The notes under the pieces: generated by a model | What the model was told of the DNA's origin: nothing | Databases searched by the model: none | What the model saw: only the letters and a program-made list of their open reading frames with translations | Shown: positions 1-64,000 of the stretch, piece by piece | How positions within the stretch are numbered: the stretch's first letter is position 1 | Layout of the letters: each line of letters starts with the position of its first letter | Position numbers and translations under genes: made by a program | Origin: Sulfobacillus thermosulfidooxidans | Lineage (GTDB): Bacteria > Bacillota > Sulfobacillia > Sulfobacillales > Sulfobacillaceae | Length of the DNA: 64,000 bases | NCBI RefSeq assembly: GCF_001280565.1 | Contig: NZ_LGRO01000001.1 | Span: forward strand, 2,604,001-2,668,000 | Direction: 5' to 3'

Positions 1-122
1 CCGAGCGCGTTGGTATAACTCCAAGACGCCTCGTCAGCTATATATAGTTAAAATATTCTGACTATGTTCCCGCTTCCTCACCAATGCACATTATGAATAA
101 CTGATTGGAAGGAGGAACTTGG
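1..122. other. Leader region of the oxidase operon
   Basis: No gene is readable here. The stretch around 39-58 is AT-rich and may carry the promoter of the rightward oxidase operon, but I cannot match a clean -35/-10 pair. It ends in a strong Shine-Dalgarno sequence, AAGGAGG at 109-115, seven bases before the GTG at 123. Confidence 0.4.
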
Positions 123-770
123 GTGAACAAATTACCAAATGAGCCCCCGGTGGAACCCGAGATTCCCGAAGAACAACAATGGAGTCGCCGTCAGTTCCTC
201 GTGGGGAGTGCTGCTTTAGGGGTAGCGGGCGCGGTCACGTTGTTTGGCCGCCAAGCGCTGGTGGATGCCGCCCGCGGTCTGTTTGGATCGCCCGTGAGTT
301 CGGGGACGGTCCATCTTTACGCGTACGACTATTATTACATTCCCAATTACATGACCTGGCGCGTCGGCGACCAGATGGACATTATCTTCCAAAATCAAAG
401 TCATACCCACTGGCATGAATGGACCATGGGCCGCCATGTGAATGAGGCCTATTTCCAAGCCTTTGGCAATTTGCCGGCGGATGCCTGGGCAGAAGACTTC
501 TGGGATGGGGTCCCTGTGACCTTAAGTGATCCCTATAACATCGATAACTTCGTGCCCAATAAAGCGATTGTGACCTATGACGGGCCGAAGGCGCTCTTTA
601 ACATCCAAACTGGTGGCGACTTTAGTCCGACGTTGAAACCCGGCGGCAGCATTCATATTTCCTTTACCGTGCCCAACAAACCGGGCATTTGGGATTATGG
701 TTGCTTTGTGCAACAGTACATTCACTACCGCACGGGCATGCGCGGGAAAGTCATGATTTTGCCGGCCTGA
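123..770 (+). CDS. Tat-exported cupredoxin (blue copper protein)
   Basis: This is a secreted or membrane-anchored type I copper protein, 215 residues, probably passing electrons to the CuA oxidase encoded next. A twin-arginine signal is seen (SRRQFLVG, Arg22-Arg23, then a hydrophobic stretch). Copper ligands are readable as a His cluster near residues 94-98 and a C-terminal Cys194, His201, Met206. The Cys-to-His loop has six intervening residues, longer than the two to four usual in small blue copper proteins. The GTG start at 123 is chosen because AAGGAGG lies seven bases upstream; an upstream in-frame TTG at 105 lies before that site. Membership of an iron- or sulfur-oxidation chain is inferred from context only. 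An alternative is a nitrosocyanin- or sulfocyanin-like protein. Confidence 0.85.
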   Translation: MNKLPNEPPVEPEIPEEQQWSRRQFLVGSAALGVAGAVTLFGRQALVDAARGLFGSPVSSGTVHLYAYDYYYIPNYMTWRVGDQMDIIFQNQSHTHWHEWTMGRHVNEAYFQAFGNLPADAWAEDFWDGVPVTLSDPYNIDNFVPNKAIVTYDGPKALFNIQTGGDFSPTLKPGGSIHISFTVPNKPGIWDYGCFVQQYIHYRTGMRGKVMILPA

Positions 771-794
771 GGCTGAGAAAGGAGCACGCCCGTC

Positions 795-1613
795 ATGGGA
801 GAGAATGTTCTCTTTACGATCTTGTGGGTCGTCTTGAGTGTGTTGGCAGAGATTGGGGACCGGGTGCTGATTCACCATGACCCGATGTACTATATTGTCT
901 CCAACCAAGGGGAATTGGCACTGCAGGCGTTTAATTTCATCATGGTGGTGTTAACCCCGATTTTTGTGTTTGTCGTCTTGTTCCTGCTTTTTACGATGGT
1001 GCGCTTCCACACCAAACGGGGCGAAATGCCACCCGCGAACCGCCGGTTCGCGGTGGACAACAAAGCGTTTGTGGTGGTGTGGGTCGGCGGCAGTATTATT
1101 ATCAACTTGCTCTTTTTCCTCCATCCGACGACCTCCGCCATGGAGCAAATGTTTGCCTTAGATGAACCCGCGGCCAACACCCACGACTTAATTGTGGATG
1201 TCACGGCCCGGCAGTGGGAATGGATCTTCAGTTATCCCCAATATGGGCTAACCCAAACCGTGAATGCCAACGGGCAAGACCTGTTGGAACTGCCGGTGAA
1301 CAAGCCCGTAGAATTTGTGTTGCGGTCCTACGACCCTTATCACACCTACGACCAATATGCCGATGTGATTCACAGTTTTTGGATTCCGGCCTTTGGGATT
1401 AAAGAAGATGTGATTCCCGGGGAAACCCGCTATGAGTACCTGACTCCCACCCAGATTACGTCCTTCCGCGTCAATCCCATGGTGCGGGTGCAATGTGCTG
1501 AAGTGTGTGGACCGGGTCATCCGTGGATGGAAGCCCCCTTGAAAGTGGTGTCGCCAGCGCAATTTGCGCAGTGGATTCGATACGAAAAATCGTTAGCGAA
1601 TGGGGCGGGATAA
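795..1613 (+). CDS. coxB: Haem-copper oxidase subunit II (CuA)
   Basis: Subunit II of a cytochrome c oxidase-type terminal oxidase, 272 residues; it receives electrons at the dinuclear CuA centre outside the membrane. Two membrane helices lie at about 46-70 and 90-110. The aromatic electron-entry motif QWEWIFSYP sits near 140-148. All CuA ligands are present: His193, Cys234, Glu236, Cys238, His242 and Met245 (CAEVCGPGHPWM). There is no fused cytochrome c domain and none is encoded nearby, so the upstream cupredoxin is the likely donor. AAAGGAG lies ten bases before the ATG. Confidence 0.95.
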   Translation: MGENVLFTILWVVLSVLAEIGDRVLIHHDPMYYIVSNQGELALQAFNFIMVVLTPIFVFVVLFLLFTMVRFHTKRGEMPPANRRFAVDNKAFVVVWVGGSIIINLLFFLHPTTSAMEQMFALDEPAANTHDLIVDVTARQWEWIFSYPQYGLTQTVNANGQDLLELPVNKPVEFVLRSYDPYHTYDQYADVIHSFWIPAFGIKEDVIPGETRYEYLTPTQITSFRVNPMVRVQCAEVCGPGHPWMEAPLKVVSPAQFAQWIRYEKSLANGAG

Positions 1614-1667
1614 ATCCGTCTGGGACGATTGACTAAGGTTAGGGAGATTTTTGAAGGAGGGATAATC

Positions 1668-3614
1668 GTGGCACATGCTGTAATGACGCCCGAACACCAA
1701 CCGCTTTCGCGCCCGAAGAAGGCCATGATGCCTCCGGTGCTGCGGGGCTTTTTATGGGCCGCTATAGGCTTTCTCTTGGTCAACACCTTTGTGATTGCCG
1801 TGGATCCGTTTCGGGGGCATCCCTTTGTGACCGGGCCCTCGGTGACGCTGGGGTGGTTTGGCGCCGTGATTGGATGGCTCTTAGGCATAGGTGTCTATGA
1901 CGCGGTGTTATTGCCCTTAATGGGATTTGACACCCGCTGGGTGGAACGGGACAAAGGCTGGCGCCGCTACTGGGAAATTGCCAGTGACCACAAAGTCATC
2001 GGCATCCAGTATATGATGTTTGCGGTTGGCGGTTTCCTGATTGCGGGCGCTATTGCCATGCTCATGCGTTATGAACTGATGACGCCGTATTTGACGATTT
2101 TCCACTACCCCAGCAACTATCTAACGGCGGTGGGCATTCACGGCACCTTGATGATGTTTTCGTTCGCCACCGTGTTCATGATTGGCGGTTTAGGCAACTA
2201 TTTTGTGCCGCTCATGATTGGGGCCCGTGAAACGGTGTTATCCAAGCTCTCAGGCATTGGGGTCTGGTTGGTCCCGGCAGGAATTCTGACCGTGCTCTTT
2301 AGCCCGATTTTGGGGGAATGGTCAACCGGATGGCGGGGTTATGAGCCCTTAGCGGGCCAAGACGCCAACGGCATTATCTTCTACTACTTGGGTGTGTTAG
2401 CGATAACGATGTCCTCACTCATTGTGGCTTTGAACCTGGTGGCCACGGTGATGTTTCGGCGGGCGCCGGGCATGACGTGGGGGCGCTTGCCGCTGTTCGT
2501 GTGGGGCCAAGTCACCGTCAATTTGCTGATGCTGATTTGGTTCCCGGAAATTCAGACCACCTTCGTGATGGGGCTGTTAGATAAAATCGTGCCCTTGAAC
2601 TTCTTTACGGCCACGGGCAGTCCGTTAACCTATTTGATGCTCTTCTGGTTATTTGGGCACCCCGAAGTGTACATCATTGCTGTGCCAGCCTTCGCCCTGT
2701 GGAATGAAATTATTCCGGTGATGGCGCAGAAATCGCTGTTTGGCCGGCAATGGGCCGTGATTGGCTTAGTGTTCGTGATGATGCTCTCCGGGCTCGTGTG
2801 GGCGCATCACATGTTCACCAACTTGCGCAACAGTGAGATCTTGCCCTTTTCCTTCTTTACCGAGATGATTTCCATTCCTACCGGGTTTGCCTACATGTCG
2901 GCAGTGGGGACCTTATGGAAGTCGAAAATTCGGCTGACCACGCCGGTGATCTGGATTTTCATGAGCATGTTCAACTTCCTCATTGGCGGACTCACGGGCG
3001 TGTTTTTGGCGGACCCGATTGTCAACTTGCAGCTCCATGACACCTTCTGGGTGGTCGGGCACTTCCACTACACCATTATCGGATCGATGGTCTTCAGTGG
3101 GTTTGGCGCCATGTATTACTGGCTGCCGAAACTCTCGGGGCGGATGTACAACGAGACCTGGGGCAAGACCTTGGCGATTATCACCTTCTTTGCCTTTAAC
3201 TTGACGTTCAGCCAGTTCTTCCTCTTAGGACTCCACGGAATGAACCGCTGGGTCCCAGCCTACCCGGCATATCTGCAACCGATGAACTTTGAGGTGTCGA
3301 TTTTCGCCTTTATCTTAGGGGCGTCCTTTGTGGCCAATATCATTTACATTGGCTACTGCTGGGCGAATGGCGAAAAAGCCAGCGAGAATCCGTGGAATGC
3401 CAAAACCCCCGAGTGGTTTACCTCGTCGCCTGCACCGCGATACAACTTCCCGGTACAGCCAGAAATTGTAGCTAGCCTGTATATGTATGGGGAAGGAACC
3501 AAAGTTCCGGTAGTGACGACCGCATATGATGAGCTGGCCGCCACAAGCCGGGCCTCCACGGATCCCCACTATGATTGGCATGATTACATGCCTACGCCAC
3601 CACACAACAAATAG
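1668..3614 (+). CDS. coxA: Haem-copper oxidase subunit I
   Basis: Catalytic subunit of the terminal oxidase, 648 residues, reducing O2 to water at a haem-CuB centre in the membrane. The GTG at 1668 follows GAAGGAGGG; an earlier TTG at 1629 has no ribosome site. Haem and CuB ligands are intact: His158 (GIHGT), His331 with the cross-linking Tyr335 and Glu333 (GHPEVY), His380-His381 (AHHM), and His465 and His467 (GHFHY). About two extra N-terminal helices precede the core. The usual D-channel Asp is Glu188 (GARE) and the usual K-channel Lys is Ala408 (IPTGFA), so proton uptake must differ from classic A1 oxidases. It lies between subunit II and subunit III genes. Confidence 0.95.
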   Translation: MAHAVMTPEHQPLSRPKKAMMPPVLRGFLWAAIGFLLVNTFVIAVDPFRGHPFVTGPSVTLGWFGAVIGWLLGIGVYDAVLLPLMGFDTRWVERDKGWRRYWEIASDHKVIGIQYMMFAVGGFLIAGAIAMLMRYELMTPYLTIFHYPSNYLTAVGIHGTLMMFSFATVFMIGGLGNYFVPLMIGARETVLSKLSGIGVWLVPAGILTVLFSPILGEWSTGWRGYEPLAGQDANGIIFYYLGVLAITMSSLIVALNLVATVMFRRAPGMTWGRLPLFVWGQVTVNLLMLIWFPEIQTTFVMGLLDKIVPLNFFTATGSPLTYLMLFWLFGHPEVYIIAVPAFALWNEIIPVMAQKSLFGRQWAVIGLVFVMMLSGLVWAHHMFTNLRNSEILPFSFFTEMISIPTGFAYMSAVGTLWKSKIRLTTPVIWIFMSMFNFLIGGLTGVFLADPIVNLQLHDTFWVVGHFHYTIIGSMVFSGFGAMYYWLPKLSGRMYNETWGKTLAIITFFAFNLTFSQFFLLGLHGMNRWVPAYPAYLQPMNFEVSIFAFILGASFVANIIYIGYCWANGEKASENPWNAKTPEWFTSSPAPRYNFPVQPEIVASLYMYGEGTKVPVVTTAYDELAATSRASTDPHYDWHDYMPTPPHNK

Positions 3615-3626
3615 GGGGGAAAAACG

Positions 3627-4205
3627 ATGGTGAACAAACCCGAAATATCTGCAGAGCGTAGCAGTGAGGCAATTACCCCGCATAATTACCGGGCGGTCCG
3701 TTTTAGTATGCTGGTCTTTATTGCCACCCAAATTGTGCCCTTTGTCGTCTTGTTTGAGGCGAAGTATCTCTATGACGGCACGTATGTGGCCCCGCAAGCC
3801 AATCAAGGCTTTGGCGTGGTGGTCGCGGCCTTGATGGCGGTGAGTGCTGTGGTCGCTTGGGGCGCGGTAACCGCAGGCCGTCATGCTCAGGACCGGGATC
3901 AGGTGGGATCCCGCCTCAAGATCGCGGCGGGGTTAGGCCTCCTTGCGATGTTAGGGGTGGTGTACCAGTGGGGAATGCGCTATGTTTCGCCCCAGTCCCG
4001 CTTTGGCGAAATGTATTACATCATTTTGGGCGCCGATCTCGTGTATGCCGTCGTTGGGCTGATTATGCTCGGTATTAGCATTATCCGCAATGTGCGTCAA
4101 AACATGGCGCCCGAACGGTTTTGGACAGCGGAAGCAAGCGTGTACTTCTGGATTTATGTGGCTCTGGCGTGGATTGCGAGCTGGCTCGCCATCTACATCA
4201 TTTGA
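3627..4205 (+). CDS. coxC: Haem-copper oxidase subunit III-like protein
   Basis: A 192-residue protein with about five hydrophobic helices, in the position and size range of cytochrome oxidase subunit III. It starts 12 bases after the coxA stop with a GGGGGG-type ribosome site. Subunit III supports stability and proton uptake of subunit I. The pattern of a short charged N-terminus (about 22 residues), two helices, a loop, and three further helices fits the short five-helix forms. The family call rests on topology and operon position more than on sharp motifs. Confidence 0.8.
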   Translation: MVNKPEISAERSSEAITPHNYRAVRFSMLVFIATQIVPFVVLFEAKYLYDGTYVAPQANQGFGVVVAALMAVSAVVAWGAVTAGRHAQDRDQVGSRLKIAAGLGLLAMLGVVYQWGMRYVSPQSRFGEMYYIILGADLVYAVVGLIMLGISIIRNVRQNMAPERFWTAEASVYFWIYVALAWIASWLAIYII

Positions 4206-4223
4206 GGACAGGAGGGGATGGGT

Positions 4224-4454
4224 ATGGGAGGCGGATTTTGGCCGACACTGCCGTTGAAAATGCCCTACAGCGAGGGGATGCCCCATTGGTGGGATCCTGC
4301 CTGGTGGATTTTTCAGATTGTGGTCATGTCGATTTTGTTGCTCACCTTACGTAAAGTCGCGATGAGTATTGATCAGGCGGAAAAAGTGGAAAAAGAGCAA
4401 AGAGTATCCCGAAGGCGCTCACCGGGAACTCCTCCACCCAATATACCGGGTTAA
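4224..4454 (+). CDS. Small membrane protein of the oxidase operon
   Basis: A 76-residue protein with one central membrane segment (about 24-43), an aromatic Trp/Pro-rich N-terminus (HWWDPAWW) and a Lys/Arg-rich, Pro-ending tail that should face the cytoplasm. It follows coxC by 18 bases and is the last gene before the terminator, so it is probably a small accessory (subunit IV-like) component of the oxidase. ATG at 4224 gives eight bases from AGGAGG; ATG at 4218 is only two bases away and is less likely. I do not recognise a named family. Confidence 0.7.
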   Translation: MGGGFWPTLPLKMPYSEGMPHWWDPAWWIFQIVVMSILLLTLRKVAMSIDQAEKVEKEQRVSRRRSPGTPPPNIPG

Positions 4455-4493
4455 CGAGGAACAAAGACAAAAACTGACTGTAAAGCATAACAC

Positions 4494-4530
4494 AACGAAA
4501 GACGAGGGCCCGTTTTCCTCGTCTTTCGTT
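4494..4530. terminator. Bidirectional terminator between oxidase operon and uspA
   Basis: A 14-base-pair perfect stem (4494-4507 with 4517-4530) with a nine-base loop lies between convergent transcripts. Both flanks carry A/T stretches (the stem starts with AACGAAA and ends with TTTCGTT), so it can serve the rightward cox operon and the leftward uspA gene. Confidence 0.85.
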
Positions 4531-4550
4531 CATTTACCCCAGTGATTCGT

Positions 4551-4967
4551 TTATCGCACAACCAATACCGGCCGCACAGTATGGTCCAGAAGATGGCGAC
4601 TGACGCTCCCCAGAACGAGTCTATCGAAACCGTGGTAGCCATGACTACCTACCACAATAACGTCGGCTCCATAACGTTCAGCCTCCTGAGCAATCGTCGT
4701 TGAGGCATGACCTTCGACGACCACTAACTCCACATCATGGGAATTGCCAAACAAATCGTGAATCTGCCTCTCCACATTACGCTGTTCATTGTATGCCAAA
4801 TCTTCAAAACCCGAAGGGACGAGGGCCTGTGGTGGATATGCAAATACCTCCCGAACATAAAGGGCAATCACTTTGGCCTCAGGAAACCCGGTCTTTAGAT
4901 GTTGGACCATTTTTCCGGCCGCATATGCACTTTCTGAGCCATCAGTTGCCCACAAAATGATCTGCAT
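4551..4967 (-). CDS. Universal stress protein, UspA family
   Basis: A 138-residue single-domain Usp protein, cytoplasmic. The ATP-binding signature near the C-terminus is readable as VGSHGYHGFDRLVLGS (G-x2-G-x9-G-S form), and the N-terminus IILWATDGSESA is typical. ATP-binding Usp proteins help cells survive energy and oxidative stress. It runs towards the oxidase operon and stops 20 bases after the shared terminator. Its upstream region carries three copies of a TGGWCCA heptamer that may be an operator. Confidence 0.9.
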   Translation of the reverse strand: MQIILWATDGSESAYAAGKMVQHLKTGFPEAKVIALYVREVFAYPPQALVPSGFEDLAYNEQRNVERQIHDLFGNSHDVELVVVEGHASTTIAQEAERYGADVIVVGSHGYHGFDRLVLGSVSRHLLDHTVRPVLVVR

Positions 4968-5087
4968 GTTTTACCCCCTCCCCCGTTCCGAAGGTCTACA
5001 TTATCTACCAGTCCCTTCGGTATCGGAACTGGATGGTTCCGACAATTTGATTATGGATCCTGACTCTTAGCGGAGGTTAGGGACAAG

Positions 5088-5116
5088 TGGTCCAAAGCTG
5101 TGGACCAGATGGACCA
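5088..5116. repeat. Clustered TGGWCCA heptamers upstream of uspA
   Basis: TGGTCCA at 5088-5094 and TGGACCA at 5101-5107 form a 7-bp inverted repeat with a six-base spacer, and a third TGGACCA lies at 5110-5116. The cluster sits about 120 bases upstream of uspA and 40 bases downstream of the peptidase stop. It could be a regulator site or a weak hairpin. Confidence 0.35.
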
Positions 5117-5155
5117 TTCCTGCCATTTGGCCCATGGAGCGTTAACACATTACTG

Positions 5156-5902
5156 TTAAGAGGACGAAGTGACAGCGAATGTGGTGGCGTTAATGAGAGC
5201 GGGAGCGGCGCGGATAATCCCATCAATTCGCAAATCAATGGGGACTGATTGCTCGACGGTCACCATCTGACCTGCTTGGGTCTTGGCCTTGGCATAAAAT
5301 AGTTCGATATCTTGAAAACGCGGAAAGGTGGCAAATTGGTTGTTGATTAGCGGATCTTCCACAATCCATTCGGCCGAATGAGGATTCAAAGAATATTGCA
5401 CATTATAAGTCTGTCGGTAACTGCCGGCTTGCAAGTCTAAGGCCCATTCTTGAGATTTGACATGATAAATGGCCACATGGACAGCTTCTCCGCTTGGCAA
5501 GTTTTGGGCAATCGGTTTTAAGGGTTCAGGTAGACCTTCGATCCACAAAATCGTTTGGGATCCCGTTGCCGTGTTCTTGGTTAACGTCCCTGCTTGTAAA
5601 AGGCGCTGTTGAGGCGCTCCCCCTAGTCCTACCCAAACAGCTAATGAACCGGGTGAGGTCAGTTTGGGAATGCGCCAACTGGCCTCAATGGATTGATACG
5701 TCCCATGATTACTAACATATCCTGCCCAATTGCGACTGATTTCTAAAGGTCCTTCAGGAGGGCTTTGGACAGAAAACGGTTCAGGGAGAGGTAAGGTTAC
5801 AGGATGCGAGTGGATGGGCAGACCAGGCCATGAATCTAAGGGATTGGCATTAATCGCCAAGAGTCCAAAGCCTATCGCCACAATCCAATACATGGGCCGC
5901 AT
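5156..5902 (-). CDS. Secreted G1 family (eqolisin-like) glutamic peptidase
   Basis: A 248-residue exported acid peptidase. After a signal peptide (about 1-20) and a Pro-rich linker, the G1 hallmarks appear in order: NWAGY at 58-62, VWVGLGG near 90-95, the catalytic Gln103 in LLQAGT, and the catalytic Glu178 in SAEWIVEDP. In the G1 family (scytalidoglutamic peptidase is the type) this Gln/Glu pair activates water at low pH, and the enzymes resist pepstatin. That suits an acidophile, whose exterior is acidic. ATG at 5902 follows GGAGGGAGGG by about eleven bases; an earlier in-frame ATG at 5956 has no ribosome site. The gene appears to be transcribed alone. Confidence 0.88.
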   Translation of the reverse strand: MRPMYWIVAIGFGLLAINANPLDSWPGLPIHSHPVTLPLPEPFSVQSPPEGPLEISRNWAGYVSNHGTYQSIEASWRIPKLTSPGSLAVWVGLGGAPQQRLLQAGTLTKNTATGSQTILWIEGLPEPLKPIAQNLPSGEAVHVAIYHVKSQEWALDLQAGSYRQTYNVQYSLNPHSAEWIVEDPLINNQFATFPRFQDIELFYAKAKTQAGQMVTVEQSVPIDLRIDGIIRAAPALINATTFAVTSSS

Positions 5903-6140
5903 AAAAACGTTATCCCTCCCTCCAAAATTTGTTCCGGGATACATGAAACACCGCATAACTCATTACTCAAATTGTAGCGTTGTTTTGTGGAGGTGCAACT
6001 CGCGTGCTCGCTGAAAACGTCTATAATAAACTGTATTCTCGCTTCATATGTACAATTCTTGGAAACTTCATGAGGATCTCTCGCACAGTCTCTTCCGTAT
6101 CCCATCAAGAGACCCATAAGGGAAAGGAGCCTGAAATATC

Positions 6141-6530
6141 ATGACGTATGAGGAATTGCAGAAATATCCAGCCATCCAATTGCGTTATGGATATAAAGTT
6201 GTGAAGGTCACGAATGATCCCGCGGAATATCTTCCTGTGTCCCCTTCATCCGGTTCCACGGTTCGCTATCACCTGAACTCATGGAATCTCCAAGAAGAGA
6301 ATATGGGACCATTTCTCGTTCAGGATGATTTTGACACCGCACAACGCATCGCGCGTACCATACCTGAGGTAACTATCTTATTCGTCGCGTATATTCCCCT
6401 CCCATCTTCACCCACCGCTGCTGTCCTATGGACAACACAGAATGGTGAAAAAATCGAGGCGCCTGTGCCGCCAGGCGGTCTTTTGGCCCGCGCTGTTTTG
6501 CCTCTTCTCGATGTTTTGAGCTTGTCTTAA
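6141..6530 (+). CDS. Hypothetical protein
   Basis: A 129-residue soluble protein with no signal peptide or clear membrane helix; I do not recognise its family. It starts at ATG 6141 with AAAGGAG about 12 bases upstream. The sequence alternates beta-like stretches (LRYGYKVVKVT; VTILFVAYIPLP) and ends with a hydrophobic helix-like tail. It stands alone between the leftward peptidase and a leftward hydrolase. Coding quality is reasonable, but function is unknown. Confidence 0.6.
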   Translation: MTYEELQKYPAIQLRYGYKVVKVTNDPAEYLPVSPSSGSTVRYHLNSWNLQEENMGPFLVQDDFDTAQRIARTIPEVTILFVAYIPLPSSPTAAVLWTTQNGEKIEAPVPPGGLLARAVLPLLDVLSLS

Positions 6531-6557
6531 CCTACGACACCTACGACCAAGATGGTT

Positions 6558-7427
6558 TTAGGATAGGGTGCCCATTGGGCGAGGTCTCAGGGATTCAGCA
6601 CGAAGTTGACGCGCTATCCACGCGATGGACTTCTGCAAAACGAAATCAGGTTGGTCTGCAATCAAACTATGGCCGCTGGCATTATGGTAGTGCAATTCTA
6701 GGTTATGATGGGATTTTAAGAGGCCCTCGGTATCATCATTGCGGGTTACCGCATCATGGGTGCTTAACAAGGTTAAAAGGGGTAAATGCGGAAGGGGTTT
6801 TTGTTTAGCCTCTTTTTGTGCCTTCCATAGGTTAACAAGAAAGCCTAATGTATAATGACGGTTAACATTTCTGTCCTCCATGATGATACGACTAATATCA
6901 GGATGGAGCGAGACACCCTGGACAGGAAGGGGACGCAGCGGTCTAAGTTTTGGTAATAAGGGATGAACAATGTGGGTCATGACATCGTATAGCCAGGGGG
7001 GAAGGGTTAGCTGGAGTCCAAAAGCAGGCGCAATTAAAATCGCTCCGAGCACATCTTCAAGCTCTTGTTGGCACGCCAAATAAGCCATTAGTGCCCCGTA
7101 ACTTTCTCCGCCAATAAAAATTGGGGAGGAATACTGTTGATGCAAATGCGCATAAATGCGCTGGATGTTATTGATGTGCTGGCTAAAATGACGGAGATGG
7201 CCTCTTGTGCCGTGAGAGCGCCCATGCCCTTCTAAATCAGGTAAAATGACACGAATGCCTGCCTGAGCCCATTTTACTGCGATGGGAAGATAATATTCAC
7301 TGTGAACGAGAGAGGCGTGAATGAAAATCAATTGAGCTCTCCACTTTTCAGGACTCACCTGGCGAATAAAAAGAGGCGTTTGTCCGTCTGAAAGAAACTC
7401 GGCATCCATGGTAATCGCGTGTGTCAT
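6558..7427 (-). CDS. Alpha/beta hydrolase, monoacylglycerol lipase-like
   Basis: A 289-residue cytoplasmic serine hydrolase of the S33/lysophospholipase-like group. The nucleophile elbow is GGESYG (about residues 107-112), the acid is likely the Asp of STHDAV, and the catalytic His lies in ASGHSLI. The N-terminal FIHASLVHSEYY takes the oxyanion-loop position and LPDLEGHGRSHG is typical of monoglyceride lipase relatives. ATG at 7427 has AAAGGA six bases upstream; the ATG at 7445 lies before that site. Substrate is not readable from sequence; a lipid or ester is likely. Confidence 0.82.
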   Translation of the reverse strand: MTHAITMDAEFLSDGQTPLFIRQVSPEKWRAQLIFIHASLVHSEYYLPIAVKWAQAGIRVILPDLEGHGRSHGTRGHLRHFSQHINNIQRIYAHLHQQYSSPIFIGGESYGALMAYLACQQELEDVLGAILIAPAFGLQLTLPPWLYDVMTHIVHPLLPKLRPLRPLPVQGVSLHPDISRIIMEDRNVNRHYTLGFLVNLWKAQKEAKQKPLPHLPLLTLLSTHDAVTRNDDTEGLLKSHHNLELHYHNASGHSLIADQPDFVLQKSIAWIARQLRAESLRPRPMGTLS

Positions 7428-7621
7428 AATTATCCTTTCTATCATCTTCTTAGACTATAACCTCTTTGCCTAGTCGTGAACATAGTCCATCATTAGGATT
7501 TTAGGATTTTCAATTTTGACCGGATTTACGCCGCTTCAGAAGGAATTCTCAAAACTTCTTGCGAATAGTCAATGTATAGTCTTCGTGAAAAAAAATAGAC
7601 AATAGAAAGAAGAGAACCTGA

Positions 7622-8326
7622 GTGAGCATGAAACCTTTGATCTTAATGCTCCATGGCATGAGTACAGGCCCTGGACACCTGAAAAATTTTTGGGGCGAGA
7701 CTCGCGATTTTGATGTTGAATATATGGCTTTGCCTATTTTGCGAGAGGGTCCGGAATTCGTCAGGACATTAACCCAACACGATATTTTTCGCGATTTGTA
7801 TGCGGCCGTATTCTTAGAAAGTTTAAAAGAAATCACTACCCGCATACAATCCGAAAACGAACAACGACGTACCGGATTATTTGGTTTTTCGATTGGAGCA
7901 TACATTGCACTATGGGCGGGACTAGTCGACCATCCAGAACGCATTCAGGCTGTCGTAGCTGTCGGCGGTGTACCGTCCTTCGACTATCTCCGCTATTATT
8001 ATCCGGATTATGATTTTTCCACCCCTCATGCTGTTCAGTTGATGGAAGAAACCGATTTAAGTCGGCGTCCCCTCTCCCTCAAGGGACAACATGTGCTGAT
8101 CCAACACGGGATTTCCGACCCGGTTGCGCAAATCGATTGGATTAAACCGTGGGCACAATCGCTTGCTGAAAAATATCCCCAACACGTGTCATGGGTGACA
8201 TATCCCTCCTTGCAACATCGGCTGTGGGCAGAAAGTTCGGCGGAAGAAGAGGATGTGCTAGCCTTGCGAGAGACGACCCTCAAATGGTTTACCGAAGCAT
8301 TGGGATCTGCAAGTCCCCGAGGATAA
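7622..8326 (+). CDS. Alpha/beta hydrolase
   Basis: A 234-residue serine hydrolase of the dienelactone hydrolase/esterase-like type. It shows LMLHGM at the start, the nucleophile motif GFSIGA near residue 87, the acid Asp in HGISDPV and a His in LQHRLW. The start may be GTG 7622 or ATG 7628; both follow a weak purine-rich site (AAGAAGAGAA). It is divergent from the hydrolase at 6558, with about 190 bases between starts that should hold both promoters. The substrate cannot be predicted. Confidence 0.8.
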   Translation: MSMKPLILMLHGMSTGPGHLKNFWGETRDFDVEYMALPILREGPEFVRTLTQHDIFRDLYAAVFLESLKEITTRIQSENEQRRTGLFGFSIGAYIALWAGLVDHPERIQAVVAVGGVPSFDYLRYYYPDYDFSTPHAVQLMEETDLSRRPLSLKGQHVLIQHGISDPVAQIDWIKPWAQSLAEKYPQHVSWVTYPSLQHRLWAESSAEEEDVLALRETTLKWFTEALGSASPRG

Positions 8327-8433
8327 CAGATTCGTTGTGTTGTGCTAAATGAGTTGCGAATGAAGACATATCCGGCGACATAATGTTTCCCTACCGAAAC
8401 CATTGGGATAAATATCAATGTCGTCAAAAAGGC

Positions 8434-8460
8434 AGAAGGCGCAATAACATTGCGCCTTCT
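8434..8460 (-). terminator. Terminator of the zinc-ribbon gene
   Basis: A 10-bp stem (8434-8443 with 8451-8460) with a seven-base loop. Read on the minus strand it is followed by GCC and a run of five T, as expected for intrinsic termination of the leftward zinc-ribbon gene. Confidence 0.75.
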
Positions 8461-8466
8461 TGAGGT

Positions 8467-8634
8467 TCATGCATCTTTCCCTTGAGAGACCACGGTGACT
8501 TGCATTTCCCCGCCATGTTGAATACGGTCAGACGCGCAACGAGGACAGACCGTAGCGGTAGATCCCGCCGGCAATAAAAACACTTGATCACAATCGAAGC
8601 ATTTGTATTCACTTAATTTGACGGTATCGCTCAT
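8467..8634 (-). CDS. Zinc-ribbon miniprotein
   Basis: A 55-residue protein too short for usual ORF cut-offs. It has two Cys pairs, CFDC at residues 12-15 and CPRC at 30-33, fourteen residues apart, which fits a zinc- or iron-binding ribbon or a rubredoxin-like knuckle. ATG at 8634 follows AGGGAGG by about eleven bases, and a good intrinsic terminator lies just after the stop, so it is a complete single-gene unit. It may be a small nucleic-acid or protein-binding factor; function unknown. Confidence 0.75.
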   Translation of the reverse strand: MSDTVKLSEYKCFDCDQVFLLPAGSTATVCPRCASDRIQHGGEMQVTVVSQGKDA

Positions 8635-8822
8635 TAATCGTGAAGCCTCCCTTGCGGTATCAATCCGGTTGAAATCGTTGGGGTGAAGCAGTAAGAGTAA
8701 TGTAAGGTCGTGCCGTTAGTATTTTAACAAATTGGCAGATAATCTGATAGAGATGTAAGAATATTAGGTGCATATATTCACTCTATGTCAAAGCGCGTGG
8801 TGAATCATGAACTGTTCTTCGC

Positions 8823-9635
8823 TTAGAAACGCGACCCCCGGATCTGTTCAGAATGATGGGACTGTTGAAAGAAAAATAATCCTGGGTAAGGCGTGATGGG
8901 TAATTTATTAAGCAACTCTTTGGTATGCCAAATCAGCCCGATGATCGTGCTGATGGCGGCAATGGAGGCCATCCAAGCGTTTTGTGAAAACAGACTGTAG
9001 GTAATGCATATCGTCGGTATCAGATATAAGAAAATGACTAATCCCGTCCATATTCCTAAGGGAAGCGATGACCGTAAAGAAAGGGTAAAGAAAAACGACA
9101 CACTGATCAGCGAAAATAGGACAATGGATAAGGCCGAATAGACAACCGGATGATGACTGACGCCGGCTAACATGGCAAGACCAATGCTGAATCCTGAAAC
9201 GAGACTGGGTCCCATCACGGCGAAAGCCGTCGAGGCTTTAGCATCCCAATGGGGAGCAATATAAGACAGACTCCATGTGACCGAACGAAAATGAGAAAGC
9301 AAACCTAGGGATGAGACGATAATGGCTAAAATGGTAAGCTGCCAGCTTCCTTGGGGCTCTAAAGCGTCGGTAAATCCCATTAGGCCTAATAAGGTCATAT
9401 AGAGATCAGTAAAGAGCGGACGGGCTCCGATTTGGCCGGGTTGTGAATTTTTCATCCAACGCCAGACTAACATGCCTCCCATGGCCAAGGCAAAACTGAC
9501 AATTTCCGCATGGATTAGGGTGGGCCAAAGAGTTTGGGTTAGCGGAAGATTCATGGCTAAAGCAATGGGCATCATGATGCCCCCGGAAATCCCTAACAGC
9601 GCCGTAAATAAAAATGGTGGCAACGCGGGCCGCAT
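8823..9635 (-). CDS. Multi-pass membrane protein
   Basis: A 270-residue integral membrane protein with about seven to eight hydrophobic helices and conserved-looking His residues in helices (LIHAEIVSFALAMGGM; AGVSHHPVVY; IGLIWHTKEL). The layout recalls NnrS-like or other haem/metal-binding membrane proteins, but I cannot assign a family. GGGAGGGG lies four bases before the ATG. It is divergent from a LysR regulator with 245 bases between, a common arrangement in which the regulator controls its neighbour. Confidence 0.7.
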   Translation of the reverse strand: MRPALPPFLFTALLGISGGIMMPIALAMNLPLTQTLWPTLIHAEIVSFALAMGGMLVWRWMKNSQPGQIGARPLFTDLYMTLLGLMGFTDALEPQGSWQLTILAIIVSSLGLLSHFRSVTWSLSYIAPHWDAKASTAFAVMGPSLVSGFSIGLAMLAGVSHHPVVYSALSIVLFSLISVSFFFTLSLRSSLPLGIWTGLVIFLYLIPTICITYSLFSQNAWMASIAAISTIIGLIWHTKELLNKLPITPYPGLFFFQQSHHSEQIRGSRF

Positions 9636-9751
9636 AATACCCCTCCCATAAGAAATTTGCTAATAGGTTTCGCAAATCATTAAAACTGACTACTTCGCGA
9701 AAACGTCATCACAATGTACAATAGGTGAAAAGGACTAGGTAAATAGTATAA

Positions 9752-9763
9752 ATTGTTCACAAT
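9752..9763. promoter_or_regulatory. Candidate LysR-type operator
   Basis: ATTGT-TC-ACAAT is a 5-bp dyad lying in the divergent region between the membrane protein gene and the LysR gene, 118 bases before the regulator start. It fits the loose T-N11-A pattern of LysR sites. The call is weak because the stretch is AT-rich. Confidence 0.3.
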
Positions 9764-9880
9764 ATTCTTATCTATAATTATGTATGATACAAGAAATCAG
9801 AACGGGATAAAAGCCTTTGCATTTCAGGAAAATTTATGGCGGTTAGAATAATCCATGATATTAGGCAGGAGGTTTTGAGG

Positions 9881-10789
9881 TTGAACGAACAAGTCTGGAC
9901 CACCTTTAAAATCGTCGCGGAGATCGGCTCGATTTCCCAAGCGGCCCGGACGCTCAACCTGTCTCAGTCAGCAGTCAGCCAACAAATACAAATGCTGGAA
10001 CAAGCCTATGCGACCACGTTATTTGTGCGGACTAGTCAAGGAGTGCATCTTACTGAAACCGGGGAAGTTTTATACCGGTATGTGACCTCTTTGTTGCGAT
10101 TAATTCATGAATCTCAAGGAGCGATTAAAGAACTCAGTGACAGCCGGCCCCAGACCTTGGCCATTGGCGCCAGTTTAACGATTGCCGAATACTTATTGCC
10201 CGGGATTTTGGCGGAATATGCAAAAAACCTGATGAATGCGCAATGGACCGTGTCCATGGCAAATTCGCGGATGATTTTTGAACAGGTATTAAGCCATACC
10301 ATCGACATTGGGCTTATCGAAGCCCCGTTATCCGATCCACATGTGGTGGTGCGGCCATTTTTCGATGATCACCCAACACTCGTGGTTCCACGCGGTCACC
10401 GGTGGTTTGGACAGGACGAAGTGTCTCTCGATGAATTCCTTCATGAGCCGTTCATTTTACGGGAACCGGGGTCAGGAACTCGTATGGCCTTGGAGGAAGG
10501 CCTGGATCATTTAGGCATCGATGTGAAACAACTCAATGTGCGCCTGGTCTTAGGGACCACCCATGCGATTAAACAGATGATGCTCAAGGGCTTTGGCGTT
10601 AGTGTTTTATCTCCGCTGACCTTAAACGAAGGGGAAGAACAACTGTTTCACTGCTTGCGGGTCAAAGGTCTAAATCTCTACCGCAATTTTTCTGTGGTGT
10701 ATCAAAGGGATTTAATGACGAGAACCGGAGAACGCTTTATCCATGCGGTCATGACTGTCCCGAATGGATTTGCCAATGCCAAGCCTTAA
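9881..10789 (+). CDS. LysR family transcriptional regulator
   Basis: A 302-residue regulator with an N-terminal winged helix-turn-helix (SISQAARTLNLSQSAVSQQI, about 18-37) and a periplasmic-binding-like effector domain containing the IGLIEAP and GTTHAIKQMMLKGFGVSVLS signatures. The latter are typical of the CysL/CbbR branch. TTG at 9881 is chosen because AGGAGG lies eight bases upstream; an ATG at 9836 lies before that site. It is divergent from the membrane protein at 8823, which is its most likely target besides itself. The effector is unknown. Confidence 0.9.
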   Translation: MNEQVWTTFKIVAEIGSISQAARTLNLSQSAVSQQIQMLEQAYATTLFVRTSQGVHLTETGEVLYRYVTSLLRLIHESQGAIKELSDSRPQTLAIGASLTIAEYLLPGILAEYAKNLMNAQWTVSMANSRMIFEQVLSHTIDIGLIEAPLSDPHVVVRPFFDDHPTLVVPRGHRWFGQDEVSLDEFLHEPFILREPGSGTRMALEEGLDHLGIDVKQLNVRLVLGTTHAIKQMMLKGFGVSVLSPLTLNEGEEQLFHCLRVKGLNLYRNFSVVYQRDLMTRTGERFIHAVMTVPNGFANAKP

Positions 10790-10851
10790 CTCCTGAAGAA
10801 TTTCTGTTCGTGTTATTCACGGCGCGGATAAAATTTTCTAAACCTGTCGCC

Positions 10852-10899
10852 ATTCCCCTTGCTTGTCCCGTAAAATAGCGGGTGTGATGAAAGGGGAAT
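10852..10899 (+). promoter_or_regulatory. Hairpin covering the ribosome site of the 10907 gene
   Basis: ATTCCCCTT (10852-10860) can pair perfectly with AAGGGGAAT (10891-10899), with an inner CCCG/CGGG pair in the loop. The right arm contains the GGGG ribosome site of the gene starting at 10907, so the structure could restrict translation. Confidence 0.45.
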
Positions 10900-10906
10900 C
10901 TGTGAG

Positions 10907-11524
10907 ATGAACACCACGGCGAGAACGATTAGTGTGATAGGTGGCGGGCTGCTCGCCATAGGACTTCTTTATACGGGTATTTCGTTTATTCTGCCTCCTA
11001 TTCTTCCGGCACCATCATCGCCCAGTCAAACCGTGTCGACGATTCGTCATCATCATATTGATAAAAGTCACCGCGTCCTATCCAAGACCGTTCCCAGAGT
11101 GAGGACAGGTCCGAACGGCCTGACCACCTTAAGCTACAATCCTACTGTCAAGCAAACAGCATTGACCCTGGCAAAAGATTTGGATATTCATTTGCTTTTG
11201 CCCAGTCAAGCGTATCCGGGGACGACTTTGGTCGAGAGTTATATAGATCATTCCGTCCTGAATTTGGAATTTAATGATATGGTGGCGATGGAATCAAAAA
11301 ATCCCATGGTGTCCTCCTATCAGCCAGGTGCCTCGGTCAATGTCACCCTGGCAAATGGGGTGCCGGCGCAGTGGCTGCTCATTTATGGTGTAGGCGGGGG
11401 GGCGTATCGTCTATTGTTTGAAGAAGACGGAACCTATGTACGGTTGCAGCTCTTTCACGGTTATATTCCCGCGGGACTCCAAAATGCGGAACAGATTGCC
11501 GATCAATTTGCCCCTGTCTCCTAA
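10907..11524 (+). CDS. Membrane-anchored extracytoplasmic protein
   Basis: A 205-residue protein with an N-terminal signal anchor (about 8-33), a His/Lys-rich linker (RHHHIDKSHR) and a beta-rich outer domain. The outer part (SLNLEF-like strands, AQWLLIYGVGGGAYRLLFEEDG) resembles small DUF4367/anti-sigma-type beta domains, but I cannot confirm this. ATG at 10907 has AAAGGGG ten bases upstream, within a predicted hairpin. It stands alone between the LysR gene and a lipoprotein gene. Confidence 0.6.
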   Translation: MNTTARTISVIGGGLLAIGLLYTGISFILPPILPAPSSPSQTVSTIRHHHIDKSHRVLSKTVPRVRTGPNGLTTLSYNPTVKQTALTLAKDLDIHLLLPSQAYPGTTLVESYIDHSVLNLEFNDMVAMESKNPMVSSYQPGASVNVTLANGVPAQWLLIYGVGGGAYRLLFEEDGTYVRLQLFHGYIPAGLQNAEQIADQFAPVS

Positions 11525-11661
11525 AATTCCCTGAAATCTATTCGCTTCTGCCATTTTCTTAAGGAATTTTCATCAGCCATCATCAAAATAAGAGGCATCA
11601 CTTGAAATGAGGCGAACGGAAGTATAGACTACAATATGTAGTTTATACAAGGAGGGCCTTT

Positions 11662-12585
11662 ATGAAAAGAACATTTGTGATGATTGCTGCGGGACTCACT
11701 GTAGCTTTAGCGGGATGTGGCACGAGTCAAGCGGCAAAATCGACGCCGTCGATGTCCAAAACCTCTCCCTCATCTTCGTCAATGTCCAGTACCTCGCCAT
11801 CGTCGTCCATGTCGTCATCCTCATCGGCGATGACCACTCAGACGGTAGCAGAAATAGAAACCAATAAAACGGCCCAAATGGTTGAGGCTGGCAATACGGC
11901 AACATTTGTCTTAACTGCGACAACCGCGAGCGGGAAACCCGCTAAAGACTTACCTGTCACATTTTATATAGGTCCGATGGTGCCGTTAAGTGGGAAAGGG
12001 GTTAGCACCTGGTATACATCAGGGACGGCTCAAGCGGCCAAATATATCGCTAGTTATTCTAAAACGACAAATAGTCAAGGACAAGCCACTCTCACATTAA
12101 CAGCCCAACCGACGAAAAGCATGGAAATGGTTGGGGTAAAAATTGGAAACTTTAGTACTTTTAACCCCACCGCTATGAAAGGCGCGGGCTTATTAGATGC
12201 ATGGTGGACGACATCCGGAACCTCTCCGACAGCCCCTGTCGGCGATTATGTGGAGGTCACACCGTTTGCTAAGGCAGTAAAACCCGGTCAGAAAGAGACC
12301 TTGATGATAACGGCTATGAGTCCAAAAGGGCCCATTTCCGGGGCTAAGGTGGATATTATTCCTAAAACGCCATCAGCATCTTCATCAATGGGTGGAAATT
12401 CGGGAATGGGTGGTGGCATGAGTTCTTCTGGAGGCACCACCATGACGACGAATTCACAAGGACAAGTGAGCTACACTGTGACGGCACCTTCGACATCAAT
12501 GGCGAGTTTGCCGGTTCGCATTGTGGTGTCGGACAACATGGAACGGGTCGCCGGAGGAATGAATGCTGACGTGGTTGCGCAATAA
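11662..12585 (+). CDS. Ser/Met-rich lipoprotein with Ig-like domains
   Basis: A 307-residue surface lipoprotein. The lipobox LAGC is at about residues 16-19, followed by a low-complexity Ser/Met/Pro linker (about 25-60) and two beta-sandwich-like segments. Both contain the NSQGQATLTLTA / NSQGQVSYTVTA strand typical of bacterial Ig-like (Big-1-type) repeats, at about 135-145 and 255-266. An internal Met/Gly/Ser-rich insertion lies near 235-255. The Met-rich tracts could bind copper, but this is speculative. AAGGAGGG lies six bases before the ATG; an intrinsic terminator follows the stop. Confidence 0.78.
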   Translation: MKRTFVMIAAGLTVALAGCGTSQAAKSTPSMSKTSPSSSSMSSTSPSSSMSSSSSAMTTQTVAEIETNKTAQMVEAGNTATFVLTATTASGKPAKDLPVTFYIGPMVPLSGKGVSTWYTSGTAQAAKYIASYSKTTNSQGQATLTLTAQPTKSMEMVGVKIGNFSTFNPTAMKGAGLLDAWWTTSGTSPTAPVGDYVEVTPFAKAVKPGQKETLMITAMSPKGPISGAKVDIIPKTPSASSSMGGNSGMGGGMSSSGGTTMTTNSQGQVSYTVTAPSTSMASLPVRIVVSDNMERVAGGMNADVVAQ

Positions 12586-12597
12586 TGAATCTTATGG

Positions 12598-12640
12598 CAA
12601 CGCTTTGAGACAACGGCCTTCTCGAAGCGTTGTCATTTTT
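12598..12640 (+). terminator. Terminator of the Ser/Met-rich lipoprotein gene
   Basis: A 12-bp stem (12598-12609 with 12621-12632, one G-T pair) followed by CATTTTTT. It sits 12 bases after the stop and just before the convergent M56 gene. Confidence 0.8.
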
Positions 12641-12646
12641 TAGAGC

Positions 12647-13525
12647 TTAGTGACAGAACAAACTTAATGAGGTAATCGCTAGCACTGCAGACGTGGCGAA
12701 GGGAATCAGGGCAGCGGAAAAGAGAGTCCGGGCTTCAGGCGACAAGGGCACACTCTCGGAATTGATTAAGGCATTAATGCGGGCCTGCCAGACACTATTC
12801 CACGCGGTTTCTCCGGAAAATTGGGAATGGGGTTGTTCGCGTAATGCATGGATCGTTGTGACCATCGCTTGCATTAAATAATCAGCTGTGTGTTGCCAGC
12901 TAATGGCAAATTGGTCGGCACGAATTTCACGGGTGGTCAGATAAAACCGATAGAGTGACTCAAGTGGTAGCCAGGGAAACGCTCGTAAAATCACCAAGAA
13001 AATTTGTTGTAAGGCATAATCATGAGCGCGCACGTGATGCACTTCATGGGCTAAAATCGCCGTTAACGCAGGAACATCTAGAATTTGCTTAAGGCGTCTC
13101 GAAACCACAATGGTAGGATGAATAACGCCGTAGGTAAATGCGTCCGGACTATCCCATAATCCGATTTGGAAAGCAATTTTTTGGTCACCGCAAATTTCTG
13201 GAAGATCTTGTAAGGGGAATGGTACAAGTTGCGGTGCCATCCGTTGAATGGTCTGACGACTGTTTTTGACGACAGAAAAGGTGGCATATCCCAGGCGAAG
13301 AAAATAAGCGAGAGACAATAGAATAAACACGGCCAAAAGAAAGGTTAGCCCGCTAGAGGACGTGTCCGGTCTTTGCATCACACTCCACATCATGTGGCGG
13401 TAAGTGACGAGGGCGGCAAGGATGAGAAGAAAGCCCGGTAAAAGGGATAGTCCCAAAAGAGCAACTGCCCAGGCATATGCGGATTGTGCTACTTTACTGG
13501 TGAGATTTTTCTTGGGTTCTTGCAC
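12647..13525 (-). CDS. M56 (BlaR1-like) membrane metallopeptidase
   Basis: A 292-residue integral membrane peptidase with about four helices. The zinc site HEVHH at 160-164 and the downstream Glu200 in TREIRADQFA match the BlaR1/MecR1 peptidase core, but there is no outer penicillin-binding sensor domain. In the family it cleaves the paired BlaI-type repressor in response to a signal. GTG at 13525 follows GGAGG by nine bases and overlaps the end of the blaI-like gene by 32 bases, suggesting translational coupling. The signal is unknown; no beta-lactamase gene is nearby. Confidence 0.88.
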   Translation of the reverse strand: MQEPKKNLTSKVAQSAYAWAVALLGLSLLPGFLLILAALVTYRHMMWSVMQRPDTSSSGLTFLLAVFILLSLAYFLRLGYATFSVVKNSRQTIQRMAPQLVPFPLQDLPEICGDQKIAFQIGLWDSPDAFTYGVIHPTIVVSRRLKQILDVPALTAILAHEVHHVRAHDYALQQIFLVILRAFPWLPLESLYRFYLTTREIRADQFAISWQHTADYLMQAMVTTIHALREQPHSQFSGETAWNSVWQARINALINSESVPLSPEARTLFSAALIPFATSAVLAITSLSLFCH

Positions 13526-13880
13526 GGACAATAGCCTCCAATTTAGCCAGAGCCTCAGGATCGAGCTCATCAATGGCATCAACAAAGTGCACTAATCCGG
13601 ACTCGCCAAATTCGGAAATCAAGGTTTCCACGGATTCCATCGCCCGGGCTTTGAGCACGCTTTCGGCTGGCGCAATTTTGTACACATAATGACGAACGCT
13701 GCCACCACGAACCAAGATTTTTTGGGAAACCAAGCGGTTCATGACTGTTGCAACCGTGTTAATGGACACCGGGCGCTTTTGTGATATGGCCTGGTGCACA
13801 CTTTTCACCGTCGACTCTCCTTGATTCCTAATAATTTGAAGAATTTGATTGCGCAAATGATTTTTTGGAGCCAATGGCAT
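13494..13880 (-). CDS. BlaI/MecI/CopY family repressor
   Basis: A 128-residue winged-helix repressor. The N-terminal domain includes SINTVATVMNRLVSQKILVR, the typical recognition helix and wing of BlaI/CopY proteins, followed by a C-terminal dimerisation helix region. It is first in a two-gene operon with the M56 peptidase, overlapping it by 32 bases. The pair forms a membrane-protease-controlled repressor switch. GAGGG lies just upstream of the ATG. CopY-type metal-binding Cys residues are absent, favouring the protease-regulated branch. Confidence 0.9.
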   Translation of the reverse strand: MPLAPKNHLRNQILQIIRNQGESTVKSVHQAISQKRPVSINTVATVMNRLVSQKILVRGGSVRHYVYKIAPAESVLKARAMESVETLISEFGESGLVHFVDAIDELDPEALAKLEAIVRARTQEKSHQ

Positions 13881-13950
13881 ACAACCCTCACAATATCAGT
13901 AAAGTTCCTCCAAGTCTCATATTATTGTAACATTTCATGGGAGGTAATTT

Positions 13951-14403
13951 ATGAGGTCTGTTCACAATGTTACGCGCTTAGCTATGGGTTCAGGTTTGGC
14001 TATTTATGGAGTCATTATGAGCCTGGCATGGCATTACTACCCAAGAATTGGACAGCCGGGCATTATTCTCAATCACGGTATCGCCTTTGGGCTGTTTTCG
14101 CACTTTCCTCAATTTGGCGTGATTATGGCGACCGCAGCTGTTATTGGACTGCTTGTCATAATGCTGTGGCGCATGCCATCTGTGCGCTTGCCAGTAGCCT
14201 GGATCCTGGCTGGGGCCATAGGGAACTGGACCGACCGGCTATTGTGGGGCGGTGTTGTTGATTATTGGCAGCTTAGGCCCTATCCTTATATTTTTAACTT
14301 GGCCGATTTGGTAATTCGATTCGGCTTTATCTGGTTAGTCATTCAAGCTTATAGACAATTTCGGAAAGAAGACTCACTTTGGGCATCACGTTCTAAAGTA
14401 TGA
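13951..14403 (+). CDS. lspA: Lipoprotein signal peptidase
   Basis: A 150-residue inner-membrane aspartyl peptidase (signal peptidase II) that removes signal peptides from prolipoproteins, of which this window encodes several. It shows four helices and the conserved boxes NHGIAFGLF (41-49), GNWTDRLLWGGVVDY (91-105) and FNLAD (115-119). Asp104 and Asp119 are the likely catalytic pair. GGGAGG lies six bases before the ATG. Its 3' end overlaps the convergent Spo0E-like gene by 55 bases. Confidence 0.92.
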   Translation: MRSVHNVTRLAMGSGLAIYGVIMSLAWHYYPRIGQPGIILNHGIAFGLFSHFPQFGVIMATAAVIGLLVIMLWRMPSVRLPVAWILAGAIGNWTDRLLWGGVVDYWQLRPYPYIFNLADLVIRFGFIWLVIQAYRQFRKEDSLWASRSKV

Positions 14404-14546
14404 TAACGCACAATATATTGATCACATAATTGGCTGTAATGAAGACGTAGCGTCGTGTTGTCTGTATTGAGCATCCGCCAACGCCAAAATTCCAAAACCA
14501 AGCGCGTATATCGAACGCGAATCTTCCTCATCCATTGTTTAAACAT
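14349..14546 (-). CDS. Spo0E-like small protein
   Basis: A 65-residue protein. Its second half (TLRLHYSQLCDQYIVRY) resembles the S-Q-x-x-D helix signature of Spo0E-type aspartyl-phosphate phosphatases, which dephosphorylate Spo0A~P and delay sporulation. The N-terminus is unusually basic and aromatic for the family. ATG at 14546 follows AGAGGG by about six bases. It is convergent with lspA and overlaps its end. The family call is tentative: the match is short and the window gives no adjacent sporulation operon. Confidence 0.5.
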   Translation of the reverse strand: MFKQWMRKIRVRYTRLVLEFWRWRMLNTDNTTLRLHYSQLCDQYIVRYHTLERDAQSESSFRNCL

Positions 14547-15005
14547 GCTTACCCTCTTTTACTTTTACTGATGAGATCATAAATATTGCCTGTTTAAACT
14601 TCTCGCAAAACGGTTTTTATTCATCATAAAACTGTGATTTATTATTGGCCGTAATTGCCAAAAAGTCCATAAATCTGCCGAGAAATTTGCCAAATTTGCC
14701 AAAGAATCGATCGCGTAATGTTCTATTGTTCGGCAAATTAGCTGTATCTCATGTTCGACAACGCTTGATCTTTGCCGAAATATGATAAATATGAGAAAAA
14801 ATTTGCCGGAAATTATTTCGAGAAATGTCGACGGGTTTGTCCGTAATTGTCTATGAGACAAATCTGAGACACTAGAACATGCAGATTATGATATTATCGC
14901 ATCAGCTGGCCGGCTAAAATTTTTCTCCTGAATTGCTTCAATAATCTTGCGCAATTTTGCAAAATTCCTCTTGCCATATCATTCAAGGACCTTCATAGTA
15001 ATACA
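14547..15005. other. AT-rich intergenic region with TTTGCC repeats
   Basis: No convincing gene. The hexamer TTTGCC or its complement appears at least five times between about 14685 and 14815, with further near copies, and TTGTCT-ATG-AGACAA forms a dyad at 14847-14861. The region probably holds the thiC promoter and perhaps regulator sites. A leftward 94-codon frame here has no ribosome site and is not called. Confidence 0.5.
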
Positions 15006-15092
15006 TAACGGGAGCTCGGCTAACCGGGCTGAGAGGGTGGATTGGCCACCGACCGTCAACCTGATCTGGGTAATGCCAGCGGAGGGAACAGA
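15006..15092 (+). ncRNA. TPP riboswitch (THI element)
   Basis: The conserved core is readable: GGGAGCTCGG, then GGGCTGAGAGGG, ACCGTCAACCTGATCTGGG and TAATGCCAGCGGAGGGA, in the right order and spacing for a thiamine pyrophosphate aptamer. It lies about 100 bases before thiC and should repress it when thiamine pyrophosphate is abundant. No strong terminator is seen between it and thiC, so control of translation is likely. Confidence 0.95.
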
Positions 15093-15150
15093 TTTTTGAT
15101 CCTTTTAGCCCATCCATTCATAAACTTTCCCTACTGCCTGGCATATGTGA

Positions 15151-16941
<1,791 letters not shown>

Positions 16942-16972
16942 GAGTTTCAGAGGGTAATGCTCCCGCGTCACG

Positions 16973-17020
16973 AAAAGATCCGTGGTATTGAGTCATATCA
17001 CGGATCTTTTTTGTTTTTCT
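16973..17020 (+). terminator. thiC terminator
   Basis: A 12-bp perfect stem (16973-16984 with 16999-17010) followed by TTGTTTTT, 31 bases after the thiC stop. Confidence 0.9.
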
Positions 17021-17114
17021 AGGTCGTGTATTGGTCAGACATTTCTTGTAAGGGATACCATCTCATGGGCTTTATGATTTCGCATCCACAGTCCAGAGGT
17101 TATAGGAAATGAGA

Positions 17115-17453
17115 TTATACCCCAACGATTTGATAGCCTTGTTCAACAAGACGAATGAGTGCTTCGCCGGCTGGTTCCATCGTGATGCCTTTGGCCCCGA
17201 CACGCTCGGTCACGCCATATTGATCCGCGTTGAAAGGACAGGCGGCCATAGGAACACTCCCATCGGTTAAGGCCTTAAGAGCCTGTTCAATTTGCTCGTC
17301 AGCTTGTCCCGCGAGTTGAACACCAGGACCAAAGAAGTAGACTTGAATATCTTGCCCGCGATTGGCTTTGAGACGACCGGCGAGGACGATGTTGGCCAGC
17401 GCCTTGTCACGTAAATCAGGACCAGCGGTGATCCAAAATGCAATTTTTGCCAT
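17115..17453 (-). CDS. DsrE-like small protein
   Basis: A 112-residue cytoplasmic protein of the DsrE/DsrF-like fold (alternating alpha/beta, start MAKIAFWITAGPD, end AGEALIRLVEQGYQIVGV). A single candidate active Cys lies in AACPFNADQYG. Family members carry persulfide or act in sulfur relay and redox sensing, which would suit a sulfur-metabolising acidophile. ATG at 17453 follows GAGGAGG by six bases; the frame extends upstream without a site. Its promoter region contains a nested palindrome, and an HxlR regulator lies just upstream on the same strand. Confidence 0.8.
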   Translation of the reverse strand: MAKIAFWITAGPDLRDKALANIVLAGRLKANRGQDIQVYFFGPGVQLAGQADEQIEQALKALTDGSVPMAACPFNADQYGVTERVGAKGITMEPAGEALIRLVEQGYQIVGV

Positions 17454-17509
17454 GGTAAGCCTCCTCTGATTTTTGTTGTAATTGTCAGGCACGATTTGAC
17501 GAAAATTCA

Positions 17510-17553
17510 AAGCGCTAAATCATTGGGATGATGAAATTTTCATCATAGCGCTT
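17510..17553. promoter_or_regulatory. Nested palindromic operator before the DsrE-like gene
   Basis: AAGCGCTA (17510-17517) and TAGCGCTT (17546-17553) form an outer inverted repeat. Beside the right arm lies a perfect 19-base palindrome at 17528-17546 (ATGATGAAA-T-TTTCATCAT). It sits 57-100 bases upstream of the DsrE-like start and is a plausible binding site for the neighbouring HxlR regulator. Confidence 0.55.
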
Positions 17554-17638
17554 GCTATTACTATACAATAACAAGTAAAACAAAACAAGGGCAGAACCGC
17601 GTCTTAGAAAGACTTCATCCTGTCCTGGGTTTGGGAGT

Positions 17639-17980
17639 CTATGATGGCGAGGACGAGGAAGCGTTGTCATCAAGGGGCAGATATTGTTCTCCGAATGTTT
17701 TCAGGGCGTCTAAGATGGGCATTAAAGCCAAACCTTTGGGTGTTAAAGCATATTCCACCCGGGGTGGCTTTTCGGCATAGCGGGTGCGACTGATAGCCCC
17801 TTCACGGGTTAGCATTTTTAAACGCTGGCTAAGAATTCTCGGATTAATTCCTGCTTGTTGCAATTCTGTGAAGCGCTTTTCTCCCGTGGCCAAATCTCGT
17901 AAAATCATAATGATATAGACATCTGCAAATAGCATGGCTGTCCTTTGGATAGGACAGGCAACCTCACGCCACGATTCCAT
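17639..17980 (-). CDS. HxlR family transcriptional regulator
   Basis: A 113-residue winged-helix protein. The HxlR signature is clear: a Cys close to the N-terminus (CPIQRTAMLF, Cys9), IMILRDLATGEKRFTELQQ, and INPRILSQRLKMLTREGAI as the recognition region. HxlR proteins often sense thiol-reactive or redox signals through this Cys. ATG at 17980 follows GAGGTGAGGG; a longer frame to 18022 lacks a site. It lies 185 bases upstream of the DsrE-like gene on the same strand, with a palindromic operator between them, so the two are probably linked functionally. Confidence 0.88.
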   Translation of the reverse strand: MESWREVACPIQRTAMLFADVYIIMILRDLATGEKRFTELQQAGINPRILSQRLKMLTREGAISRTRYAEKPPRVEYALTPKGLALMPILDALKTFGEQYLPLDDNASSSSPS

Positions 17981-18595
17981 CGCCCTCACCTCAATAATCG
18001 ACAAGGATATTCTTATGCTCACTATACACCATTTCCTTTTTGATTGATGATCAGCCGTTGGCAGAACGGTAACGTCCTGTTATTTTCATTTTTTTGTCGT
18101 TTATAAAGGATCTTGGTGAAATTCGGCAGGAATTTTGTTAATAAATGGAGAATAATTATCCAAAGAGCAAGTTTGTTCATCAAAATCCGCGGTTTTTTAG
18201 AAAGGCTATCCGAGCATTTGTATCGTGAATGAAATCACAAGGTATTGATTGAAGCTTGGCAGATGGAGCAACATCCATAAAAAGCAATAGGCATCAATAA
18301 CATCATTAAAACCAGAATAAGTAAATAACTCAAAAGGACGTTTCTTGATTGACTACACTTGTTACGGCGCATGGATGGTATTTCACGTGATTGTCTTCAA
18401 ACTCTCATGAAAGGGATTGGGGAACGGTGAGGGGAATGTGTTGCTAATCCCTTTTATCTTCTTACCGAAACGAGCTGAGGATTCTCAGCATAAACTGAAC
18501 TGTTGGATAAGGACTCTTTCGAAGTGGGTAGCGTCCTCCCTCTAGACATCGATATCGAAATGGTTTGAAAGTGATTACAAAGGCTAGGTGCTCCT
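17981..18595. other. Intergenic region before the STAND-like ATPase
   Basis: About 600 bases without a convincing gene. It is AT-rich at 18100-18340. One long inverted repeat, AAAGGGATT at 18410-18418 with AATCCCTTT at 18446-18454, encloses a G-rich 27-base loop and is followed by TATCTTCTT; it could be a terminator or a leader hairpin of the ATPase gene. Confidence 0.45.
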
Positions 18596-20635
18596 ATGAC
18601 ATGGTTAGCGGATACAGCATTTGAAGAATCAGAACGATTCGTAGGACGTTCAAAGGAATTACAACAGTTTCAGGCGTGGCTTCATGATGCACAGCCTCTC
18701 ACCCAGCTTTGGGACGTGCACGGCATTGCGGGGATGGGAAAATCGACGTTGTTATGGCAATGGATGGCCTATGCACGCCGTCAACAATTGCCGACGGTGT
18801 GGATGGACGGTCGCTCCTGCCCTAAGCAACCGGTGCAATTTCTTGACCACCTCTTTGACACCACGGAAAATGTTCTGCCGATTAGTTCCCGCAAAAAAAT
18901 GCCATGGCCTGATCGATTTTTTTGGGTTATCGACAATTTTGACGATATGGAGTCAATCGAACCCTGGTTGCGAGAAGATCTCATTGCGCGACTGCCCGAA
19001 CAAGGAGGGCTCTTGGTATTTGCTTCCCGGCGGGGCCTGTCCGCACAATGGCATGTGCATCCCATTTGGGCACATCGGGTGCAAAAGATGCCCTTATCGC
19101 CATGGACGCTTCATGAAGCCCGGACATACTTCCACCGTATCGGATTACAAATGACGGAGGAATTGCAACAGGTGCTGCGGCCCTTGCACGGACATCCTTT
19201 GTCCATGGCAGTAGCCGGAGAATATTTTTCCCGCCGGGGCACTGTTATGCAGAAGCGCGACTACTCTTTTTTGGAAACGATTACCGCAGAATTATTGCGT
19301 GAAGTCACAGATCCCGAACTGCATCCCTTTTTGGATATTTTGACGGTATTACCCTCGGCCAACCAAGATATGATCACGGCTATTGCCGAGCCATTGGTGA
19401 TCAGCATGCAACAGTACCGGGATTTAAGCCGCCTATCCTTTGTGCGGCGGGTGCCAGGGGGCTTGGCGCTTCATGATGTGATCCGCTCCCAGCTTTTAGC
19501 ATCCATGCAGGAACATCATCCAATGACACTAAAACACCTGCGCCTAAAAGCTTTGGATTATTTAGGCTCGTTATATCGCCAGAGTCAATCCGGCAGCGAA
19601 AAAAATCACTTGGGTTATTTGTTATTGGAAATTACGGCACAATCTTTGCCAATTTCGAGCCCCTATGCCAATATCGCAGCCATCGATGAGATTGTGCGGG
19701 AAAACGAGCTTAAGGAGGGTGATCTCGAGTGCCTTCATGCCATGATCGAGCATTGGGGACGGCAAAGTTTGGACATGCCGAATTTAGAGGTGGCTCATGC
19801 CTTTTTAGATGACATCGTTCGCAATATTGATGGGGGAATCCGGTTATTTCGGGCACCAAGTGGAGAAGTGGTCGCTTTTTTTGCAAGCCTACCTCTGTAC
19901 CAAATGACTGTAGAACTCATCGAGCAATATGTTCCAGGCAGTCTTGCCAAATATTTTCCCCATGATACATCTTTTCCCCTTGATCCGGAGCACGTGGACA
20001 CCTTCTTTGGTGTTCTTGTGGGCGTCAAACCCGATGATCCCCGCTACCATGCTCATGATTTATTAGGGATTTTAATCCGCGATGGGTTGTCTCATCTCGG
20101 GCGAGGACTTCGCGGCGTCATTGGGGTCAGTGAACCGAATTTGAAACAATTGCTGGAACTCTTAGGATTTATTCCTCACCCCATTGATGCTCAAAAGGAA
20201 ATTGACGCCTTTACCTTAGATATGCGCCAGCGTGATTTTTTGCTATGGGTGGGTTCTATCGTACAAACTTTGAACCGTCCAGCGATACGGATGCAGTATC
20301 CTATTGATGAAAATCTTTTGCGCAGAGTGTTAAAGGAACTCCATGATCCCAATGCCTTTAGGAAAACGGGGATTGGTGAAATTTTAGGATGCCAACCCGA
20401 AGAGGCCCGGTATATCTTGCAATCCTTGTTGACTAAAGCGCCAATTCCGCCTCTCTCCAAAAATGAACAAAATTTGTTGCGGTTAACTTTCGTCGAACGT
20501 ATCGGCAATGCTGATTCCATCGCATTAGCCCTACATTTGTCGCGACCCACCTATTACCGCATGTTGAAACAAAGCCTGGTAAACTTGTGCACCGTTTTGC
20601 AATCGGGGGACTTTTTGTCGGCCGCTTTAGAGTAA
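18596..20635 (+). CDS. STAND-like P-loop ATPase with C-terminal HTH
   Basis: A 679-residue cytoplasmic protein. The N-terminal NTPase has a Walker A GIAGMGKST at 43-51, a Walker B WVIDNFDD near 108-115 and a sensor-like LLVFASRRGLS, the layout of NB-ARC/STAND signalling ATPases. A long helical middle follows. The C-terminus (about 630-665, ADSIALALHLSRPTYYRMLK) looks like a helix-turn-helix, so it may be an ATP-gated transcription regulator in the manner of MalT/AfsR relatives. No partner gene is adjacent except an exported beta-propeller downstream. Start ATG at 18596 has only a weak site (AGGTGCTCC). Confidence 0.72.
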   Translation: MTWLADTAFEESERFVGRSKELQQFQAWLHDAQPLTQLWDVHGIAGMGKSTLLWQWMAYARRQQLPTVWMDGRSCPKQPVQFLDHLFDTTENVLPISSRKKMPWPDRFFWVIDNFDDMESIEPWLREDLIARLPEQGGLLVFASRRGLSAQWHVHPIWAHRVQKMPLSPWTLHEARTYFHRIGLQMTEELQQVLRPLHGHPLSMAVAGEYFSRRGTVMQKRDYSFLETITAELLREVTDPELHPFLDILTVLPSANQDMITAIAEPLVISMQQYRDLSRLSFVRRVPGGLALHDVIRSQLLASMQEHHPMTLKHLRLKALDYLGSLYRQSQSGSEKNHLGYLLLEITAQSLPISSPYANIAAIDEIVRENELKEGDLECLHAMIEHWGRQSLDMPNLEVAHAFLDDIVRNIDGGIRLFRAPSGEVVAFFASLPLYQMTVELIEQYVPGSLAKYFPHDTSFPLDPEHVDTFFGVLVGVKPDDPRYHAHDLLGILIRDGLSHLGRGLRGVIGVSEPNLKQLLELLGFIPHPIDAQKEIDAFTLDMRQRDFLLWVGSIVQTLNRPAIRMQYPIDENLLRRVLKELHDPNAFRKTGIGEILGCQPEEARYILQSLLTKAPIPPLSKNEQNLLRLTFVERIGNADSIALALHLSRPTYYRMLKQSLVNLCTVLQSGDFLSAALE

Positions 20636-20769
20636 CGAGGAGCCCAACCTTAAATTCGGCCGGCTTACACCCTGTCGTTTTCAGCTAGACTTCAGGCTTG
20701 GAATCTTTCTGCTCTTTTATAATGAGTATTAACCATTATGAGAAAGATTATGAAAGGATCTTGTAGCGG

Positions 20770-22077
20770 ATGAAATGGCATTGGCCTGCTCTTGTCTTAG
20801 GACTTGCGGCAATTGGAACGTTAGGCACATTCGGCATTACCCATTCGGAAAATATGTGGCCACAAGTTTCTGATCAGCAAATTGGGGCGTCTCAATGGAA
20901 CATGTTTGGCACGGGTCCTTCGCATGATGCGGTCATTGAAAGTGGTCCGAACCAGAATCTCAGCGTTCAGTGGACGCGTCAATTTTCCCAGCCACTCATG
21001 CAGCCCAGTGTGGTTCGTGGCGTGGTCTATGTTGGGGGAATTGGGAACAAACCGGCTGTCTATGCAATTGATGCCAAAACAGGCAAGACCTTGTGGAAAA
21101 CCGATGTCAATAACCAGGTCATGACCACCCCAGTCGTTCATAATGGCATTGTTTTTGTGGGATCAGGCAATCATAATTTTCCTATATCTCATGTTCCCCA
21201 ATATGGTGTACAGATTATTCGAGGTAGCGGTCCGAGTGCCGTGTATGCACTCGATGCACGAACGGGCGCGATCTTGTGGAAACATGAAACGCAAGGCGAA
21301 GACATGCCCACTTTTGTCTACGCCAATCACTTAGTGTATGTGGCCAATGGATCCGATGAATTATTAGCCTTAAGCCCACTTACAGGACAAACCGTATGGA
21401 AACTGTCTTTGCCCTCTTATGTGAGCATGTCTTCCCCAACCATCGTGGGCAACATGATGTATTTTGGCGGAACGCATCCCGCTGCCATATATGCGATTAA
21501 CCTTCAAACGCATCAAGTGCAATGGATGCACACCTTACCCCATCCTTTAGGGGGATCGGACGATGTACCGCCGGCGGCAGGAGATGGCATGATCTATTTT
21601 GATTATGTTCAACAAGTGCATAATCAACCGCATGAAGTGGTCTACGCGCTAAATGCTGAAAATGGCCATACCGTCTGGACCGTTGATGAAGGACCGGGAA
21701 CAATCCCGGTGGGACCCAATGGGGGACCGCGGGATGAGACCGGGATTCCCACGATATATGGCAACAGATTATATGTTAGTAGTCCTTTAACGGATTCTTT
21801 TTACGCGTTTAATTTACAAACAGGCGCATTAGATTTTCGTGTGCACTTTAAGAGTCAAATGACCCAGGGTCCTGTGATCTATCAAGGCGTCTGCTATGTG
21901 GGCGATGTACACGGGAATTTTTATGCCATTAATGCTACAACCGGACAAATTCAAGGAAAACTCCACTTTCAAGGGGCTTTTATGCCCTCTACGCCAGTGT
22001 TAGTGGGGCAAACCCTTTTCATTGGCGATAAAGCAGGCCAATTTATGGCGATTCCGTTATCGGAATTTGCATCATAA
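20770..22077 (+). CDS. Exported PQQ-type beta-propeller protein
   Basis: A 435-residue protein with an N-terminal signal sequence or anchor (about 1-25) and repeated propeller blades with the signature YAIDAKTGKTLWKT, YALDARTGAILWKH, ALSPLTGQTVWKL and similar, about every 50-60 residues. These are PQQ-binding-like (quinoprotein-type) blades. Catalytic PQQ and metal ligands of alcohol dehydrogenases are not evident, so it may be a scaffold or BamB-like protein, not an enzyme. A TATAAT at 20718-20723 may be its -10 box. It stands alone. Confidence 0.82.
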   Translation: MKWHWPALVLGLAAIGTLGTFGITHSENMWPQVSDQQIGASQWNMFGTGPSHDAVIESGPNQNLSVQWTRQFSQPLMQPSVVRGVVYVGGIGNKPAVYAIDAKTGKTLWKTDVNNQVMTTPVVHNGIVFVGSGNHNFPISHVPQYGVQIIRGSGPSAVYALDARTGAILWKHETQGEDMPTFVYANHLVYVANGSDELLALSPLTGQTVWKLSLPSYVSMSSPTIVGNMMYFGGTHPAAIYAINLQTHQVQWMHTLPHPLGGSDDVPPAAGDGMIYFDYVQQVHNQPHEVVYALNAENGHTVWTVDEGPGTIPVGPNGGPRDETGIPTIYGNRLYVSSPLTDSFYAFNLQTGALDFRVHFKSQMTQGPVIYQGVCYVGDVHGNFYAINATTGQIQGKLHFQGAFMPSTPVLVGQTLFIGDKAGQFMAIPLSEFAS

Positions 22078-22115
22078 GACTTTTGTGCGACTTATCCTGT
22101 CATGAGAACAGCATG

Positions 22116-22702
22116 TTAAGGCTGGGAATCCAGATAAGCCCGAAATATTTGGTAGTCACGTCCTAGAACCGTATTTACCCGTAATGCCATCTCAAAGATA
22201 CCAGACTGTCCACTTTCGCGGCACCGCAAAACAGTCCCATTCATCTTGATGGCGCGCGTGGGCAGCTCTAAGATAAAATCCACGGTTGTTCCTTCTCCGC
22301 CATAGGCACTTGACATCTAAGCCCATCGACCGAAACATCCTCTGTTTCGGTCGCGATTTTTTTCCATTTCAAAGGTCCTTGGGGAATAAGAAGCGGGATG
22401 CGCAACTGATATCGCCTTGTACGTCGATTTTCCACCGCTTGAGGCTGATCTTGCATGGCTGCGATAATCATGGGAGAGGGACTGAGATCAATGCGTTCAA
22501 TAATTCCTTGCTGTTGCCAATGTGTCGCATACCATTGCCATTGCAAAAATATCGGCGTCTTAGGAGGCGGCAGTCTAAGCTCCGTTACAGGAGTTTGAAT
22601 TTCTAAAAAAACTTGTTCTTTTAACCGGAATTTCACTATGACGTCAATGCGTTGATCGGCATAGGAAAATTGGGCGACATCATTAACCGATAAGGTACTC
22701 AC
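22116..22702 (-). pseudogene. Frameshifted YcgR-like PilZ protein
   Basis: Two overlapping leftward frames (22268-22702 and 22116-22316) together make one PilZ-domain protein. The first frame gives an N-terminal YcgR-type beta domain and the c-di-GMP motifs RRTRR (about 93-97) and DVSVDG (about 123-128), then stops early. The second frame carries the missing end of the PilZ barrel (GEGTTVDFILELP, then GIFEMALRVN). A single-base insertion or deletion near 22291-22310 explains the break. It may be a true mutation, a sequencing error or, less likely, programmed frameshifting. The start is GTG 22702 with AAGGAG upstream. An intact protein would bind c-di-GMP and affect motility or surface behaviour. 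Confidence 0.78.
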
Positions 22703-22843
22703 GGTGTTCTCTCCTTAACATCGACAATATGGAATGGCAACAAGGACGATATCTTTATGTCTTATCCTAAATCACAGCTTTTGTTTCTGTCTTGATTTTC
22801 TTAAGAATTTTAAACCACAAATTGGGGAGTTTGCCGGGATATT

Positions 22844-24583
22844 TCATGAATAGTGGTGCCAAGAGACAGCCATTTGTGCCGTGACCACAGGGTTGTGGGA
22901 TCCGCTGCTGCGGTTTGTCAGGCGCATAAGAATCGAATTATCGAGCCAATCGAGTTGAGTTGGCATATTATCGTGTCCCTGGTTTTGGATAACAATAAGA
23001 CCCGGAAAGGGCGGAAGAAAGTGGGTATGTAAATAAAGAATGAGGGGATTAATTACGCGCTCAGTCAGTGCCTGATGATATCCCACAATTTCTACGGTCC
23101 ACTCCCCTTCATGCCAGATTAAAATGGGGAAATCCGCGCCTTGTGGACTTTCGCCCGCAATAGTTGGAACGCTTGAGGAATAGAAATGTCCGGTCAGACC
23201 GGTGATAAGAGAAAGTTTTGTGGGCTGTCCTTCAGGTGCTTTCCAGAAATCATTGTGCTGGACTAATAGCTGGGGGATTGCCTGTGATTGTTCAACGGGA
23301 TATTGGTTCAGGGACCATGTGATCAGGGGCACTTGGGCGAGATGATCTTGCAAAATTTCTGGACTGTTAATGGGATAACTTTGCTGGGTGGGCCATAACC
23401 TCACATGATATGCTGTTCCCTGAGTATTGACAGCGGTGGTTGCTGATAAGATAAGGGATGAGGGTAAGGGAATTTGCCGCGGCCCCCATAAGGGCAGTGT
23501 CGTGCGTTTGGCCACCTCTTGAAGTGCCTCGGCAATGAGCTGATGAGACGATAGGTAGAGGCTGATGGGAGCCAAGTAAGCAAAATGCCAGTGCTTTCCC
23601 TGATCACGGGTCACATAGACGGCTTCTAGATGAGAACTAGATAGGGGAGCAAAAATTTGACCCGATCGTGCTGTAGAGAAATGGATAATGGGGCTTTGAT
23701 GTCCGGACCAAAAAGACGGCGGTAACGGGATTTTTTGTTGAGACCATATCCGTCCACCGTCATGGGTTTGGTAAACGAAAAGCTCAGGCAAGACCGCACT
23801 CAGTTCGGCAATATACCCCGTTTTCAAACTGGTAAAGAGCATGGATACATTGCCGGTTTGGTTAGGAAAGGAGGGAAAGGACCTCGGAGAAGCGGCCCAC
23901 TGCGACATCTTTTCCAAAGTCCAGTGCTGACCATTGTCAGAGGAATGAAAGAGATAGAACATCTCATTATCTGTAGCAATGCTTCCCGCAGCCAACAACC
24001 ATTTTTGATGGCCGACTTTTGCCACAACGCTTTGGGGATAATGGATTAAATGCATGACGCTGTCCGTTGGCGTCGCTAATAATCTTGTGTGCCAACTGTT
24101 GAGAATCGTTTTGGCTAATCCCTTATCGGATGTTTTGAGAGTGACCGTGAGCGTTAAGATATCGCCGTTTTTGGTCATTATCTCTTTCGAGCCATTAGTA
24201 CGGGATCCTAAGTCCGTTATCAGTGTTTTGAGCTGGTATGGAGAGGCCAGACTTTGGAAATTGATGGGAAGCCAAGCTGTTAGGGAAGGGGGGGACGCAC
24301 TAGTTAATATCACTTTCCCCGATGTTCCTTGATAAATTCTTCTAAAAGCAGAGGATAATCCGGTTTGTAACGTCCATGAACGCGGAATAACGAAGGTTGT
24401 TCCTCTCCATGAATGTTGGCGCATGTTTTGCTTTAGATTTTGTGTTGGCGAGAGCACCATGTGAGATGGCGTAATTTTTACGGGATCATAAGTAGAACTG
24501 GCTGCTGAATGCGCATCCAGGCCACATCCTGACAACGCCATGCACAGGCTGATCCATCCAAAGAGCCTATGCCGACGCTGCAT
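22844..24583 (-). CDS. Lipoprotein with Asp-box (BNR) propeller repeats
   Basis: A 579-residue surface lipoprotein. The lipobox LSGC lies near residues 17-20, followed by a beta-rich domain and at least three Asp-box motifs: SSDNGQHW, THDGGRIW and TRDQGKHW. These are typical of sialidase/sortilin-type beta-propellers (S/T-x-D-x-G-x-x-W). Sialidase catalytic Arg motifs were not identified, so binding or photosynthesis-assembly-like (YCF48) roles are as likely as hydrolysis. ATG at 24583 follows GGAGGG by about ten bases; an earlier ATG at 24622 lacks a site. It is divergent from the P450 gene. Confidence 0.78.
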   Translation of the reverse strand: MQRRHRLFGWISLCMALSGCGLDAHSAASSTYDPVKITPSHMVLSPTQNLKQNMRQHSWRGTTFVIPRSWTLQTGLSSAFRRIYQGTSGKVILTSASPPSLTAWLPINFQSLASPYQLKTLITDLGSRTNGSKEIMTKNGDILTLTVTLKTSDKGLAKTILNSWHTRLLATPTDSVMHLIHYPQSVVAKVGHQKWLLAAGSIATDNEMFYLFHSSDNGQHWTLEKMSQWAASPRSFPSFPNQTGNVSMLFTSLKTGYIAELSAVLPELFVYQTHDGGRIWSQQKIPLPPSFWSGHQSPIIHFSTARSGQIFAPLSSSHLEAVYVTRDQGKHWHFAYLAPISLYLSSHQLIAEALQEVAKRTTLPLWGPRQIPLPSSLILSATTAVNTQGTAYHVRLWPTQQSYPINSPEILQDHLAQVPLITWSLNQYPVEQSQAIPQLLVQHNDFWKAPEGQPTKLSLITGLTGHFYSSSVPTIAGESPQGADFPILIWHEGEWTVEIVGYHQALTERVINPLILYLHTHFLPPFPGLIVIQNQGHDNMPTQLDWLDNSILMRLTNRSSGSHNPVVTAQMAVSWHHYS

Positions 24584-24879
24584 CGTGGCTTTTCCCTCCA
24601 ACAACCAGATCTTCATGCCCAAGATTTTTGTGGCATGTTAAACATACCAAGGACTCTCTTCCTAACCACACCTGTATAAGTGTATGTTACTGGTTCAGAG
24701 CAGGTAGTGAAAGGGCATTTTGTCAAATAGCCAAGAATATTTGGGATTTGTGTCGTGAGCTGTGAGATGTGCTCGAGACAAAATGAAAATATTCCGTCTC
24801 GCAAAAGGTCAAAGTGTTCTTTTATCAAGTATCTGTTAGCATATAGGAGTTGAGGGCAGGTGAGAAAGCGGTCAGAGAC
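24584..24879. other. Divergent intergenic region before the P450 gene
   Basis: No gene called. The 300 bases separate the leftward Asp-box lipoprotein from the rightward P450 and should hold both promoters. A leftward frame overlapping the P450 start has no ribosome site. I see no strong operator palindrome. Confidence 0.4.
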
Positions 24880-26199
24880 ATGAGGCATTCCAGCACAAAC
24901 AGACTTCCTCCCACAAATATTACCCGTCTTTTGGCGTTTCACCGAGATCCTTTGGGATTGTTGTTGAATCTCGCCCACAGCGACTCGGCATTGACGCATT
25001 TTCGTATGGGCCCTTGGCCCTTTGTATTGGCAGCGGGAGAAGACGCTGTCTATCAAATCCTGGTTCATCACGGCAAGGAGCTCGAGAAAGGTCCGGGCAT
25101 GGACCATAAAAATCCTTTAATCGGCCGCGGGCCGCTAATTGCTGAAGGAACATTGTGGCGGAAAGAAAGACGGGCATTACAACCGGTTTTTGATCACCAA
25201 TATTTTGAAAATTATGCTCAGCAAATTGTGCAGATCGTAACCGATTATGCCAAGACCTTTTCCAACGGTCCTAAGTGGGTGACGATGGATGATGAGATGC
25301 TGACTTTGACCTTGAAAATTGTTGTGAGCACCTTATTAGATGATGAGCAAGATCTGGATCGGTTACGCCATATTTCTACCGATGTGCAAACCGTCATGAC
25401 CTATTTTTTCCGCCGCTCGCGTAGTGCTATTCGTATTCCCTATCATTGGCCGTTTCCGTGGAATTATCACAACGCTCAACAGGAATTGACTCATTGGATT
25501 AAGCAACTTGTCGCCAAAGAGCCGGAAAGTTTGATGGTAAGGCGACTCAAAGAGTACCTGGGAACAGATGACGAAGCTCTTATACAGTCAGCTCTTACCG
25601 TGGTGATGGCAGGGCACGAGACGACTGGCCATGCTTTGGCCTGGACCTTAGGACTTCTAGCCCAAAATCCCGCGGTGCAACAGATTTTGCACGAAGAGTT
25701 AGAGACGGTACTGGGGACAAGAGTTCCCACAATTCACGATCTGGATGCACTGCCTTTTCTGCACGCTGTTATTCGGGAGGCTCTTCGCTTGTATCCTCCT
25801 GTGTGGCTCATCAGCCGGAAAAATCCTCAACCTATAACGGTGCTTGGACACACCTATCCAGCTGATACCTTTTTTTTGATAAGTCCTTACGTGACCCATC
25901 ATTTAGCTGAACTCTATCCTGAACCGGATACCTTTAACCCCAAACGATGGCTCAATCAGGCGGGGCGTATGGATCATCTCATGTCATATCTCCCCTTTGG
26001 TCATGGTCCTAGGCGCTGTGTGGGACGCGATTTAGCCCTTATGGAAATGGCTCTCATTGTGGCTGTTATAGCGCAGAGATATTCGGTATCTGTGCCCAAA
26101 GACGTTATGATGCGTCCTCTACCCAAATTAAGTTTGGTTCCAGCTAACGGAATGCCCTTAGTGATTTCACCACGGTCGTGTCATCCAATAAATGGATAA
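24880..26199 (+). CDS. Cytochrome P450
   Basis: A complete class-type bacterial P450 of about 439 residues, soluble. The oxygen-activating I-helix motif AGHETT is at 244-249, the ExxR pair is Glu300/Arg303 (EALRLYPP), FNPKRW follows near 353, and the haem-binding loop FGHGPRRCVG places the thiolate at Cys380. It resembles fatty-acid or CYP102/CYP120-like hydroxylases in its PPVW and FHRDP blocks, but the substrate is uncertain. No ferredoxin or reductase gene is adjacent; a FAD oxidoreductase lies 1.1 kb downstream. The start is uncertain: ATG 24880 or an upstream TTG 24850, neither with a good ribosome site. Confidence 0.93.
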   Translation: MRHSSTNRLPPTNITRLLAFHRDPLGLLLNLAHSDSALTHFRMGPWPFVLAAGEDAVYQILVHHGKELEKGPGMDHKNPLIGRGPLIAEGTLWRKERRALQPVFDHQYFENYAQQIVQIVTDYAKTFSNGPKWVTMDDEMLTLTLKIVVSTLLDDEQDLDRLRHISTDVQTVMTYFFRRSRSAIRIPYHWPFPWNYHNAQQELTHWIKQLVAKEPESLMVRRLKEYLGTDDEALIQSALTVVMAGHETTGHALAWTLGLLAQNPAVQQILHEELETVLGTRVPTIHDLDALPFLHAVIREALRLYPPVWLISRKNPQPITVLGHTYPADTFFLISPYVTHHLAELYPEPDTFNPKRWLNQAGRMDHLMSYLPFGHGPRRCVGRDLALMEMALIVAVIAQRYSVSVPKDVMMRPLPKLSLVPANGMPLVISPRSCHPING

Positions 26200-26226
26200 A
26201 AAAGAAGGTTATGCCGGGTTTTCCCA

Positions 26227-26256
26227 TTGCGAGGGACAAGTCCCCGGTGCTATAAT
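26227..26256 (+). promoter_or_regulatory. Sigma-A-type promoter of the 26309 gene
   Basis: TTGCGA (26227-26232), an 18-base spacer containing a GGGAC/GTCCC dyad, and a perfect TATAAT (26251-26256) lie 52 bases before the ATG at 26309. Confidence 0.65.
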
Positions 26257-26308
26257 CACCAAGTTATGAAGCATCGGCACTTGACAGCAAAGAATAGGAG
26301 GTGATTGT

Positions 26309-27181
26309 ATGTGGGAAGATTACTTGGAGCAGGCTACCTCAAGCATTGCCAACAAATATCATCGCCGCCGTGCCCAGGCAAAAATCCGGCAGCAATTACT
26401 TTCTATTTGGGCTGAATTAACTCATGCCGGAATGGAATCAACGCGGGCAATGGTGCAAGCCATGGAGATGTTGGGTGATGCGGGACATTTGACCGAAAAG
26501 CTGGCCACGCCTCTGCGCCAACAGCGGGGATGGCTCTGGCTGGTCTCTTTTGCCCAGTTGATGGCGGGTTTGGGACTGCTTCTTGTCTCCTTTCGCACCG
26601 CGTCTTTAGCAGACATGGCTGTGGGACGGGTTTTGACGTTGTGGGGATTTGCGACCACGGGATTTAACACGTACCACCACAAAGAACTGTGGGCGAACTT
26701 GAAAATTGCTTTAAGGAATTGGCGGCTGTCGTTGACATGGGTCACATGGGGACAAAAAGCACGCATTATTGCGGTGTCTGCGATCAGTGGGATTTTGGCA
26801 GCGGTCTTATGCAGTTTGCCATGGGAATTTGTGCCCAATACCGTGTTTCACCCCGTGATGGTGTCGGATTTCTTAGGACTTTCCTCGTTTGCTTTGGCTG
26901 CGTGGGGGCCCTATTATGTGTTTCGACGATCGATTGCTATGGCTTTTCGCGACATTACCTGGCAAATTTGGGCCGCTTTAACCTCCACTCTAACGTATAC
27001 CACGCTAGTGGTGTTCAATGGTCAATTTGTTCCCCCGCCGTTCTTCAATTGGCAACCAGAACTCTTCATTTTGGGAAGTTTCGTGTCATTCTTTGCGGCG
27101 CTACGGGTTTACGCGTTTTTCCTAGCCCTCAAGGAACGGATTGAACCGTGGAATGACGATGAAATTCGTCCGGCAATTTAA
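26309..27181 (+). CDS. Membrane protein with HAAS-like N-terminus
   Basis: A 290-residue protein. The first 75 residues form a helical cytoplasmic domain (QAKIRQQLLSIWAEL, then STRAMVQAMEMLGDAGHLTEKL) resembling the HAAS/DUF1700 modules found in sensors and permeases paired with PadR regulators. Six or so membrane helices follow. No PadR gene is adjacent. AGGAGGTGATTGT precedes the ATG, and there is a good promoter upstream and a terminator downstream, so it is a single-gene unit. Function unknown. Confidence 0.7.
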   Translation: MWEDYLEQATSSIANKYHRRRAQAKIRQQLLSIWAELTHAGMESTRAMVQAMEMLGDAGHLTEKLATPLRQQRGWLWLVSFAQLMAGLGLLLVSFRTASLADMAVGRVLTLWGFATTGFNTYHHKELWANLKIALRNWRLSLTWVTWGQKARIIAVSAISGILAAVLCSLPWEFVPNTVFHPVMVSDFLGLSSFALAAWGPYYVFRRSIAMAFRDITWQIWAALTSTLTYTTLVVFNGQFVPPPFFNWQPELFILGSFVSFFAALRVYAFFLALKERIEPWNDDEIRPAI

Positions 27182-27191
27182 CAGGGGGTTT

Positions 27192-27232
27192 AACAAGAGC
27201 GAATGGTTCTGGCCCGTTCGCTCTTGTTTTTT
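27192..27232 (+). terminator. Terminator after the 26309 gene
   Basis: A 12-bp perfect stem (27192-27203 with 27217-27228) running into a T tract, ten bases after the stop. Confidence 0.9.
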
Positions 27233-27340
27233 GTCAGGTTGACTCTGATGTGAAATAGACGAGCGTTAGACTTTCCTTCCCCCCTTTTTCTCGCGATTTT
27301 GGAATGTGATAGGATGACTCTATGATATGGCTGGAGGCGT

Positions 27341-28222
27341 ATGGATTTTATGGCTCAGGTTGCCGTAATTGGCGGGGGACCCGGAGGAGTTTCGTGTGCC
27401 ATTTGGTTAAAACGCCTGGGACTAGAACCGGTGTTATATGAGCGAGGACATATTGGAGGACAACTCCATGACATTTCTTTGCCCATCCCAGATTTGCCTG
27501 GGCAACCTCTAATGAGTGCGCGCGAGCTCATCGAACGGCTCCGCCGCCATCTACAAACCTGGCAAATTCCCGTCTTTGAAGGACAAGAGGCTGTCCTTTA
27601 CCGTGATGATCAAATTCTGGTATTGAAGAGCGGGCAAGAGATCTACTATCCCCATATTGCCTATGCACCTGGACTTCGAATCCGGGAACTGGATATTCCC
27701 GGTCGAGAATGGATTACTAGGCAATCGACCTCAGAAATTCTTAATACGAACACCGATCTTCCCATTTTGATAGTTGGAGGGGGAGACCGCGCTTTTGAGG
27801 CGGCAATTCGTTTGGCTCAGGCTAAACGTCCTGTCATCCTTATTCACCGGCGCGATCATTTCCGGGCTCGGCCTGATTTTCAAGCCAAGGTTCAACAACT
27901 CCACATTCCCATTTATATTCATACCCATTTGCAGTCGATTGAGTCCGTGCCGGGGGGCCTGATTGCTCACGCCGAACAAAATGGCAAAGACCTCTCGTTT
28001 CTTGTTTCCGTGGTCATGGTGCGCATCGGCATGGAACCCGATATTCAACCCGGCCTATGCCCTTTGCCGCTATCGGATGTCGTACCGTTATGGCCACGGC
28101 CCCATGTCCGTTGTTTAGGCGATGCCATCAGTCCCGTGCCGTTTCGGTCGATTGTGAGTGCCTATGCCTCGGGGATGATGGCGGCGAAAGAGCTGGTCAT
28201 GAATCTCCGCCATCATGCATAA
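27341..28222 (+). CDS. Thioredoxin reductase-like FAD oxidoreductase without CxxC
   Basis: A 293-residue two-dinucleotide-binding flavoprotein. The FAD motif is GGGPGG (about 11-16), with GGQL near 39-42; the NAD(P)H motif is VGGGDRAFEAA (about 145-155), and CLGDAI is the C-terminal FAD contact. The redox-active CxxC of thioredoxin reductase is absent, so it is more likely a ferredoxin/flavodoxin-NADP reductase-type enzyme (YumC/TrxR-like FNR). It could reduce a ferredoxin for the nearby P450, which is inference. The start is ATG 27341 or ATG 27350; the GGAGG spacing (three or twelve bases) does not settle it. Confidence 0.8.
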   Translation: MDFMAQVAVIGGGPGGVSCAIWLKRLGLEPVLYERGHIGGQLHDISLPIPDLPGQPLMSARELIERLRRHLQTWQIPVFEGQEAVLYRDDQILVLKSGQEIYYPHIAYAPGLRIRELDIPGREWITRQSTSEILNTNTDLPILIVGGGDRAFEAAIRLAQAKRPVILIHRRDHFRARPDFQAKVQQLHIPIYIHTHLQSIESVPGGLIAHAEQNGKDLSFLVSVVMVRIGMEPDIQPGLCPLPLSDVVPLWPRPHVRCLGDAISPVPFRSIVSAYASGMMAAKELVMNLRHHA

Positions 28223-28257
28223 TCTCGTGATAAAGATGGGTAAAGGAGGGACATGCC

Positions 28258-28791
28258 ATGGTACCCGATATTATTGCTCAAGGTCTTGATGTGCTATTTG
28301 TCGGCTATAATCCCGGAGTGGCCTCAGAGAGTCAGTGCCATCATTTTGCGGGCCCGGGTAACTTGTTTTGGGCGTTGTTAGTGGATAGCCAACTTACTCC
28401 TTATCGCTTGCGCCCGGAGAATGATCGTGAATTATTGTTATTTCGCCTCGGAATAACCAATATGGTGGAGCGAATGACACCATCTTCTACCGATTTGTCT
28501 TTACGGGAAATGAGACTCGGGGCCCAGACGCTGGAAGCGAAAATTCGCCAATTTCAACCCAAGATGGTCTGCTTTTTAGGAAAAGATATTTACCGGGCCT
28601 TTATGGGCTATAAGCGTTCAATACCTGTGTCTTGGGGCTATGTTGTGGGCAACAATATGGACGGGCCGGGATTTTTTGTGGCTCCCAACCCGTCACGCCG
28701 ATCGACGATTCCTTATGGATTACGCCTATATTACTTTCGCTCTTTAGCCAATATCGTTAGGTACGGGGCGCATCCCCATATAATGCCGTGA
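28258..28791 (+). CDS. mug: G/U mismatch-specific DNA glycosylase (Mug/TDG family)
   Basis: A 177-residue family-2 uracil-DNA glycosylase. Motif 1 is FVGYNPG (about 17-23), which carries the catalytic Asn, and motif 2 is NPSRRS near 143-148. The glycosylase excises uracil or thymine mispaired with G, and damaged pyrimidines, which would help at high temperature or acid where cytosine deaminates. GGAGG lies seven bases before the ATG. It follows the FAD oxidoreductase by 35 bases, probably co-transcribed, and its end overlaps the convergent symporter gene by 35 bases. Confidence 0.85.
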   Translation: MVPDIIAQGLDVLFVGYNPGVASESQCHHFAGPGNLFWALLVDSQLTPYRLRPENDRELLLFRLGITNMVERMTPSSTDLSLREMRLGAQTLEAKIRQFQPKMVCFLGKDIYRAFMGYKRSIPVSWGYVVGNNMDGPGFFVAPNPSRRSTIPYGLRLYYFRSLANIVRYGAHPHIMP

Positions 28792-30223
28792 AATGTTGGA
28801 TATCAGCTTCCTGGGGATGGTAGGTCAAACGGCTTATCAACCAAAAGACAATGGTGTTCAGAACTAATGCAATAAAACCGGCATTCATACCCCAGATGAT
28901 GCTGTGATGGGAAAGCAATAACGAGCCGTCAATAACCCATCCCACAATCATGCCCCAAAATGCCCCATACTTCGTGGCGCCACGCCAGAATAAACCTCCA
29001 ATAACTATGGCCGGAAAGAGTTGTGCGATAATGTCATAAGCCACCAATAAAATAGCCACTAATAAAGATGGGGTGGCTAAAGCCAAAAACAACGCCAATG
29101 CTGTGAGCGGAAATACGAGCAGTTTGGTTAGGCGATAGATTTGCTGTTCCGTGCGAAAGGTCAAATCACCCCATACGTTTTTAGCGATGAGCGAGGCAGA
29201 GGTCATGATAATGGGCCCAGCCGGAACTAAGGCCGCATATATGGCGGCGATTACAAAGAAGGAAAAAAACGGAGTGGAGAACAGACGACGAGCTAGGATC
29301 AGGACGACATCATTGCCATTTTGATGACGACCTAACACAATCAAGGCTCCAAACCCGATAATAATGACGGCAACCTTAACGAGTTGGTATAAGGGCATAA
29401 AGACGGCTTGAATCTTTAACGCTCGAGGACTTTTGGCGGTATATGCCACACCAAACCATTGGGGCCACATCCATTGTCCCAAACCGGTCATTATCACCGT
29501 GGTCACGAGCCACAAGAGTCCGGCGTTATGGGTGTTTCCCGGTAATGTCATGACCTGGCCTAATTGTGTTCCAAACGCTTTAAACATGGGCTCAAATCCA
29601 TGAAAGTCTTTATAGGGAAAGACAATAAAGAGCGTACCTAACGCCACAATCATGAAAATGTCTTTAACCACCGACTGCCAGGCATTACCGCGAATGCCGC
29701 CAATATAGACGGCGAGAGCTAAAATGAAAAATCCTAAGATGTCAGATACACTCACCGACAGGCGGGAATGGCTAATCACATGAAAAATCGCGCCTAGACC
29801 CGTAATATTTAAGTCAATATACGCGATCATAATCATGGCTGTGGTCAAGGCCACAAAGCTGCCTAGAGTCTTGGACTGGTAACGGCCGGCGACGAAGTCG
29901 GCCTGGGTCACGTACCGAAACCTGCGGCCTAAAATCCAAATTAAAGGCAAAATCATAAATCCCAAGGCGTAGGCCACATCATTCAGCGCAACATTGTAAA
30001 AGACGGGTCCTCCTTTGACGTAAGCGTAGCCGGCAAGTCCCTGGAAGGTAAAGGCGGTGTAAATTTCGGTGCCCAGTAAAAACCAAATCAACCATGGCCC
30101 CATATTACGGCGATGAACCAGCCAACCTGCTAAGGACGCTTGTGACTCTTTGGCGCCTGTCACCATGCCGAGAATGGTTAGCAGAATGACTGCCACGGCG
30201 GCGCTAACAATGACAGTCTCCAT
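28757..30223 (-). CDS. Sodium:solute symporter family transporter
   Basis: A 488-residue transporter with about 13 helices of the SSS family. The blocks TEIYTAFTFQGLAGYAY, QADFVAGRYQSKTLG and VYIGGIRGNAWQSVVKD are characteristic of this family, and the layout matches YhjB-type monocarboxylate/unknown-substrate members. ATG at 30223 follows AAAGGAGAGG by about eight bases. The next upstream gene encodes a DUF3311 protein, a frequent partner of these symporters. The substrate is unknown; organic acids are plausible. Its 3' end overlaps the convergent glycosylase gene. Confidence 0.85.
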   Translation of the reverse strand: METVIVSAAVAVILLTILGMVTGAKESQASLAGWLVHRRNMGPWLIWFLLGTEIYTAFTFQGLAGYAYVKGGPVFYNVALNDVAYALGFMILPLIWILGRRFRYVTQADFVAGRYQSKTLGSFVALTTAMIMIAYIDLNITGLGAIFHVISHSRLSVSVSDILGFFILALAVYIGGIRGNAWQSVVKDIFMIVALGTLFIVFPYKDFHGFEPMFKAFGTQLGQVMTLPGNTHNAGLLWLVTTVIMTGLGQWMWPQWFGVAYTAKSPRALKIQAVFMPLYQLVKVAVIIIGFGALIVLGRHQNGNDVVLILARRLFSTPFFSFFVIAAIYAALVPAGPIIMTSASLIAKNVWGDLTFRTEQQIYRLTKLLVFPLTALALFLALATPSLLVAILLVAYDIIAQLFPAIVIGGLFWRGATKYGAFWGMIVGWVIDGSLLLSHHSIIWGMNAGFIALVLNTIVFWLISRLTYHPQEADIQHFTALYGDAPRT

Positions 30224-30276
30224 GGACAATGCCTCTCCTTTCCCATGCAAACTCTTGGAGGGACCATCACGGGTGG

Positions 30277-30483
30277 TTAATGACGGTTCTGGGCGCGATC
30301 GATAAGATAAAGCGTTCCCAAGATGATAGGCGTTAACAGCGGTACCAAAGTATACCAAAAGAGGATGGCAGGCATCCCCAGAATATAGGGATAGACCCGG
30401 TTAAAATAGAAAATGGGACCGAGTAAATATAAGGATGCCACCAGAAATACGCCAATAAGCCAACTGAGAAATTGTACACGCAT
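30277..30483 (-). CDS. DUF3311 small membrane protein
   Basis: A 68-residue protein with two membrane helices and the DUF3311 pattern (YPYILGMPAILFWYTLVPLLTPI). In many bacteria it is encoded directly before an SSS symporter (as in the yhjC-yhjB pair of Bacillus) and is thought to be an accessory subunit. Here it lies 53 bases upstream of that symporter on the same strand. GGGGGGAT lies about six bases before the ATG. Confidence 0.8.
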   Translation of the reverse strand: MRVQFLSWLIGVFLVASLYLLGPIFYFNRVYPYILGMPAILFWYTLVPLLTPIILGTLYLIDRAQNRH

Positions 30484-30530
30484 CGACTATCCCCCCGGTG
30501 ATTAGGGTATGAGGAGCGTGCACATTGTTG

Positions 30531-31535
30531 CTAGGAAATGATATGGGACAAGAGAATAAATCCCTGGGAAGTTTGGAAAATGATACCCCGAGGGCTTTGA
30601 CTAAATAGGCCCGTACTTTGCGGCAAGGGATGGAGATTATCGTGGGCCAAGGTGACGAGTTGTCCGGATGGGTCAAGATTGTTGATGACAAGATGTCCCG
30701 ATGAGATCCCAATTTGGGGTTTAAGTCCTGTTTGCCAGCGGTACCACAACACGCCATGTGGAGTTTTAACAATCAGCAGGTAAGCCGGCAACGCCGTCGG
30801 GCGTTTTAACAAGACGACAATATTATGGCTATAAGATAAGGAATCGATGACATCAGGCCACCTTGCTGGACGGACTGTAGCAATGGGCACGGCGTGTCCC
30901 GTGATGAGCGAATATTGTTCTAAGTGGCCTTGATTATCGACAATGAAAGCGTGAGCATGGAAAACAAACGGATGATAGCCAAAAGTGAAGGTGGTGGGCA
31001 AAGACAAAGTATAATCTGGGGTATGGACTTGAAGATGGCTTCCCATTGAAATCACATAATCCAAAACATTATGGGAGGTAAAATACCCGGCTAATGCATG
31101 GGGAATCAGGGTTTGTGTGTTGTTGGCATGAAGGACAACCAGGCCTTGAGGAGTGCTCCATGCAAGAATTTGACCATTAGGGGCATAAATTAATTGGCCC
31201 ACGGGGTCAGTTGGCGCATTATTTAAGGTTAGGACATGATTATTGACGATCCACCGGGCCTGCCCATCATGCAGAATATAGGTAATATGCGAATGCTGTG
31301 TGATGGGTAAGTACCAATCCGTACCATCTAGATGGTGCGGGGGAAGAGATATTGTCTCGGTTTGGTCTTCTAGCGGTGATGCCAAAGACATGGCTTGACT
31401 GTGCTGAGGGCGAATCAGGGGATTGGCGGTGGCCCACCTGGTGACGGGCACCATCGAATTTTGATGTATGATCGCAGCAATGATCATTATGGCGATCGCC
31501 ATAACCCCAAACCCTATCCACCACCAGCGTTTCAC
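30531..31535 (-). CDS. Membrane-anchored extracytoplasmic beta-rich protein
   Basis: A 334-residue protein with a signal anchor (about 3-25, KRWWWIGFGVMAIAIMIIAA) and a long outer domain of repeated beta-type segments (QLIYAPNGQILAWSTPQGLVVL; HAFIVDNQGHLEQYS), which suggests a degenerate propeller. I do not recognise a family. GTG at 31535 is chosen since GAGGAGG ends six bases before it; the in-frame ATG at 31550 overlaps that site. It lies 11 bases after the macro-domain gene and is probably co-transcribed with it. Confidence 0.65.
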   Translation of the reverse strand: MKRWWWIGFGVMAIAIMIIAAIIHQNSMVPVTRWATANPLIRPQHSQAMSLASPLEDQTETISLPPHHLDGTDWYLPITQHSHITYILHDGQARWIVNNHVLTLNNAPTDPVGQLIYAPNGQILAWSTPQGLVVLHANNTQTLIPHALAGYFTSHNVLDYVISMGSHLQVHTPDYTLSLPTTFTFGYHPFVFHAHAFIVDNQGHLEQYSLITGHAVPIATVRPARWPDVIDSLSYSHNIVVLLKRPTALPAYLLIVKTPHGVLWYRWQTGLKPQIGISSGHLVINNLDPSGQLVTLAHDNLHPLPQSTGLFSQSPRGIIFQTSQGFILLSHIIS

Positions 31536-31546
31536 AAATAGCCTCC

Positions 31547-32095
31547 TCAATCACGGTGAACTTGTTGATCATAGGTTACCACAGCTTGGTACATTGCGGC
31601 AGCTGCCTTATCTGGAGGGACGCGTCCCACCCCAGTGCCGTATGCGGGAACACTGACACGAAGAATACTGGGATGTTTGTAGACTACGTTGAGGAACGCC
31701 ATCGTTGCGAGATAAATGGGTTCTTCGGATTCCAGTACAGTAGGATACGGCATGGTTGGCACTAAAATCAGCCATTGAGGCAGGCTGTAGCCACTAGGGA
31801 TGACAGCCGCTTGACCGACGGGCATAAACCCATGATACAGCTCCGCGATAAATTTGCGGGCGATCCGGTCGATACCTGGCAAGCGTTGGGCGATTGCTCT
31901 ATCAAGTCCGCCACCCATCCCCATATGACTATCCGATGCCGTCGACCAGGCGTCGACATCGGAGCGCAAAACAGTTGACTGATTAATTTCAAACCGATCA
32001 TCCGAATCAAAATATTTATGCCAAGCCGCCACCATTTTCGAATCGGGCGCACACAGCACAAATTTTTTGGAGATATTATGGCGGGTTAAGGTCAT
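31547..32095 (-). CDS. Macro-domain protein
   Basis: A 182-residue cytoplasmic protein resembling macro domains, which bind or hydrolyse ADP-ribose derivatives. The block DAWSTASDSHMGMGGGLDRAI corresponds to the D-x-x-V-N-A-A-N...GGG-x-D-x-A-I ligand loop, and GQAAVIPSGYSLP to the G-x-A-x-x-T-x-G-Y-x-L-P strand, and VPAYGTGVGRVPP to the second phosphate loop. The usual Asn of the NAAN motif is not obvious (TASDS), so activity may be altered. AGGAG precedes the ATG. It appears to be the first gene of an operon with the membrane-anchored protein at 30531. Confidence 0.72.
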   Translation of the reverse strand: MTLTRHNISKKFVLCAPDSKMVAAWHKYFDSDDRFEINQSTVLRSDVDAWSTASDSHMGMGGGLDRAIAQRLPGIDRIARKFIAELYHGFMPVGQAAVIPSGYSLPQWLILVPTMPYPTVLESEEPIYLATMAFLNVVYKHPSILRVSVPAYGTGVGRVPPDKAAAAMYQAVVTYDQQVHRD

Positions 32096-32412
32096 GACTT
32101 TCTCTCCTGATCGTGAACGTAATCGCCATCATCTTTTTCTGTTAACGAATGTTCTGGCTCTATGTGGTATGAAGGATACAGGATAAGTGAAAAAATTTCT
32201 AGAAAATCAAAGCGCTTGACAATGCAAAAAGAGAGAGTATGAACTCTCTCTTTTTATGGAATCCGATCCCTCAACCAATTCCGTGGCACGGCCACAATCC
32301 ATTTCCGTGCGTTCCATCACGTATTATGATATAGTAGTTAAACTATAAAGTCAAGATAGACAAGAAGACAGGACAATAAGTATCAATTGATAATGGCGTA
32401 CATCTCAAAATC
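32096..32412. other. Intergenic region with EAL gene terminator and macro gene promoter
   Basis: No gene seen. The perfect 13-bp hairpin at 32226-32255 lies inside. The flank at 32330-32400 is AT-rich (ATATAGTAGTTAAACTATAAAG, including a TAGTTAAACTA dyad). The rest should contain the promoter of the leftward macro-domain operon. Confidence 0.5.
32226..32255. terminator. Bidirectional-type terminator
   Basis: A 13-bp perfect stem (32226-32238 with 32243-32255), loop ATGA, with A5 on one side and T5 on the other. It lies downstream of the leftward EAL gene and upstream of the macro-domain gene. Confidence 0.85.
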
Positions 32413-33678
32413 TCAATAGGGTTTAGGGAGTAACAAACTCATCAAATATGCTAAGCCCTTGAGAATTTGTAGTCTTCCATCACTCCATTTATAGGGTCCC
32501 ATATAATCCGCGCCGAGCACACCCCAAGTAGGTTTTCCGATGGGAAACAATGCCACAGATTCCGGAAAACTGAGAACATGCATAATCGGCCCATGCATAC
32601 TTTCAGGGACATCGGTTTTCTTTTGTAAGATAACGGGACTATTTTGTTGAAAAGCTTTAATCGCTAAAGACGGAGAGTCCCAGGGAATAACGTCTTGATA
32701 GGAATGTCCCAAACTGAATATTGGCAAAAGACCTTCATCCGTAGCACGTAAAACGGTCATGGCCGTCGGCTGCAAGATTTTAAAGGCGGTAGCCATCATG
32801 GTCATCATTTGTTCTTTGGGCGTTAAGTCAGTTTCTGCCAAGTGTTCCATCATGAGCGCCCAATGGGTACGGAAAGGATCCAACCCACTTAAGGTCAGAC
32901 TGGAAGATTCGAGAATGTCTTGTTGACGTTGTTGAATGGCTGTGATGATTTCTTGGGATGGGGACATAATCTGCTCCCACGTGACAGGCTTAGCAAAATA
33001 AAATCCTTGGCCAATTTCAACGCCGAGATCAATGCAAGTTAATAGTTCTTCATGCGTCTCTATGCCTTCTGCAATAAGTTGAAATCCTAAGAATCGGGCC
33101 ATATGACTGACAGACGCGATTAAATTCCGTTTAATGGGATACATGTGACACTGGGCAATCAGAGAGCGGTCCAATTTGACAAAGTTAGGCCGGACCGCCA
33201 CCAGTTTTTCTAAGCCCGAGTAGCCGGTGCCGAAATCATCCAGTGCAATGGTGCCGCCTTGGTGGCGAAAACGTTCCACAACCTGATTGACAACGTGCCC
33301 TACCCAATTTCCACGCTCCGTAATTTCAATGATTAGGGACCCACTCGGACAAGATTGGATGAGTTCATTAATCTCAGAATCTATCAGAGAATCTGGATGA
33401 AGATTAACGAATAAAGGGGTGAGTACGTCGTGGACTTGGATGAATTCTTGAATCTTGCGGATAATGATGCGGTCAATATCTACGGCTAAACCCTGGGTAG
33501 CGGCTTGCTGAAAGAACGGTTCAACAGCAATGAGCTGGTTGTGTTCATCAAGAGGGCGGGTCAACACTTCATAACCCATGACATGACCGCTAGAAAGTGA
33601 TACCAGCGGCTGAAATACAAGATATAACCGTGAATCTTGAATCCATTGAGCGATATTAGGTAGTGCTGTTGGCATCAT
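32413..33678 (-). CDS. EAL-domain c-di-GMP phosphodiesterase
   Basis: A 421-residue cytoplasmic protein. An N-terminal EAL domain (about 10-235) carries the catalytic set: EVLTRP in place of the EAL triplet, VNLHPDSL, EITERG, LDDFGTGYSG, KLDRSLI, AEGIET and QGFYFAKP. An active phosphodiesterase that cleaves c-di-GMP is expected. The C-terminal 180 residues look like a GAF-type sensor. The start ATG 33678 has no strong ribosome site. It stands alone; with the GGDEF protein at 41227 and the broken PilZ gene at 22116 it forms part of a c-di-GMP circuit. Confidence 0.9.
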   Translation of the reverse strand: MMPTALPNIAQWIQDSRLYLVFQPLVSLSSGHVMGYEVLTRPLDEHNQLIAVEPFFQQAATQGLAVDIDRIIIRKIQEFIQVHDVLTPLFVNLHPDSLIDSEINELIQSCPSGSLIIEITERGNWVGHVVNQVVERFRHQGGTIALDDFGTGYSGLEKLVAVRPNFVKLDRSLIAQCHMYPIKRNLIASVSHMARFLGFQLIAEGIETHEELLTCIDLGVEIGQGFYFAKPVTWEQIMSPSQEIITAIQQRQQDILESSSLTLSGLDPFRTHWALMMEHLAETDLTPKEQMMTMMATAFKILQPTAMTVLRATDEGLLPIFSLGHSYQDVIPWDSPSLAIKAFQQNSPVILQKKTDVPESMHGPIMHVLSFPESVALFPIGKPTWGVLGADYMGPYKWSDGRLQILKGLAYLMSLLLPKPY

Positions 33679-33785
33679 ATCTGCAGCTGACGTAGCCTGT
33701 CTCTCCTCGCCGAAAATGTACTAGGTCCATTGTGCCGGATCCGTGTCGTTTTTGTCCATTTTTTGTCGAGTTTTGGAAAAAGAAA

Positions 33786-33809
33786 ATCCCCGGAAAAAAC
33801 TCCGGGGAT
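33786..33809 (-). terminator. Terminator of the YhgE/Pip gene
   Basis: A 9-bp stem (33786-33794 with 33801-33809) read leftward into a T-rich tract (TTTTC then TTTTT), just after the stop of the YhgE/Pip gene. Confidence 0.8.
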
Positions 33810-33816
33810 CAAAAAA

Positions 33817-35889
33817 TTACAGTGATAACGAGGTAGAGGGGGATGGTTGTTGGGCATCAAGACTTTCTGGCGATGCCAAAGGTGGAGCATCAAAAGCAAG
33901 ACGTCCTGGCACAAATCGCACAATAATCCATGCCACAAGAAAGGTCAGTGTGAGTCGGATAATATCAGGCATAAGGACAGTGCGGTAACTTCCGGATAAG
34001 GCATAGCGCATGACATGAATGGCCCAAGTCATTGGTAAATACGGGTGAATGACGGCAAAAAAATGTGGTGATAATTGGATAGGATATGTGCCGGCAGAAC
34101 CCGAGAGTTGGATGACCAGTAAAACAATTGCAAATAAGCGTCCCCCATCTCCGAATTTTTCCACGAGAAGGCGCATAACGGCCCACCAGGTCAAACCCAC
34201 GAGGGTCATGATGCCCCAAAAGGTCAGAGTGTATTGGGGATTTAACGGCAATAGCCATAAAATGCCCGTGGTCAAAATGACAATCTGAGCGAAGGCTAGC
34301 CCGAGTGAAACCCATTGACGTGTCCCAAGGCCCTTTTTGTCGCCACCAGGTACTAATACGGTAACCACCAATGCTCCCACCCATAAAGATAATGCCAGGA
34401 AGTAGGGAGATAAACCCGTGCCATAATTCCCTGCCCCGCCAATATTGGTGATGTGAGCTGAAATCGGTTGACTGGCCCAATTTAGAGGCTTTTGTGTTTG
34501 CTCTAAGCCCTGCGCTAATTTCGATAAGTTATGGCTAATCGATGGTAGTGGGCTCGTAAATTGGTTCACAGCGTGTGTGTATTGATTGAGATGTGATCCC
34601 AAAGATGCTAACGAGTGATTCATGAACGTCGATCCCTGGGCCAACTGGGATAAGGAGCTTTGTAGTTGTTGGCTGCCCGAACCTAATTTTTGATTGGCCT
34701 GGTCTAGGGTGTGAGCACCTTGAGCCAACCGAGTTGTCGCCGTGCTTAACGAAGCCGCCCCTTGCGTGAGTGTCGCGGCGCTTTGCTTGAGGGTATTGCT
34801 AGCGTCAGAGAGTTGTTGAGATTGACTGGACAATGTGTTGAGTCCTTGGCTTAACTGGCTGTTTTGTGTTGCTAACGTCGTGGATAACTGGGTGATTTGG
34901 GACGAAGAGGCACTTAATTGATTTAATATACCCTCCAATTCGCTGAGGTCGGCAGGATTGTGTTGGGCTTCTTCGGCTAAATTCTGGGCTTTGGCAATCA
35001 ACATTTGTTGTTGATTGAGCACTTGGGGTAAACGAGAGGCGCCTTGGGATAACTTAGTGGCATCATTCGCCAATGTTGTGCTGCCTTGGGCAAGTTGGTT
35101 AAACGAACCAAGAAATGTATCGAGACCTTGTTGCTCTTGCATCAATCCTGTACTTAATTGATGAGTGTGTTGAGCAACATCATCCATATTTTGGCTAAAC
35201 AGGCCCGACTGAATTGCTAACTGATTCATACCTTGGGACAATTGGGCGAATCCGGTATAGACGGCATGGGTGCCTTGTGCCAGTTTCTGGCTGGCTGTGG
35301 TGAGTTGGGTCACCCCCTGATTTATGGCTTGCCCTCCTTGAATGAGTCCTGGCACATGCTGGACTAATGCCTGAGTGCCAGCATGGAGTTTGACAGCCCC
35401 CTGTTGTAAACCGTTCATCGCGTGTTCTTCTTGATGAGCAATGTTCGTTTGAATTTGGCTCGTGACATCTTGCGTAATGGAATCAGCTTCTCGGGTCATT
35501 AAAATGCCGGTGAGATAGTTGGTACCAGGATCAACCGCATAGTTCAAGGTCGGAGCCTTATCTCTTAACAGGTCCCGAGTATAATCGGGGGGAATCGTGA
35601 TGATCATATCGACTTTGCCAGATTGCAACAGATTTTTCGCATGGTTCATCTGAGAGGCCGATAGGATTTTGGTATGCCAATTTTTAGGCAGACTGTCAAT
35701 GAATTTTTGTCCTTCATGCTGTCCATGATAGCCATGGTCTTCGTTGACGATAGCTAAGGGGAGATCATTGAGATGACCATAGGGATTCCAGAATGCACTG
35801 AGGTAAGAGCCGCTATATAGTAAGGGAACGACAGCGACGGCGGCTAAAGCAAGCCATCCTTTCGTCGTGTGTAATAATGGCGAACGCAA
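33817..35889 (-). CDS. YhgE/Pip family membrane protein (ABC-2-like)
   Basis: A 690-residue protein of the YhgE/Pip phage-infection-protein family, related to the EsaA proteins of type VII secretion. One N-terminal helix is followed by a large outer domain. That domain contains PLAIVNEDHG and VDMIITIPPDYTRDLLRDK typical of ABC-2-type permeases, then about 300 residues of Gln/Ser/Leu-rich repeats of the LSQG/LAQG form, probably coiled coil. Five to six C-terminal helices close the protein. TTG at 35889 follows GAGGAGG by seven bases. It lies directly behind a TetR gene and a 30-base palindrome, so it is probably a TetR-controlled exporter or secretion component. Confidence 0.85.
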   Translation of the reverse strand: MRSPLLHTTKGWLALAAVAVVPLLYSGSYLSAFWNPYGHLNDLPLAIVNEDHGYHGQHEGQKFIDSLPKNWHTKILSASQMNHAKNLLQSGKVDMIITIPPDYTRDLLRDKAPTLNYAVDPGTNYLTGILMTREADSITQDVTSQIQTNIAHQEEHAMNGLQQGAVKLHAGTQALVQHVPGLIQGGQAINQGVTQLTTASQKLAQGTHAVYTGFAQLSQGMNQLAIQSGLFSQNMDDVAQHTHQLSTGLMQEQQGLDTFLGSFNQLAQGSTTLANDATKLSQGASRLPQVLNQQQMLIAKAQNLAEEAQHNPADLSELEGILNQLSASSSQITQLSTTLATQNSQLSQGLNTLSSQSQQLSDASNTLKQSAATLTQGAASLSTATTRLAQGAHTLDQANQKLGSGSQQLQSSLSQLAQGSTFMNHSLASLGSHLNQYTHAVNQFTSPLPSISHNLSKLAQGLEQTQKPLNWASQPISAHITNIGGAGNYGTGLSPYFLALSLWVGALVVTVLVPGGDKKGLGTRQWVSLGLAFAQIVILTTGILWLLPLNPQYTLTFWGIMTLVGLTWWAVMRLLVEKFGDGGRLFAIVLLVIQLSGSAGTYPIQLSPHFFAVIHPYLPMTWAIHVMRYALSGSYRTVLMPDIIRLTLTFLVAWIIVRFVPGRLAFDAPPLASPESLDAQQPSPSTSLSL

Positions 35890-35904
35890 GGGATAACCTC
35901 CTCT

Positions 35905-35934
35905 CGTATTATACTGACTAGTCAGTATAATACG
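35905..35934. promoter_or_regulatory. Perfect 30-base palindrome, TetR operator
   Basis: A perfect palindrome centred on ACTAGT with 15-base half sites, lying between the tetR stop and the ribosome site of the YhgE/Pip gene. On the minus strand its right half contains TATAAT, so a bound repressor would block a -10 box. Half sites read TGACTAGTCA at the centre. Confidence 0.85.
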
Positions 35935-35951
35935 GAGCAAAAGAAATTCGG

Positions 35952-36482
35952 TCAAGTGAACCGTGCCACAATCACCTGGGCAATTTGATACAGGCTGTCT
36001 TTGTCTTGCGAACCGCTTTTTAGAGCATGTAAGGTCGGTACGGCAATTGCACCAAACAATGCATAGGCGAGCCATTCCTTATGGCGATAGGGTTCGGGAA
36101 TAAAGGCAGCAACGGGTTCGAGTAATTGGTCAAGGAATTCCCCGACTAATTTTTCCCGTTCGTGGTCCCGCCACGCTTCGCTCAAAAATAGACCAAGAAA
36201 ATCTTTTTCATCCCAAAAAAAGTCAATCCAGCGACACAGCATCGTTTCCAATGAGCCATCTTCCTTTAGAGACGATTCCGTAATTTGTCTTAGGCGCTGG
36301 GCACGAGATTCGAATAGCGCGATCCACATAGCTTCTTTCGAGGCAAAATGATAATAAACGGAGCCTTTGGCGACATGAGATCGCTGAGCAATACTATCGA
36401 CAGTGGCACGGTCATAGCCCATGTCAGCAAATTCCTGCAAGGCCGCAGATAAAATGGCATCGCGTGCATTGGGTTTGGCCAT
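35952..36482 (-). CDS. TetR family transcriptional regulator
   Basis: A 176-residue repressor with a typical N-terminal TetR domain: ILSAALQEFADMGYDRATVDSIAQ, then HVAKGSVYYHFASKEAM as turn and recognition helix (about 9-55). The C-terminal half is a divergent ligand domain. It is directly upstream of the YhgE/Pip gene with a 30-base perfect palindrome in between, so it most likely represses that gene. AAGGAG lies about ten bases before the ATG. The ligand is unknown. Confidence 0.93.
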   Translation of the reverse strand: MAKPNARDAILSAALQEFADMGYDRATVDSIAQRSHVAKGSVYYHFASKEAMWIALFESRAQRLRQITESSLKEDGSLETMLCRWIDFFWDEKDFLGLFLSEAWRDHEREKLVGEFLDQLLEPVAAFIPEPYRHKEWLAYALFGAIAVPTLHALKSGSQDKDSLYQIAQVIVARFT

Positions 36483-36536
36483 ATCTTCCCATCTCCTTGT
36501 CGTGTCATATTCTTGCTGAAGATAACCTAACCTGTT

Positions 36537-37319
36537 TTAAGATGATTGGGCAAGTTGGTTTGAGTAAGTCACGCGGTACAACGCCAAAAAAGAGAGAGTC
36601 CAAAAGATGCCCGTGATGGTGACTATCAGGTAATTCATAATTTGTCCAGTCATTCCCCAGGTGTGGGTCGCCCATAAAATGAAGGCGATCAACAGGAGTT
36701 GCCCAATGACTGCAGTAGCAACAACTTCGAGAGTCAAGAGCGCATACCGTCTCATCAAAGTCATAGATTGTCGTAAGGCACGAATCCAGGACAGTTTTGC
36801 CAAAAACAAAAGATTCATCATCCATAGGAGCCAAGCGCCTAAATTGAGGGCCATCACACTGCCAACGATCGCCAAGATGATAACAGTTTGAGAGAGGGTC
36901 ATGGCCGAATGAATCCCGAGATAGATAAGTCCGGTAATGAATAACCAGATTATTAGGGCTATAACGCTCGAAAAAATAAATCCATATCCCTGGGCGAAAT
37001 ACCGAAACCCGTTCTTGGGGAAAGTCAAAAAATGAAGGGATTTTCCCATAATGGCTTGAGCTAAGGTGCCATAGAATGCAGCCAGGTAATAGGGAAAAAG
37101 AAATAGGACAAATACAATGATAGTGGCGATCATTTCCGGGGCAATATGAGACGTGTCAGGTTTTGCACCCAGCATGTTTGCGAGTGCATTGACGCTTAAA
37201 GCTGCCACAACGATAGCCATGACAACGATGAACAGGAATTGCCATAAATAAATCCAAAAAATTTGAGGATGTTTCCACAGACTGCTCCAGCTAAGACGAT
37301 AAATTTGGGGGTACACCAT
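36537..37319 (-). CDS. Six-helix membrane protein
   Basis: A 260-residue integral membrane protein with about six helices and a cytoplasmic N-terminus (WSSLWKHPQIFWIYLWQF). The pattern resembles DUF4013/YIP-like membrane proteins that carry a conserved loop with LSWIRALRQSMTLMRRY, but I cannot name a family. The start is ATG 37319 or GTG 37316, just after GAGGG. It lies 54 bases upstream of the TetR gene on the same strand and may share its transcript. Confidence 0.65.
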   Translation of the reverse strand: MVYPQIYRLSWSSLWKHPQIFWIYLWQFLFIVVMAIVVAALSVNALANMLGAKPDTSHIAPEMIATIIVFVLFLFPYYLAAFYGTLAQAIMGKSLHFLTFPKNGFRYFAQGYGFIFSSVIALIIWLFITGLIYLGIHSAMTLSQTVIILAIVGSVMALNLGAWLLWMMNLLFLAKLSWIRALRQSMTLMRRYALLTLEVVATAVIGQLLLIAFILWATHTWGMTGQIMNYLIVTITGIFWTLSFLALYRVTYSNQLAQSS

Positions 37320-37574
37320 ATCCCTCGATTCGTGAGTTTTTCTTGTTTCATGGTATCAGGAAGTTCGGTGATAATCAGGGATTTTTCTAATAAGTTTATG
37401 AAAACTCACGGCCGGTCATCCAGATGGCTCAAGGGCTTATTTCTTCAGGTAACTATTGGATTAGGAAAAGGAAGGAAAGGCTTAAGGCATCTGGCAAATT
37501 CCCTTAACACAATCTGAGGGTTCAAGAGTTTGTGATACCATTAATAGAGAACGGATTTGGTAAGGAGGATGGGT

Positions 37575-38663
37575 ATGCATCGATTGGCCAGGGCTAAAGA
37601 GCGCCTCGGCAAAGAGAATGCCGTGATGTTCTTATCTCCCGGCGATGACTTTCGTTATCTCTTGTCATGGTCTCCGTTAGCGGATGAACGCTTAACATTT
37701 CTCGGGGTATCCGGAGATGAGGTGGCTTTAGTCATCGCGTCGGTGAACGCACAAGAGGCACGGGAACATGTGGCAGCGGCTATTTCGGTATATGCGTTTA
37801 CAGACCAGGAAGGGCCTGAAGCCACATTGCAGAGGGTTTTTGGTGAGATTGCCTCGAGGGCACAAACCGTTTATATTTCCGATGATGCCCGCTTTGACCA
37901 TGTGGAGCAATTAAGGCATGCCCTGCAGTTGAATAAGCCGTTGCGGACCGCCTCTCAACTGATGGCTCCTTGGCGTATGGCGAAAGACCCGGATGAAATC
38001 GAAAAGTTAAAAGCGTGTCAAGCGATTAATGATCAAGCGATGTTAGCCGGGTTGGCGGCCATCCGCGTGGGTATGACGGAGATGGAATTGCAAGATATTA
38101 TTCGCCGGGCGTTTATGGCTAATGGTGCCGATCGTGATGCCTTTATTATCGTGGCTGCTGGTTCTCATAGCGCTCTGCCTCATCACACTCCCGATCAAAC
38201 GGTGATAGCAGAAGGACCGGTTTTGCTGGATATCGGATGTTTTAAGGATGGATATGCGTCAGATATGACCCGGGTAGCTTATGTCGGCACGCCCTCAGAG
38301 GATTTTGTTCATGTTCACCGTATTGTGAATCAAGCCGTAGAAGCTGGAATTGCGAAGGCTCGTGCCTTTGCCGAAGCCCAAAGTATTGATCATGCGGCTA
38401 GGCGTATTATTGAAGATGCGGGCTACGGAACATATTTTGTGCACCGGTTAGGACACGGCATTGGGTTGTCTGTCCACGAACCGCCTTCGATTATGGCAGG
38501 CAATCCGATTAAGGTGCCGCTTTACTCGGCATTCTCCATTGAACCGGGCATTTATTTGCCCAAACGGTTTGGAGTGCGTTTGGAAGAAGTTGTCATTGCA
38601 TATTCCGATCATGCCGAGGTCTTATCCGCTGTTCCACGTGATATTTACCAGGTGAAAAGATAA
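37575..38663 (+). CDS. M24 family Xaa-Pro aminopeptidase
   Basis: A 362-residue cytoplasmic metallopeptidase that removes residues before proline (aminopeptidase P/prolidase group). An N-terminal creatinase-like domain (1-130) precedes the pita-bread domain. Metal ligands are readable: Asp in LLDIGCFKDG, Asp in YASDMTRV, His in HRLGHGIGL, Glu in FSIEPGIY and Glu in VRLEEVVI. ATG at 37575 is about six bases after AAGGAGG; the ATG at 37569 is too close. It heads a rightward cluster with bcp and nth. Confidence 0.92.
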   Translation: MHRLARAKERLGKENAVMFLSPGDDFRYLLSWSPLADERLTFLGVSGDEVALVIASVNAQEAREHVAAAISVYAFTDQEGPEATLQRVFGEIASRAQTVYISDDARFDHVEQLRHALQLNKPLRTASQLMAPWRMAKDPDEIEKLKACQAINDQAMLAGLAAIRVGMTEMELQDIIRRAFMANGADRDAFIIVAAGSHSALPHHTPDQTVIAEGPVLLDIGCFKDGYASDMTRVAYVGTPSEDFVHVHRIVNQAVEAGIAKARAFAEAQSIDHAARRIIEDAGYGTYFVHRLGHGIGLSVHEPPSIMAGNPIKVPLYSAFSIEPGIYLPKRFGVRLEEVVIAYSDHAEVLSAVPRDIYQVKR

Positions 38664-38743
38664 CGGCAGGGAAGTGCCGGATAATTTGTGATAATAGCGA
38701 TGTAATCGGTCAAAGGAAGACCAGGAATAGGAGATGATGAGTA

Positions 38744-39241
38744 GTGGCCGCAAAAACCGAAGCATATACTCAAGATAATATGGTAGGCCAATTGGCTCCC
38801 GATTTCACATTAGAAGGTACGAATGGTCCAGTGCATTTGTCAGACCTCCGTGGACAAGTGGTGGTGTTGTATTTCTATCCGCGGGATAACACGCCAGGAT
38901 GCACGACCGAAGCCTGTGATTTTCGTGACATGATTCACGAATTTACGCAAGTGAACGCTATCGTGCTTGGCGTCAGCACGGATTCTTTGACGAGCCATGA
39001 AAAATTTACGGCCAAATATCAACTCCCCTTTAACTTGTTGTCGGATCCCAATGCTGAAGTCGCGAATCTTTATGGGGTCTATAAGCAAAAGAACATGTAT
39101 GGAAAAATTTCTTATGGCATTGAGCGTTCGACCTTTATCATTGACCAAGACGGGATTATCCGCTATGTCTTTCGCAAGGTGAAAGTGCCAGGACATGTGG
39201 AGCAAGTGAAAGAGTTGGTGAATAATTTAACGCGTGAGTAA
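38744..39241 (+). CDS. bcp: Peroxiredoxin, Bcp family
   Basis: A 165-residue thiol peroxidase that reduces hydroperoxides with thioredoxin. The peroxidatic Cys is in NTPGCTTEACDF (about residue 49), with a second Cys five residues later as in atypical Bcp enzymes. FYPRDNTPGC and YGIERSTFIID are typical blocks. GTG at 38744 is the likely start after AGGAG. Its last eight bases overlap nth, which suggests joint expression of peroxide defence and base-excision repair. Confidence 0.93.
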   Translation: MAAKTEAYTQDNMVGQLAPDFTLEGTNGPVHLSDLRGQVVVLYFYPRDNTPGCTTEACDFRDMIHEFTQVNAIVLGVSTDSLTSHEKFTAKYQLPFNLLSDPNAEVANLYGVYKQKNMYGKISYGIERSTFIIDQDGIIRYVFRKVKVPGHVEQVKELVNNLTRE

Positions 39242-39899
39242 TTTGCCCGATTCCAGAATACAGGTCGATACGATCTTACGGATCTTTTCTGAACTTTATC
39301 CGAATCCCACGACGGAATTGATCCATGATGGACCGTGGCAACTTCTTGTTGCCACCATGTTGTCGGCGCAATGTACTGATAAGCGGGTCAATATGATTAC
39401 TCCTCGCATTTTTTCCCGTTTTCCTGCTCCAGAGGATTTGGCCAAGGCGAGTCTCACAGAAGTCGAAGGGCTCATTAAAGATTGCGGGCTTTTTCATAAT
39501 AAAGCCCGCAATCTCATCGCCACAGCAAAACGGATTGCACAGGAATATGGCGGCCAGGTTCCGCCGGACCGTGAGGCATTAATGACCTTGCCGGGGGTGG
39601 GGCGAAAAACTGCGAATGTCGTTTTAGCGAACTGTTTTGGCGTTGATGCTATTGCGGTGGATACCCATGTATTTCGTTTAGCTCACCGTTTAGGGTGGTC
39701 TCAAGCTAAAGATGTTCAGGGAACCGAAGAAGATTTGATGCGGACCATCCCGCAGAACCAATGGGCTAAAGCCCACCATTGGTTGATATTTCATGGACGG
39801 CGCATTTGTTCAGCGAAACATCCGGATTGTGAGAGGTGTCCTATTCAAAGCCTATGTCCCCAAATCGGGGTTTCTCAGGGGAAAAAGGAGTCGGGTTGA
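39234..39899 (+). CDS. nth: Endonuclease III
   Basis: A 221-residue DNA glycosylase/AP lyase for oxidised pyrimidines. It has the helix-hairpin-helix LPGVGRKTANVVL with the catalytic Lys (GRKTA), the catalytic Asp in AVDTHV, and the C-terminal [4Fe-4S] loop C-x6-C-x2-C-x5-C (CSAKHPDCERCPIQSLC). It starts at GTG inside the end of bcp (eight-base overlap) and is followed by a small gene two bases after its stop. Confidence 0.95.
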   Translation: MSNLPDSRIQVDTILRIFSELYPNPTTELIHDGPWQLLVATMLSAQCTDKRVNMITPRIFSRFPAPEDLAKASLTEVEGLIKDCGLFHNKARNLIATAKRIAQEYGGQVPPDREALMTLPGVGRKTANVVLANCFGVDAIAVDTHVFRLAHRLGWSQAKDVQGTEEDLMRTIPQNQWAKAHHWLIFHGRRICSAKHPDCERCPIQSLCPQIGVSQGKKESG

Positions 39900-39900
39900 T

Positions 39901-40248
39901 ATGGTAGCGCTGGTTTCTGATCTGTTTTTTGCCGACCGTATTATGCAAATTGGACAGATGGTGAATGAAGAGGTGCATATTTATCATTCCCGAGAGGAAT
40001 TTAAAAAGGCGGTGATGACGGAACAGCCTTCTGTAGCGATTGTGGAATTGCCACTGTTAGATGATAGGGATTTCACATGGATTGCAAAAATTCCTCATGT
40101 AGCCGGATATGGGCCACATGTCGATCGTGATCGATTTGCCAAAGCCCGGACCTATGGAATTCACCCGTTGTGGGCAAACTCCGCCTTAACCCAAAAACTC
40201 GGTCCTTGGTTACTTTCCCTGCGAAATAGCGAGGACCTGCTTCAATAA
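39901..40248 (+). CDS. Hypothetical protein downstream of nth
   Basis: A 115-residue soluble protein. Its pattern (VALVSDLFFADRIMQIGQMV, PSVAIVELPLLDD, WIAKIPHVAGYGPHVD, AKARTYGIHPLWANS) resembles a degenerate response-regulator receiver fold, lacking an obvious phospho-acceptor. ATG at 39901 lies one base after the nth stop, with AAGGAG ten bases upstream, so translation is coupled. The frame extends upstream into nth without a site. Function unknown. Confidence 0.65.
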   Translation: MVALVSDLFFADRIMQIGQMVNEEVHIYHSREEFKKAVMTEQPSVAIVELPLLDDRDFTWIAKIPHVAGYGPHVDRDRFAKARTYGIHPLWANSALTQKLGPWLLSLRNSEDLLQ

Positions 40249-40306
40249 GGGAGCAAAGGCGGAGGTAAACAGGGATGAGGGCAATGGATGAAGGGACGGT
40301 TAGATC

Positions 40307-41164
40307 ATGCGGGCTGTGGTATTTGGAGGCGGAGGGATTCTCGGAGTTGCGGCTATCGGGATTTTACAAGCATTAGAAGAGATGCACGTACGTCCCGATG
40401 TCATCGTCGGCACCTCATCGGGTGCGATTATTGGCGCCTTATATGCCTTGGGTTGGAGTGCTCAAGACTTACGTGATTTGGCTCTGCAAGTTCGGCGTAA
40501 AGATATGATTTGGAATTGGCGGCGCATGGGCCGGACATTATTAACCCGCCATACGTTAGCCGAATCGATTTTGGATCCGGAACCTTTTTGGAGCAAATTG
40601 CGACAATACGTGGGCGACCAAACATTTGCTGATGTAAAAATTCCTCTCTACGTTGTCACCACGTCACTGACACACCGGACAAGTGTGGTTTTTGGATCGA
40701 CCATACCCCCGGGTTTTCACGAACTGCCCCATGTGTTATGGGTCGATGGTCAAGAACAAGAAATTTTTTCTGTGATTCGTGCGTCTTCTGCTATTCCTGG
40801 CTTCTTTCCACCCGAGCGTATTGCCGATATGATATTAGTAGACGGGGGCATGACCGATGACTTTCCGTTGGATGTGGCGCAAGCGGCAGGCGCGAGTCAT
40901 GCCTTGGGACTTTGGATTGATGAACCCGTACGCTGGCAAGTGCCTAGTCCCAGGCCCCATCTTTTGCAGGTGTTGAACGAAAGTGTGGCCGCTACAATCC
41001 ATCATATGACGGTCTTGAAGAAGAATACCGTGACAATCCCTTACATCTTGATTCGGCTGGAAATGGATCACCATGCCGATATGGCGCGGATTCCTCAAAT
41101 TATTCGTACAGGCTATGAACAAACCATTGCACGGCAGAATGAAATCTTAGCAGCATTTGATTGA
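40307..41164 (+). CDS. Patatin-like phospholipase
   Basis: A 285-residue lipid acyl hydrolase of the RssA/YchK type. The oxyanion hole FGGGGILG is at 6-13, the nucleophile motif GTSSGA near 37-42 and the dyad Asp in VDGGMTDDFP near 181-190. It is cytoplasmic, without a signal peptide. AAGGGACGG lies upstream of the ATG. It lies between the nth cluster and a GGDEF gene on the same strand. The physiological substrate is unknown. Confidence 0.9.
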   Translation: MRAVVFGGGGILGVAAIGILQALEEMHVRPDVIVGTSSGAIIGALYALGWSAQDLRDLALQVRRKDMIWNWRRMGRTLLTRHTLAESILDPEPFWSKLRQYVGDQTFADVKIPLYVVTTSLTHRTSVVFGSTIPPGFHELPHVLWVDGQEQEIFSVIRASSAIPGFFPPERIADMILVDGGMTDDFPLDVAQAAGASHALGLWIDEPVRWQVPSPRPHLLQVLNESVAATIHHMTVLKKNTVTIPYILIRLEMDHHADMARIPQIIRTGYEQTIARQNEILAAFD

Positions 41165-41226
41165 TGTCCATCACCCGTGAAAAGCCATGGCGATAGCAGC
41201 AGAATTGTGCGAAGGGATTGTTCATC

Positions 41227-42201
41227 ATGGAAGATCGCGATCTTCAATTTGCGTTGACGACATTGATTCGCGAATCCCGTCACTGGGCATCGGTTCATCG
41301 CGGATTGGAATTATTTTACCGGGCCAGAGATTTGCTGAAGGAGTACTACCAGGTTGATAGCGGCTATTTTGTTTACAAGAAAACGGCAGGATGGGGAACC
41401 AAAAGCGAGCAACAATTTCGTGTCTATGCACCATGGGGAGTGCTGCCGGGCTGTGAAAAAACCCTGCAGGAAGAAGTCGACAGGCAGCTTCTTATGAGTC
41501 CCAATCCTTTGCAGCACGTCACAGAAAACTGGGTAAGTCTTGCAGAAGTGCCTTTGTCTGTACAAAAAAGATGGCAAACTTGGGGCGTCCAAACAGGGGG
41601 ATCGTGGCTGCTTTACATTGGCAAAGACCCCGTCGGCCTCATGGTACTGCGCCGGCGCATTCTTAGAACCGATGATGGATTACTAATGAGTTTAGTTGCA
41701 CGGCAAGTGTCCTTAGTGATGGAATTATTGCGGTACCGCCGTGCAGCAGAAGAAGTCAGCCAACAAGATCCGCTGACCGGCGTTCTTAATCGCCGTGGCG
41801 CTATGATGCGCATCGAGACTCTCGTGCGGGTGCGTCAAGCTCATGCATCTTGGGTTTTCGTTATTTTTGACGTCAACAATTTTAAAGAGATTAACGATCG
41901 GCAAGGTCATCCACAAGGCGATAAGGTTTTGAAGAACGTTGCAAAGATACTCTCATTAGGCTTACGTGAAGGCGATATTTGTGGGCGCTGGGGTGGGGAC
42001 GAGTTCGTGGTTCTGTTAAACAGTTGTGGGGCCCAAGCACCCGAAATTGTTGCCCGGCTTAAAAACAAAGTGGCGGAGACACTGCGCAATGTGTCGGTGA
42101 GTGCAGGATGGGCCATTTGGGGTGTAGATGGGACGAGCCTCGATGAAGTTTATCATGTGGCTGATCGCCGGTTATATCAAGATAAAAAGACATCTTCTTG
42201 A
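41227..42201 (+). CDS. GGDEF-domain diguanylate cyclase
   Basis: A 324-residue cytoplasmic protein. The first 175 residues look like a GAF-type sensor; the C-terminal GGDEF domain has the active RWGGDEFVV motif, the substrate block DVNNFKEINDRQGH and an inhibitory I-site RxxD (REGD) exactly five residues before GGDEF. It should make c-di-GMP and be product-inhibited. ATG at 41227 has AAGGGA about nine bases upstream. It pairs functionally with the EAL protein at 32413. Confidence 0.92.
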   Translation: MEDRDLQFALTTLIRESRHWASVHRGLELFYRARDLLKEYYQVDSGYFVYKKTAGWGTKSEQQFRVYAPWGVLPGCEKTLQEEVDRQLLMSPNPLQHVTENWVSLAEVPLSVQKRWQTWGVQTGGSWLLYIGKDPVGLMVLRRRILRTDDGLLMSLVARQVSLVMELLRYRRAAEEVSQQDPLTGVLNRRGAMMRIETLVRVRQAHASWVFVIFDVNNFKEINDRQGHPQGDKVLKNVAKILSLGLREGDICGRWGGDEFVVLLNSCGAQAPEIVARLKNKVAETLRNVSVSAGWAIWGVDGTSLDEVYHVADRRLYQDKKTSS

Positions 42202-42237
42202 TAACTTTATAAAAATAACGGGTAGGAGTGGTGAATC

Positions 42238-43020
42238 ATGAACACGCCGCATGCTGTGATTGTGGGATTAGGACAATTAGGGAGAACGTTAGGGGAAGGA
42301 CTCTTGATGCAAGGAATCACTGTGACTCCTATTTTGCGTTCAACTCCTATTGACCCAACGCTCAATCCGGAAACGGTCATTGTGGCGACAGGTGAAGACG
42401 ATTTGGCTGGGGCCTTGAAACGGATTCCCCAAACATGGAAAAGCCGACCCACTATCGTCTTATTGCAAAATGAATTGTTGCCGCCTCAATGGCAAACTCA
42501 GGGTGTGTCTGAACCGACCATTTTTGTGGTGTGGTTTGAACGAAAACCTGGGAAATTAATTACCCCGCTTTTACCTTCTGTTGTCTTTGGACCGCAACAA
42601 CATATCATTCAGTCCGCCATGGATCATTTAGGCATTCCCTGCGAGACTGCTGCTGACGAAAATGATATTTTGACACAACTCGTAATCAAGAATGCCTATA
42701 TTTGGACCACGAATATTTCTAGCCTATTTGTCGGACCGTTAACAACGGGCGTGTTACATGAAAAGCATGCCTCATTAGTGGACAGTTTGATTAAGGAAAC
42801 CATTGCAGTCCAAGAAGCGATCATTGGCCGCTCGTTCGATTTAGCTAAAATTTCATCACGTGTGAATCAAGCATTATTGTCGGATCCTCTGCATAATGCG
42901 GGTGGACGCAGTGCTAAAAGGCGTCTGGAACGTTTCTTAGCGCACGCGCATACTGTAGGCATTTCCGTGCCGCAGGCGCAAATGATAGCAGAACGTCAAG
43001 GAATTACGGCGCGAGCTTAA
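42238..43020 (+). CDS. Ketopantoate reductase-like protein
   Basis: A 260-residue Rossmann-fold protein. The dinucleotide motif is VGLGQLGRTLGEG (about 9-21), followed by an all-helical C-terminal domain (KNAYIWTTNISSLFVG...) as in the 6-phosphogluconate/ketopantoate reductase superfamily. It is shorter than PanE and the catalytic Lys and Glu positions are not securely readable, so substrate and activity are open. TAGGAG lies nine bases before the ATG. It follows the GGDEF gene by 36 bases. Confidence 0.7.
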   Translation: MNTPHAVIVGLGQLGRTLGEGLLMQGITVTPILRSTPIDPTLNPETVIVATGEDDLAGALKRIPQTWKSRPTIVLLQNELLPPQWQTQGVSEPTIFVVWFERKPGKLITPLLPSVVFGPQQHIIQSAMDHLGIPCETAADENDILTQLVIKNAYIWTTNISSLFVGPLTTGVLHEKHASLVDSLIKETIAVQEAIIGRSFDLAKISSRVNQALLSDPLHNAGGRSAKRRLERFLAHAHTVGISVPQAQMIAERQGITARA

Positions 43021-43144
43021 TTCCAGCGATTTTAAGCAGTTTTCGGCACTGGCACCCCATTTCCCATAAATTTTTTACGTTTTACGGCGATCTCCATTGA
43101 CATACATGCGAAGACTTGCATATAGTTAGATTGCAAATGAAATA

Positions 43145-43310
43145 AAGTCCTCGTTAGGCGAGGCGTCTACATCAACATAGGCCACTGCTCCGACCCGTCC
43201 AAAGACGCTAAGGAGTAGAACAGAGGTTGCCGGATTAAGGCTTCTTCCAAGGTGGCTGAATCTGATTAAGGTTCTCACGTGATGTAGTGCCGAAGCTCCA
43301 CCAGGGGGAT
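43145..43310 (+). ncRNA. M-box (ykoK) magnesium riboswitch aptamer
   Basis: The conserved M-box core is readable: CGTTAGGCGAGGC at the 5' end, CACTGCTCCGACC, CCGTCCAAAGACGCTAAGGAG and AACAG in the middle, and TGATGTAGTGCCGAAGCTC at the 3' end. P2 is CTACATCA (43167-43174) with TGATGTAG (43280-43287); P1 is likely GTCCTC (43148-43153) with GGGGAT (43305-43310). M-box RNAs fold on Mg2+ and turn off Mg2+ transporter genes. Here the first downstream gene is an NRAMP-like transporter. Confidence 0.9.
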
Positions 43311-43331
43311 GACGGGTATTTTAACGACCAC

Positions 43332-43361
43332 GTCCTCTTGCTGGGCTGCAAGAGGACAATT
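43332..43361 (+). terminator. M-box-linked regulatory terminator
   Basis: A 9-bp perfect stem (43332-43340 with 43349-43357) followed by AATTTT, 22 bases after the aptamer. Its right arm GAGGAC can also pair with the aptamer 5' strand GTCCTC (43148-43153), which repeats the terminator left arm, giving a simple antitermination switch. Confidence 0.75.
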
Positions 43362-43395
43362 TTATGTGGCGCAACGGAAAAGGAGGGTGCATTGG

Positions 43396-43482
43396 GTGAG
43401 TACAGACCCAGGAGGCCATAGTAGTTTCTTGCGTTCACGAAAATCACACACTGTTCTGTGCTCTTCCGAGGGCTGTCCTTAG
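43396..43482 (+). CDS. Candidate 28-residue leader peptide
   Basis: A short ORF starting at GTG 43396 with a very strong ribosome site, AAAAGGAGG, nine bases upstream. It ends at TAG 43480-43482 and the peptide ends Gly-Cys-Pro. It lies after the M-box terminator and before the transporter gene. Its last codons form the left arm (43462-43472) of one of two competing hairpins at the transporter ribosome site. A nine-codon alternative starts at TTG 43392 in another frame. The role as a regulatory leader is inferred from position; no homologue was searched. Confidence 0.55.
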   Translation: MSTDPGGHSSFLRSRKSHTVLCSSEGCP

Positions 43483-43519
43483 CTGTTGCTATGACCCCCT
43501 CGGAAGATGCCGAGGGGGG
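43462..43519 (+). promoter_or_regulatory. Mutually exclusive hairpins at the NRAMP ribosome site
   Basis: Stem A pairs 43462-43472 with 43497-43507 (11 bp). Stem B pairs 43495-43503 with 43510-43518 (9 bp, GC-rich, six-base loop) and includes most of the GAGGGGGG ribosome site at 43512-43519. The two share 43497-43503, so A leaves the ribosome site open and B hides it. There is no T run after B, so it is a translation switch and not a terminator. Confidence 0.7.
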
Positions 43520-43523
43520 ATAT

Positions 43524-44873
43524 ATGATGTCGAAAAAGAATGTGTCTGCAGCCACCCGGGTCTTCGATGATGCACGAATTCGTGCAGAGGATCAGGCACG
43601 TGTGGCGGCTTTGCGTCAATCTCCGAGTTGGACAAAACGGCTTCTCCTATTATTAACGCTAGTTGGCCCCGGTATTCTTGTCATGATTGCAGACAATGAT
43701 GCCGGTGGTGTAATTACCTATGCCCAAACTGGGGCAACCTATGGGATTGGGTTTTTCATCCCGGCCCTAGTTATTGGGGGCTTGATTGCTTATGTCGTCC
43801 AAGAAATGACGGTACGACTGGGCGCGGTGACTCACCGTGGCCATGCTGAAATGATTTGGGGACGGTATGGAGCGTTTTGGGGTTGGTTTTCCCTGGTGGA
43901 TTTAGTGATCGCGAATGTGTTGACGTTGATTACCGAATTCATCGGGATTACCGTAGGTATGTCCGTTTTTGGTGTGCCGCCGGTTTTCAGTGCGTTAGGT
44001 GGACTCATTTTAGATGCGGCTATTTTGTTGGTCTTGCGTTACCGGACATGGGAACGGGTGTCTTTGTGGATTGCGGCAGGGAATTTAATCTTTATTCCCT
44101 TAGCTTTAATGGCACATCCTGATTGGAACAAGGTCGTGGGAGCTTTTAGTCATTGGCAAGTTCCCGGTGGTTTTACCGCAGCCTTTTTGTTTGTGGTGTT
44201 GGCCAATTTTGGGACGACGATTGCACCTTGGATGTTATTTTTCCAACAGTCGTCTGTCGTTGATAAAGGATTGACCGTTCAAGATATCCGCCATGGTCAG
44301 TTTGATACGGCACTGGGAGCCTTTGCTATGGTGGTGGTGGCCGTGGCGCTGGTAGTCTTAACCGGGACGATTGCTTATGGTCACCCCGGAGCAGCCAATT
44401 ACAACATTCAGCAAATTATGCAATTGATTGGGCAGCATCTAGGCCGTGTTGGGCAAGATCTCTTTGCTTTGGGGTTGGTCGAGGCGGGAATAATTGCAGC
44501 CATTGCCTTGACGGCTAGCACATCGTGGGCTATGGGCGAAGCATTTCATTGGCCGAAGAGCATTAACCTGCCAGTTCGTGAGGCATGGCGGTTTTATGTC
44601 CCGGGGCTATTAAGTGCGACCATTGCTGCAGCGATTGTTTTGATACCGAATGCGCCATTGGGATTTTTAAACTTGACTGTTCAAGTCGTTGCCTCGATCT
44701 TTATGCCAGCTGCCCTGTTGTTTCTCTTGTTGCTCCTTAATGACCGGGAAATTATGGGTGATTATGTCAATCGCAAGTGGCAAAATCTTTCGGCCTACGC
44801 CATTGTTGGATTGCTCGTTATTCTCAATGGTCTTTATGGGGTATCAGTCGTTTTCCCACATCTATTTCAATGA
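43524..44873 (+). CDS. NRAMP-like metal transporter, probable Mg2+ branch
   Basis: A 449-residue transporter with about 11 helices and an SLC11/NRAMP core. The helix 1 metal motif DPGN reads D-A-G-G (residues 59-62) and the helix 6 M-P-H reads A-P-W (234-236), so the Met that selects soft transition metals is replaced by Ala. Mg2+-transporting NRAMP relatives lack this Met and are known under M-box control, which matches the riboswitch upstream. Start is ATG 43524 or 43527, behind GAGGGGGG. A 58-residue membrane protein follows. The N-terminal 40 residues are charged and cytoplasmic. Confidence 0.88.
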   Translation: MMSKKNVSAATRVFDDARIRAEDQARVAALRQSPSWTKRLLLLLTLVGPGILVMIADNDAGGVITYAQTGATYGIGFFIPALVIGGLIAYVVQEMTVRLGAVTHRGHAEMIWGRYGAFWGWFSLVDLVIANVLTLITEFIGITVGMSVFGVPPVFSALGGLILDAAILLVLRYRTWERVSLWIAAGNLIFIPLALMAHPDWNKVVGAFSHWQVPGGFTAAFLFVVLANFGTTIAPWMLFFQQSSVVDKGLTVQDIRHGQFDTALGAFAMVVVAVALVVLTGTIAYGHPGAANYNIQQIMQLIGQHLGRVGQDLFALGLVEAGIIAAIALTASTSWAMGEAFHWPKSINLPVREAWRFYVPGLLSATIAAAIVLIPNAPLGFLNLTVQVVASIFMPAALLFLLLLLNDREIMGDYVNRKWQNLSAYAIVGLLVILNGLYGVSVVFPHLFQ

Positions 44874-44960
44874 AGTCAATCACAGCGGTTTCAAAATGGG
44901 AGCATTGGCCAAAGACTGCCAGTCTATCTCGTGGTGAGATAAAGAAAGGAGGAGAAGTCA

Positions 44961-45137
44961 ATGAGCAACAAGAAGACGCCGTTACAAGTGGTCCCGCCCA
45001 TGGAGACCGAGCAACCGGTGGAATTAACCCGCATTGTTCCAAAAGGCTCGATTCGTTTGGTTTTTTGGGGGTTGCGAATTTATATTGTAGTCATGTTGAT
45101 CTTGGTGATAATTGGCTTTAGCCGCGGACTGCATTAA
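44961..45137 (+). CDS. Small single-helix membrane protein
   Basis: A 58-residue protein below usual ORF cut-offs. It has a polar N-terminus (about 1-30) and one membrane helix (about 33-52, VFWGLRIYIVVMLILVIIGF). AAAGGAGGAG lies about six bases before the ATG. It follows the NRAMP-like gene by 87 bases and precedes the terminator, so it is probably co-transcribed and may be a small accessory or regulatory subunit of the transporter. Confidence 0.7.
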   Translation: MSNKKTPLQVVPPMETEQPVELTRIVPKGSIRLVFWGLRIYIVVMLILVIIGFSRGLH

Positions 45138-45179
45138 GTGACAAGGATGACAATATGGGACACAAAGGGAGGAATAACC

Positions 45180-45224
45180 ATGGAGCGAATGTCCGCCGTT
45201 ATGATGCCTGGTCGAGAGAAATAA
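45180..45224 (+). CDS. Very short ORF overlapping a terminator
   Basis: A 14-codon ORF (ATG 45180, TAA 45222-45224) with a good ribosome site, GGGAGG, eight bases upstream. Its last codons run through the left arm of the terminator at 45207-45237, so a ribosome at its stop codon would block the hairpin. It may be a leader peptide, a small membrane-independent peptide or chance. Confidence 0.35.
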   Translation: MERMSAVMMPGREK

Positions 45225-45245
45225 AAACTCGACCAGGTTTTTTTA
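45207..45245 (+). terminator. Terminator after the first NRAMP operon
   Basis: A 10-bp perfect stem (45207-45216 with 45228-45237) followed by eight T. It ends the M-box transporter transcript unless read-through occurs into the second transporter gene. Confidence 0.9.
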
Positions 45246-45295
45246 TTGTGAGAAAATCAAACAGGTATCCAGTAATACGCTTAATAGCAGAGAAT

Positions 45296-45348
45296 CTGAC
45301 CAAGATATCAAAAAAACGTTATAGTAAATGAGAACGAATGTCATTATC
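45296..45348 (+). promoter_or_regulatory. Promoter with Fur-like box before the second NRAMP gene
   Basis: CTGACC (45296-45301), an 18-base spacer and TATAGT (45320-45325) resemble a sigma-A promoter. Directly after it, 45330-45348 matches the 19-base Fur box consensus (GATAATGATAATCATTATC) at 14 of 19 positions, with an exact TCATTATC right half. The position at the transcription start would suit metal-dependent repression by a Fur-family or MntR protein. Confidence 0.5.
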
Positions 45349-45363
45349 TATTATGGAGATTTT

Positions 45364-46587
45364 ATGGAACTTCAACGATCAGCGATAAGCAATGGAATGC
45401 CAAAAACAACATGGCAATGGCTAAAGCTTTTGGGGCCAGGAATTATTGTAATGCTGGCGGATACCGATGCGGGCAGTGTAGTGACCGCAGCCCAATCGGG
45501 AGCGCAGTTTGGAGCGTCTTTGCTCATTCCCGATATTTTGCTGATTGGGGTCTTGTACCTTGTTCAAGAAATGACAGTACGGTTAGGATTGGTTACGGGA
45601 CAGGGACATGGAGAATTAATCGAAAAATATTTTGGCCGCAAATGGGCCAGTTTATCGGTTTTGACGTTATTTTTGAGCGCGGTGGGCGCCTTAGTCACTG
45701 AGTACGCGGGCATTGCGACTGTTGGTCAACTTTTAGGTGCCAGTAAATTCTGGTTTGTTCCTTTGGTAGCCTTAGCATTGATTAGTGCGGCTTTCTTGGG
45801 TAAATACCGGCGAGCAGAACGTTTTGGCATTATTTTAGGTTTATTAGAATTGGCTTTTATTCCTGCTGCATTTTTCGGATTATTCAAGGGCGTCGGCAAC
45901 GTTAAGAGTATTTGGATTTTACCCTTTGGTCATGAAGATTTTGCCTGGATGGTTGCGGCCAACGTAGGCGCTGTCGTGATGCCATGGATGATTTTCTTTC
46001 AGCAGCAAGCGGTATCTGATAGTGGTTTGACCCCTGAGCAGTTAAAAATCGCCCGGCGAGATACATTGCTTGGGGCGGTACTCACCCAAACCGTGATGAT
46101 TGCGGTGATGTTGACCGCAGCAGAGGCATTTCCCCACCATCATACGTTAACCTCAATCGCCTCTCTGGCGCAAACCCTGGTGCCTTTATTAGGTCACAGT
46201 GCGATTATCATCTTTGGGGCGGGACTTTTCGGGGCCAGTACGGTAGCCGCCCTGGTGGTCTCGTTGGCAGGAGCATGGGGAATGGCGGAAGTTTTTGGCT
46301 GGAAACATAGTCTTAATAGTGATTTTAAAGAGACACCTCAGTTTCATATTATTTATGCCGTCTCGCACGTGATTGCGGTCATATTTGTCTTGGTCGCCAT
46401 TCACTTTGTGTCACTAAGCATCGATGTAGAAATTATGAATGCCATGTTATTGCCGATCGTCTTGGGATTTTTGATTGCCTTGGAATACCGGGCATTGCCG
46501 CACCACTGGAAAATGAGTCATCGCCGCCGGGTACTTGTCATTATCACCAGTATTGTTACGATATTGCTGGGGTTATTAACGCTCTAG
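45364..46587 (+). CDS. NRAMP-like metal transporter, transition-metal-type
   Basis: A 407-residue transporter, paralogous to the 43524 gene, with about 11 helices. The helix 1 motif is D-A-G-S (residues 35-38) and the helix 6 motif M-P-W (206-208) keeps the Met that in canonical NRAMP proteins ligates Mn2+ or Fe2+. The substrate is therefore likely a transition metal, unlike the neighbour. GGAGA lies upstream of the ATG at 45364; a longer frame to 45328 begins inside the Fur-like box. It has its own promoter. The His of the usual MPH is Trp, so it is not a standard MntH. Confidence 0.87.
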   Translation: MELQRSAISNGMPKTTWQWLKLLGPGIIVMLADTDAGSVVTAAQSGAQFGASLLIPDILLIGVLYLVQEMTVRLGLVTGQGHGELIEKYFGRKWASLSVLTLFLSAVGALVTEYAGIATVGQLLGASKFWFVPLVALALISAAFLGKYRRAERFGIILGLLELAFIPAAFFGLFKGVGNVKSIWILPFGHEDFAWMVAANVGAVVMPWMIFFQQQAVSDSGLTPEQLKIARRDTLLGAVLTQTVMIAVMLTAAEAFPHHHTLTSIASLAQTLVPLLGHSAIIIFGAGLFGASTVAALVVSLAGAWGMAEVFGWKHSLNSDFKETPQFHIIYAVSHVIAVIFVLVAIHFVSLSIDVEIMNAMLLPIVLGFLIALEYRALPHHWKMSHRRRVLVIITSIVTILLGLLTL

Positions 46588-46825
46588 TCGTTATATGTTT
46601 GTTGATAGCAACGGACCGTCAGCTTTCACAACCCATTAAAACCTAAGCCATTAATCGTTAATATTTCTATAACTAAAGATATAAAAGGACAATGAGGGTT
46701 AATAATTTCTGAATATTTTGTAATAGTCTGGGAATTGCGACCATACCCTATGAATAGAAATATTGGCCATGGGGATACTAACAAACATCAATTCCATCGA
46801 GACTGTTGAGGCACAAGGAGATACC

Positions 46826-47020
46826 ATGGACAAGAAGCGCAATGGACTGACCAAAAATCTCTTATGGATTAGCGAAACCACTGGTTTGTCAGCACAAGCG
46901 GCGATTCACGCGTTAGCTTTGGAAAAAGAGGCTGAGGAACAGGCCCAAGCACACAATAATCATGACGACATTAATGAAACGGAAGACGGCGTTCGAGAAA
47001 TTAAAGAGCAACGCGAATAG
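46826..47020 (+). CDS. Small acidic hypothetical protein
   Basis: A 64-residue protein, basic at the N-terminus and strongly acidic and Gln/Glu-rich at the C-terminus, with a central helix (GLSAQAAIHALALEKEAEEQ). AAGGAG lies five bases before the ATG at 46826; the frame extends to 46763 without a site. It stands alone. I do not recognise it; the pattern resembles small regulatory or ribosome-associated proteins but this is not evidence of function. Confidence 0.55.
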   Translation: MDKKRNGLTKNLLWISETTGLSAQAAIHALALEKEAEEQAQAHNNHDDINETEDGVREIKEQRE

Positions 47021-47120
47021 CTCAGAGTGGAAATGAGCAGTGAGTCTAACTCCATTTAACAGCAAACGCGGTATTGCAGAATTTCGAAGTGGGCCATTCG
47101 AGACACCCAATAGCAAAGCA

Positions 47121-47510
47121 TTAATTGTTTGTCGAACGGGTATGAGATTGAAGCCATTCCACGATCGTCTCCACGTCCACATGCTTGTCCGCTACGTTTA
47201 CAACGAAGTTCTCCGCATCTGTGCTTGAGACATCAAGCGCCATGCCGTTGTAATGCAGGAACAAACCCAACGCGGTAAAGGCGGTCCGCTTATTACCGTC
47301 TTGAAACGGATGGTTCAGAACCAACGAGTGCAGGAGTACGGCGGCTTTTTCGAGCATGGAGGCATAGAGGTCGTCTCCCCCCATCGTCGCCAATGGTCGG
47401 GCGACCGCTGATTCGAGTCCTCCCAGATTCAATACCCCATGCATGCCCCCGAATCGGTCAATCACTTGAAAGTGAATGAAGAGGACTTCCTGGATGGTCA
47501 GGTACCTCAT
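47121..47510 (-). CDS. doc: Doc-type toxin (Fic/Doc family)
   Basis: A 129-residue toxin with the Fic-fold active motif HPFQDGNKRTAF at 67-78. The Lys in GNKR in place of the second Gly of AMP-transferring Fic proteins is characteristic of Doc kinases, which phosphorylate elongation factor Tu and stop translation. It overlaps the antitoxin gene upstream by four bases (ATGA). An intact active motif suggests a working toxin. Confidence 0.93.
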   Translation of the reverse strand: MRYLTIQEVLFIHFQVIDRFGGMHGVLNLGGLESAVARPLATMGGDDLYASMLEKAAVLLHSLVLNHPFQDGNKRTAFTALGLFLHYNGMALDVSSTDAENFVVNVADKHVDVETIVEWLQSHTRSTNN

Positions 47511-47746
47511 CGGTCAGCCAATCGCCGTAAAACATCAGCATATTCAGACATAAAGCTATCGAGGGCCTGCGCGAAGTCCGGTGTAATATCTGGCGACGCC
47601 TCCCGCAAGGGTTTCACAATAATTTCTCCCCGGTCGTTTCGCAGCAGTTCCACGAGCTGATCTTCGAGGTTCATCTGGCGTACCCATTCAGAAGGAATCG
47701 ACACGGCAAAACTATTGCCGGCCTTAAAGACTTTGCGGACTTGCAT
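47507..47746 (-). CDS. AbrB/MazE-type antitoxin
   Basis: A 79-residue protein with an N-terminal SpoVT/AbrB swapped-hairpin DNA-binding domain (VRKVFKAGNSFAVSIPSEWV, about 3-22) and an acidic C-terminal tail that should wrap the toxin. It is encoded before, and overlaps, the Doc toxin. The classic partner of Doc is Phd; an AbrB-fold partner is a less common pairing. ATG at 47746 has AAAGGAAG upstream; the frame extends to 47806 without a site. Confidence 0.88.
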   Translation of the reverse strand: MQVRKVFKAGNSFAVSIPSEWVRQMNLEDQLVELLRNDRGEIIVKPLREASPDITPDFAQALDSFMSEYADVLRRLADR

Positions 47747-47768
47747 GCCCGTCACTTCCTTTAACTTT

Positions 47769-47785
47769 GTTATAACAATTATAAC
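47769..47785. promoter_or_regulatory. Toxin-antitoxin operator
   Basis: GTTATAA-CAA-TTATAAC is a perfect 7-bp inverted repeat 22 bases upstream of the antitoxin start. On the minus strand it contains TATAAT, so AbrB-type autorepression at the -10 box is likely. Confidence 0.65.
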
Positions 47786-47806
47786 GACGAAAATCGTACG
47801 TAGCAA

Positions 47807-48220
47807 CCTAGCTCGCCGGGTCGCCGCGGTTCATTCCTTCTCGGTGCTCCGGTATCGCTTCCTGTAACGTCATTAACAGTCATCCTTATCCTTTAACTAT
47901 GCCGTACATTAGTAACAACCTCACGATTCTATGGGCGTATACGGATTGGCAATGGGGATTGCCGGGTGATAGTTGTGGTGTCGTTAACAACATCGATGCC
48001 GGGGTTGTCTGCAGCGCGACTTGGCTTGGGGACCTCAAAGCCGCGGAGATCGTGGAACGCCTCGGGATTTTGTGAACAAACCATGGAATCGGAGCGCGAC
48101 TCTCGACCGCGAATGGCCCAACCAACGGTTTTTCGACCTCGGCCTACCGTCCTTAATCGTCCTGCGCCAACCCGTGCTAAGGGTGCTTCCACGCCTCTAG
48201 CGCGGGGCAACTATTATCGG
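47807..48220. other. Accessory intergenic region without a clear gene
   Basis: About 400 bases between the toxin-antitoxin pair and the intron-like remnant. Several open frames exist on both strands but none has a ribosome site or recognisable protein sequence. It may be the decayed interior of a mobile element. No terminal repeat was found. Confidence 0.4.
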
Positions 48221-48294
48221 AGAGCAGGATGTGGGAAAACCACAAGTCCGGTTTGATGAGGGCCCGGGCTTCGTAAGAGACCCTCCTACTCTAC
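48221..48294 (+). mobile_element. Group II intron 3'-end-like remnant (domains V-VI)
   Basis: The segment 48221-48254 reads like a group II intron domain V: an AGC triad (48223-48225), GGATG, a GGGAAAACC tetraloop-type hairpin, CAAGTCCGG and the pairing GTT. One mismatch (A at 48226 where C is usual) weakens the stem. GATGAGGG...CCCTCCTAC after it (48255-48290) resembles domain VI and the intron 3' end. No reverse transcriptase can be read upstream, so this would be a decayed copy. Confidence 0.4.
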
Positions 48295-48564
48295 CGGACA
48301 AATAACCATGGCGGGTTGGGACAAGTTCTTGCCCATGCAAAACGGGATTTCGAGGGGCTATGATAGTAACGGGGCGTTAGTACCCTAGCAACGGGACCCA
48401 AGACTCAGAGTCGGCGGCGTCGCCTATGATCATTGTTCGCAGATTGGTGGCCTTGACCTCTATCCCAGTGACGTGTCACCCGTACCATAGACCACGGCGT
48501 GGCGTCATACTCTTCTTGTCTGGGACATAGTATGGAGGGAAGTCCTAAGGACGAGGTGGCGTGT
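48295..48564. other. Leader region of the YlbJ gene
   Basis: No gene is called. It probably contains the ylbJ promoter. The frame of YlbJ is open back to 48499 but without a ribosome site. Confidence 0.35.
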
Positions 48565-49818
48565 ATGGAGGAACGGGAACCCAATCGGGTTGCGGTGGTC
48601 ATCACCGGATTTACTATGCTCCTGTTGACAATTGCGTTGATCGTGTTTTCCGAGCATGGATATCATGCTACGGTCAGCGCCTTAAAGCTGTTTTTTGAAG
48701 TGGTCTTTCCCTCATTGTTGCCATTTTTCATTCTGTCGGATGTGTTGCTGTCGACGGGGATGGTACATTACCTTGGCGTATATTTTGAACCTTTAATGCG
48801 CCCGCTATTTAATGTCCCAGGAGTTGGATCGTTTGTTTTTTCGATGGGGCTCGCGGCCGGATATCCCATGGATGCTGTGCTAACGGCAAAATTTCGTCGG
48901 CAGGAATTATGCACCAAAATCGAAGGGGAGCGGTTGTTGGCTTTCAGCAATAGTGCAGACCCTTTATTCTTATTTGGAGCGGTCGCGGTAGGATTATTCG
49001 GTCAGCCGGATTTAGGCGCGGTACTGGCATTAGCTCATTATTCCTCGGTGATTATGGTGGGTTTGACGTATCGATTTTATGGGCGCCGGCACGATAAACC
49101 CATTTCGGACGAGGGGATTGTTCTCCGGGGAATCCATAAACGGGCATTAGATGCGATGATGCGGGGACGAAAAGAAGACGGCAGACCATATGGTCAAGTC
49201 ATTAATGAAGCCATCTCCGAATCGATGGGAACGTTGTTTATGATCATGAGTTTTATGGTGCTCTTTGCAGTCCTTTTACGTGTTTTAACACAGAGTGGAC
49301 TGATGGTGATTTTGACCACACCCTTTCAAGCACTGTTTCATCTTTTAGGGTTGTCACCTAATCTGGTTCCAGCTGCCGTTCAAGGATTTTTTGAAATCGA
49401 TTTAGGATCAGCTGCGGCTGTCCATGCTTCGGCCCCTTTGCTGCAACAACTCATTTTGGTGTCGGCCATTGTGGCCTGGTCAGGGTTGTCGGTACATGGG
49501 CAAGTTGCGTCGGTGTTGGCCGACACCGATATTTCGATGAAACCGTATTTTTTGGCCCGGTTTCTTCATGCCGTCTACGCAGGGATTATGACCATGGTGT
49601 TTTTTAAGCCCGTTGAGGCGACTTTGGGACAGTTTACCCTCCCAGCATTTGCCGATCGAGATTTTCTCATTATGGCTCCCACTGCGCCGACAATGTTAGA
49701 TGCCTTTCATGTCACAATGTTGGTTATGGTGGTGACGTTGATGAGTCTGGCTCTGGGGGTGGTGATGGTTAGTTTGTTGCGTTTTGTCCGCTTAAGATGG
49801 CTCATGCGTTTTCGTTAA
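48565..49818 (+). CDS. ylbJ: Sporulation integral membrane protein YlbJ
   Basis: A 417-residue protein with about eight to ten helices and two nucleoside-recognition (Gate) repeats. Typical YlbJ blocks are FPSLLPFFILSDVLLSTGMVHYLG, GLAAGYPMDAVLTAKFRR, LAFSNSADPLFLFGAVAVG and GFFEIDLGSAA. In Bacillus YlbJ is made in the mother cell and needed for spore cortex formation. ATG at 48565 follows GAGGTGG by about seven bases. It supports a spore-forming host, although it lies in an accessory patch between two element remnants. Confidence 0.88.
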   Translation: MEEREPNRVAVVITGFTMLLLTIALIVFSEHGYHATVSALKLFFEVVFPSLLPFFILSDVLLSTGMVHYLGVYFEPLMRPLFNVPGVGSFVFSMGLAAGYPMDAVLTAKFRRQELCTKIEGERLLAFSNSADPLFLFGAVAVGLFGQPDLGAVLALAHYSSVIMVGLTYRFYGRRHDKPISDEGIVLRGIHKRALDAMMRGRKEDGRPYGQVINEAISESMGTLFMIMSFMVLFAVLLRVLTQSGLMVILTTPFQALFHLLGLSPNLVPAAVQGFFEIDLGSAAAVHASAPLLQQLILVSAIVAWSGLSVHGQVASVLADTDISMKPYFLARFLHAVYAGIMTMVFFKPVEATLGQFTLPAFADRDFLIMAPTAPTMLDAFHVTMLVMVVTLMSLALGVVMVSLLRFVRLRWLMRFR

Positions 49819-50188
49819 GATTTTGAGCAATTGCTTTCGTGATTGCGTCGCGTCATGGCATCACAGAGAATCCGGAACCGACTTTCTTATGGGGTGTTTT
49901 GTGGCTTATACTGCCTGTCAAAACACGAGGCAGCTTTCCTCGATATCGGGACGCAGGAGCTGCTTGATTGAGGTTGTGGTCCCATCCTACCCAAAACGCC
50001 GAAATAAAGACCACAACCCAGGTATTCGTTGCCACTGCGACATTTTTTGAACCGACAAAAATCTTTGCGAGTCAGTCAACAGGCATGATGAGTTGTGAAA
50101 AAAGACGATGTAATCTTGTACCTAGGGAAATTTTCTAGGCATTACTTCTAATAACAACAAATCGAGCGCCCTCATAGATGCACCTGGC
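49819..50188. other. Intergenic region with inverted repeat
   Basis: No gene is called. GGTTGTGGTC (49972-49981) and GACCACAACC (50009-50018) form a 10-bp inverted repeat with a 27-base loop. Frames on either strand have no recognisable product. The stretch may be left over from the IS605-type element whose TnpB remnant follows. Confidence 0.4.
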
Positions 50189-50243
50189 GAAGAGGTCATG
50201 ACCATCCCCAAGGCAAATTGATCGAGATGGTCATGACCTCTTC
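50189..50243. repeat. 18-bp perfect inverted repeat with internal palindromes
   Basis: GAAGAGGTCATGACCATC (50189-50206) is repeated in inverted form at 50226-50243 with a 19-base spacer. Each arm contains the 10-base palindrome GGTCATGACC. The right arm is followed by a T-rich stretch (TTCTCTTATT), so a terminator is possible, but a transposon end or a paired regulator site would also fit. Confidence 0.6.
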
Positions 50244-50271
50244 TCTTATTGTTCAGATGGTGGCTGTGTAA

Positions 50272-50487
50272 CGTACCAAGGAGATCCTGTCTAGAAGCAT
50301 TTGGGGGCTTAAGAGCAGCAAGATCTGTTCCGTGTGTGGATATCGCATGGCACAAATGCTCTTATCGGTGCGGAAATGGACGTGTCCGGCGTGTGGGATG
50401 TATCACGACCTGGACATCAATGCGGCGAACAATTTACGACAAGTGGCCGAGAGTTCGATGGGCAGCCGCCCATCCATTCCTGCCTGA
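50272..50487 (+). pseudogene. TnpB (IS605 OrfB) C-terminal remnant
   Basis: The frame 50272-50487 encodes only the end of a TnpB protein. The treble-clef zinc site is intact (SKICSVCGYR, then WTCPACGMYH) and is followed by HDLDINAANNLRQV, the normal RuvC-III end of the family with Asp and Asn in place. The whole N-terminal and central RuvC part is missing: an in-frame stop lies at 50269-50271. This is a decayed copy of an IS200/IS605 or IS607-type element. The stretch after it to about 50580 could be the element right end. Confidence 0.88.
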
Positions 50488-50857
50488 TGGGAGGAATGCT
50501 CGGTGACTCGCTTGGGGAGGGCCCTCCGGTGGACGACCGGTCCTTGAGACCCTAAGAAGCCGCGACGCGATGAACCAGGAAGGTGGCGACAGATTTGGTC
50601 AGAAGTGGTCAGATTTGGATAAGTCCATCAGAACGGTTTAAACGGATTCCCTGTATGCTGTTAGGGAGATTAGAGATTGTCTTATTAAGGCTCAATCGGC
50701 TTTTAACGAATGATTCGCTTAAGGCAATAGAGAAACGTCGTAATCCTTTGCCGCGTAGAATAAATATTCCCTTCATATTTGACCACGTGAACGCTTTGAG
50801 AGTCACCTCTTTTGGGACCCTGAATATGGTAGACCAGGGCAAAGGGGGCAGATTGAA
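50488..50857. other. Element right-end candidate and intergenic region
   Basis: Immediately after the TnpB stop are GC-rich dyads (GGAGGGCCCTCC at about 50515-50526 and CCGGTGGACGACCGG after it), as expected of the omega-RNA/right end of TnpB elements. A 98-codon frame from GTG 50583 has only a weak site and no recognisable product; it is not called. Confidence 0.4.
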
Positions 50858-51151
50858 GTGGTCAATGAAATTGGATTGACGATATCAGCAATTGCCATGC
50901 TGGGAATCAGTTTAGATTTTCGCGGTCAACCATTAAGCCCCGGCTCCTTGTTTCGTATTGTGGCCCTCGCTGGAGAAATCCTTTATTTTACACGAATTGT
51001 CCCGATCTTTGGAGCGATATTATTTTTGCTAGGAGCCATCATAACGGTTGTCTTGTGGTTTCAAAATCCTGCAGAACGGCCTACACAAACCCGTCTCATC
51101 GATGTTATTGAACTTGTCGCCTGGGTGTGGATGGCTTTAGCCATTCATTAA
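50858..51151 (+). CDS. Small membrane protein
   Basis: A 97-residue protein with three predicted membrane segments (about 4-18, 30-64 and 78-95) and a short cytoplasmic loop (QNPAERPTQTR). GTG at 50858 has AAGGGGG about nine bases upstream. It precedes the phosphoglucose isomerase gene by 44 bases on the same strand. I do not recognise a family. Confidence 0.55.
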   Translation: MVNEIGLTISAIAMLGISLDFRGQPLSPGSLFRIVALAGEILYFTRIVPIFGAILFLLGAIITVVLWFQNPAERPTQTRLIDVIELVAWVWMALAIH

Positions 51152-51195
51152 ATATTAACCATTTGCGATTTTTGCTATCATACAGGCAGAAGCAA

Positions 51196-51963
51196 ATGGT
51201 GGTGACATGCTTGTTTGATTTAACAACGCATTTAGGGATTCCTTTTTCGTGGACGGGACATTTGGACGATCCGCTCTACCCGTTAATTGATGCGGGATAT
51301 GACCATCATGTTGCCCGAAGTTTGGAAGAACTGCGGCCGTTTTTAGAAGATCCGGATGCCAAGGGTCCTTTATATGTTTACCATGTTTATGAAGGTGTAC
51401 ATCTGAAAAGTGAACAAGAAGAATTTCGGCGTTTAGGTTTTGGGGTGGATGTGACCATGTTGTGGCCCGGCTGTTTAACCTGGGAATGGAGTAAGACGGC
51501 TGGACACATTCATACAGGCGTTCACCGCTCAGATCTATTTGGAGAATTGGTGGAAGTGGTTCATGGCGAGGCATTATTTTTGCTTCAAGCGGCGAATCAC
51601 GACCGCATTTCGGAAATTTTGCTGATTTCTGCCGCCAAAGGCGACTGGGTTATGATCCCGCCGGGTTATAGTCATGTGAGCATGAACACGGGGCAAGACG
51701 TGTTGGCCTTGACGTTTGTCCATGCGCAAGATATCTATTTGGATTATGAAGATCTGGCACGCCACCGCGGCGCCGGATTATGGATTGGACCGGAAGGATC
51801 CCGGCTCAATCCAAGTTATGCCGAAATTGGCGTGATTCGTGAACTCCGTGCGCGCGATCTGATCAAGAATCCCGTGAATGTGCCATTATATCAATTAATT
51901 GGTCAACAACCGGATAAGTTTCGTTTTCTTGTTGATCCCCAAGTGCCATCGCCGTGGGTGTAA
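51196..51963 (+). CDS. Cupin-type phosphoglucose isomerase
   Basis: A 255-residue cytoplasmic enzyme resembling archaeal cupin glucose-6-phosphate isomerase, which interconverts glucose-6-phosphate and fructose-6-phosphate with a bound metal. The cupin metal motif is KTAGHIHTGVHRSDLFGELVEV (two His and a Glu, with the fourth His in PPGYSHVSMNTG). Length is longer than the about 190 residues of archaeal members, mainly at the ends. ATG at 51196 is the likely start after a weak site; an in-frame start at 51127 overlaps the upstream gene. It could replace a standard Pgi or be an extra copy. Confidence 0.82.
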   Translation: MVVTCLFDLTTHLGIPFSWTGHLDDPLYPLIDAGYDHHVARSLEELRPFLEDPDAKGPLYVYHVYEGVHLKSEQEEFRRLGFGVDVTMLWPGCLTWEWSKTAGHIHTGVHRSDLFGELVEVVHGEALFLLQAANHDRISEILLISAAKGDWVMIPPGYSHVSMNTGQDVLALTFVHAQDIYLDYEDLARHRGAGLWIGPEGSRLNPSYAEIGVIRELRARDLIKNPVNVPLYQLIGQQPDKFRFLVDPQVPSPWV

Positions 51964-51969
51964 GTAGAT

Positions 51970-52299
51970 TTAGGGGATGAGGGTGAGATCACGAGCTTGA
52001 TACTGACTTAAAATATCGGTAAAAGAGGGTTCTTTTACGTCCACGCAAACAACAACGCCGCCTTTTTCTAAAATTCGGGTATATTTTTCGGCCCATGGGC
52101 GCGAAAGACCCAAACGGCGGATATGGTGCTGCACGTCTAAAAATGGATAGGGGCCCACGTCTTTGGTTAAAGGGCCCATAACTAGCACCCTTTCGTTGGG
52201 CTGACGTAACAGGACGGATACCATTCCCGAGTGACGAATTTTTTCGATACAGGATAGCAGGGTTTGGGAGTTATTGAACCATCCAAAAATTCTTGGCAT
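51970..52299 (-). CDS. Small YflT/stress-type hypothetical protein
   Basis: A 109-residue protein with two alpha/beta halves (NSQTLLSCIEKIRHSGM... and PWAEKYTRILEKGGVVVCVDV) resembling the general stress protein 17M/YflT group, in which such proteins are induced by sigma-B-type responses. The match is by pattern only. ATG at 52299 follows GGAGG; the frame continues upstream to 52443 without a site. It is convergent with the isomerase gene (six bases apart) and lies downstream of another small gene with a terminator in between. Confidence 0.55.
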   Translation of the reverse strand: MPRIFGWFNNSQTLLSCIEKIRHSGMVSVLLRQPNERVLVMGPLTKDVGPYPFLDVQHHIRRLGLSRPWAEKYTRILEKGGVVVCVDVKEPSFTDILSQYQARDLTLIP

Positions 52300-52370
52300 C
52301 AAACCACCTCCATGCCTAGTATCTGCTTCCCGCGTTTTTCCATGATGGTAATTGAGTCCAGAATTGAAAA

Positions 52371-52398
52371 CTCCGCGTTCCCAAAAGGGAGCGCGGAG
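52371..52398 (-). terminator. Terminator of the 52415 gene
   Basis: A 12-bp stem (52371-52382 with 52387-52398, one G-T pair), loop of four, followed on the minus strand by TTTTC. It lies 16 bases past the stop of the leftward gene. Confidence 0.8.
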
Positions 52399-52414
52399 TC
52401 GGGAACTGGGACTG

Positions 52415-52696
52415 TTAGTGTTTGACATCTGATTCGGTGTCAAAGGTATTGTGTCCGACAGTCCGCATAAAAAGATGGGCCAGTTGGGATTTTTCGTTGT
52501 CTTCCGCTACGCTCCATGCTTGGTAGGCTAGCCAGTCATCGGGCTTTTGCCATTCTTGTTGTTCTTGAGTGACGCGCTCACCCAAGTCGATGAGCCATGA
52601 GTCCAGATGGTCAGCTTGCTGATTGGCGTAACGGTCTTGAACGTAACTCCACACCGTATCCAAAGTGGTTGGAATCTCGATGTCATGATTCTTCAT
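52415..52696 (-). CDS. Hypothetical protein
   Basis: A 93-residue soluble, acidic, Trp- and Gln-rich helical protein (TVWSYVQDRY; SWLIDLGERVTQEQQEWQ; WLAYQAWSVAEDNEK). GGAGG lies about ten bases before the ATG and an intrinsic terminator follows, so it is a complete unit. No family recognised. Confidence 0.65.
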   Translation of the reverse strand: MKNHDIEIPTTLDTVWSYVQDRYANQQADHLDSWLIDLGERVTQEQQEWQKPDDWLAYQAWSVAEDNEKSQLAHLFMRTVGHNTFDTESDVKH

Positions 52697-52773
52697 AATG
52701 TGCCCACCTCCATCAGTAGCCTCTCTTGATTGACCAAACTTATGCGTTGGGTTCTGAAAAGTTTTAGGCAGTC

Positions 52774-53970
52774 TTAGAAATATTTAGCCAACCAATGGGC
52801 CAGCGTTCTTGTGCCGTTAGAGAACCACTGGGTGACACTGACCCACAATTGTTGCCAAAAATTTAAGGGCACGCTCTGAACTTTATGCGAAATAATTGGC
52901 GGATCTAAAATCGGCCGAACTTTTTTAGCGGCTTTGTGTTTTGGCGCAATGACCGGCTTTAACGGTGCGATCGGAACAGTTTTGTGAAACTGATACTGAT
53001 AACTAATGGTAATTTGCTTCTTAGCTTGAGTGGCTGTTAACGCCGAGGGGGAATAATTCCAGGTGACGGTAATATCTTTGCGAATACCGTCATATAAGCC
53101 GATATGCCAATGATCTTGCAAAGAGGCAAAATAGCCATAGGCACCCCATGTGGGATCGGCAACCACCCAACCCACACTGGGCAGGTAAAATTCTACCCAT
53201 TGATGAAAGCCGCCTTGTCCACTGCCATTGCTTGTGACATATCCTCCCACAAAGCGAGCAGGAATTTTAGCAGTACGAAGCAACCCCACATATAAGTCGG
53301 CAAAATCGCTGCAAATACCCAAATGGGTTTCCGCAGTGGCCACAGCACTTCCTGAAGCTTGCAATGAGTAATTATAATGAATATTCTGCACTACCCAGTT
53401 GAAAAGAGCTTGAGCTTTTTGTTCGGGATTTTCGCCGGGTTTGATTACGGATTGATCAATTTGTTCTAGAACCGGCGAATCCGTATTGACCTGCTGTGAT
53501 TCCAATTGCGGATTGGTATAGAACTTATACACAGAAGAATGGGCATTATACGGCGGATAGGTCGTGGGCAAATGATAATTTACTTCCGAAGACGTTGCCG
53601 TATATGTCAAAGTTAAATTGACAGATGTATGAGGAGCAATGGCATTCCATAAAAATGTTCCAATGAGATTTCCGTACTGATCATGATAAGTGCTTACGGG
53701 TGTTTGGCTTTCCTGGACCAATGCGACTTCGGAATAACTTGTCTCAGGAGCTAATAACACCACGGAGGCTTTGACATCGTAAGCCGTGGCATCGGTTTTA
53801 TTTGATAGGGTAATTTGTTGGGTGAATGTGTAATTGGCCGGTAACGTGGGAATAGCGTCTGGCGATGCAATACTCAAATTAGTCACTGCAGCCAATGCTT
53901 CAGGTTCCCCGATGAAAATGGCGGAGAAAGCAATGATGGTACTGGGAATTAGCCATAATCTCAAATGCAC
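52774..53970 (-). CDS. Secreted transglutaminase-like protein
   Basis: A 398-residue exported protein. A signal peptide (about 1-27) is followed by a beta-sandwich (about 35-140), then a transglutaminase-like core with the catalytic triad: Cys in LGICSDFADLY, His in GGFHQWVEFY and Asp in VADPTWG. A Lys/Pro-rich linker and an amphipathic tail close the protein. Such proteins act as cysteine peptidases or protein cross-linkers outside the cell. GTG at 53970 has GGGGGAG five bases upstream. It is a single-gene unit. Confidence 0.85.
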   Translation of the reverse strand: MHLRLWLIPSTIIAFSAIFIGEPEALAAVTNLSIASPDAIPTLPANYTFTQQITLSNKTDATAYDVKASVVLLAPETSYSEVALVQESQTPVSTYHDQYGNLIGTFLWNAIAPHTSVNLTLTYTATSSEVNYHLPTTYPPYNAHSSVYKFYTNPQLESQQVNTDSPVLEQIDQSVIKPGENPEQKAQALFNWVVQNIHYNYSLQASGSAVATAETHLGICSDFADLYVGLLRTAKIPARFVGGYVTSNGSGQGGFHQWVEFYLPSVGWVVADPTWGAYGYFASLQDHWHIGLYDGIRKDITVTWNYSPSALTATQAKKQITISYQYQFHKTVPIAPLKPVIAPKHKAAKKVRPILDPPIISHKVQSVPLNFWQQLWVSVTQWFSNGTRTLAHWLAKYF

Positions 53971-54232
53971 TGCGTCTCCCCCTACTGAATTACCATAGTT
54001 ATTATAATGTGGACCGCCTCACCCGCCAATGATAAGTTCGGATCAGATTGCCTGATTCCTTCAATTGTGACATGTTTTCATCCATCTGGCTAAGCATCGC
54101 GTTGTTCTAGCTTTGAGATACCAGACTCTCCTCGATGGTGTCCATCTGGATTGATGAGCTTCAGAGAAATGAAAAGCTTCTGGAGCGAGAAGACACATGA
54201 GAGCGCGGCCAAGGGTGGAGGACAGGGAGAAA
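53971..54232. other. Intergenic region before the transglutaminase-like gene
   Basis: About 260 bases with no called gene. It holds the promoter region of the leftward transglutaminase-like gene. A leftward 64-codon frame lacks a ribosome site and runs into the hairpin at 54233. Confidence 0.4.
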
Positions 54233-54267
54233 ATCCCAGCCTGCTTTTTGGACAAGCAGGCTGGGAT
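54233..54267 (-). terminator. Terminator of the NYN-domain gene
   Basis: A 14-bp perfect stem (54233-54246 with 54254-54267) with a seven-base loop, followed on the minus strand by TTTTCTCC. It lies 25 bases after the stop. Confidence 0.88.
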
Positions 54268-54291
54268 AACCCGTCACAACCATTGCACTAG

Positions 54292-54807
54292 CTAACGGAC
54301 TTTTTCGACTTCGGAACGAATATCCTCAAGCTTCACATAACGATCACAGGCATTTTCTAGTTCCGAGGAAATCATTCCTCGCGTGCCTACCCCGACAATT
54401 TCTTTGCCGCGAGATCGAATTAATTCGACGGCCCGCTCGAAATCGCCATCACCAGACATCAGTACGGCAACGTCATAGCGATTTACCGTACTAAACATAT
54501 CAATGACAATCTCAATATCTAAATTAGCGCGGCGAATGACGGAACTGGAACTTTGGTCCAATGTTTCTTTTATAGATTTTTCCCGTATGGTAAACCCTAA
54601 ATGGCGCAAGGCGGTAAGGAAATCCCGCTGACTATTATCGGGAGGGACTTGCACTCCGGTATAGTAGAAGGCATTATAGATTTCCCGTCCGCGCGTAAAA
54701 TATTCGATAACCCGCGCGAAATCTAAATGCCATCCTAAGACGCGTTGAGCATAAAACATATTGGCGCCATCCACAAATATGGCCACCCGTTCATTACTAT
54801 AATCCAC
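54292..54807 (-). CDS. NYN-domain (LabA/DUF88) putative ribonuclease
   Basis: A 171-residue cytoplasmic protein of the PIN-like NYN family. The metal-binding acids are readable: Asp in VAIFVDGANMFY (about 13), Asp residues in NLDIEIVIDMF and the SGDGDFERAVELIRSRG block. NYN proteins are predicted Mg2+-dependent ribonucleases acting in RNA processing. GTG at 54807 follows AAGGAGG by five bases. It stands alone with a strong terminator. Confidence 0.88.
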   Translation of the reverse strand: MDYSNERVAIFVDGANMFYAQRVLGWHLDFARVIEYFTRGREIYNAFYYTGVQVPPDNSQRDFLTALRHLGFTIREKSIKETLDQSSSSVIRRANLDIEIVIDMFSTVNRYDVAVLMSGDGDFERAVELIRSRGKEIVGVGTRGMISSELENACDRYVKLEDIRSEVEKVR

Positions 54808-55029
54808 GTTGTCCTCCTTATAATCTTCGCTGTTTTCTATTACACCTACATAATTCGAAATCCCTATCCGGCTTTGGGTCGTGGTGAGACACTAACCCAC
54901 TTTTATCATACTTAATCCTGTGCGAAACAAGACATCTTTATCAGGGTTCTGGAAAAGAATTTTGTGTTGGAAGACCAAAAAATCGAGTATGATCAAGGTA
55001 ATTCTACTGGCTGGGGGTTAAGAAGCCCA

Positions 55030-56352
55030 ATGAAATCAGGAATTCGAATCGCTGTTATAGGCGGGGGCAGTTCATATACCCCGGAACTTATTTCTGGTCT
55101 TCTGGATGTCGATGATTTAGCGATTGAGCAGGTGACGTTGGTCGACATTCCCGAAGGCCGCGACAAAATGGAAATAATCCGGACGTTTTGTCAACGACTT
55201 ATCGATCATAGCAATAAAAAATTTATTCTTCAAGCTACATGTAACCGCCATCAAGCGCTGGCCGACGCCGACTTTGTGTTGAGCCAATTTCGTGTGGGGG
55301 GATTAACGGCGCGGGCCCGTGATGAAAGTATTCCGCTCAAATATGGTGCGATCGGTCAAGAAACCGTGGGCGCGGGCGGTTTTGCTAATGCGCTGCGGAC
55401 GATTCCCGTTGCCCTGGAATTGGCCCGGGAACTCGAAGAGATTAATCCCCAGGCATGGTTAATTAATTTTACGAATCCTTCGGGCATGATTACCGAAGCC
55501 TTATTACGCTATCAAGGGATCCGGACTATCGGCCTGTGCAATGTGCCCATTACCATTGAACGAACTATTGCTCGAGCCCTTAATGTGGCACCAGAGGCCA
55601 TTAGTTTAGATTTTTTGGGGCTCAATCATTTGTCCTTTGCCCGGCATGTCTATGTTCACGGGAAAGATATAACGCCTGGGGTTATAGAATTTTTAAAAAA
55701 CATGTCTAATGATGCAGTGAAAAGTACCATGGCCAATATTCCTGAGGAAACCTGGGCTCCCTATATACTAGACGCTGTGCCGATGATTCCCAATCCCTAC
55801 TTGCAGTACTATTGGAATACGGACGTGATGTTGAAAAAGCAGCTGGCCGATATCGAAAATGGCAAAGGTACTCGGGCCATTCAAGTGATGGCGATTGAGG
55901 CGGAATTGTTTAAACAATATCAAAATCCCCAGCAAATCACATTGCCCGATATGCTAATGCAGCGAGGAGGAGCCTACTACAGTACGGTGGCGGTCATGGT
56001 AATCGAATCCCTGGCACTCAATAAACGGCGCGAAATGATTGTTAATGTTAAAAATGATCAGGCACTAGATGCGTTAGGGGCTGATAGCGTTGTTGAGGTC
56101 CCGGCCATTATTGATGGGCGCGGGGCGCGTGCGATCACCATGGAGCCTATACCTTTGGAAGTGAAAGGGCTGATCCAACAAGTGAAAGCTTATGAACAAC
56201 TGACGATTGAAGCGGCCGTAGAAGGTCACCGGGGAAAAGCTTTAGCCGCTTTATTAACCAATCCTTTAGTCCCTTCAAGTGAGATTGCGCATAAAATCTT
56301 GGAAGATATTTTGCGGGAGAACGCGGCGTATTTGCCGCAGTTTGCCTCATGA
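55030..56352 (+). CDS. GH4 family glycosidase, 6-phospho-beta-glucosidase-like
   Basis: A 440-residue NAD+- and metal-dependent glycoside hydrolase. The Rossmann motif [11 protein letters not shown] is at the N-terminus; [34 protein letters not shown] (metal-ligand Cys) and GLNHLSF (metal-ligand His) follow in family order. The best-known relatives (CelF/LicH) cleave 6-phospho-beta-glucosides by a redox mechanism. ATG at 55030 fits the usual GH4 start; the frame extends to GTG 54964. It overlaps the BadF-type kinase by four bases; no PTS genes are near. Confidence 0.93.
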
Positions 56353-57317
56353 CATTATATATTGGAGTCGATGGCGGCGCGAGTAAAACGGATGTTGTGT
56401 TAGCTCAAGATGGGAAGCTCCTCAATATTGTGCATGGAGGGCCATCCAATCCCCAAGGCCCCTTAGGACTAGAGGGGGCAATGGATCAACTCGCTCAAAG
56501 TCTTACAGCTGTCATCCAAGGATATGATCCGAAGGACATAAAAGGAGCCGTTTTGGGATTAGCCGGAGCCGATTTTCCTGAAGATATTGCCGCGATGTCT
56601 GAACAACTAACGCATCTGTTGCCATGGTTGTCTTATACCATCGTTAATGATACCGAAATTGCTTTGCTGGGAGGATCGCGTCAAGGTTATGGTATCGCGG
56701 TAATTTGCGGGACCTCGACCAATGTCCTGGGCATACATCCAAGCGGTCAGCGCTGTCAAATTGGTGGATTAGGATATGAAATGGGAGACTTCGGCGGGGG
56801 AGCCGATTTGGCCCGCGAAGTTCTTCATGTGGCCTTTCGCAGTCACGAAGGGCGCGGGCCAAAAACCATTTTGGAACAGGAAGTGTTGCGTCGGCTGGGC
56901 CAGAATAGTTATGAAGACTTAAAACGCGCGATGTATTTTCACACGATTCACCCATTTGCGTTTTTGGCTCTGGTTCCCGCATGCTTTGAGGCAGCGAATC
57001 ACAATGATGACGTGGCGATAAACCTGTTGCAGAACATGGCGCAATCCCTGGCCCAAACAGTTATCGCCGCTGCCAATCAATTGCCGTGGCATAATGATCC
57101 TTTCGAAGTCATATTAGTGGGATCCTTATGGGAAGGCGTCTCGCCGATTTTGCAAAATCATTTTAGGGAACTCGTCCAAGCGCAATTTCCGCACAGTGAT
57201 ATTCATTTACCCCTCCTGCCTCCCGTGCTCGGGGCCTTACTCGAGGCGGTTCAATTGGGGGGAGAGCCTGTTGAAGAATGGCGTTCGAAGCTGACTTCCG
57301 AGGCCCAGCGAATTTAA
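56349..57317 (+). CDS. BadF/BcrA-type sugar kinase-like ATPase
   Basis: A 322-residue ASKHA-fold protein of the BadF/BadG/BcrA/BcrD group, which includes N-acetylglucosamine kinases. The phosphate 1 loop is GVDGGASKTDVVLA at 5-18, the phosphate 2 block VICGTSTNVLG lies near 116-126, with IVNDTEIALLGG before it. It overlaps the GH4 gene by four bases (ATGA), so the two are translated together. A kinase making a sugar or disaccharide phosphate for the GH4 enzyme is a reasonable inference. Confidence 0.87.
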   Translation: MTLYIGVDGGASKTDVVLAQDGKLLNIVHGGPSNPQGPLGLEGAMDQLAQSLTAVIQGYDPKDIKGAVLGLAGADFPEDIAAMSEQLTHLLPWLSYTIVNDTEIALLGGSRQGYGIAVICGTSTNVLGIHPSGQRCQIGGLGYEMGDFGGGADLAREVLHVAFRSHEGRGPKTILEQEVLRRLGQNSYEDLKRAMYFHTIHPFAFLALVPACFEAANHNDDVAINLLQNMAQSLAQTVIAAANQLPWHNDPFEVILVGSLWEGVSPILQNHFRELVQAQFPHSDIHLPLLPPVLGALLEAVQLGGEPVEEWRSKLTSEAQRI

Positions 57318-59090
57318 TTAAAAGGGCGGCGGGACTTCAAATATTTGTCGGATTTCTCTACGCCTTGGTCCAGGACACACAATAGTAATCACATCGCCTG
57401 CGCGAAGCACCGTGGAACCCCGGGGAATTAAATGTTCCCGGTGACGTGATATGCCAATAACGAGCGTGTCTTCAGGGAGTTTTAAATCTTTGAGCGCGAC
57501 ATTAATGGCATAGGGACTGGTCACTTCCAACTCCATCATGGATGACCACATATTTGCGTCGGATAATCCTGATAACGGCGAGCGGATGAGGGTTTCCAGT
57601 AGCTGCATAGAGGCCAGAGGCGCAACAAAGGGTATCAAACCCGCAGCATTTGCTTGTTCTCGGGCTTCTGTGGGGACATCCACGATGACATGATCGGGAT
57701 TTAAAATATGCTGTAACTGATTGCCCCAAATAATATTTTTTTGCCACTGGGCGGAGCCCAATAACGCCACGACGCGCACAGTTCCCGCATGAATGGCCGC
57801 GCTTGCCAAGGCCTCAGAGCCATTGTCATAGGTTAAGACGGGATAGTCTTGGGCGGCTAAATGACTAGCAATGGGCTTGACCCAGTGCGCGGGACCAATG
57901 AGCATAATATCTTGCTTCGGCAACGGTTTTTGAGGACTGAACCGGTGAAAAATCGGGGGAAACAGTACGGCGGACAAAATCGAGGTGATAATCATCGCTA
58001 AATACACGGATTGCGAGATAATGTGCGCCTGAAACAGAATCAAAGATCCCGCCACCGTTACCGATAAGCGGGTGGCTAATAACGTCGCCATGGCAATGGT
58101 TTCTCTTCGTGGAAATAAGCGCGCTAACAGAAAGGAAATGCCGACACTGATGACGATAATGCCTAAGAGGAAAGACGCGGTTAGCAAAAGAACATGGCTG
58201 GATTGCCAAGCCGGCCGAAGATTTAGATTGCTCCCGACTGTCACAAAGAAAAAGGGAATGAAATAGCCAAATCCCAAGGCATCCAACTTATCTTGTAGAA
58301 TCTCACGGTCTTTGCCGACGATTAGGGATACGACAACCCCTGCTAAAAATGCCCCCAACACGGTGATAGTTCCCAAGGTTTCGGCTAGGGCAATAAAGAG
58401 AGTAATAATCATCATCACTCCGCGGACCCCAATTTGACTGGTGACCGTATCTTGACCGTTGCCAAACCAGGCCCGGTGCAAAAATCTTGAGGTGGACTTA
58501 GCAATCACCAGGGGCACAAACATTAACACGACCAAAAAGATGCGCAAGATGGCACCATGATGATCTAAAGCGGCCAATGCGGTGACACCCATTAACGTCG
58601 TGAAATCGACCAGCAGCCCGATAGACAAAATCCATTGGCCAAAATTGGTGTTGACGAGTCCCCGTTCTTTTAACGTGGGTAACAAGACGGTCGGAGCGCT
58701 GGATGCTAGTAGCAAGGAAATCGGAATCACTTTGTGAATCACATGAAAAGTCAAAAGAAGAAACCCTTCGGCAAAACCCAAACCAATCCACAGGACAATA
58801 ATGGGCCACAACCAACGAGCGTGTTGGAGTTGAGCATGATCCTGATTGAGCCATGAATCTAGGTTGGTTTCTAATCCATAGAGAAACATAATATAAGAGA
58901 GGCCAAATAGTGACAAAAAGCTAATAGGCCCGGAAATTTGAATCCAACCCAATCCGCTTTTGCCGAACACGACTCCTAATAAAATTTCCGCCGCGGCTAT
59001 GGGAATTTTGACTTTGGTGCGCAATAAAATCCACGGTGCCATTAAGGCCACAATGGAGACCACAAGAATTGAGAGAATGACGTTTGACAT
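57318..59090 (-). CDS. CPA2 cation:proton antiporter with TrkA-type domains
   Basis: A 590-residue protein with about 12 helices of the CPA2/KefB type (AAEILLGVVFGKSGLG near the N-terminus and FVTVGSNLNLRP in the core). A cytoplasmic TrkA-N-like Rossmann domain (about 400-500) and a TrkA-C domain (about 510-580, AINVALKDLKLPEDTLVIGI then TVLRAGDVITIV) follow. It probably exchanges K+ or Na+ for H+, useful for pH control in acid. ATG at 59090 follows GGAGG; a longer frame to 59147 lacks a site. Its stop abuts the convergent kinase gene. Confidence 0.9.
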   Translation of the reverse strand: MSNVILSILVVSIVALMAPWILLRTKVKIPIAAAEILLGVVFGKSGLGWIQISGPISFLSLFGLSYIMFLYGLETNLDSWLNQDHAQLQHARWLWPIIVLWIGLGFAEGFLLLTFHVIHKVIPISLLLASSAPTVLLPTLKERGLVNTNFGQWILSIGLLVDFTTLMGVTALAALDHHGAILRIFLVVLMFVPLVIAKSTSRFLHRAWFGNGQDTVTSQIGVRGVMMIITLFIALAETLGTITVLGAFLAGVVVSLIVGKDREILQDKLDALGFGYFIPFFFVTVGSNLNLRPAWQSSHVLLLTASFLLGIIVISVGISFLLARLFPRRETIAMATLLATRLSVTVAGSLILFQAHIISQSVYLAMIITSILSAVLFPPIFHRFSPQKPLPKQDIMLIGPAHWVKPIASHLAAQDYPVLTYDNGSEALASAAIHAGTVRVVALLGSAQWQKNIIWGNQLQHILNPDHVIVDVPTEAREQANAAGLIPFVAPLASMQLLETLIRSPLSGLSDANMWSSMMELEVTSPYAINVALKDLKLPEDTLVIGISRHREHLIPRGSTVLRAGDVITIVCPGPRRREIRQIFEVPPPF

Positions 59091-59208
59091 AGTCCTCCGC
59101 AAAAAAATCGTATTTTTATAGATCTCACAAAGTCTTTCTTTGAGCACTTTTCATGATACACAACGCTTGAGGATTCCATGCCAGTCCGTTAATCCCAGTG
59201 CACAAAGA

Positions 59209-59237
59209 TTGCCCGAACGGACTAAACACGATACGAT
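59209..59237 (+). promoter_or_regulatory. Promoter giving a probable leaderless transcript
   Basis: TTGCCC (59209-59214), a 17-base spacer and TACGAT (59232-59237). The expected start of transcription falls on the ATG at 59244, and no Shine-Dalgarno sequence is seen, so the lipoprotein mRNA may be leaderless. Confidence 0.45.
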
Positions 59238-59243
59238 AGAATC

Positions 59244-60344
59244 ATGAAACGTTGGCATGCATATCTCATATCTGGAGGGTGGGTCATAGTACTCGCAGGA
59301 TGTGGCTTTGGTCACCCTGAGGCCATCACCCATAATTCTAAGCCCAAAGCTGTTGCCAGTGAAATTTTGTCGCGGATGTCTTCGTGGCAAAATGTTCGTG
59401 CCACGGTGAAGGAGACCGAAATCACGTCCGCGCACCAGGTTAAGACTTTGAATTATCAAGTTACCAGTAATCTGCCAAGCGGTCAATATGTCATCAATCT
59501 TTTGGGAAGCCGTCTCGTATCTGTTTATGTGAATTCCCATGAAACCATTTGGTATCCCCAAAATTCCAAGCACTATTCGGTCTTAGCCGGTCTTCCTGCA
59601 ACCGATGCGCCCTGGATGATTGCCGCGGAGCTTCCTAAGTGGCTTCGCCAGAGTCAAGTACATGGCGTGCGGGTTAAGGGTGACAAGGTCAGTTTAATGA
59701 TGACCTTGGTTCCCCCGTCTTCTAAGAGCCCGGTGGATGCCCTGTTGATCTATGATACCAGCACCAATACCCCAGAATCTTTTAGCATGCAGGTCGGTAA
59801 AACCAAGATTACGGAAACCTTTAGCCATTTTCAGGTGAATCCGAATGTCCCGGCCAGTACATTTTCATTTTCGCCGCCCCAAGGAGTAACACCAGCTATT
59901 TCACTGACCCAGACCGGAACGGCTTTGAACCTGGCCAAAAGTCAACTGAACTTTCCCATTGTCTTACCACCCTCGAGTGCAGGTATGACACTCGATGCGA
60001 TTAATACGGGCACCAATACCCAAGGACAACGTGTGGTGATTCTGAGTTTCACAGCGCAAGACTCCAGTTCGGTCATTATTACGGAAAAATCAACTCATCA
60101 TCCTGTCACCGCATTACCGAACAGCAATTTAACATCGACGACACAAAGCGTGGGCTCCTTGACCGTGGTGGTCGCAAATCTTCCCGATAACATGGAAGAG
60201 GCGGCGTTTTCCGTCCACAACACCGAAGTGATTGTGGAGGGCAATGCCTCCACCGTGGACAGTTTATTAAATCAGTGGGGAAATCTTCCGTCTTTAACCT
60301 CATCAGCCCTAGCCAGTAGTGGCAGCACTCCCAGTTCTCCCTAA
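59244..60344 (+). CDS. Lipoprotein with LolA-like and DUF4367-like domains
   Basis: A 366-residue surface lipoprotein. The lipobox LAGC is at about 17-20. The first part (ASEILSRMSSWQNVRATVKETE, then SGQYVINLLGSRLVSVYVN) resembles the LolA/RseB lipid- or lipoprotein-binding fold; the second (about 245-345, FPIVLPPSSAGM... VVVANLPDNMEEAAFSV) resembles DUF4367. In Gram-positive bacteria such proteins often act as sporulation or cell-envelope sensors. No Shine-Dalgarno sequence precedes the ATG. A Ser/Pro-rich tail ends the protein. Confidence 0.78.
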   Translation: MKRWHAYLISGGWVIVLAGCGFGHPEAITHNSKPKAVASEILSRMSSWQNVRATVKETEITSAHQVKTLNYQVTSNLPSGQYVINLLGSRLVSVYVNSHETIWYPQNSKHYSVLAGLPATDAPWMIAAELPKWLRQSQVHGVRVKGDKVSLMMTLVPPSSKSPVDALLIYDTSTNTPESFSMQVGKTKITETFSHFQVNPNVPASTFSFSPPQGVTPAISLTQTGTALNLAKSQLNFPIVLPPSSAGMTLDAINTGTNTQGQRVVILSFTAQDSSSVIITEKSTHHPVTALPNSNLTSTTQSVGSLTVVVANLPDNMEEAAFSVHNTEVIVEGNASTVDSLLNQWGNLPSLTSSALASSGSTPSSP

Positions 60345-60429
60345 AAGGAAAAGTCAAGCGAGTCTCGGGAGCCTGACGCCTTAGCCTTGGCATGATACAA
60401 TAAAGGGGAGTTTCAAGGAGGGGGCCCCT

Positions 60430-61356
60430 ATGAAGCAGGCCGGCTGGGGATTCTCTTCCGGAACATTTGGCGAACTTGTTCAAGGGGTTATTGATGAAAC
60501 TCCGTTTTTGGTAACAATACCGATCCGGTGGGGAACCCGGGCCAAATTCATTCCGGGGGAGAATCAGGATGTTGTGGTGTATCCCAGACACCGTAAAAAA
60601 GCACAAATTGCTGCGACGTTAGCATGCCGTGCGTTGAAGAAACCAGGAGGAACATTAAGTATCTCCTCAGTAATTCCCATCGGTAAGGGTATGGCATCAA
60701 GTTCTGCGGATATCGTAGCATCTATTCGGGCAGTAGCCGCAGCTTATGGCCGGACATTATTACCATCGATGATTGCGCGGATAGCCGCACAAATTGAACC
60801 ATCTGACGGTGTCATGTATCCACAGATGGTAGCGTTCGAGCCCGTTAAGGGGATCCTGTTAGAGAAATGGCCCAGGGCTCCTCATGCCGTGATTGTGGGT
60901 TTAATCGGGCATGGGCGGGTCAATACCGCACTGCATCATCAATCTCGTAAACCCTATTCGCCTGCTCAACAAGCTCGGCTTGCGCAAGCCTTGCGCATGG
61001 CCAGAGAAGCGGCTTATGCCCATGATGTTGGGGGACTCGGGCAAGCTGGCCTTATATCTGCAGAAGTGCAATGGGAGCGAAATCCTCATGACCAGATCCT
61101 TGCCCAGGTGATTGAACAAGCTCACCAACATGGATGGGGAGTGGTCACCGCACATAGCGGTACCGCACGAGGGTACTTATTTGCGCCACATGACTTCCGC
61201 AGTGGGGCCATTGCCCAGGCAGAACGTTTTTTACGCAGTTTACATAATGGTCCAGTTTTTCGATTTTGGACCTTAACCCGGTCTATGGCGACACAAGGAC
61301 AATTTTCTGTAGCATTGGAAGACTCGCAAGGTCAGGAAGATCGTCATGAAGCCTAA
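60430..61356 (+). CDS. GHMP kinase, L-threonine kinase (PduX)-like
   Basis: A 308-residue cytoplasmic kinase. GTFGELVQG near 11-19 is the PduX-type start, and the GHMP phosphate loop reads IPIGKGMASSSADI at about 81-94, with AHSGTARGYLF near 247 as the third motif. PduX phosphorylates L-threonine for the aminopropanol linker of cobalamin. No other cobalamin genes are in the window, so the role is a family inference; other small-molecule kinases remain possible. AAGGAGGGG precedes the ATG. Confidence 0.85.
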   Translation: MKQAGWGFSSGTFGELVQGVIDETPFLVTIPIRWGTRAKFIPGENQDVVVYPRHRKKAQIAATLACRALKKPGGTLSISSVIPIGKGMASSSADIVASIRAVAAAYGRTLLPSMIARIAAQIEPSDGVMYPQMVAFEPVKGILLEKWPRAPHAVIVGLIGHGRVNTALHHQSRKPYSPAQQARLAQALRMAREAAYAHDVGGLGQAGLISAEVQWERNPHDQILAQVIEQAHQHGWGVVTAHSGTARGYLFAPHDFRSGAIAQAERFLRSLHNGPVFRFWTLTRSMATQGQFSVALEDSQGQEDRHEA

Positions 61357-61386
61357 AGGTAAAGATAAAAGCTCAAAGAGACGTGT

Positions 61387-61406
61387 GAAGGCCCGTTTGG
61401 GCCTTC
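61387..61406. terminator. Weak hairpin between convergent genes
   Basis: GAAGGCCC (61387-61394) and GGGCCTTC (61399-61406) form an 8-bp GC-rich hairpin with loop GTTT, but no T tract follows on either strand. Confidence 0.5.
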
Positions 61407-61449
61407 GGTTCCATTAGATATGCTGTAGAATACGTTATCTTTTTTGCTG

Positions 61450-61938
61450 TTAGTGAAACGGAAAGCTCTTTGCATGTTCATCGAGATAGCTCAGGCTCAG
61501 GCTAAAGGCTAATAGGGCGAAAAGGAAGGTAAACGCCGTACTGAGGCCAAAACGTGTTGCAAACAGTCCTGGGGCCAGCATTAGACCGTTATTCACCAAA
61601 GGGCTAATGCGGTCGAATAAAGGTAGACCGAAAACCATTAATAATATCCATAGGGAGGTGCCAAATATCAGACCTTTTTGCAAGAAAGAGCCCTTAAGAC
61701 GCCAGCCAATCCAATGTTGGTAAATATACGCTAAAACTGTTCCTAACATGATTTCTAAACCAAATCCCAAGATGGTGGCGAGTCGAAGATTTAATGTGAA
61801 AAGGCTACCATCCCACAAAGCCACGTTGAGCACGGGGGCTCCTATCATAGGAGCCGACGCGACCAGCGCTTCAAAAAGAATGGTGCCCAGTATGCCCATG
61901 ATAACGGCTCGGTTGAGTTGATATGGCAGCTTAAGCAT
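61450..61938 (-). CDS. Four-helix membrane protein
   Basis: A 162-residue protein with about four helices and an outer or inner loop after the first (APVLNVALWDGSLFTLN). The AGGAGGG ribosome site lies about seven bases before the ATG. It is divergent from the MFS transporter, with 105 bases between starts. No family recognised. Confidence 0.65.
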   Translation of the reverse strand: MLKLPYQLNRAVIMGILGTILFEALVASAPMIGAPVLNVALWDGSLFTLNLRLATILGFGLEIMLGTVLAYIYQHWIGWRLKGSFLQKGLIFGTSLWILLMVFGLPLFDRISPLVNNGLMLAPGLFATRFGLSTAFTFLFALLAFSLSLSYLDEHAKSFPFH

Positions 61939-62043
61939 ACTTTGTCCCTCCTGATACAGTCCTTTCTTGAAGGACAGCTCGAAAAAATGTACGCACTGCC
62001 AACCATGGTCATGTACGGTAATTTTCGCTAAGAAGGGAAACCG

Positions 62044-63267
62044 ATGGAAAAACTCCTTGATGATACGCAGAGTTTTTTAGGCAAGGTGGAACCCAAATGG
62101 TATCTTCTTTGGGCTATGTTATCGCAAACCGGAATGACATTCGTGCAGCAAGGTGTCATTGTCCTAGGATTTTTCTTGGCGACAAAATACGCCTTAAATT
62201 TTCAACAAATTGGTTTTATTACGTCGGCTATGAGTTTGGGCGTAATGACCAGCATGGTGTTTATGGGCATTCTTGCCGATACGTGGGGTCCGAAACGGTT
62301 GTTGTTCCGCGCAACATGGGTCATGGCCTTATTGGCGTTGGGATTACGCTGGGTCCAAGGCTTTGTGCTAGTCTTGGTGTGCTTCTTTTTACTGGGAATG
62401 AGCTTGTCTGCTGTGCCGATGTCAGGCAGTAAAGCCATTTTCACCGCTTTTCAGGACCGCGACCGGGGAATGCCTATGGGCATTCGGCAAACCGGAGTGC
62501 CTTTAGGGGCTGCGCTAGCCGCAGTGATATTACCGGTTATCGTGATACATTTCGGATTATCTGCGGTGTATTTGTTATTTATGGCAGAACTTGTGTTATT
62601 CAATGGGATCTTTAGCGCAGTGATACCTAACATTAAATCATCGGTGCGGGAAACACCTAAGCACTCCTCTTCTTTTCGTCCATTGAAATGGCCTGCCATC
62701 GTTTCCTTTCTGATGGTGGCGGGGCAATATTTTTTGGTGACGTTCACCTTGGAGTATCTCCATGATGAGCGTCATCTGACCTTAGGGCAATCTGGTTGGG
62801 CTTTGGCCATGGCCCAAATTGGGGGAGGATTGGGCCGCATTCTTTTTGGTCGAATCAGTGACCGGTTAAAGGGGAACCGTCCACGGGTGATATCTTTCAC
62901 TGGAATTTTAGGGAGTGGCATGATCGCAGTGATTTTGCTCTTACCGGCTCATGTTCCCTATTGGCTCATCGTGGGAGTTTGGTTTTTGACGGGAATGGGA
63001 ACGATTGGATGGAATGCCTTGTCTTTGACCTGGGCAGCGGAATCTGTCGCCTCTCAGCAAGCGGGTTTTGCCATGGGACTCGTTGGCACGATCATATTTT
63101 TGGGTTCGGCTATTTTTCCGCCGCTACTAGGATCCTTAATTGACTGGACCAAACATTTCGCGGGAGCATGGGCGACATTGATGGCTATTTTACTGCTGGC
63201 CAGTGCCGTTGCTTGGCATGCGGGAAGACAAAATGGAACGCATTCTCAGGCCTCGAATATTTCTTGA
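62044..63267 (+). CDS. Major facilitator superfamily transporter
   Basis: A 407-residue transporter with about 12 helices. The loop 2-3 signature is GILADTWGPKRLL (about 76-88, matching the G-x-x-x-D-x-x-G-x-K/R pattern), and a second copy in the C-terminal half reads FGRISDRLKGNRPR. The substrate is not readable; the family includes nitrate, sugar and acid carriers and drug exporters. AAGAAGGGAAACCG precedes the ATG. It stands alone with its own promoter region. Confidence 0.88.
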   Translation: MEKLLDDTQSFLGKVEPKWYLLWAMLSQTGMTFVQQGVIVLGFFLATKYALNFQQIGFITSAMSLGVMTSMVFMGILADTWGPKRLLFRATWVMALLALGLRWVQGFVLVLVCFFLLGMSLSAVPMSGSKAIFTAFQDRDRGMPMGIRQTGVPLGAALAAVILPVIVIHFGLSAVYLLFMAELVLFNGIFSAVIPNIKSSVRETPKHSSSFRPLKWPAIVSFLMVAGQYFLVTFTLEYLHDERHLTLGQSGWALAMAQIGGGLGRILFGRISDRLKGNRPRVISFTGILGSGMIAVILLLPAHVPYWLIVGVWFLTGMGTIGWNALSLTWAAESVASQQAGFAMGLVGTIIFLGSAIFPPLLGSLIDWTKHFAGAWATLMAILLLASAVAWHAGRQNGTHSQASNIS

Positions 63268-63499
63268 CGAGCTTGCCAATAAGGGCATAGGATGCTGCAA
63301 GATTTGCACGAATCTTTTAACCTAAGCGTTTTGTCTATAACTTAAGGCATTCCCACTGTGCAGAATGTCCTTCTAGGATGTTTTGATAGATGAAAATGCT
63401 GTAGAGCCAATAAGGCAGTAAAAAATAAAGATCACAGATCTCAGGGATACCAGAGATAATGATACAGCAGCTGGAGAAGGTAAAGGAGTGAATGGTTCA

Positions 63500-64000
63500 A
63501 TGATTCGTTGGGGAATTCTTGGAACCGCTGAGATTGTAAAGAGTGCGTTTTTACCCGCGCTGCATGAAACTGGAAATGGCGTGGCATGGCATATTGGCAG
63601 TCGGGATTTAGCACGGGCAGAACAGTTTGCCAAGGACTATAATGTGACTCGTGCGAGTGGCAGTTACCAGGCTGTTTTAGATGACGATCAGGTAGATGCC
63701 ATTTACATACCCTTACCCAATCACTTGCATTATGAATGGACATTAAAAGCTTTAGAAACGGGTAAAGCCATTTTATGCGAAAAACCGCTAACCGGGTCGC
63801 TAGCCCAAACCCAAGAGATTATCGAACGGGCACAACAGCGGCACGCTTTATTATGGGAGGCTTATGCATTTCAATTCCAGCCTCAGTGGCAACGAGTAGA
63901 AGAACTGATTCACCAAGGAGCGATTGGCGCTCCCCAAGAGATTCATGGAACCTTTAATACCGTGCTGGCACGACCGGATGATGTTCGGTGGGTAAAAACT
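63500..64000 (+). CDS. Gfo/Idh/MocA oxidoreductase, 3' truncated by window end
   Basis: The first 167 residues of an NAD(P)-dependent sugar dehydrogenase-like protein, running off the window. The Rossmann motif GILGTAEIV is at 5-13 (the second and third Gly positions read G and A), IYIPLPNHLHYEWTLKALETGK near 76-97 is the typical substrate side, and CEKPLTGS with the catalytic-type EKP Lys follows. ATG at 63500 is used; an in-frame GTG lies at 63488 within the AAAGGAG site. Substrate unknown. Confidence 0.88.
   Translation, partial: MIRWGILGTAEIVKSAFLPALHETGNGVAWHIGSRDLARAEQFAKDYNVTRASGSYQAVLDDDQVDAIYIPLPNHLHYEWTLKALETGKAILCEKPLTGSLAQTQEIIERAQQRHALLWEAYAFQFQPQWQRVEELIHQGAIGAPQEIHGTFNTVLARPDDVRWVKT

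Follow-up and report, generated by a model that had tools for sequence, protein, structure and literature searches.

A conserved leader peptide between an M-box riboswitch and an NRMT-type transporter gene in Sulfobacillus: a candidate second, ribosome-based sensor of Mg2+

Sensing of Mg2+ by ribosome drop-off has been documented in enterobacteria for two leader peptides, MgtL and MgtQ. In E. coli, ribosomes drop off at the EPDP stretch of MgtL when Mg2+ is low, which turns mgtA on, and clear dependence on EttA requires at minimum a DPEE motif (both according to PMC11282234). In Salmonella mgtQ-mgtB, mutations revealed that helices 1:2 and 3:4 together form the alternative to helix 2:3. There, translation is aborted at the acidic codons D2 and E5; this frees the mgtB Shine-Dalgarno (SD) sequence, and the uORF promotes mgtB translation (PMC8092293). 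A different kind of Mg2+ control, the M-box (ykoK) riboswitch, is associated with mgtE, corA, mgtA and NrmT genes. In Clostridium, an M-box lies upstream of the NrmT gene, and a term search of the NrmT paper returned no mention of an upstream ORF (PMC4072509). The nearest described case to the one reported here is the pe20 M-box of M. tuberculosis. Its highly conserved uORF, Rv1805A, has a conserved N-terminus with an invariant Pro7; it was proposed to be a regulatory peptide, its role being called unclear by the authors (PMC12810186).

The locus under study lies within a 64,000-nucleotide stretch of the Sulfobacillus thermosulfidooxidans genome (hereafter, the window), and all of its features are on the + strand. 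A sigma-70-like promoter of the M-box transcript (43097..43126; TTGACA-18-TATAGT, 11/12) is followed by an M-box Mg2+ riboswitch aptamer (43143..43314; RF00380, 136 bits, E=1.7e-30) and by an intrinsic terminator (43332..43357), which consists of a 10-bp stem and the tail AATTTTAT. Both parts that define an M-box, the RF00380 aptamer and the expression platform, are thus present. (A TPP riboswitch, scoring 58.9 bits, occurs elsewhere in the window, at 14998-15105.) Behind the terminator, just as the original prediction had it, lies a 28-codon ORF (43396..43482; MSTDPGGHSSFLRSRKSHTVLCSSEGCP) with a GTG start at 43396 and a TAG stop at 43480-43482. Its SD, AAAAGGAGG (43378..43386), is separated from the GTG by 9 nt and is strong in all relatives as well. 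Codons 4-7 (43405..43416) encode Asp-Pro-Gly-Gly, the proposed site of translational abort or pausing.

The gene downstream of the leader (43527..44873; Pfam PF01566) codes for an NRAMP-family transporter. An upstream ATG at 43524 is possible; position 43527 is the more likely start, because near relatives do not have the upstream ATG. By far the nearest relative of known structure is the protein of entries 7qia, 7qic, 7qji and 7qjj (E=3e-57), all MntH chains being far behind. We take 7qia to be the published EleNRMT. The motif of Mn/Fe-type NRAMP proteins is DPGN; in our transporter it is replaced by DNDAGG, the NDAGG part of which is shared with 7qia in the alignment. Mn-type NCBIfam models score below their cut-off. 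Judging from the nearest solved relative, the motif and the association with the M-box, the transporter is of the NRMT (Mg2+) kind.

The genome falls within the Sulfobacillus group, S. thermotolerans Kr1 and S. benefaciens being among its named relatives. To see how the leader is distributed, we surveyed 34 genomes of the window's family. All 23 M-boxes in these genomes stand upstream of the orthologous NRMT gene, and each of the 23 has an SD and a leader ORF 65-99 nt downstream of the aptamer. With five additional loci (G029, G006, G009, G010 and G020), the set of orthologs with readable upstream DNA comprises 28 members, every one of which has a leader of 24-48 codons beginning with M-x-x-D-P. 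The leader ORF is therefore far beyond chance. At one of the five loci (G029) the contig is too short to include the M-box position. At the other four an M-box is absent even at E<=1, and the leader (MSSDPGGHK... or VDGDPSGQQ...) stands close behind a promoter-like sequence. Since these four M-box-less orthologs have kept the leader, it represents an independent module.

Conservation within the leader is strongly uneven. D4 and P5 are invariant in 28/28 leaders, and their codons vary (GAC/GAT and CCT/CCA/CCC/CCG, respectively). Among genus representatives, the ratio of synonymous to non-synonymous differing codons is 94:20 at codons 4-7 and 25:570 at codons 10-20, the second figure being somewhat inflated as codons beyond the conserved start were compared without alignment gaps. 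Only about eight residues are conserved, and the remainder is free in both sequence and length. According to these codon comparisons, protein-level selection acts on the first leader residues only. Taken with the ORF itself and its SD, the codon-level conservation supports translation of the leader. A strict leader pattern matches at most once per family genome, the matches being the NRMT leaders, and the reversed control pattern gave 0 matches. No leader was found at those NRAMP paralogs whose upstream DNA was read. Six loose class-level DPG matches (starting with MSTDPG, MSRDPG, MSIDPG or MTNDPG) were opened individually and none proved to be a transporter leader: five begin ordinary long ORFs and the sixth is a 72-codon ORF with no transporter nearby.

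The original prediction also singled out two alternative stems around the end of the leader, and both are there. Stem A pairs 43462-43472 with 43497-43507, and stem B pairs 43495-43503 with 43510-43518, covering the transporter SD (GAGGGGGG, 43512-43519). The prediction had missed a third helix, in which the SD/start region of the leader (segment 1, 43380..43406) pairs with the leader 3' end (segment 2, 43455..43480). Segment 3 (43495..43507) can pair with either segment 2, as stem A or helix 2:3, or segment 4 (43510..43519), as stem B or helix 3:4. Plain MAFFT and RNAalifold applied to the leader misaligned the helices and returned little covariation; for this reason we turned to duplex energies of own versus cross-genus partners. 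Among 11 genus representatives, a segment pairs 5-6 kcal/mol more strongly with the partner segment of its own genome than with that of another genus (p=5e-5 per helix). Throughout the orthologs, helices 1:2, 2:3 and 3:4 have mean z-scores of -2.0, -2.4 and -3.5, respectively, against mononucleotide shuffles. The three helices coevolve and are mutually exclusive alternatives. The idea of a second, translation-coupled control layer below the M-box is supported, and stems A and B are alternative, conserved and coevolving.

We then calculated how ribosomes masking different parts of the leader affect the transporter SD at the 28 loci. The mean energy required to open this SD is 9.7 kcal/mol without a ribosome, 6.3 kcal/mol with initiating or early ribosomes over segment 1, and 11.8 kcal/mol with a ribosome on segment 2. 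The last value agrees with the earlier expectation that stem B is favored once a ribosome has reached the 3' portion of the leader. The SD is easier to open with an early ribosome than with a ribosome on segment 2 in 24/28 loci; when the early ribosome is compared with one at the very last codon, the ranking is mixed (16/28). The outcome is sensitive to the assumed footprint: the SD opens only if segment 1 is covered by initiating or early ribosomes, and with a narrow footprint on codon 5 only it remains closed in most loci. The position of the stop relative to segment 2 varies among orthologs, and the distance from the leader stop to the transporter start is 30-56 nt in the family.

We consider the leader to be a regulatory peptide that would read Mg2+ through the ribosome itself, in the manner of enterobacterial MgtL and MgtQ, and put the probability of this reading at roughly 0.6. 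The proposal is based on the D4-P5 register, the kind of target gene and the helix logic, all of which are shared with the MgtL/MgtQ systems. The first codons, M-x-x-Asp-Pro-Gly-Gly, would be hard to translate. At low Mg2+, the M-box would let transcription through and ribosomes would abort or pause at these early codons. They would then occupy segment 1 and never segment 2, so that segment 3 is taken up by helix 2:3, helix 3:4 is prevented and the transporter SD is left free (ON). With sufficient Mg2+, ribosomes would translate the leader as far as the stop and block segment 2, leaving helix 3:4 to close over the SD (OFF). If the leader were not translated, helices 1:2 and 3:4 would form together, giving a mostly OFF state. 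Upon removal of the leader start, the two-stem model, which lacks helix 1:2, predicts the transporter to be ON and the three-helix model predicts it to be largely OFF. We infer by analogy that D-P would cause ribosomes to drop off or pause in these bacteria, with Mg2+ as the signal.

Like MgtL of E. coli and Salmonella, the leader is short, precedes an Mg2+ importer gene and is predicted to switch it ON by early abort; direct comparison with E. coli MgtL (17 aa, MEPDPTP...) reveals the same D4-P5 register as in the family consensus MxxDP. However, MgtL has 17 residues with E2/P3/D4/P5, acts through a Rho-dependent terminator and has no M-box, whereas here the core is DPGG and the SD is sequestered. 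With mgtQ-mgtB our locus shares the strong SD of the uORF, presumably destabilizing acidic codons at the N-terminus and the choice between 1:2 plus 3:4 and 2:3, helix 3:4 hiding the transporter SD. It differs in that MgtQ has 8 residues and is intergenic in a PhoP-controlled operon (mgtCBRU of Salmonella), while the peptide here has 28 residues and is encoded downstream of the terminator of an M-box, in a different phylum. As in other M-box systems, a full RF00380 aptamer and an intrinsic terminator precede the NRMT gene, but our locus has, in addition, a leader-peptide attenuator behind the terminator, and orthologs without an M-box have retained it. The pe20 locus likewise has uORFs after the M-box, one of them with a conserved N-terminus. 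In that case, however, the M-box targets the SD of the uORF and termination is Rho-dependent, and the peptide was called mycobacteria-specific and given no role in drop-off.

An acidic/Pro motif within the first residues (D4-P5 in 28/28) and alternative mRNA structures dependent on ribosome progress (helices 1:2, 2:3 and 3:4) are both present, as in MgtL/MgtQ. The two acidic residues characteristic of those leaders are not: the window leader has a single one in codons 2-8, in line with the family core DPGG. As DPEE is the E. coli minimum, true drop-off on DPGG is uncertain, and this single acidic residue is the weakest point of the proposed mechanism. We therefore regard the leader as a variant rather than a member of the MgtL/MgtQ kind, the second acidic residue being absent and drop-off only predicted.

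Acidic uORFs are also found behind M-boxes outside the family, where they recur at Mg2+ transporter genes. The uORFs were chosen by a peptide-blind rule and dereplicated, and chance SD-ORFs from the same loci served as controls. An acidic residue within codons 2-5 is present in 34/38 phylum and 15/17 class uORFs versus 16/130 controls (Fisher test, 5e-19 and 3e-10, respectively). D/E is most frequent at codons 2 and 4 (50% and 55%), and Pro at codon 5 (42%). The combination [DE]4-P5 occurs in 21/80 starts and in 0/130 controls, ten of the 21 being from the window's family, so that not all of the 21 are independent. In total, 66/124 class and phylum M-box loci have an SD-uORF and 59/124 an acidic one, while leaders of SAM (0/29) and TPP (0/25) riboswitches have no SD-uORF. 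The gap between riboswitch and gene measures 130 nt or more in 97/124 of the class and phylum M-box loci, 7/29 SAM and 2/25 TPP loci; 32/97 of the long M-box gaps are without an SD-uORF by the rule used.

Within the class, the uORFs that follow M-boxes and precede NRMT genes begin with VSADPGGC, VSPDPGDS, VEADPGGP, MRMDPSVG or VAADDHSRP; MDPGDSSQ precedes an Mg2+ P-type ATPase gene and VNGDPEPAP an ABC-permease-like gene. In the phylum sample, uORFs such as MDADPGPQ, MDPDPGSS, MDADPDD, METDPGRS, MDDPEAD, MDDPDAD, MDHPSRT and MSADPEPPPD precede genes of MgtE, CorA, P-type ATPase and ABC permease type (gene types were read from motifs or N-termini unless assigned by Pfam/NCBIfam). Many of these phylum relatives have two or more acidic residues (MDADP, MDPDP, MDADPDD). 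Alicyclobacillus and its relatives have MDSPSSS, MDIGPSM and MDDGPSG, and Ferroacidibacillus has MESGPSI; an M-box was detected in 5/5 contigs scanned from the Alicyclobacillus group. Helix support is weaker outside the family (mean shuffle z-scores of -2.2, -1.3 and -1.6 for the class/phylum loci). The own-versus-permuted test on these loci was set aside, because it is confounded by differences in G+C content. NRMT genes of Acidithiobacillus, Acidiphilium and archaea have no acidic uORF by the SD criterion used.

A further group of NRMT leaders, MRSEPDSS, comes from metagenome-assembled genomes (MAGs) not labeled as Bacillota (one record is SZUA-79). Among the 11 loci (L248, L255-L258, L262, L263, L265, L266, L269 and L274), the codons for S, E and P differ synonymously. 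Their leaders mostly stand behind a TTGACA-type promoter, and the scanned loci have no M-box. A complement of the AACAGCTTTAAC / GTTAAAGCTGTT type links the leader with the region before the gene SD.

Several other explanations were weighed against Mg2+ reading by the ribosome. One retains the three-helix attenuator and lets D-P-G-G report something other than Mg2+, such as EF-P or ABC-F capacity, general translation speed or the supply of prolyl-tRNA, with the M-box alone sensing Mg2+. B. subtilis ribosomes lacking EF-P do stall at Asp-Pro motifs (PMC11381351), and, judged by the E. coli rule (PMC11282234), one acidic residue alone would be a weak trigger of drop-off. Yet such leaders recur at all main classes of Mg2+ importers, and none follows the SAM and TPP riboswitches examined. 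Moreover, the leader stays with the Mg2+-type NRAMP gene when the M-box is absent, while the paralogs read upstream do without it. We regard a signal other than Mg2+ as unlikely. Simple translational coupling or reinitiation, with the leader itself sensing nothing, is considerably less probable. Leader ribosomes would disrupt helix 3:4 or reinitiate 30-56 nt further on; the short stop-to-start distance fits this, and at some loci (G021, G006, G009 and G010) the SD is opened by a ribosome that has arrived at the last codon. In most of the window's genus, however, a ribosome at the leader end closes the SD, and coupling leaves both the D-P constraint and the coevolving helix 2:3 unexplained.

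About as improbable is that the product of the ORF is a small protein with a function of its own, perhaps a partner of the transporter, and that the ORF overlaps the RNA switch by chance. Residues 4-8 are conserved at the protein level, and the conserved mycobacterial M-box uORF has been proposed as a regulatory peptide (PMC12810186); but only about eight residues are conserved in leaders of 24-48 codons, with the 25 synonymous to 570 non-synonymous differences at codons 10-20. Least probable of all, and very doubtful, is the timing device put forward in the original prediction. Slow release at the C-terminal Pro-stop, as in TnaC, would hold the ribosome on stem A, and the timing of termination would set the transporter level. 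In the window, a ribosome near the stop does mask segment 2 and favor stem B (17.7 versus 11.6 kcal/mol). The Gly-Cys-Pro-stop ending is nevertheless limited to six species within the genus, all closely related, which share the C-terminal SSEGCP. In two further congeneric species and in every other genus the leader ends in RA, SRG, RR..., GL, SG or MR, and stop positions differ in other genera. Comparison across relatives had been suggested as a check of this scheme: the ORF and its codon-level constraint are retained, but the stop is not fixed relative to stem A. Since the conserved residues are N-terminal, the fixed element of the leader is, from its sequence, M-x-x-D-P and not the Pro-stop.

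Returning to a leader that reads Mg2+ through the ribosome, we see about an even chance that Bacillota M-boxes are regularly dual sensors, in which aptamer and terminator are combined with an MgtL-like leader at all major classes of Mg2+ importers. In this same reading, the peptide module would also work alone, as in the Sulfobacillaceae-like genomes without an M-box and in the MRSEPDSS leaders of the MAG NRMT genes. If so, ribosome-based Mg2+ sensing would be widespread in bacteria, a general principle rather than an enterobacterial specialty, and the great length of M-box leaders past the terminator would be explained. A reporter fused to an M-box gene at its start codon may then measure two sensors at once, and the M-box-less orthologs offer a ready natural experiment. 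Among the open-access papers covered by our search, we found no description of leaders of this type behind Bacillota M-boxes; the arrangement is apparently previously unreported, though priority is not certain.

Two additional observations concern neighboring or related genes. An M-box and an acidic uORF precede an ABC-permease-like gene at L110 (G216), L121 (G173), L158 (G322) and L095 (G074), the uORFs being MDADPGPQ, MDADPEPQ, MDDGEG and VNGDPEPAP, respectively. BPD_transp_1 was detected in the G216 protein, and this gene type is a candidate for an unrecognized Mg2+ importer. In the window itself, a second SD-led mini-ORF, MERMSAVMMPGREK (45180-45224), extends into the hairpin of a strong terminator that closely precedes a second NRAMP gene (45361-46587). 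G018 has the terminator as well, but its mini-ORF reads MDSEYPPL; the mini-ORF and terminator together represent a possible attenuator.
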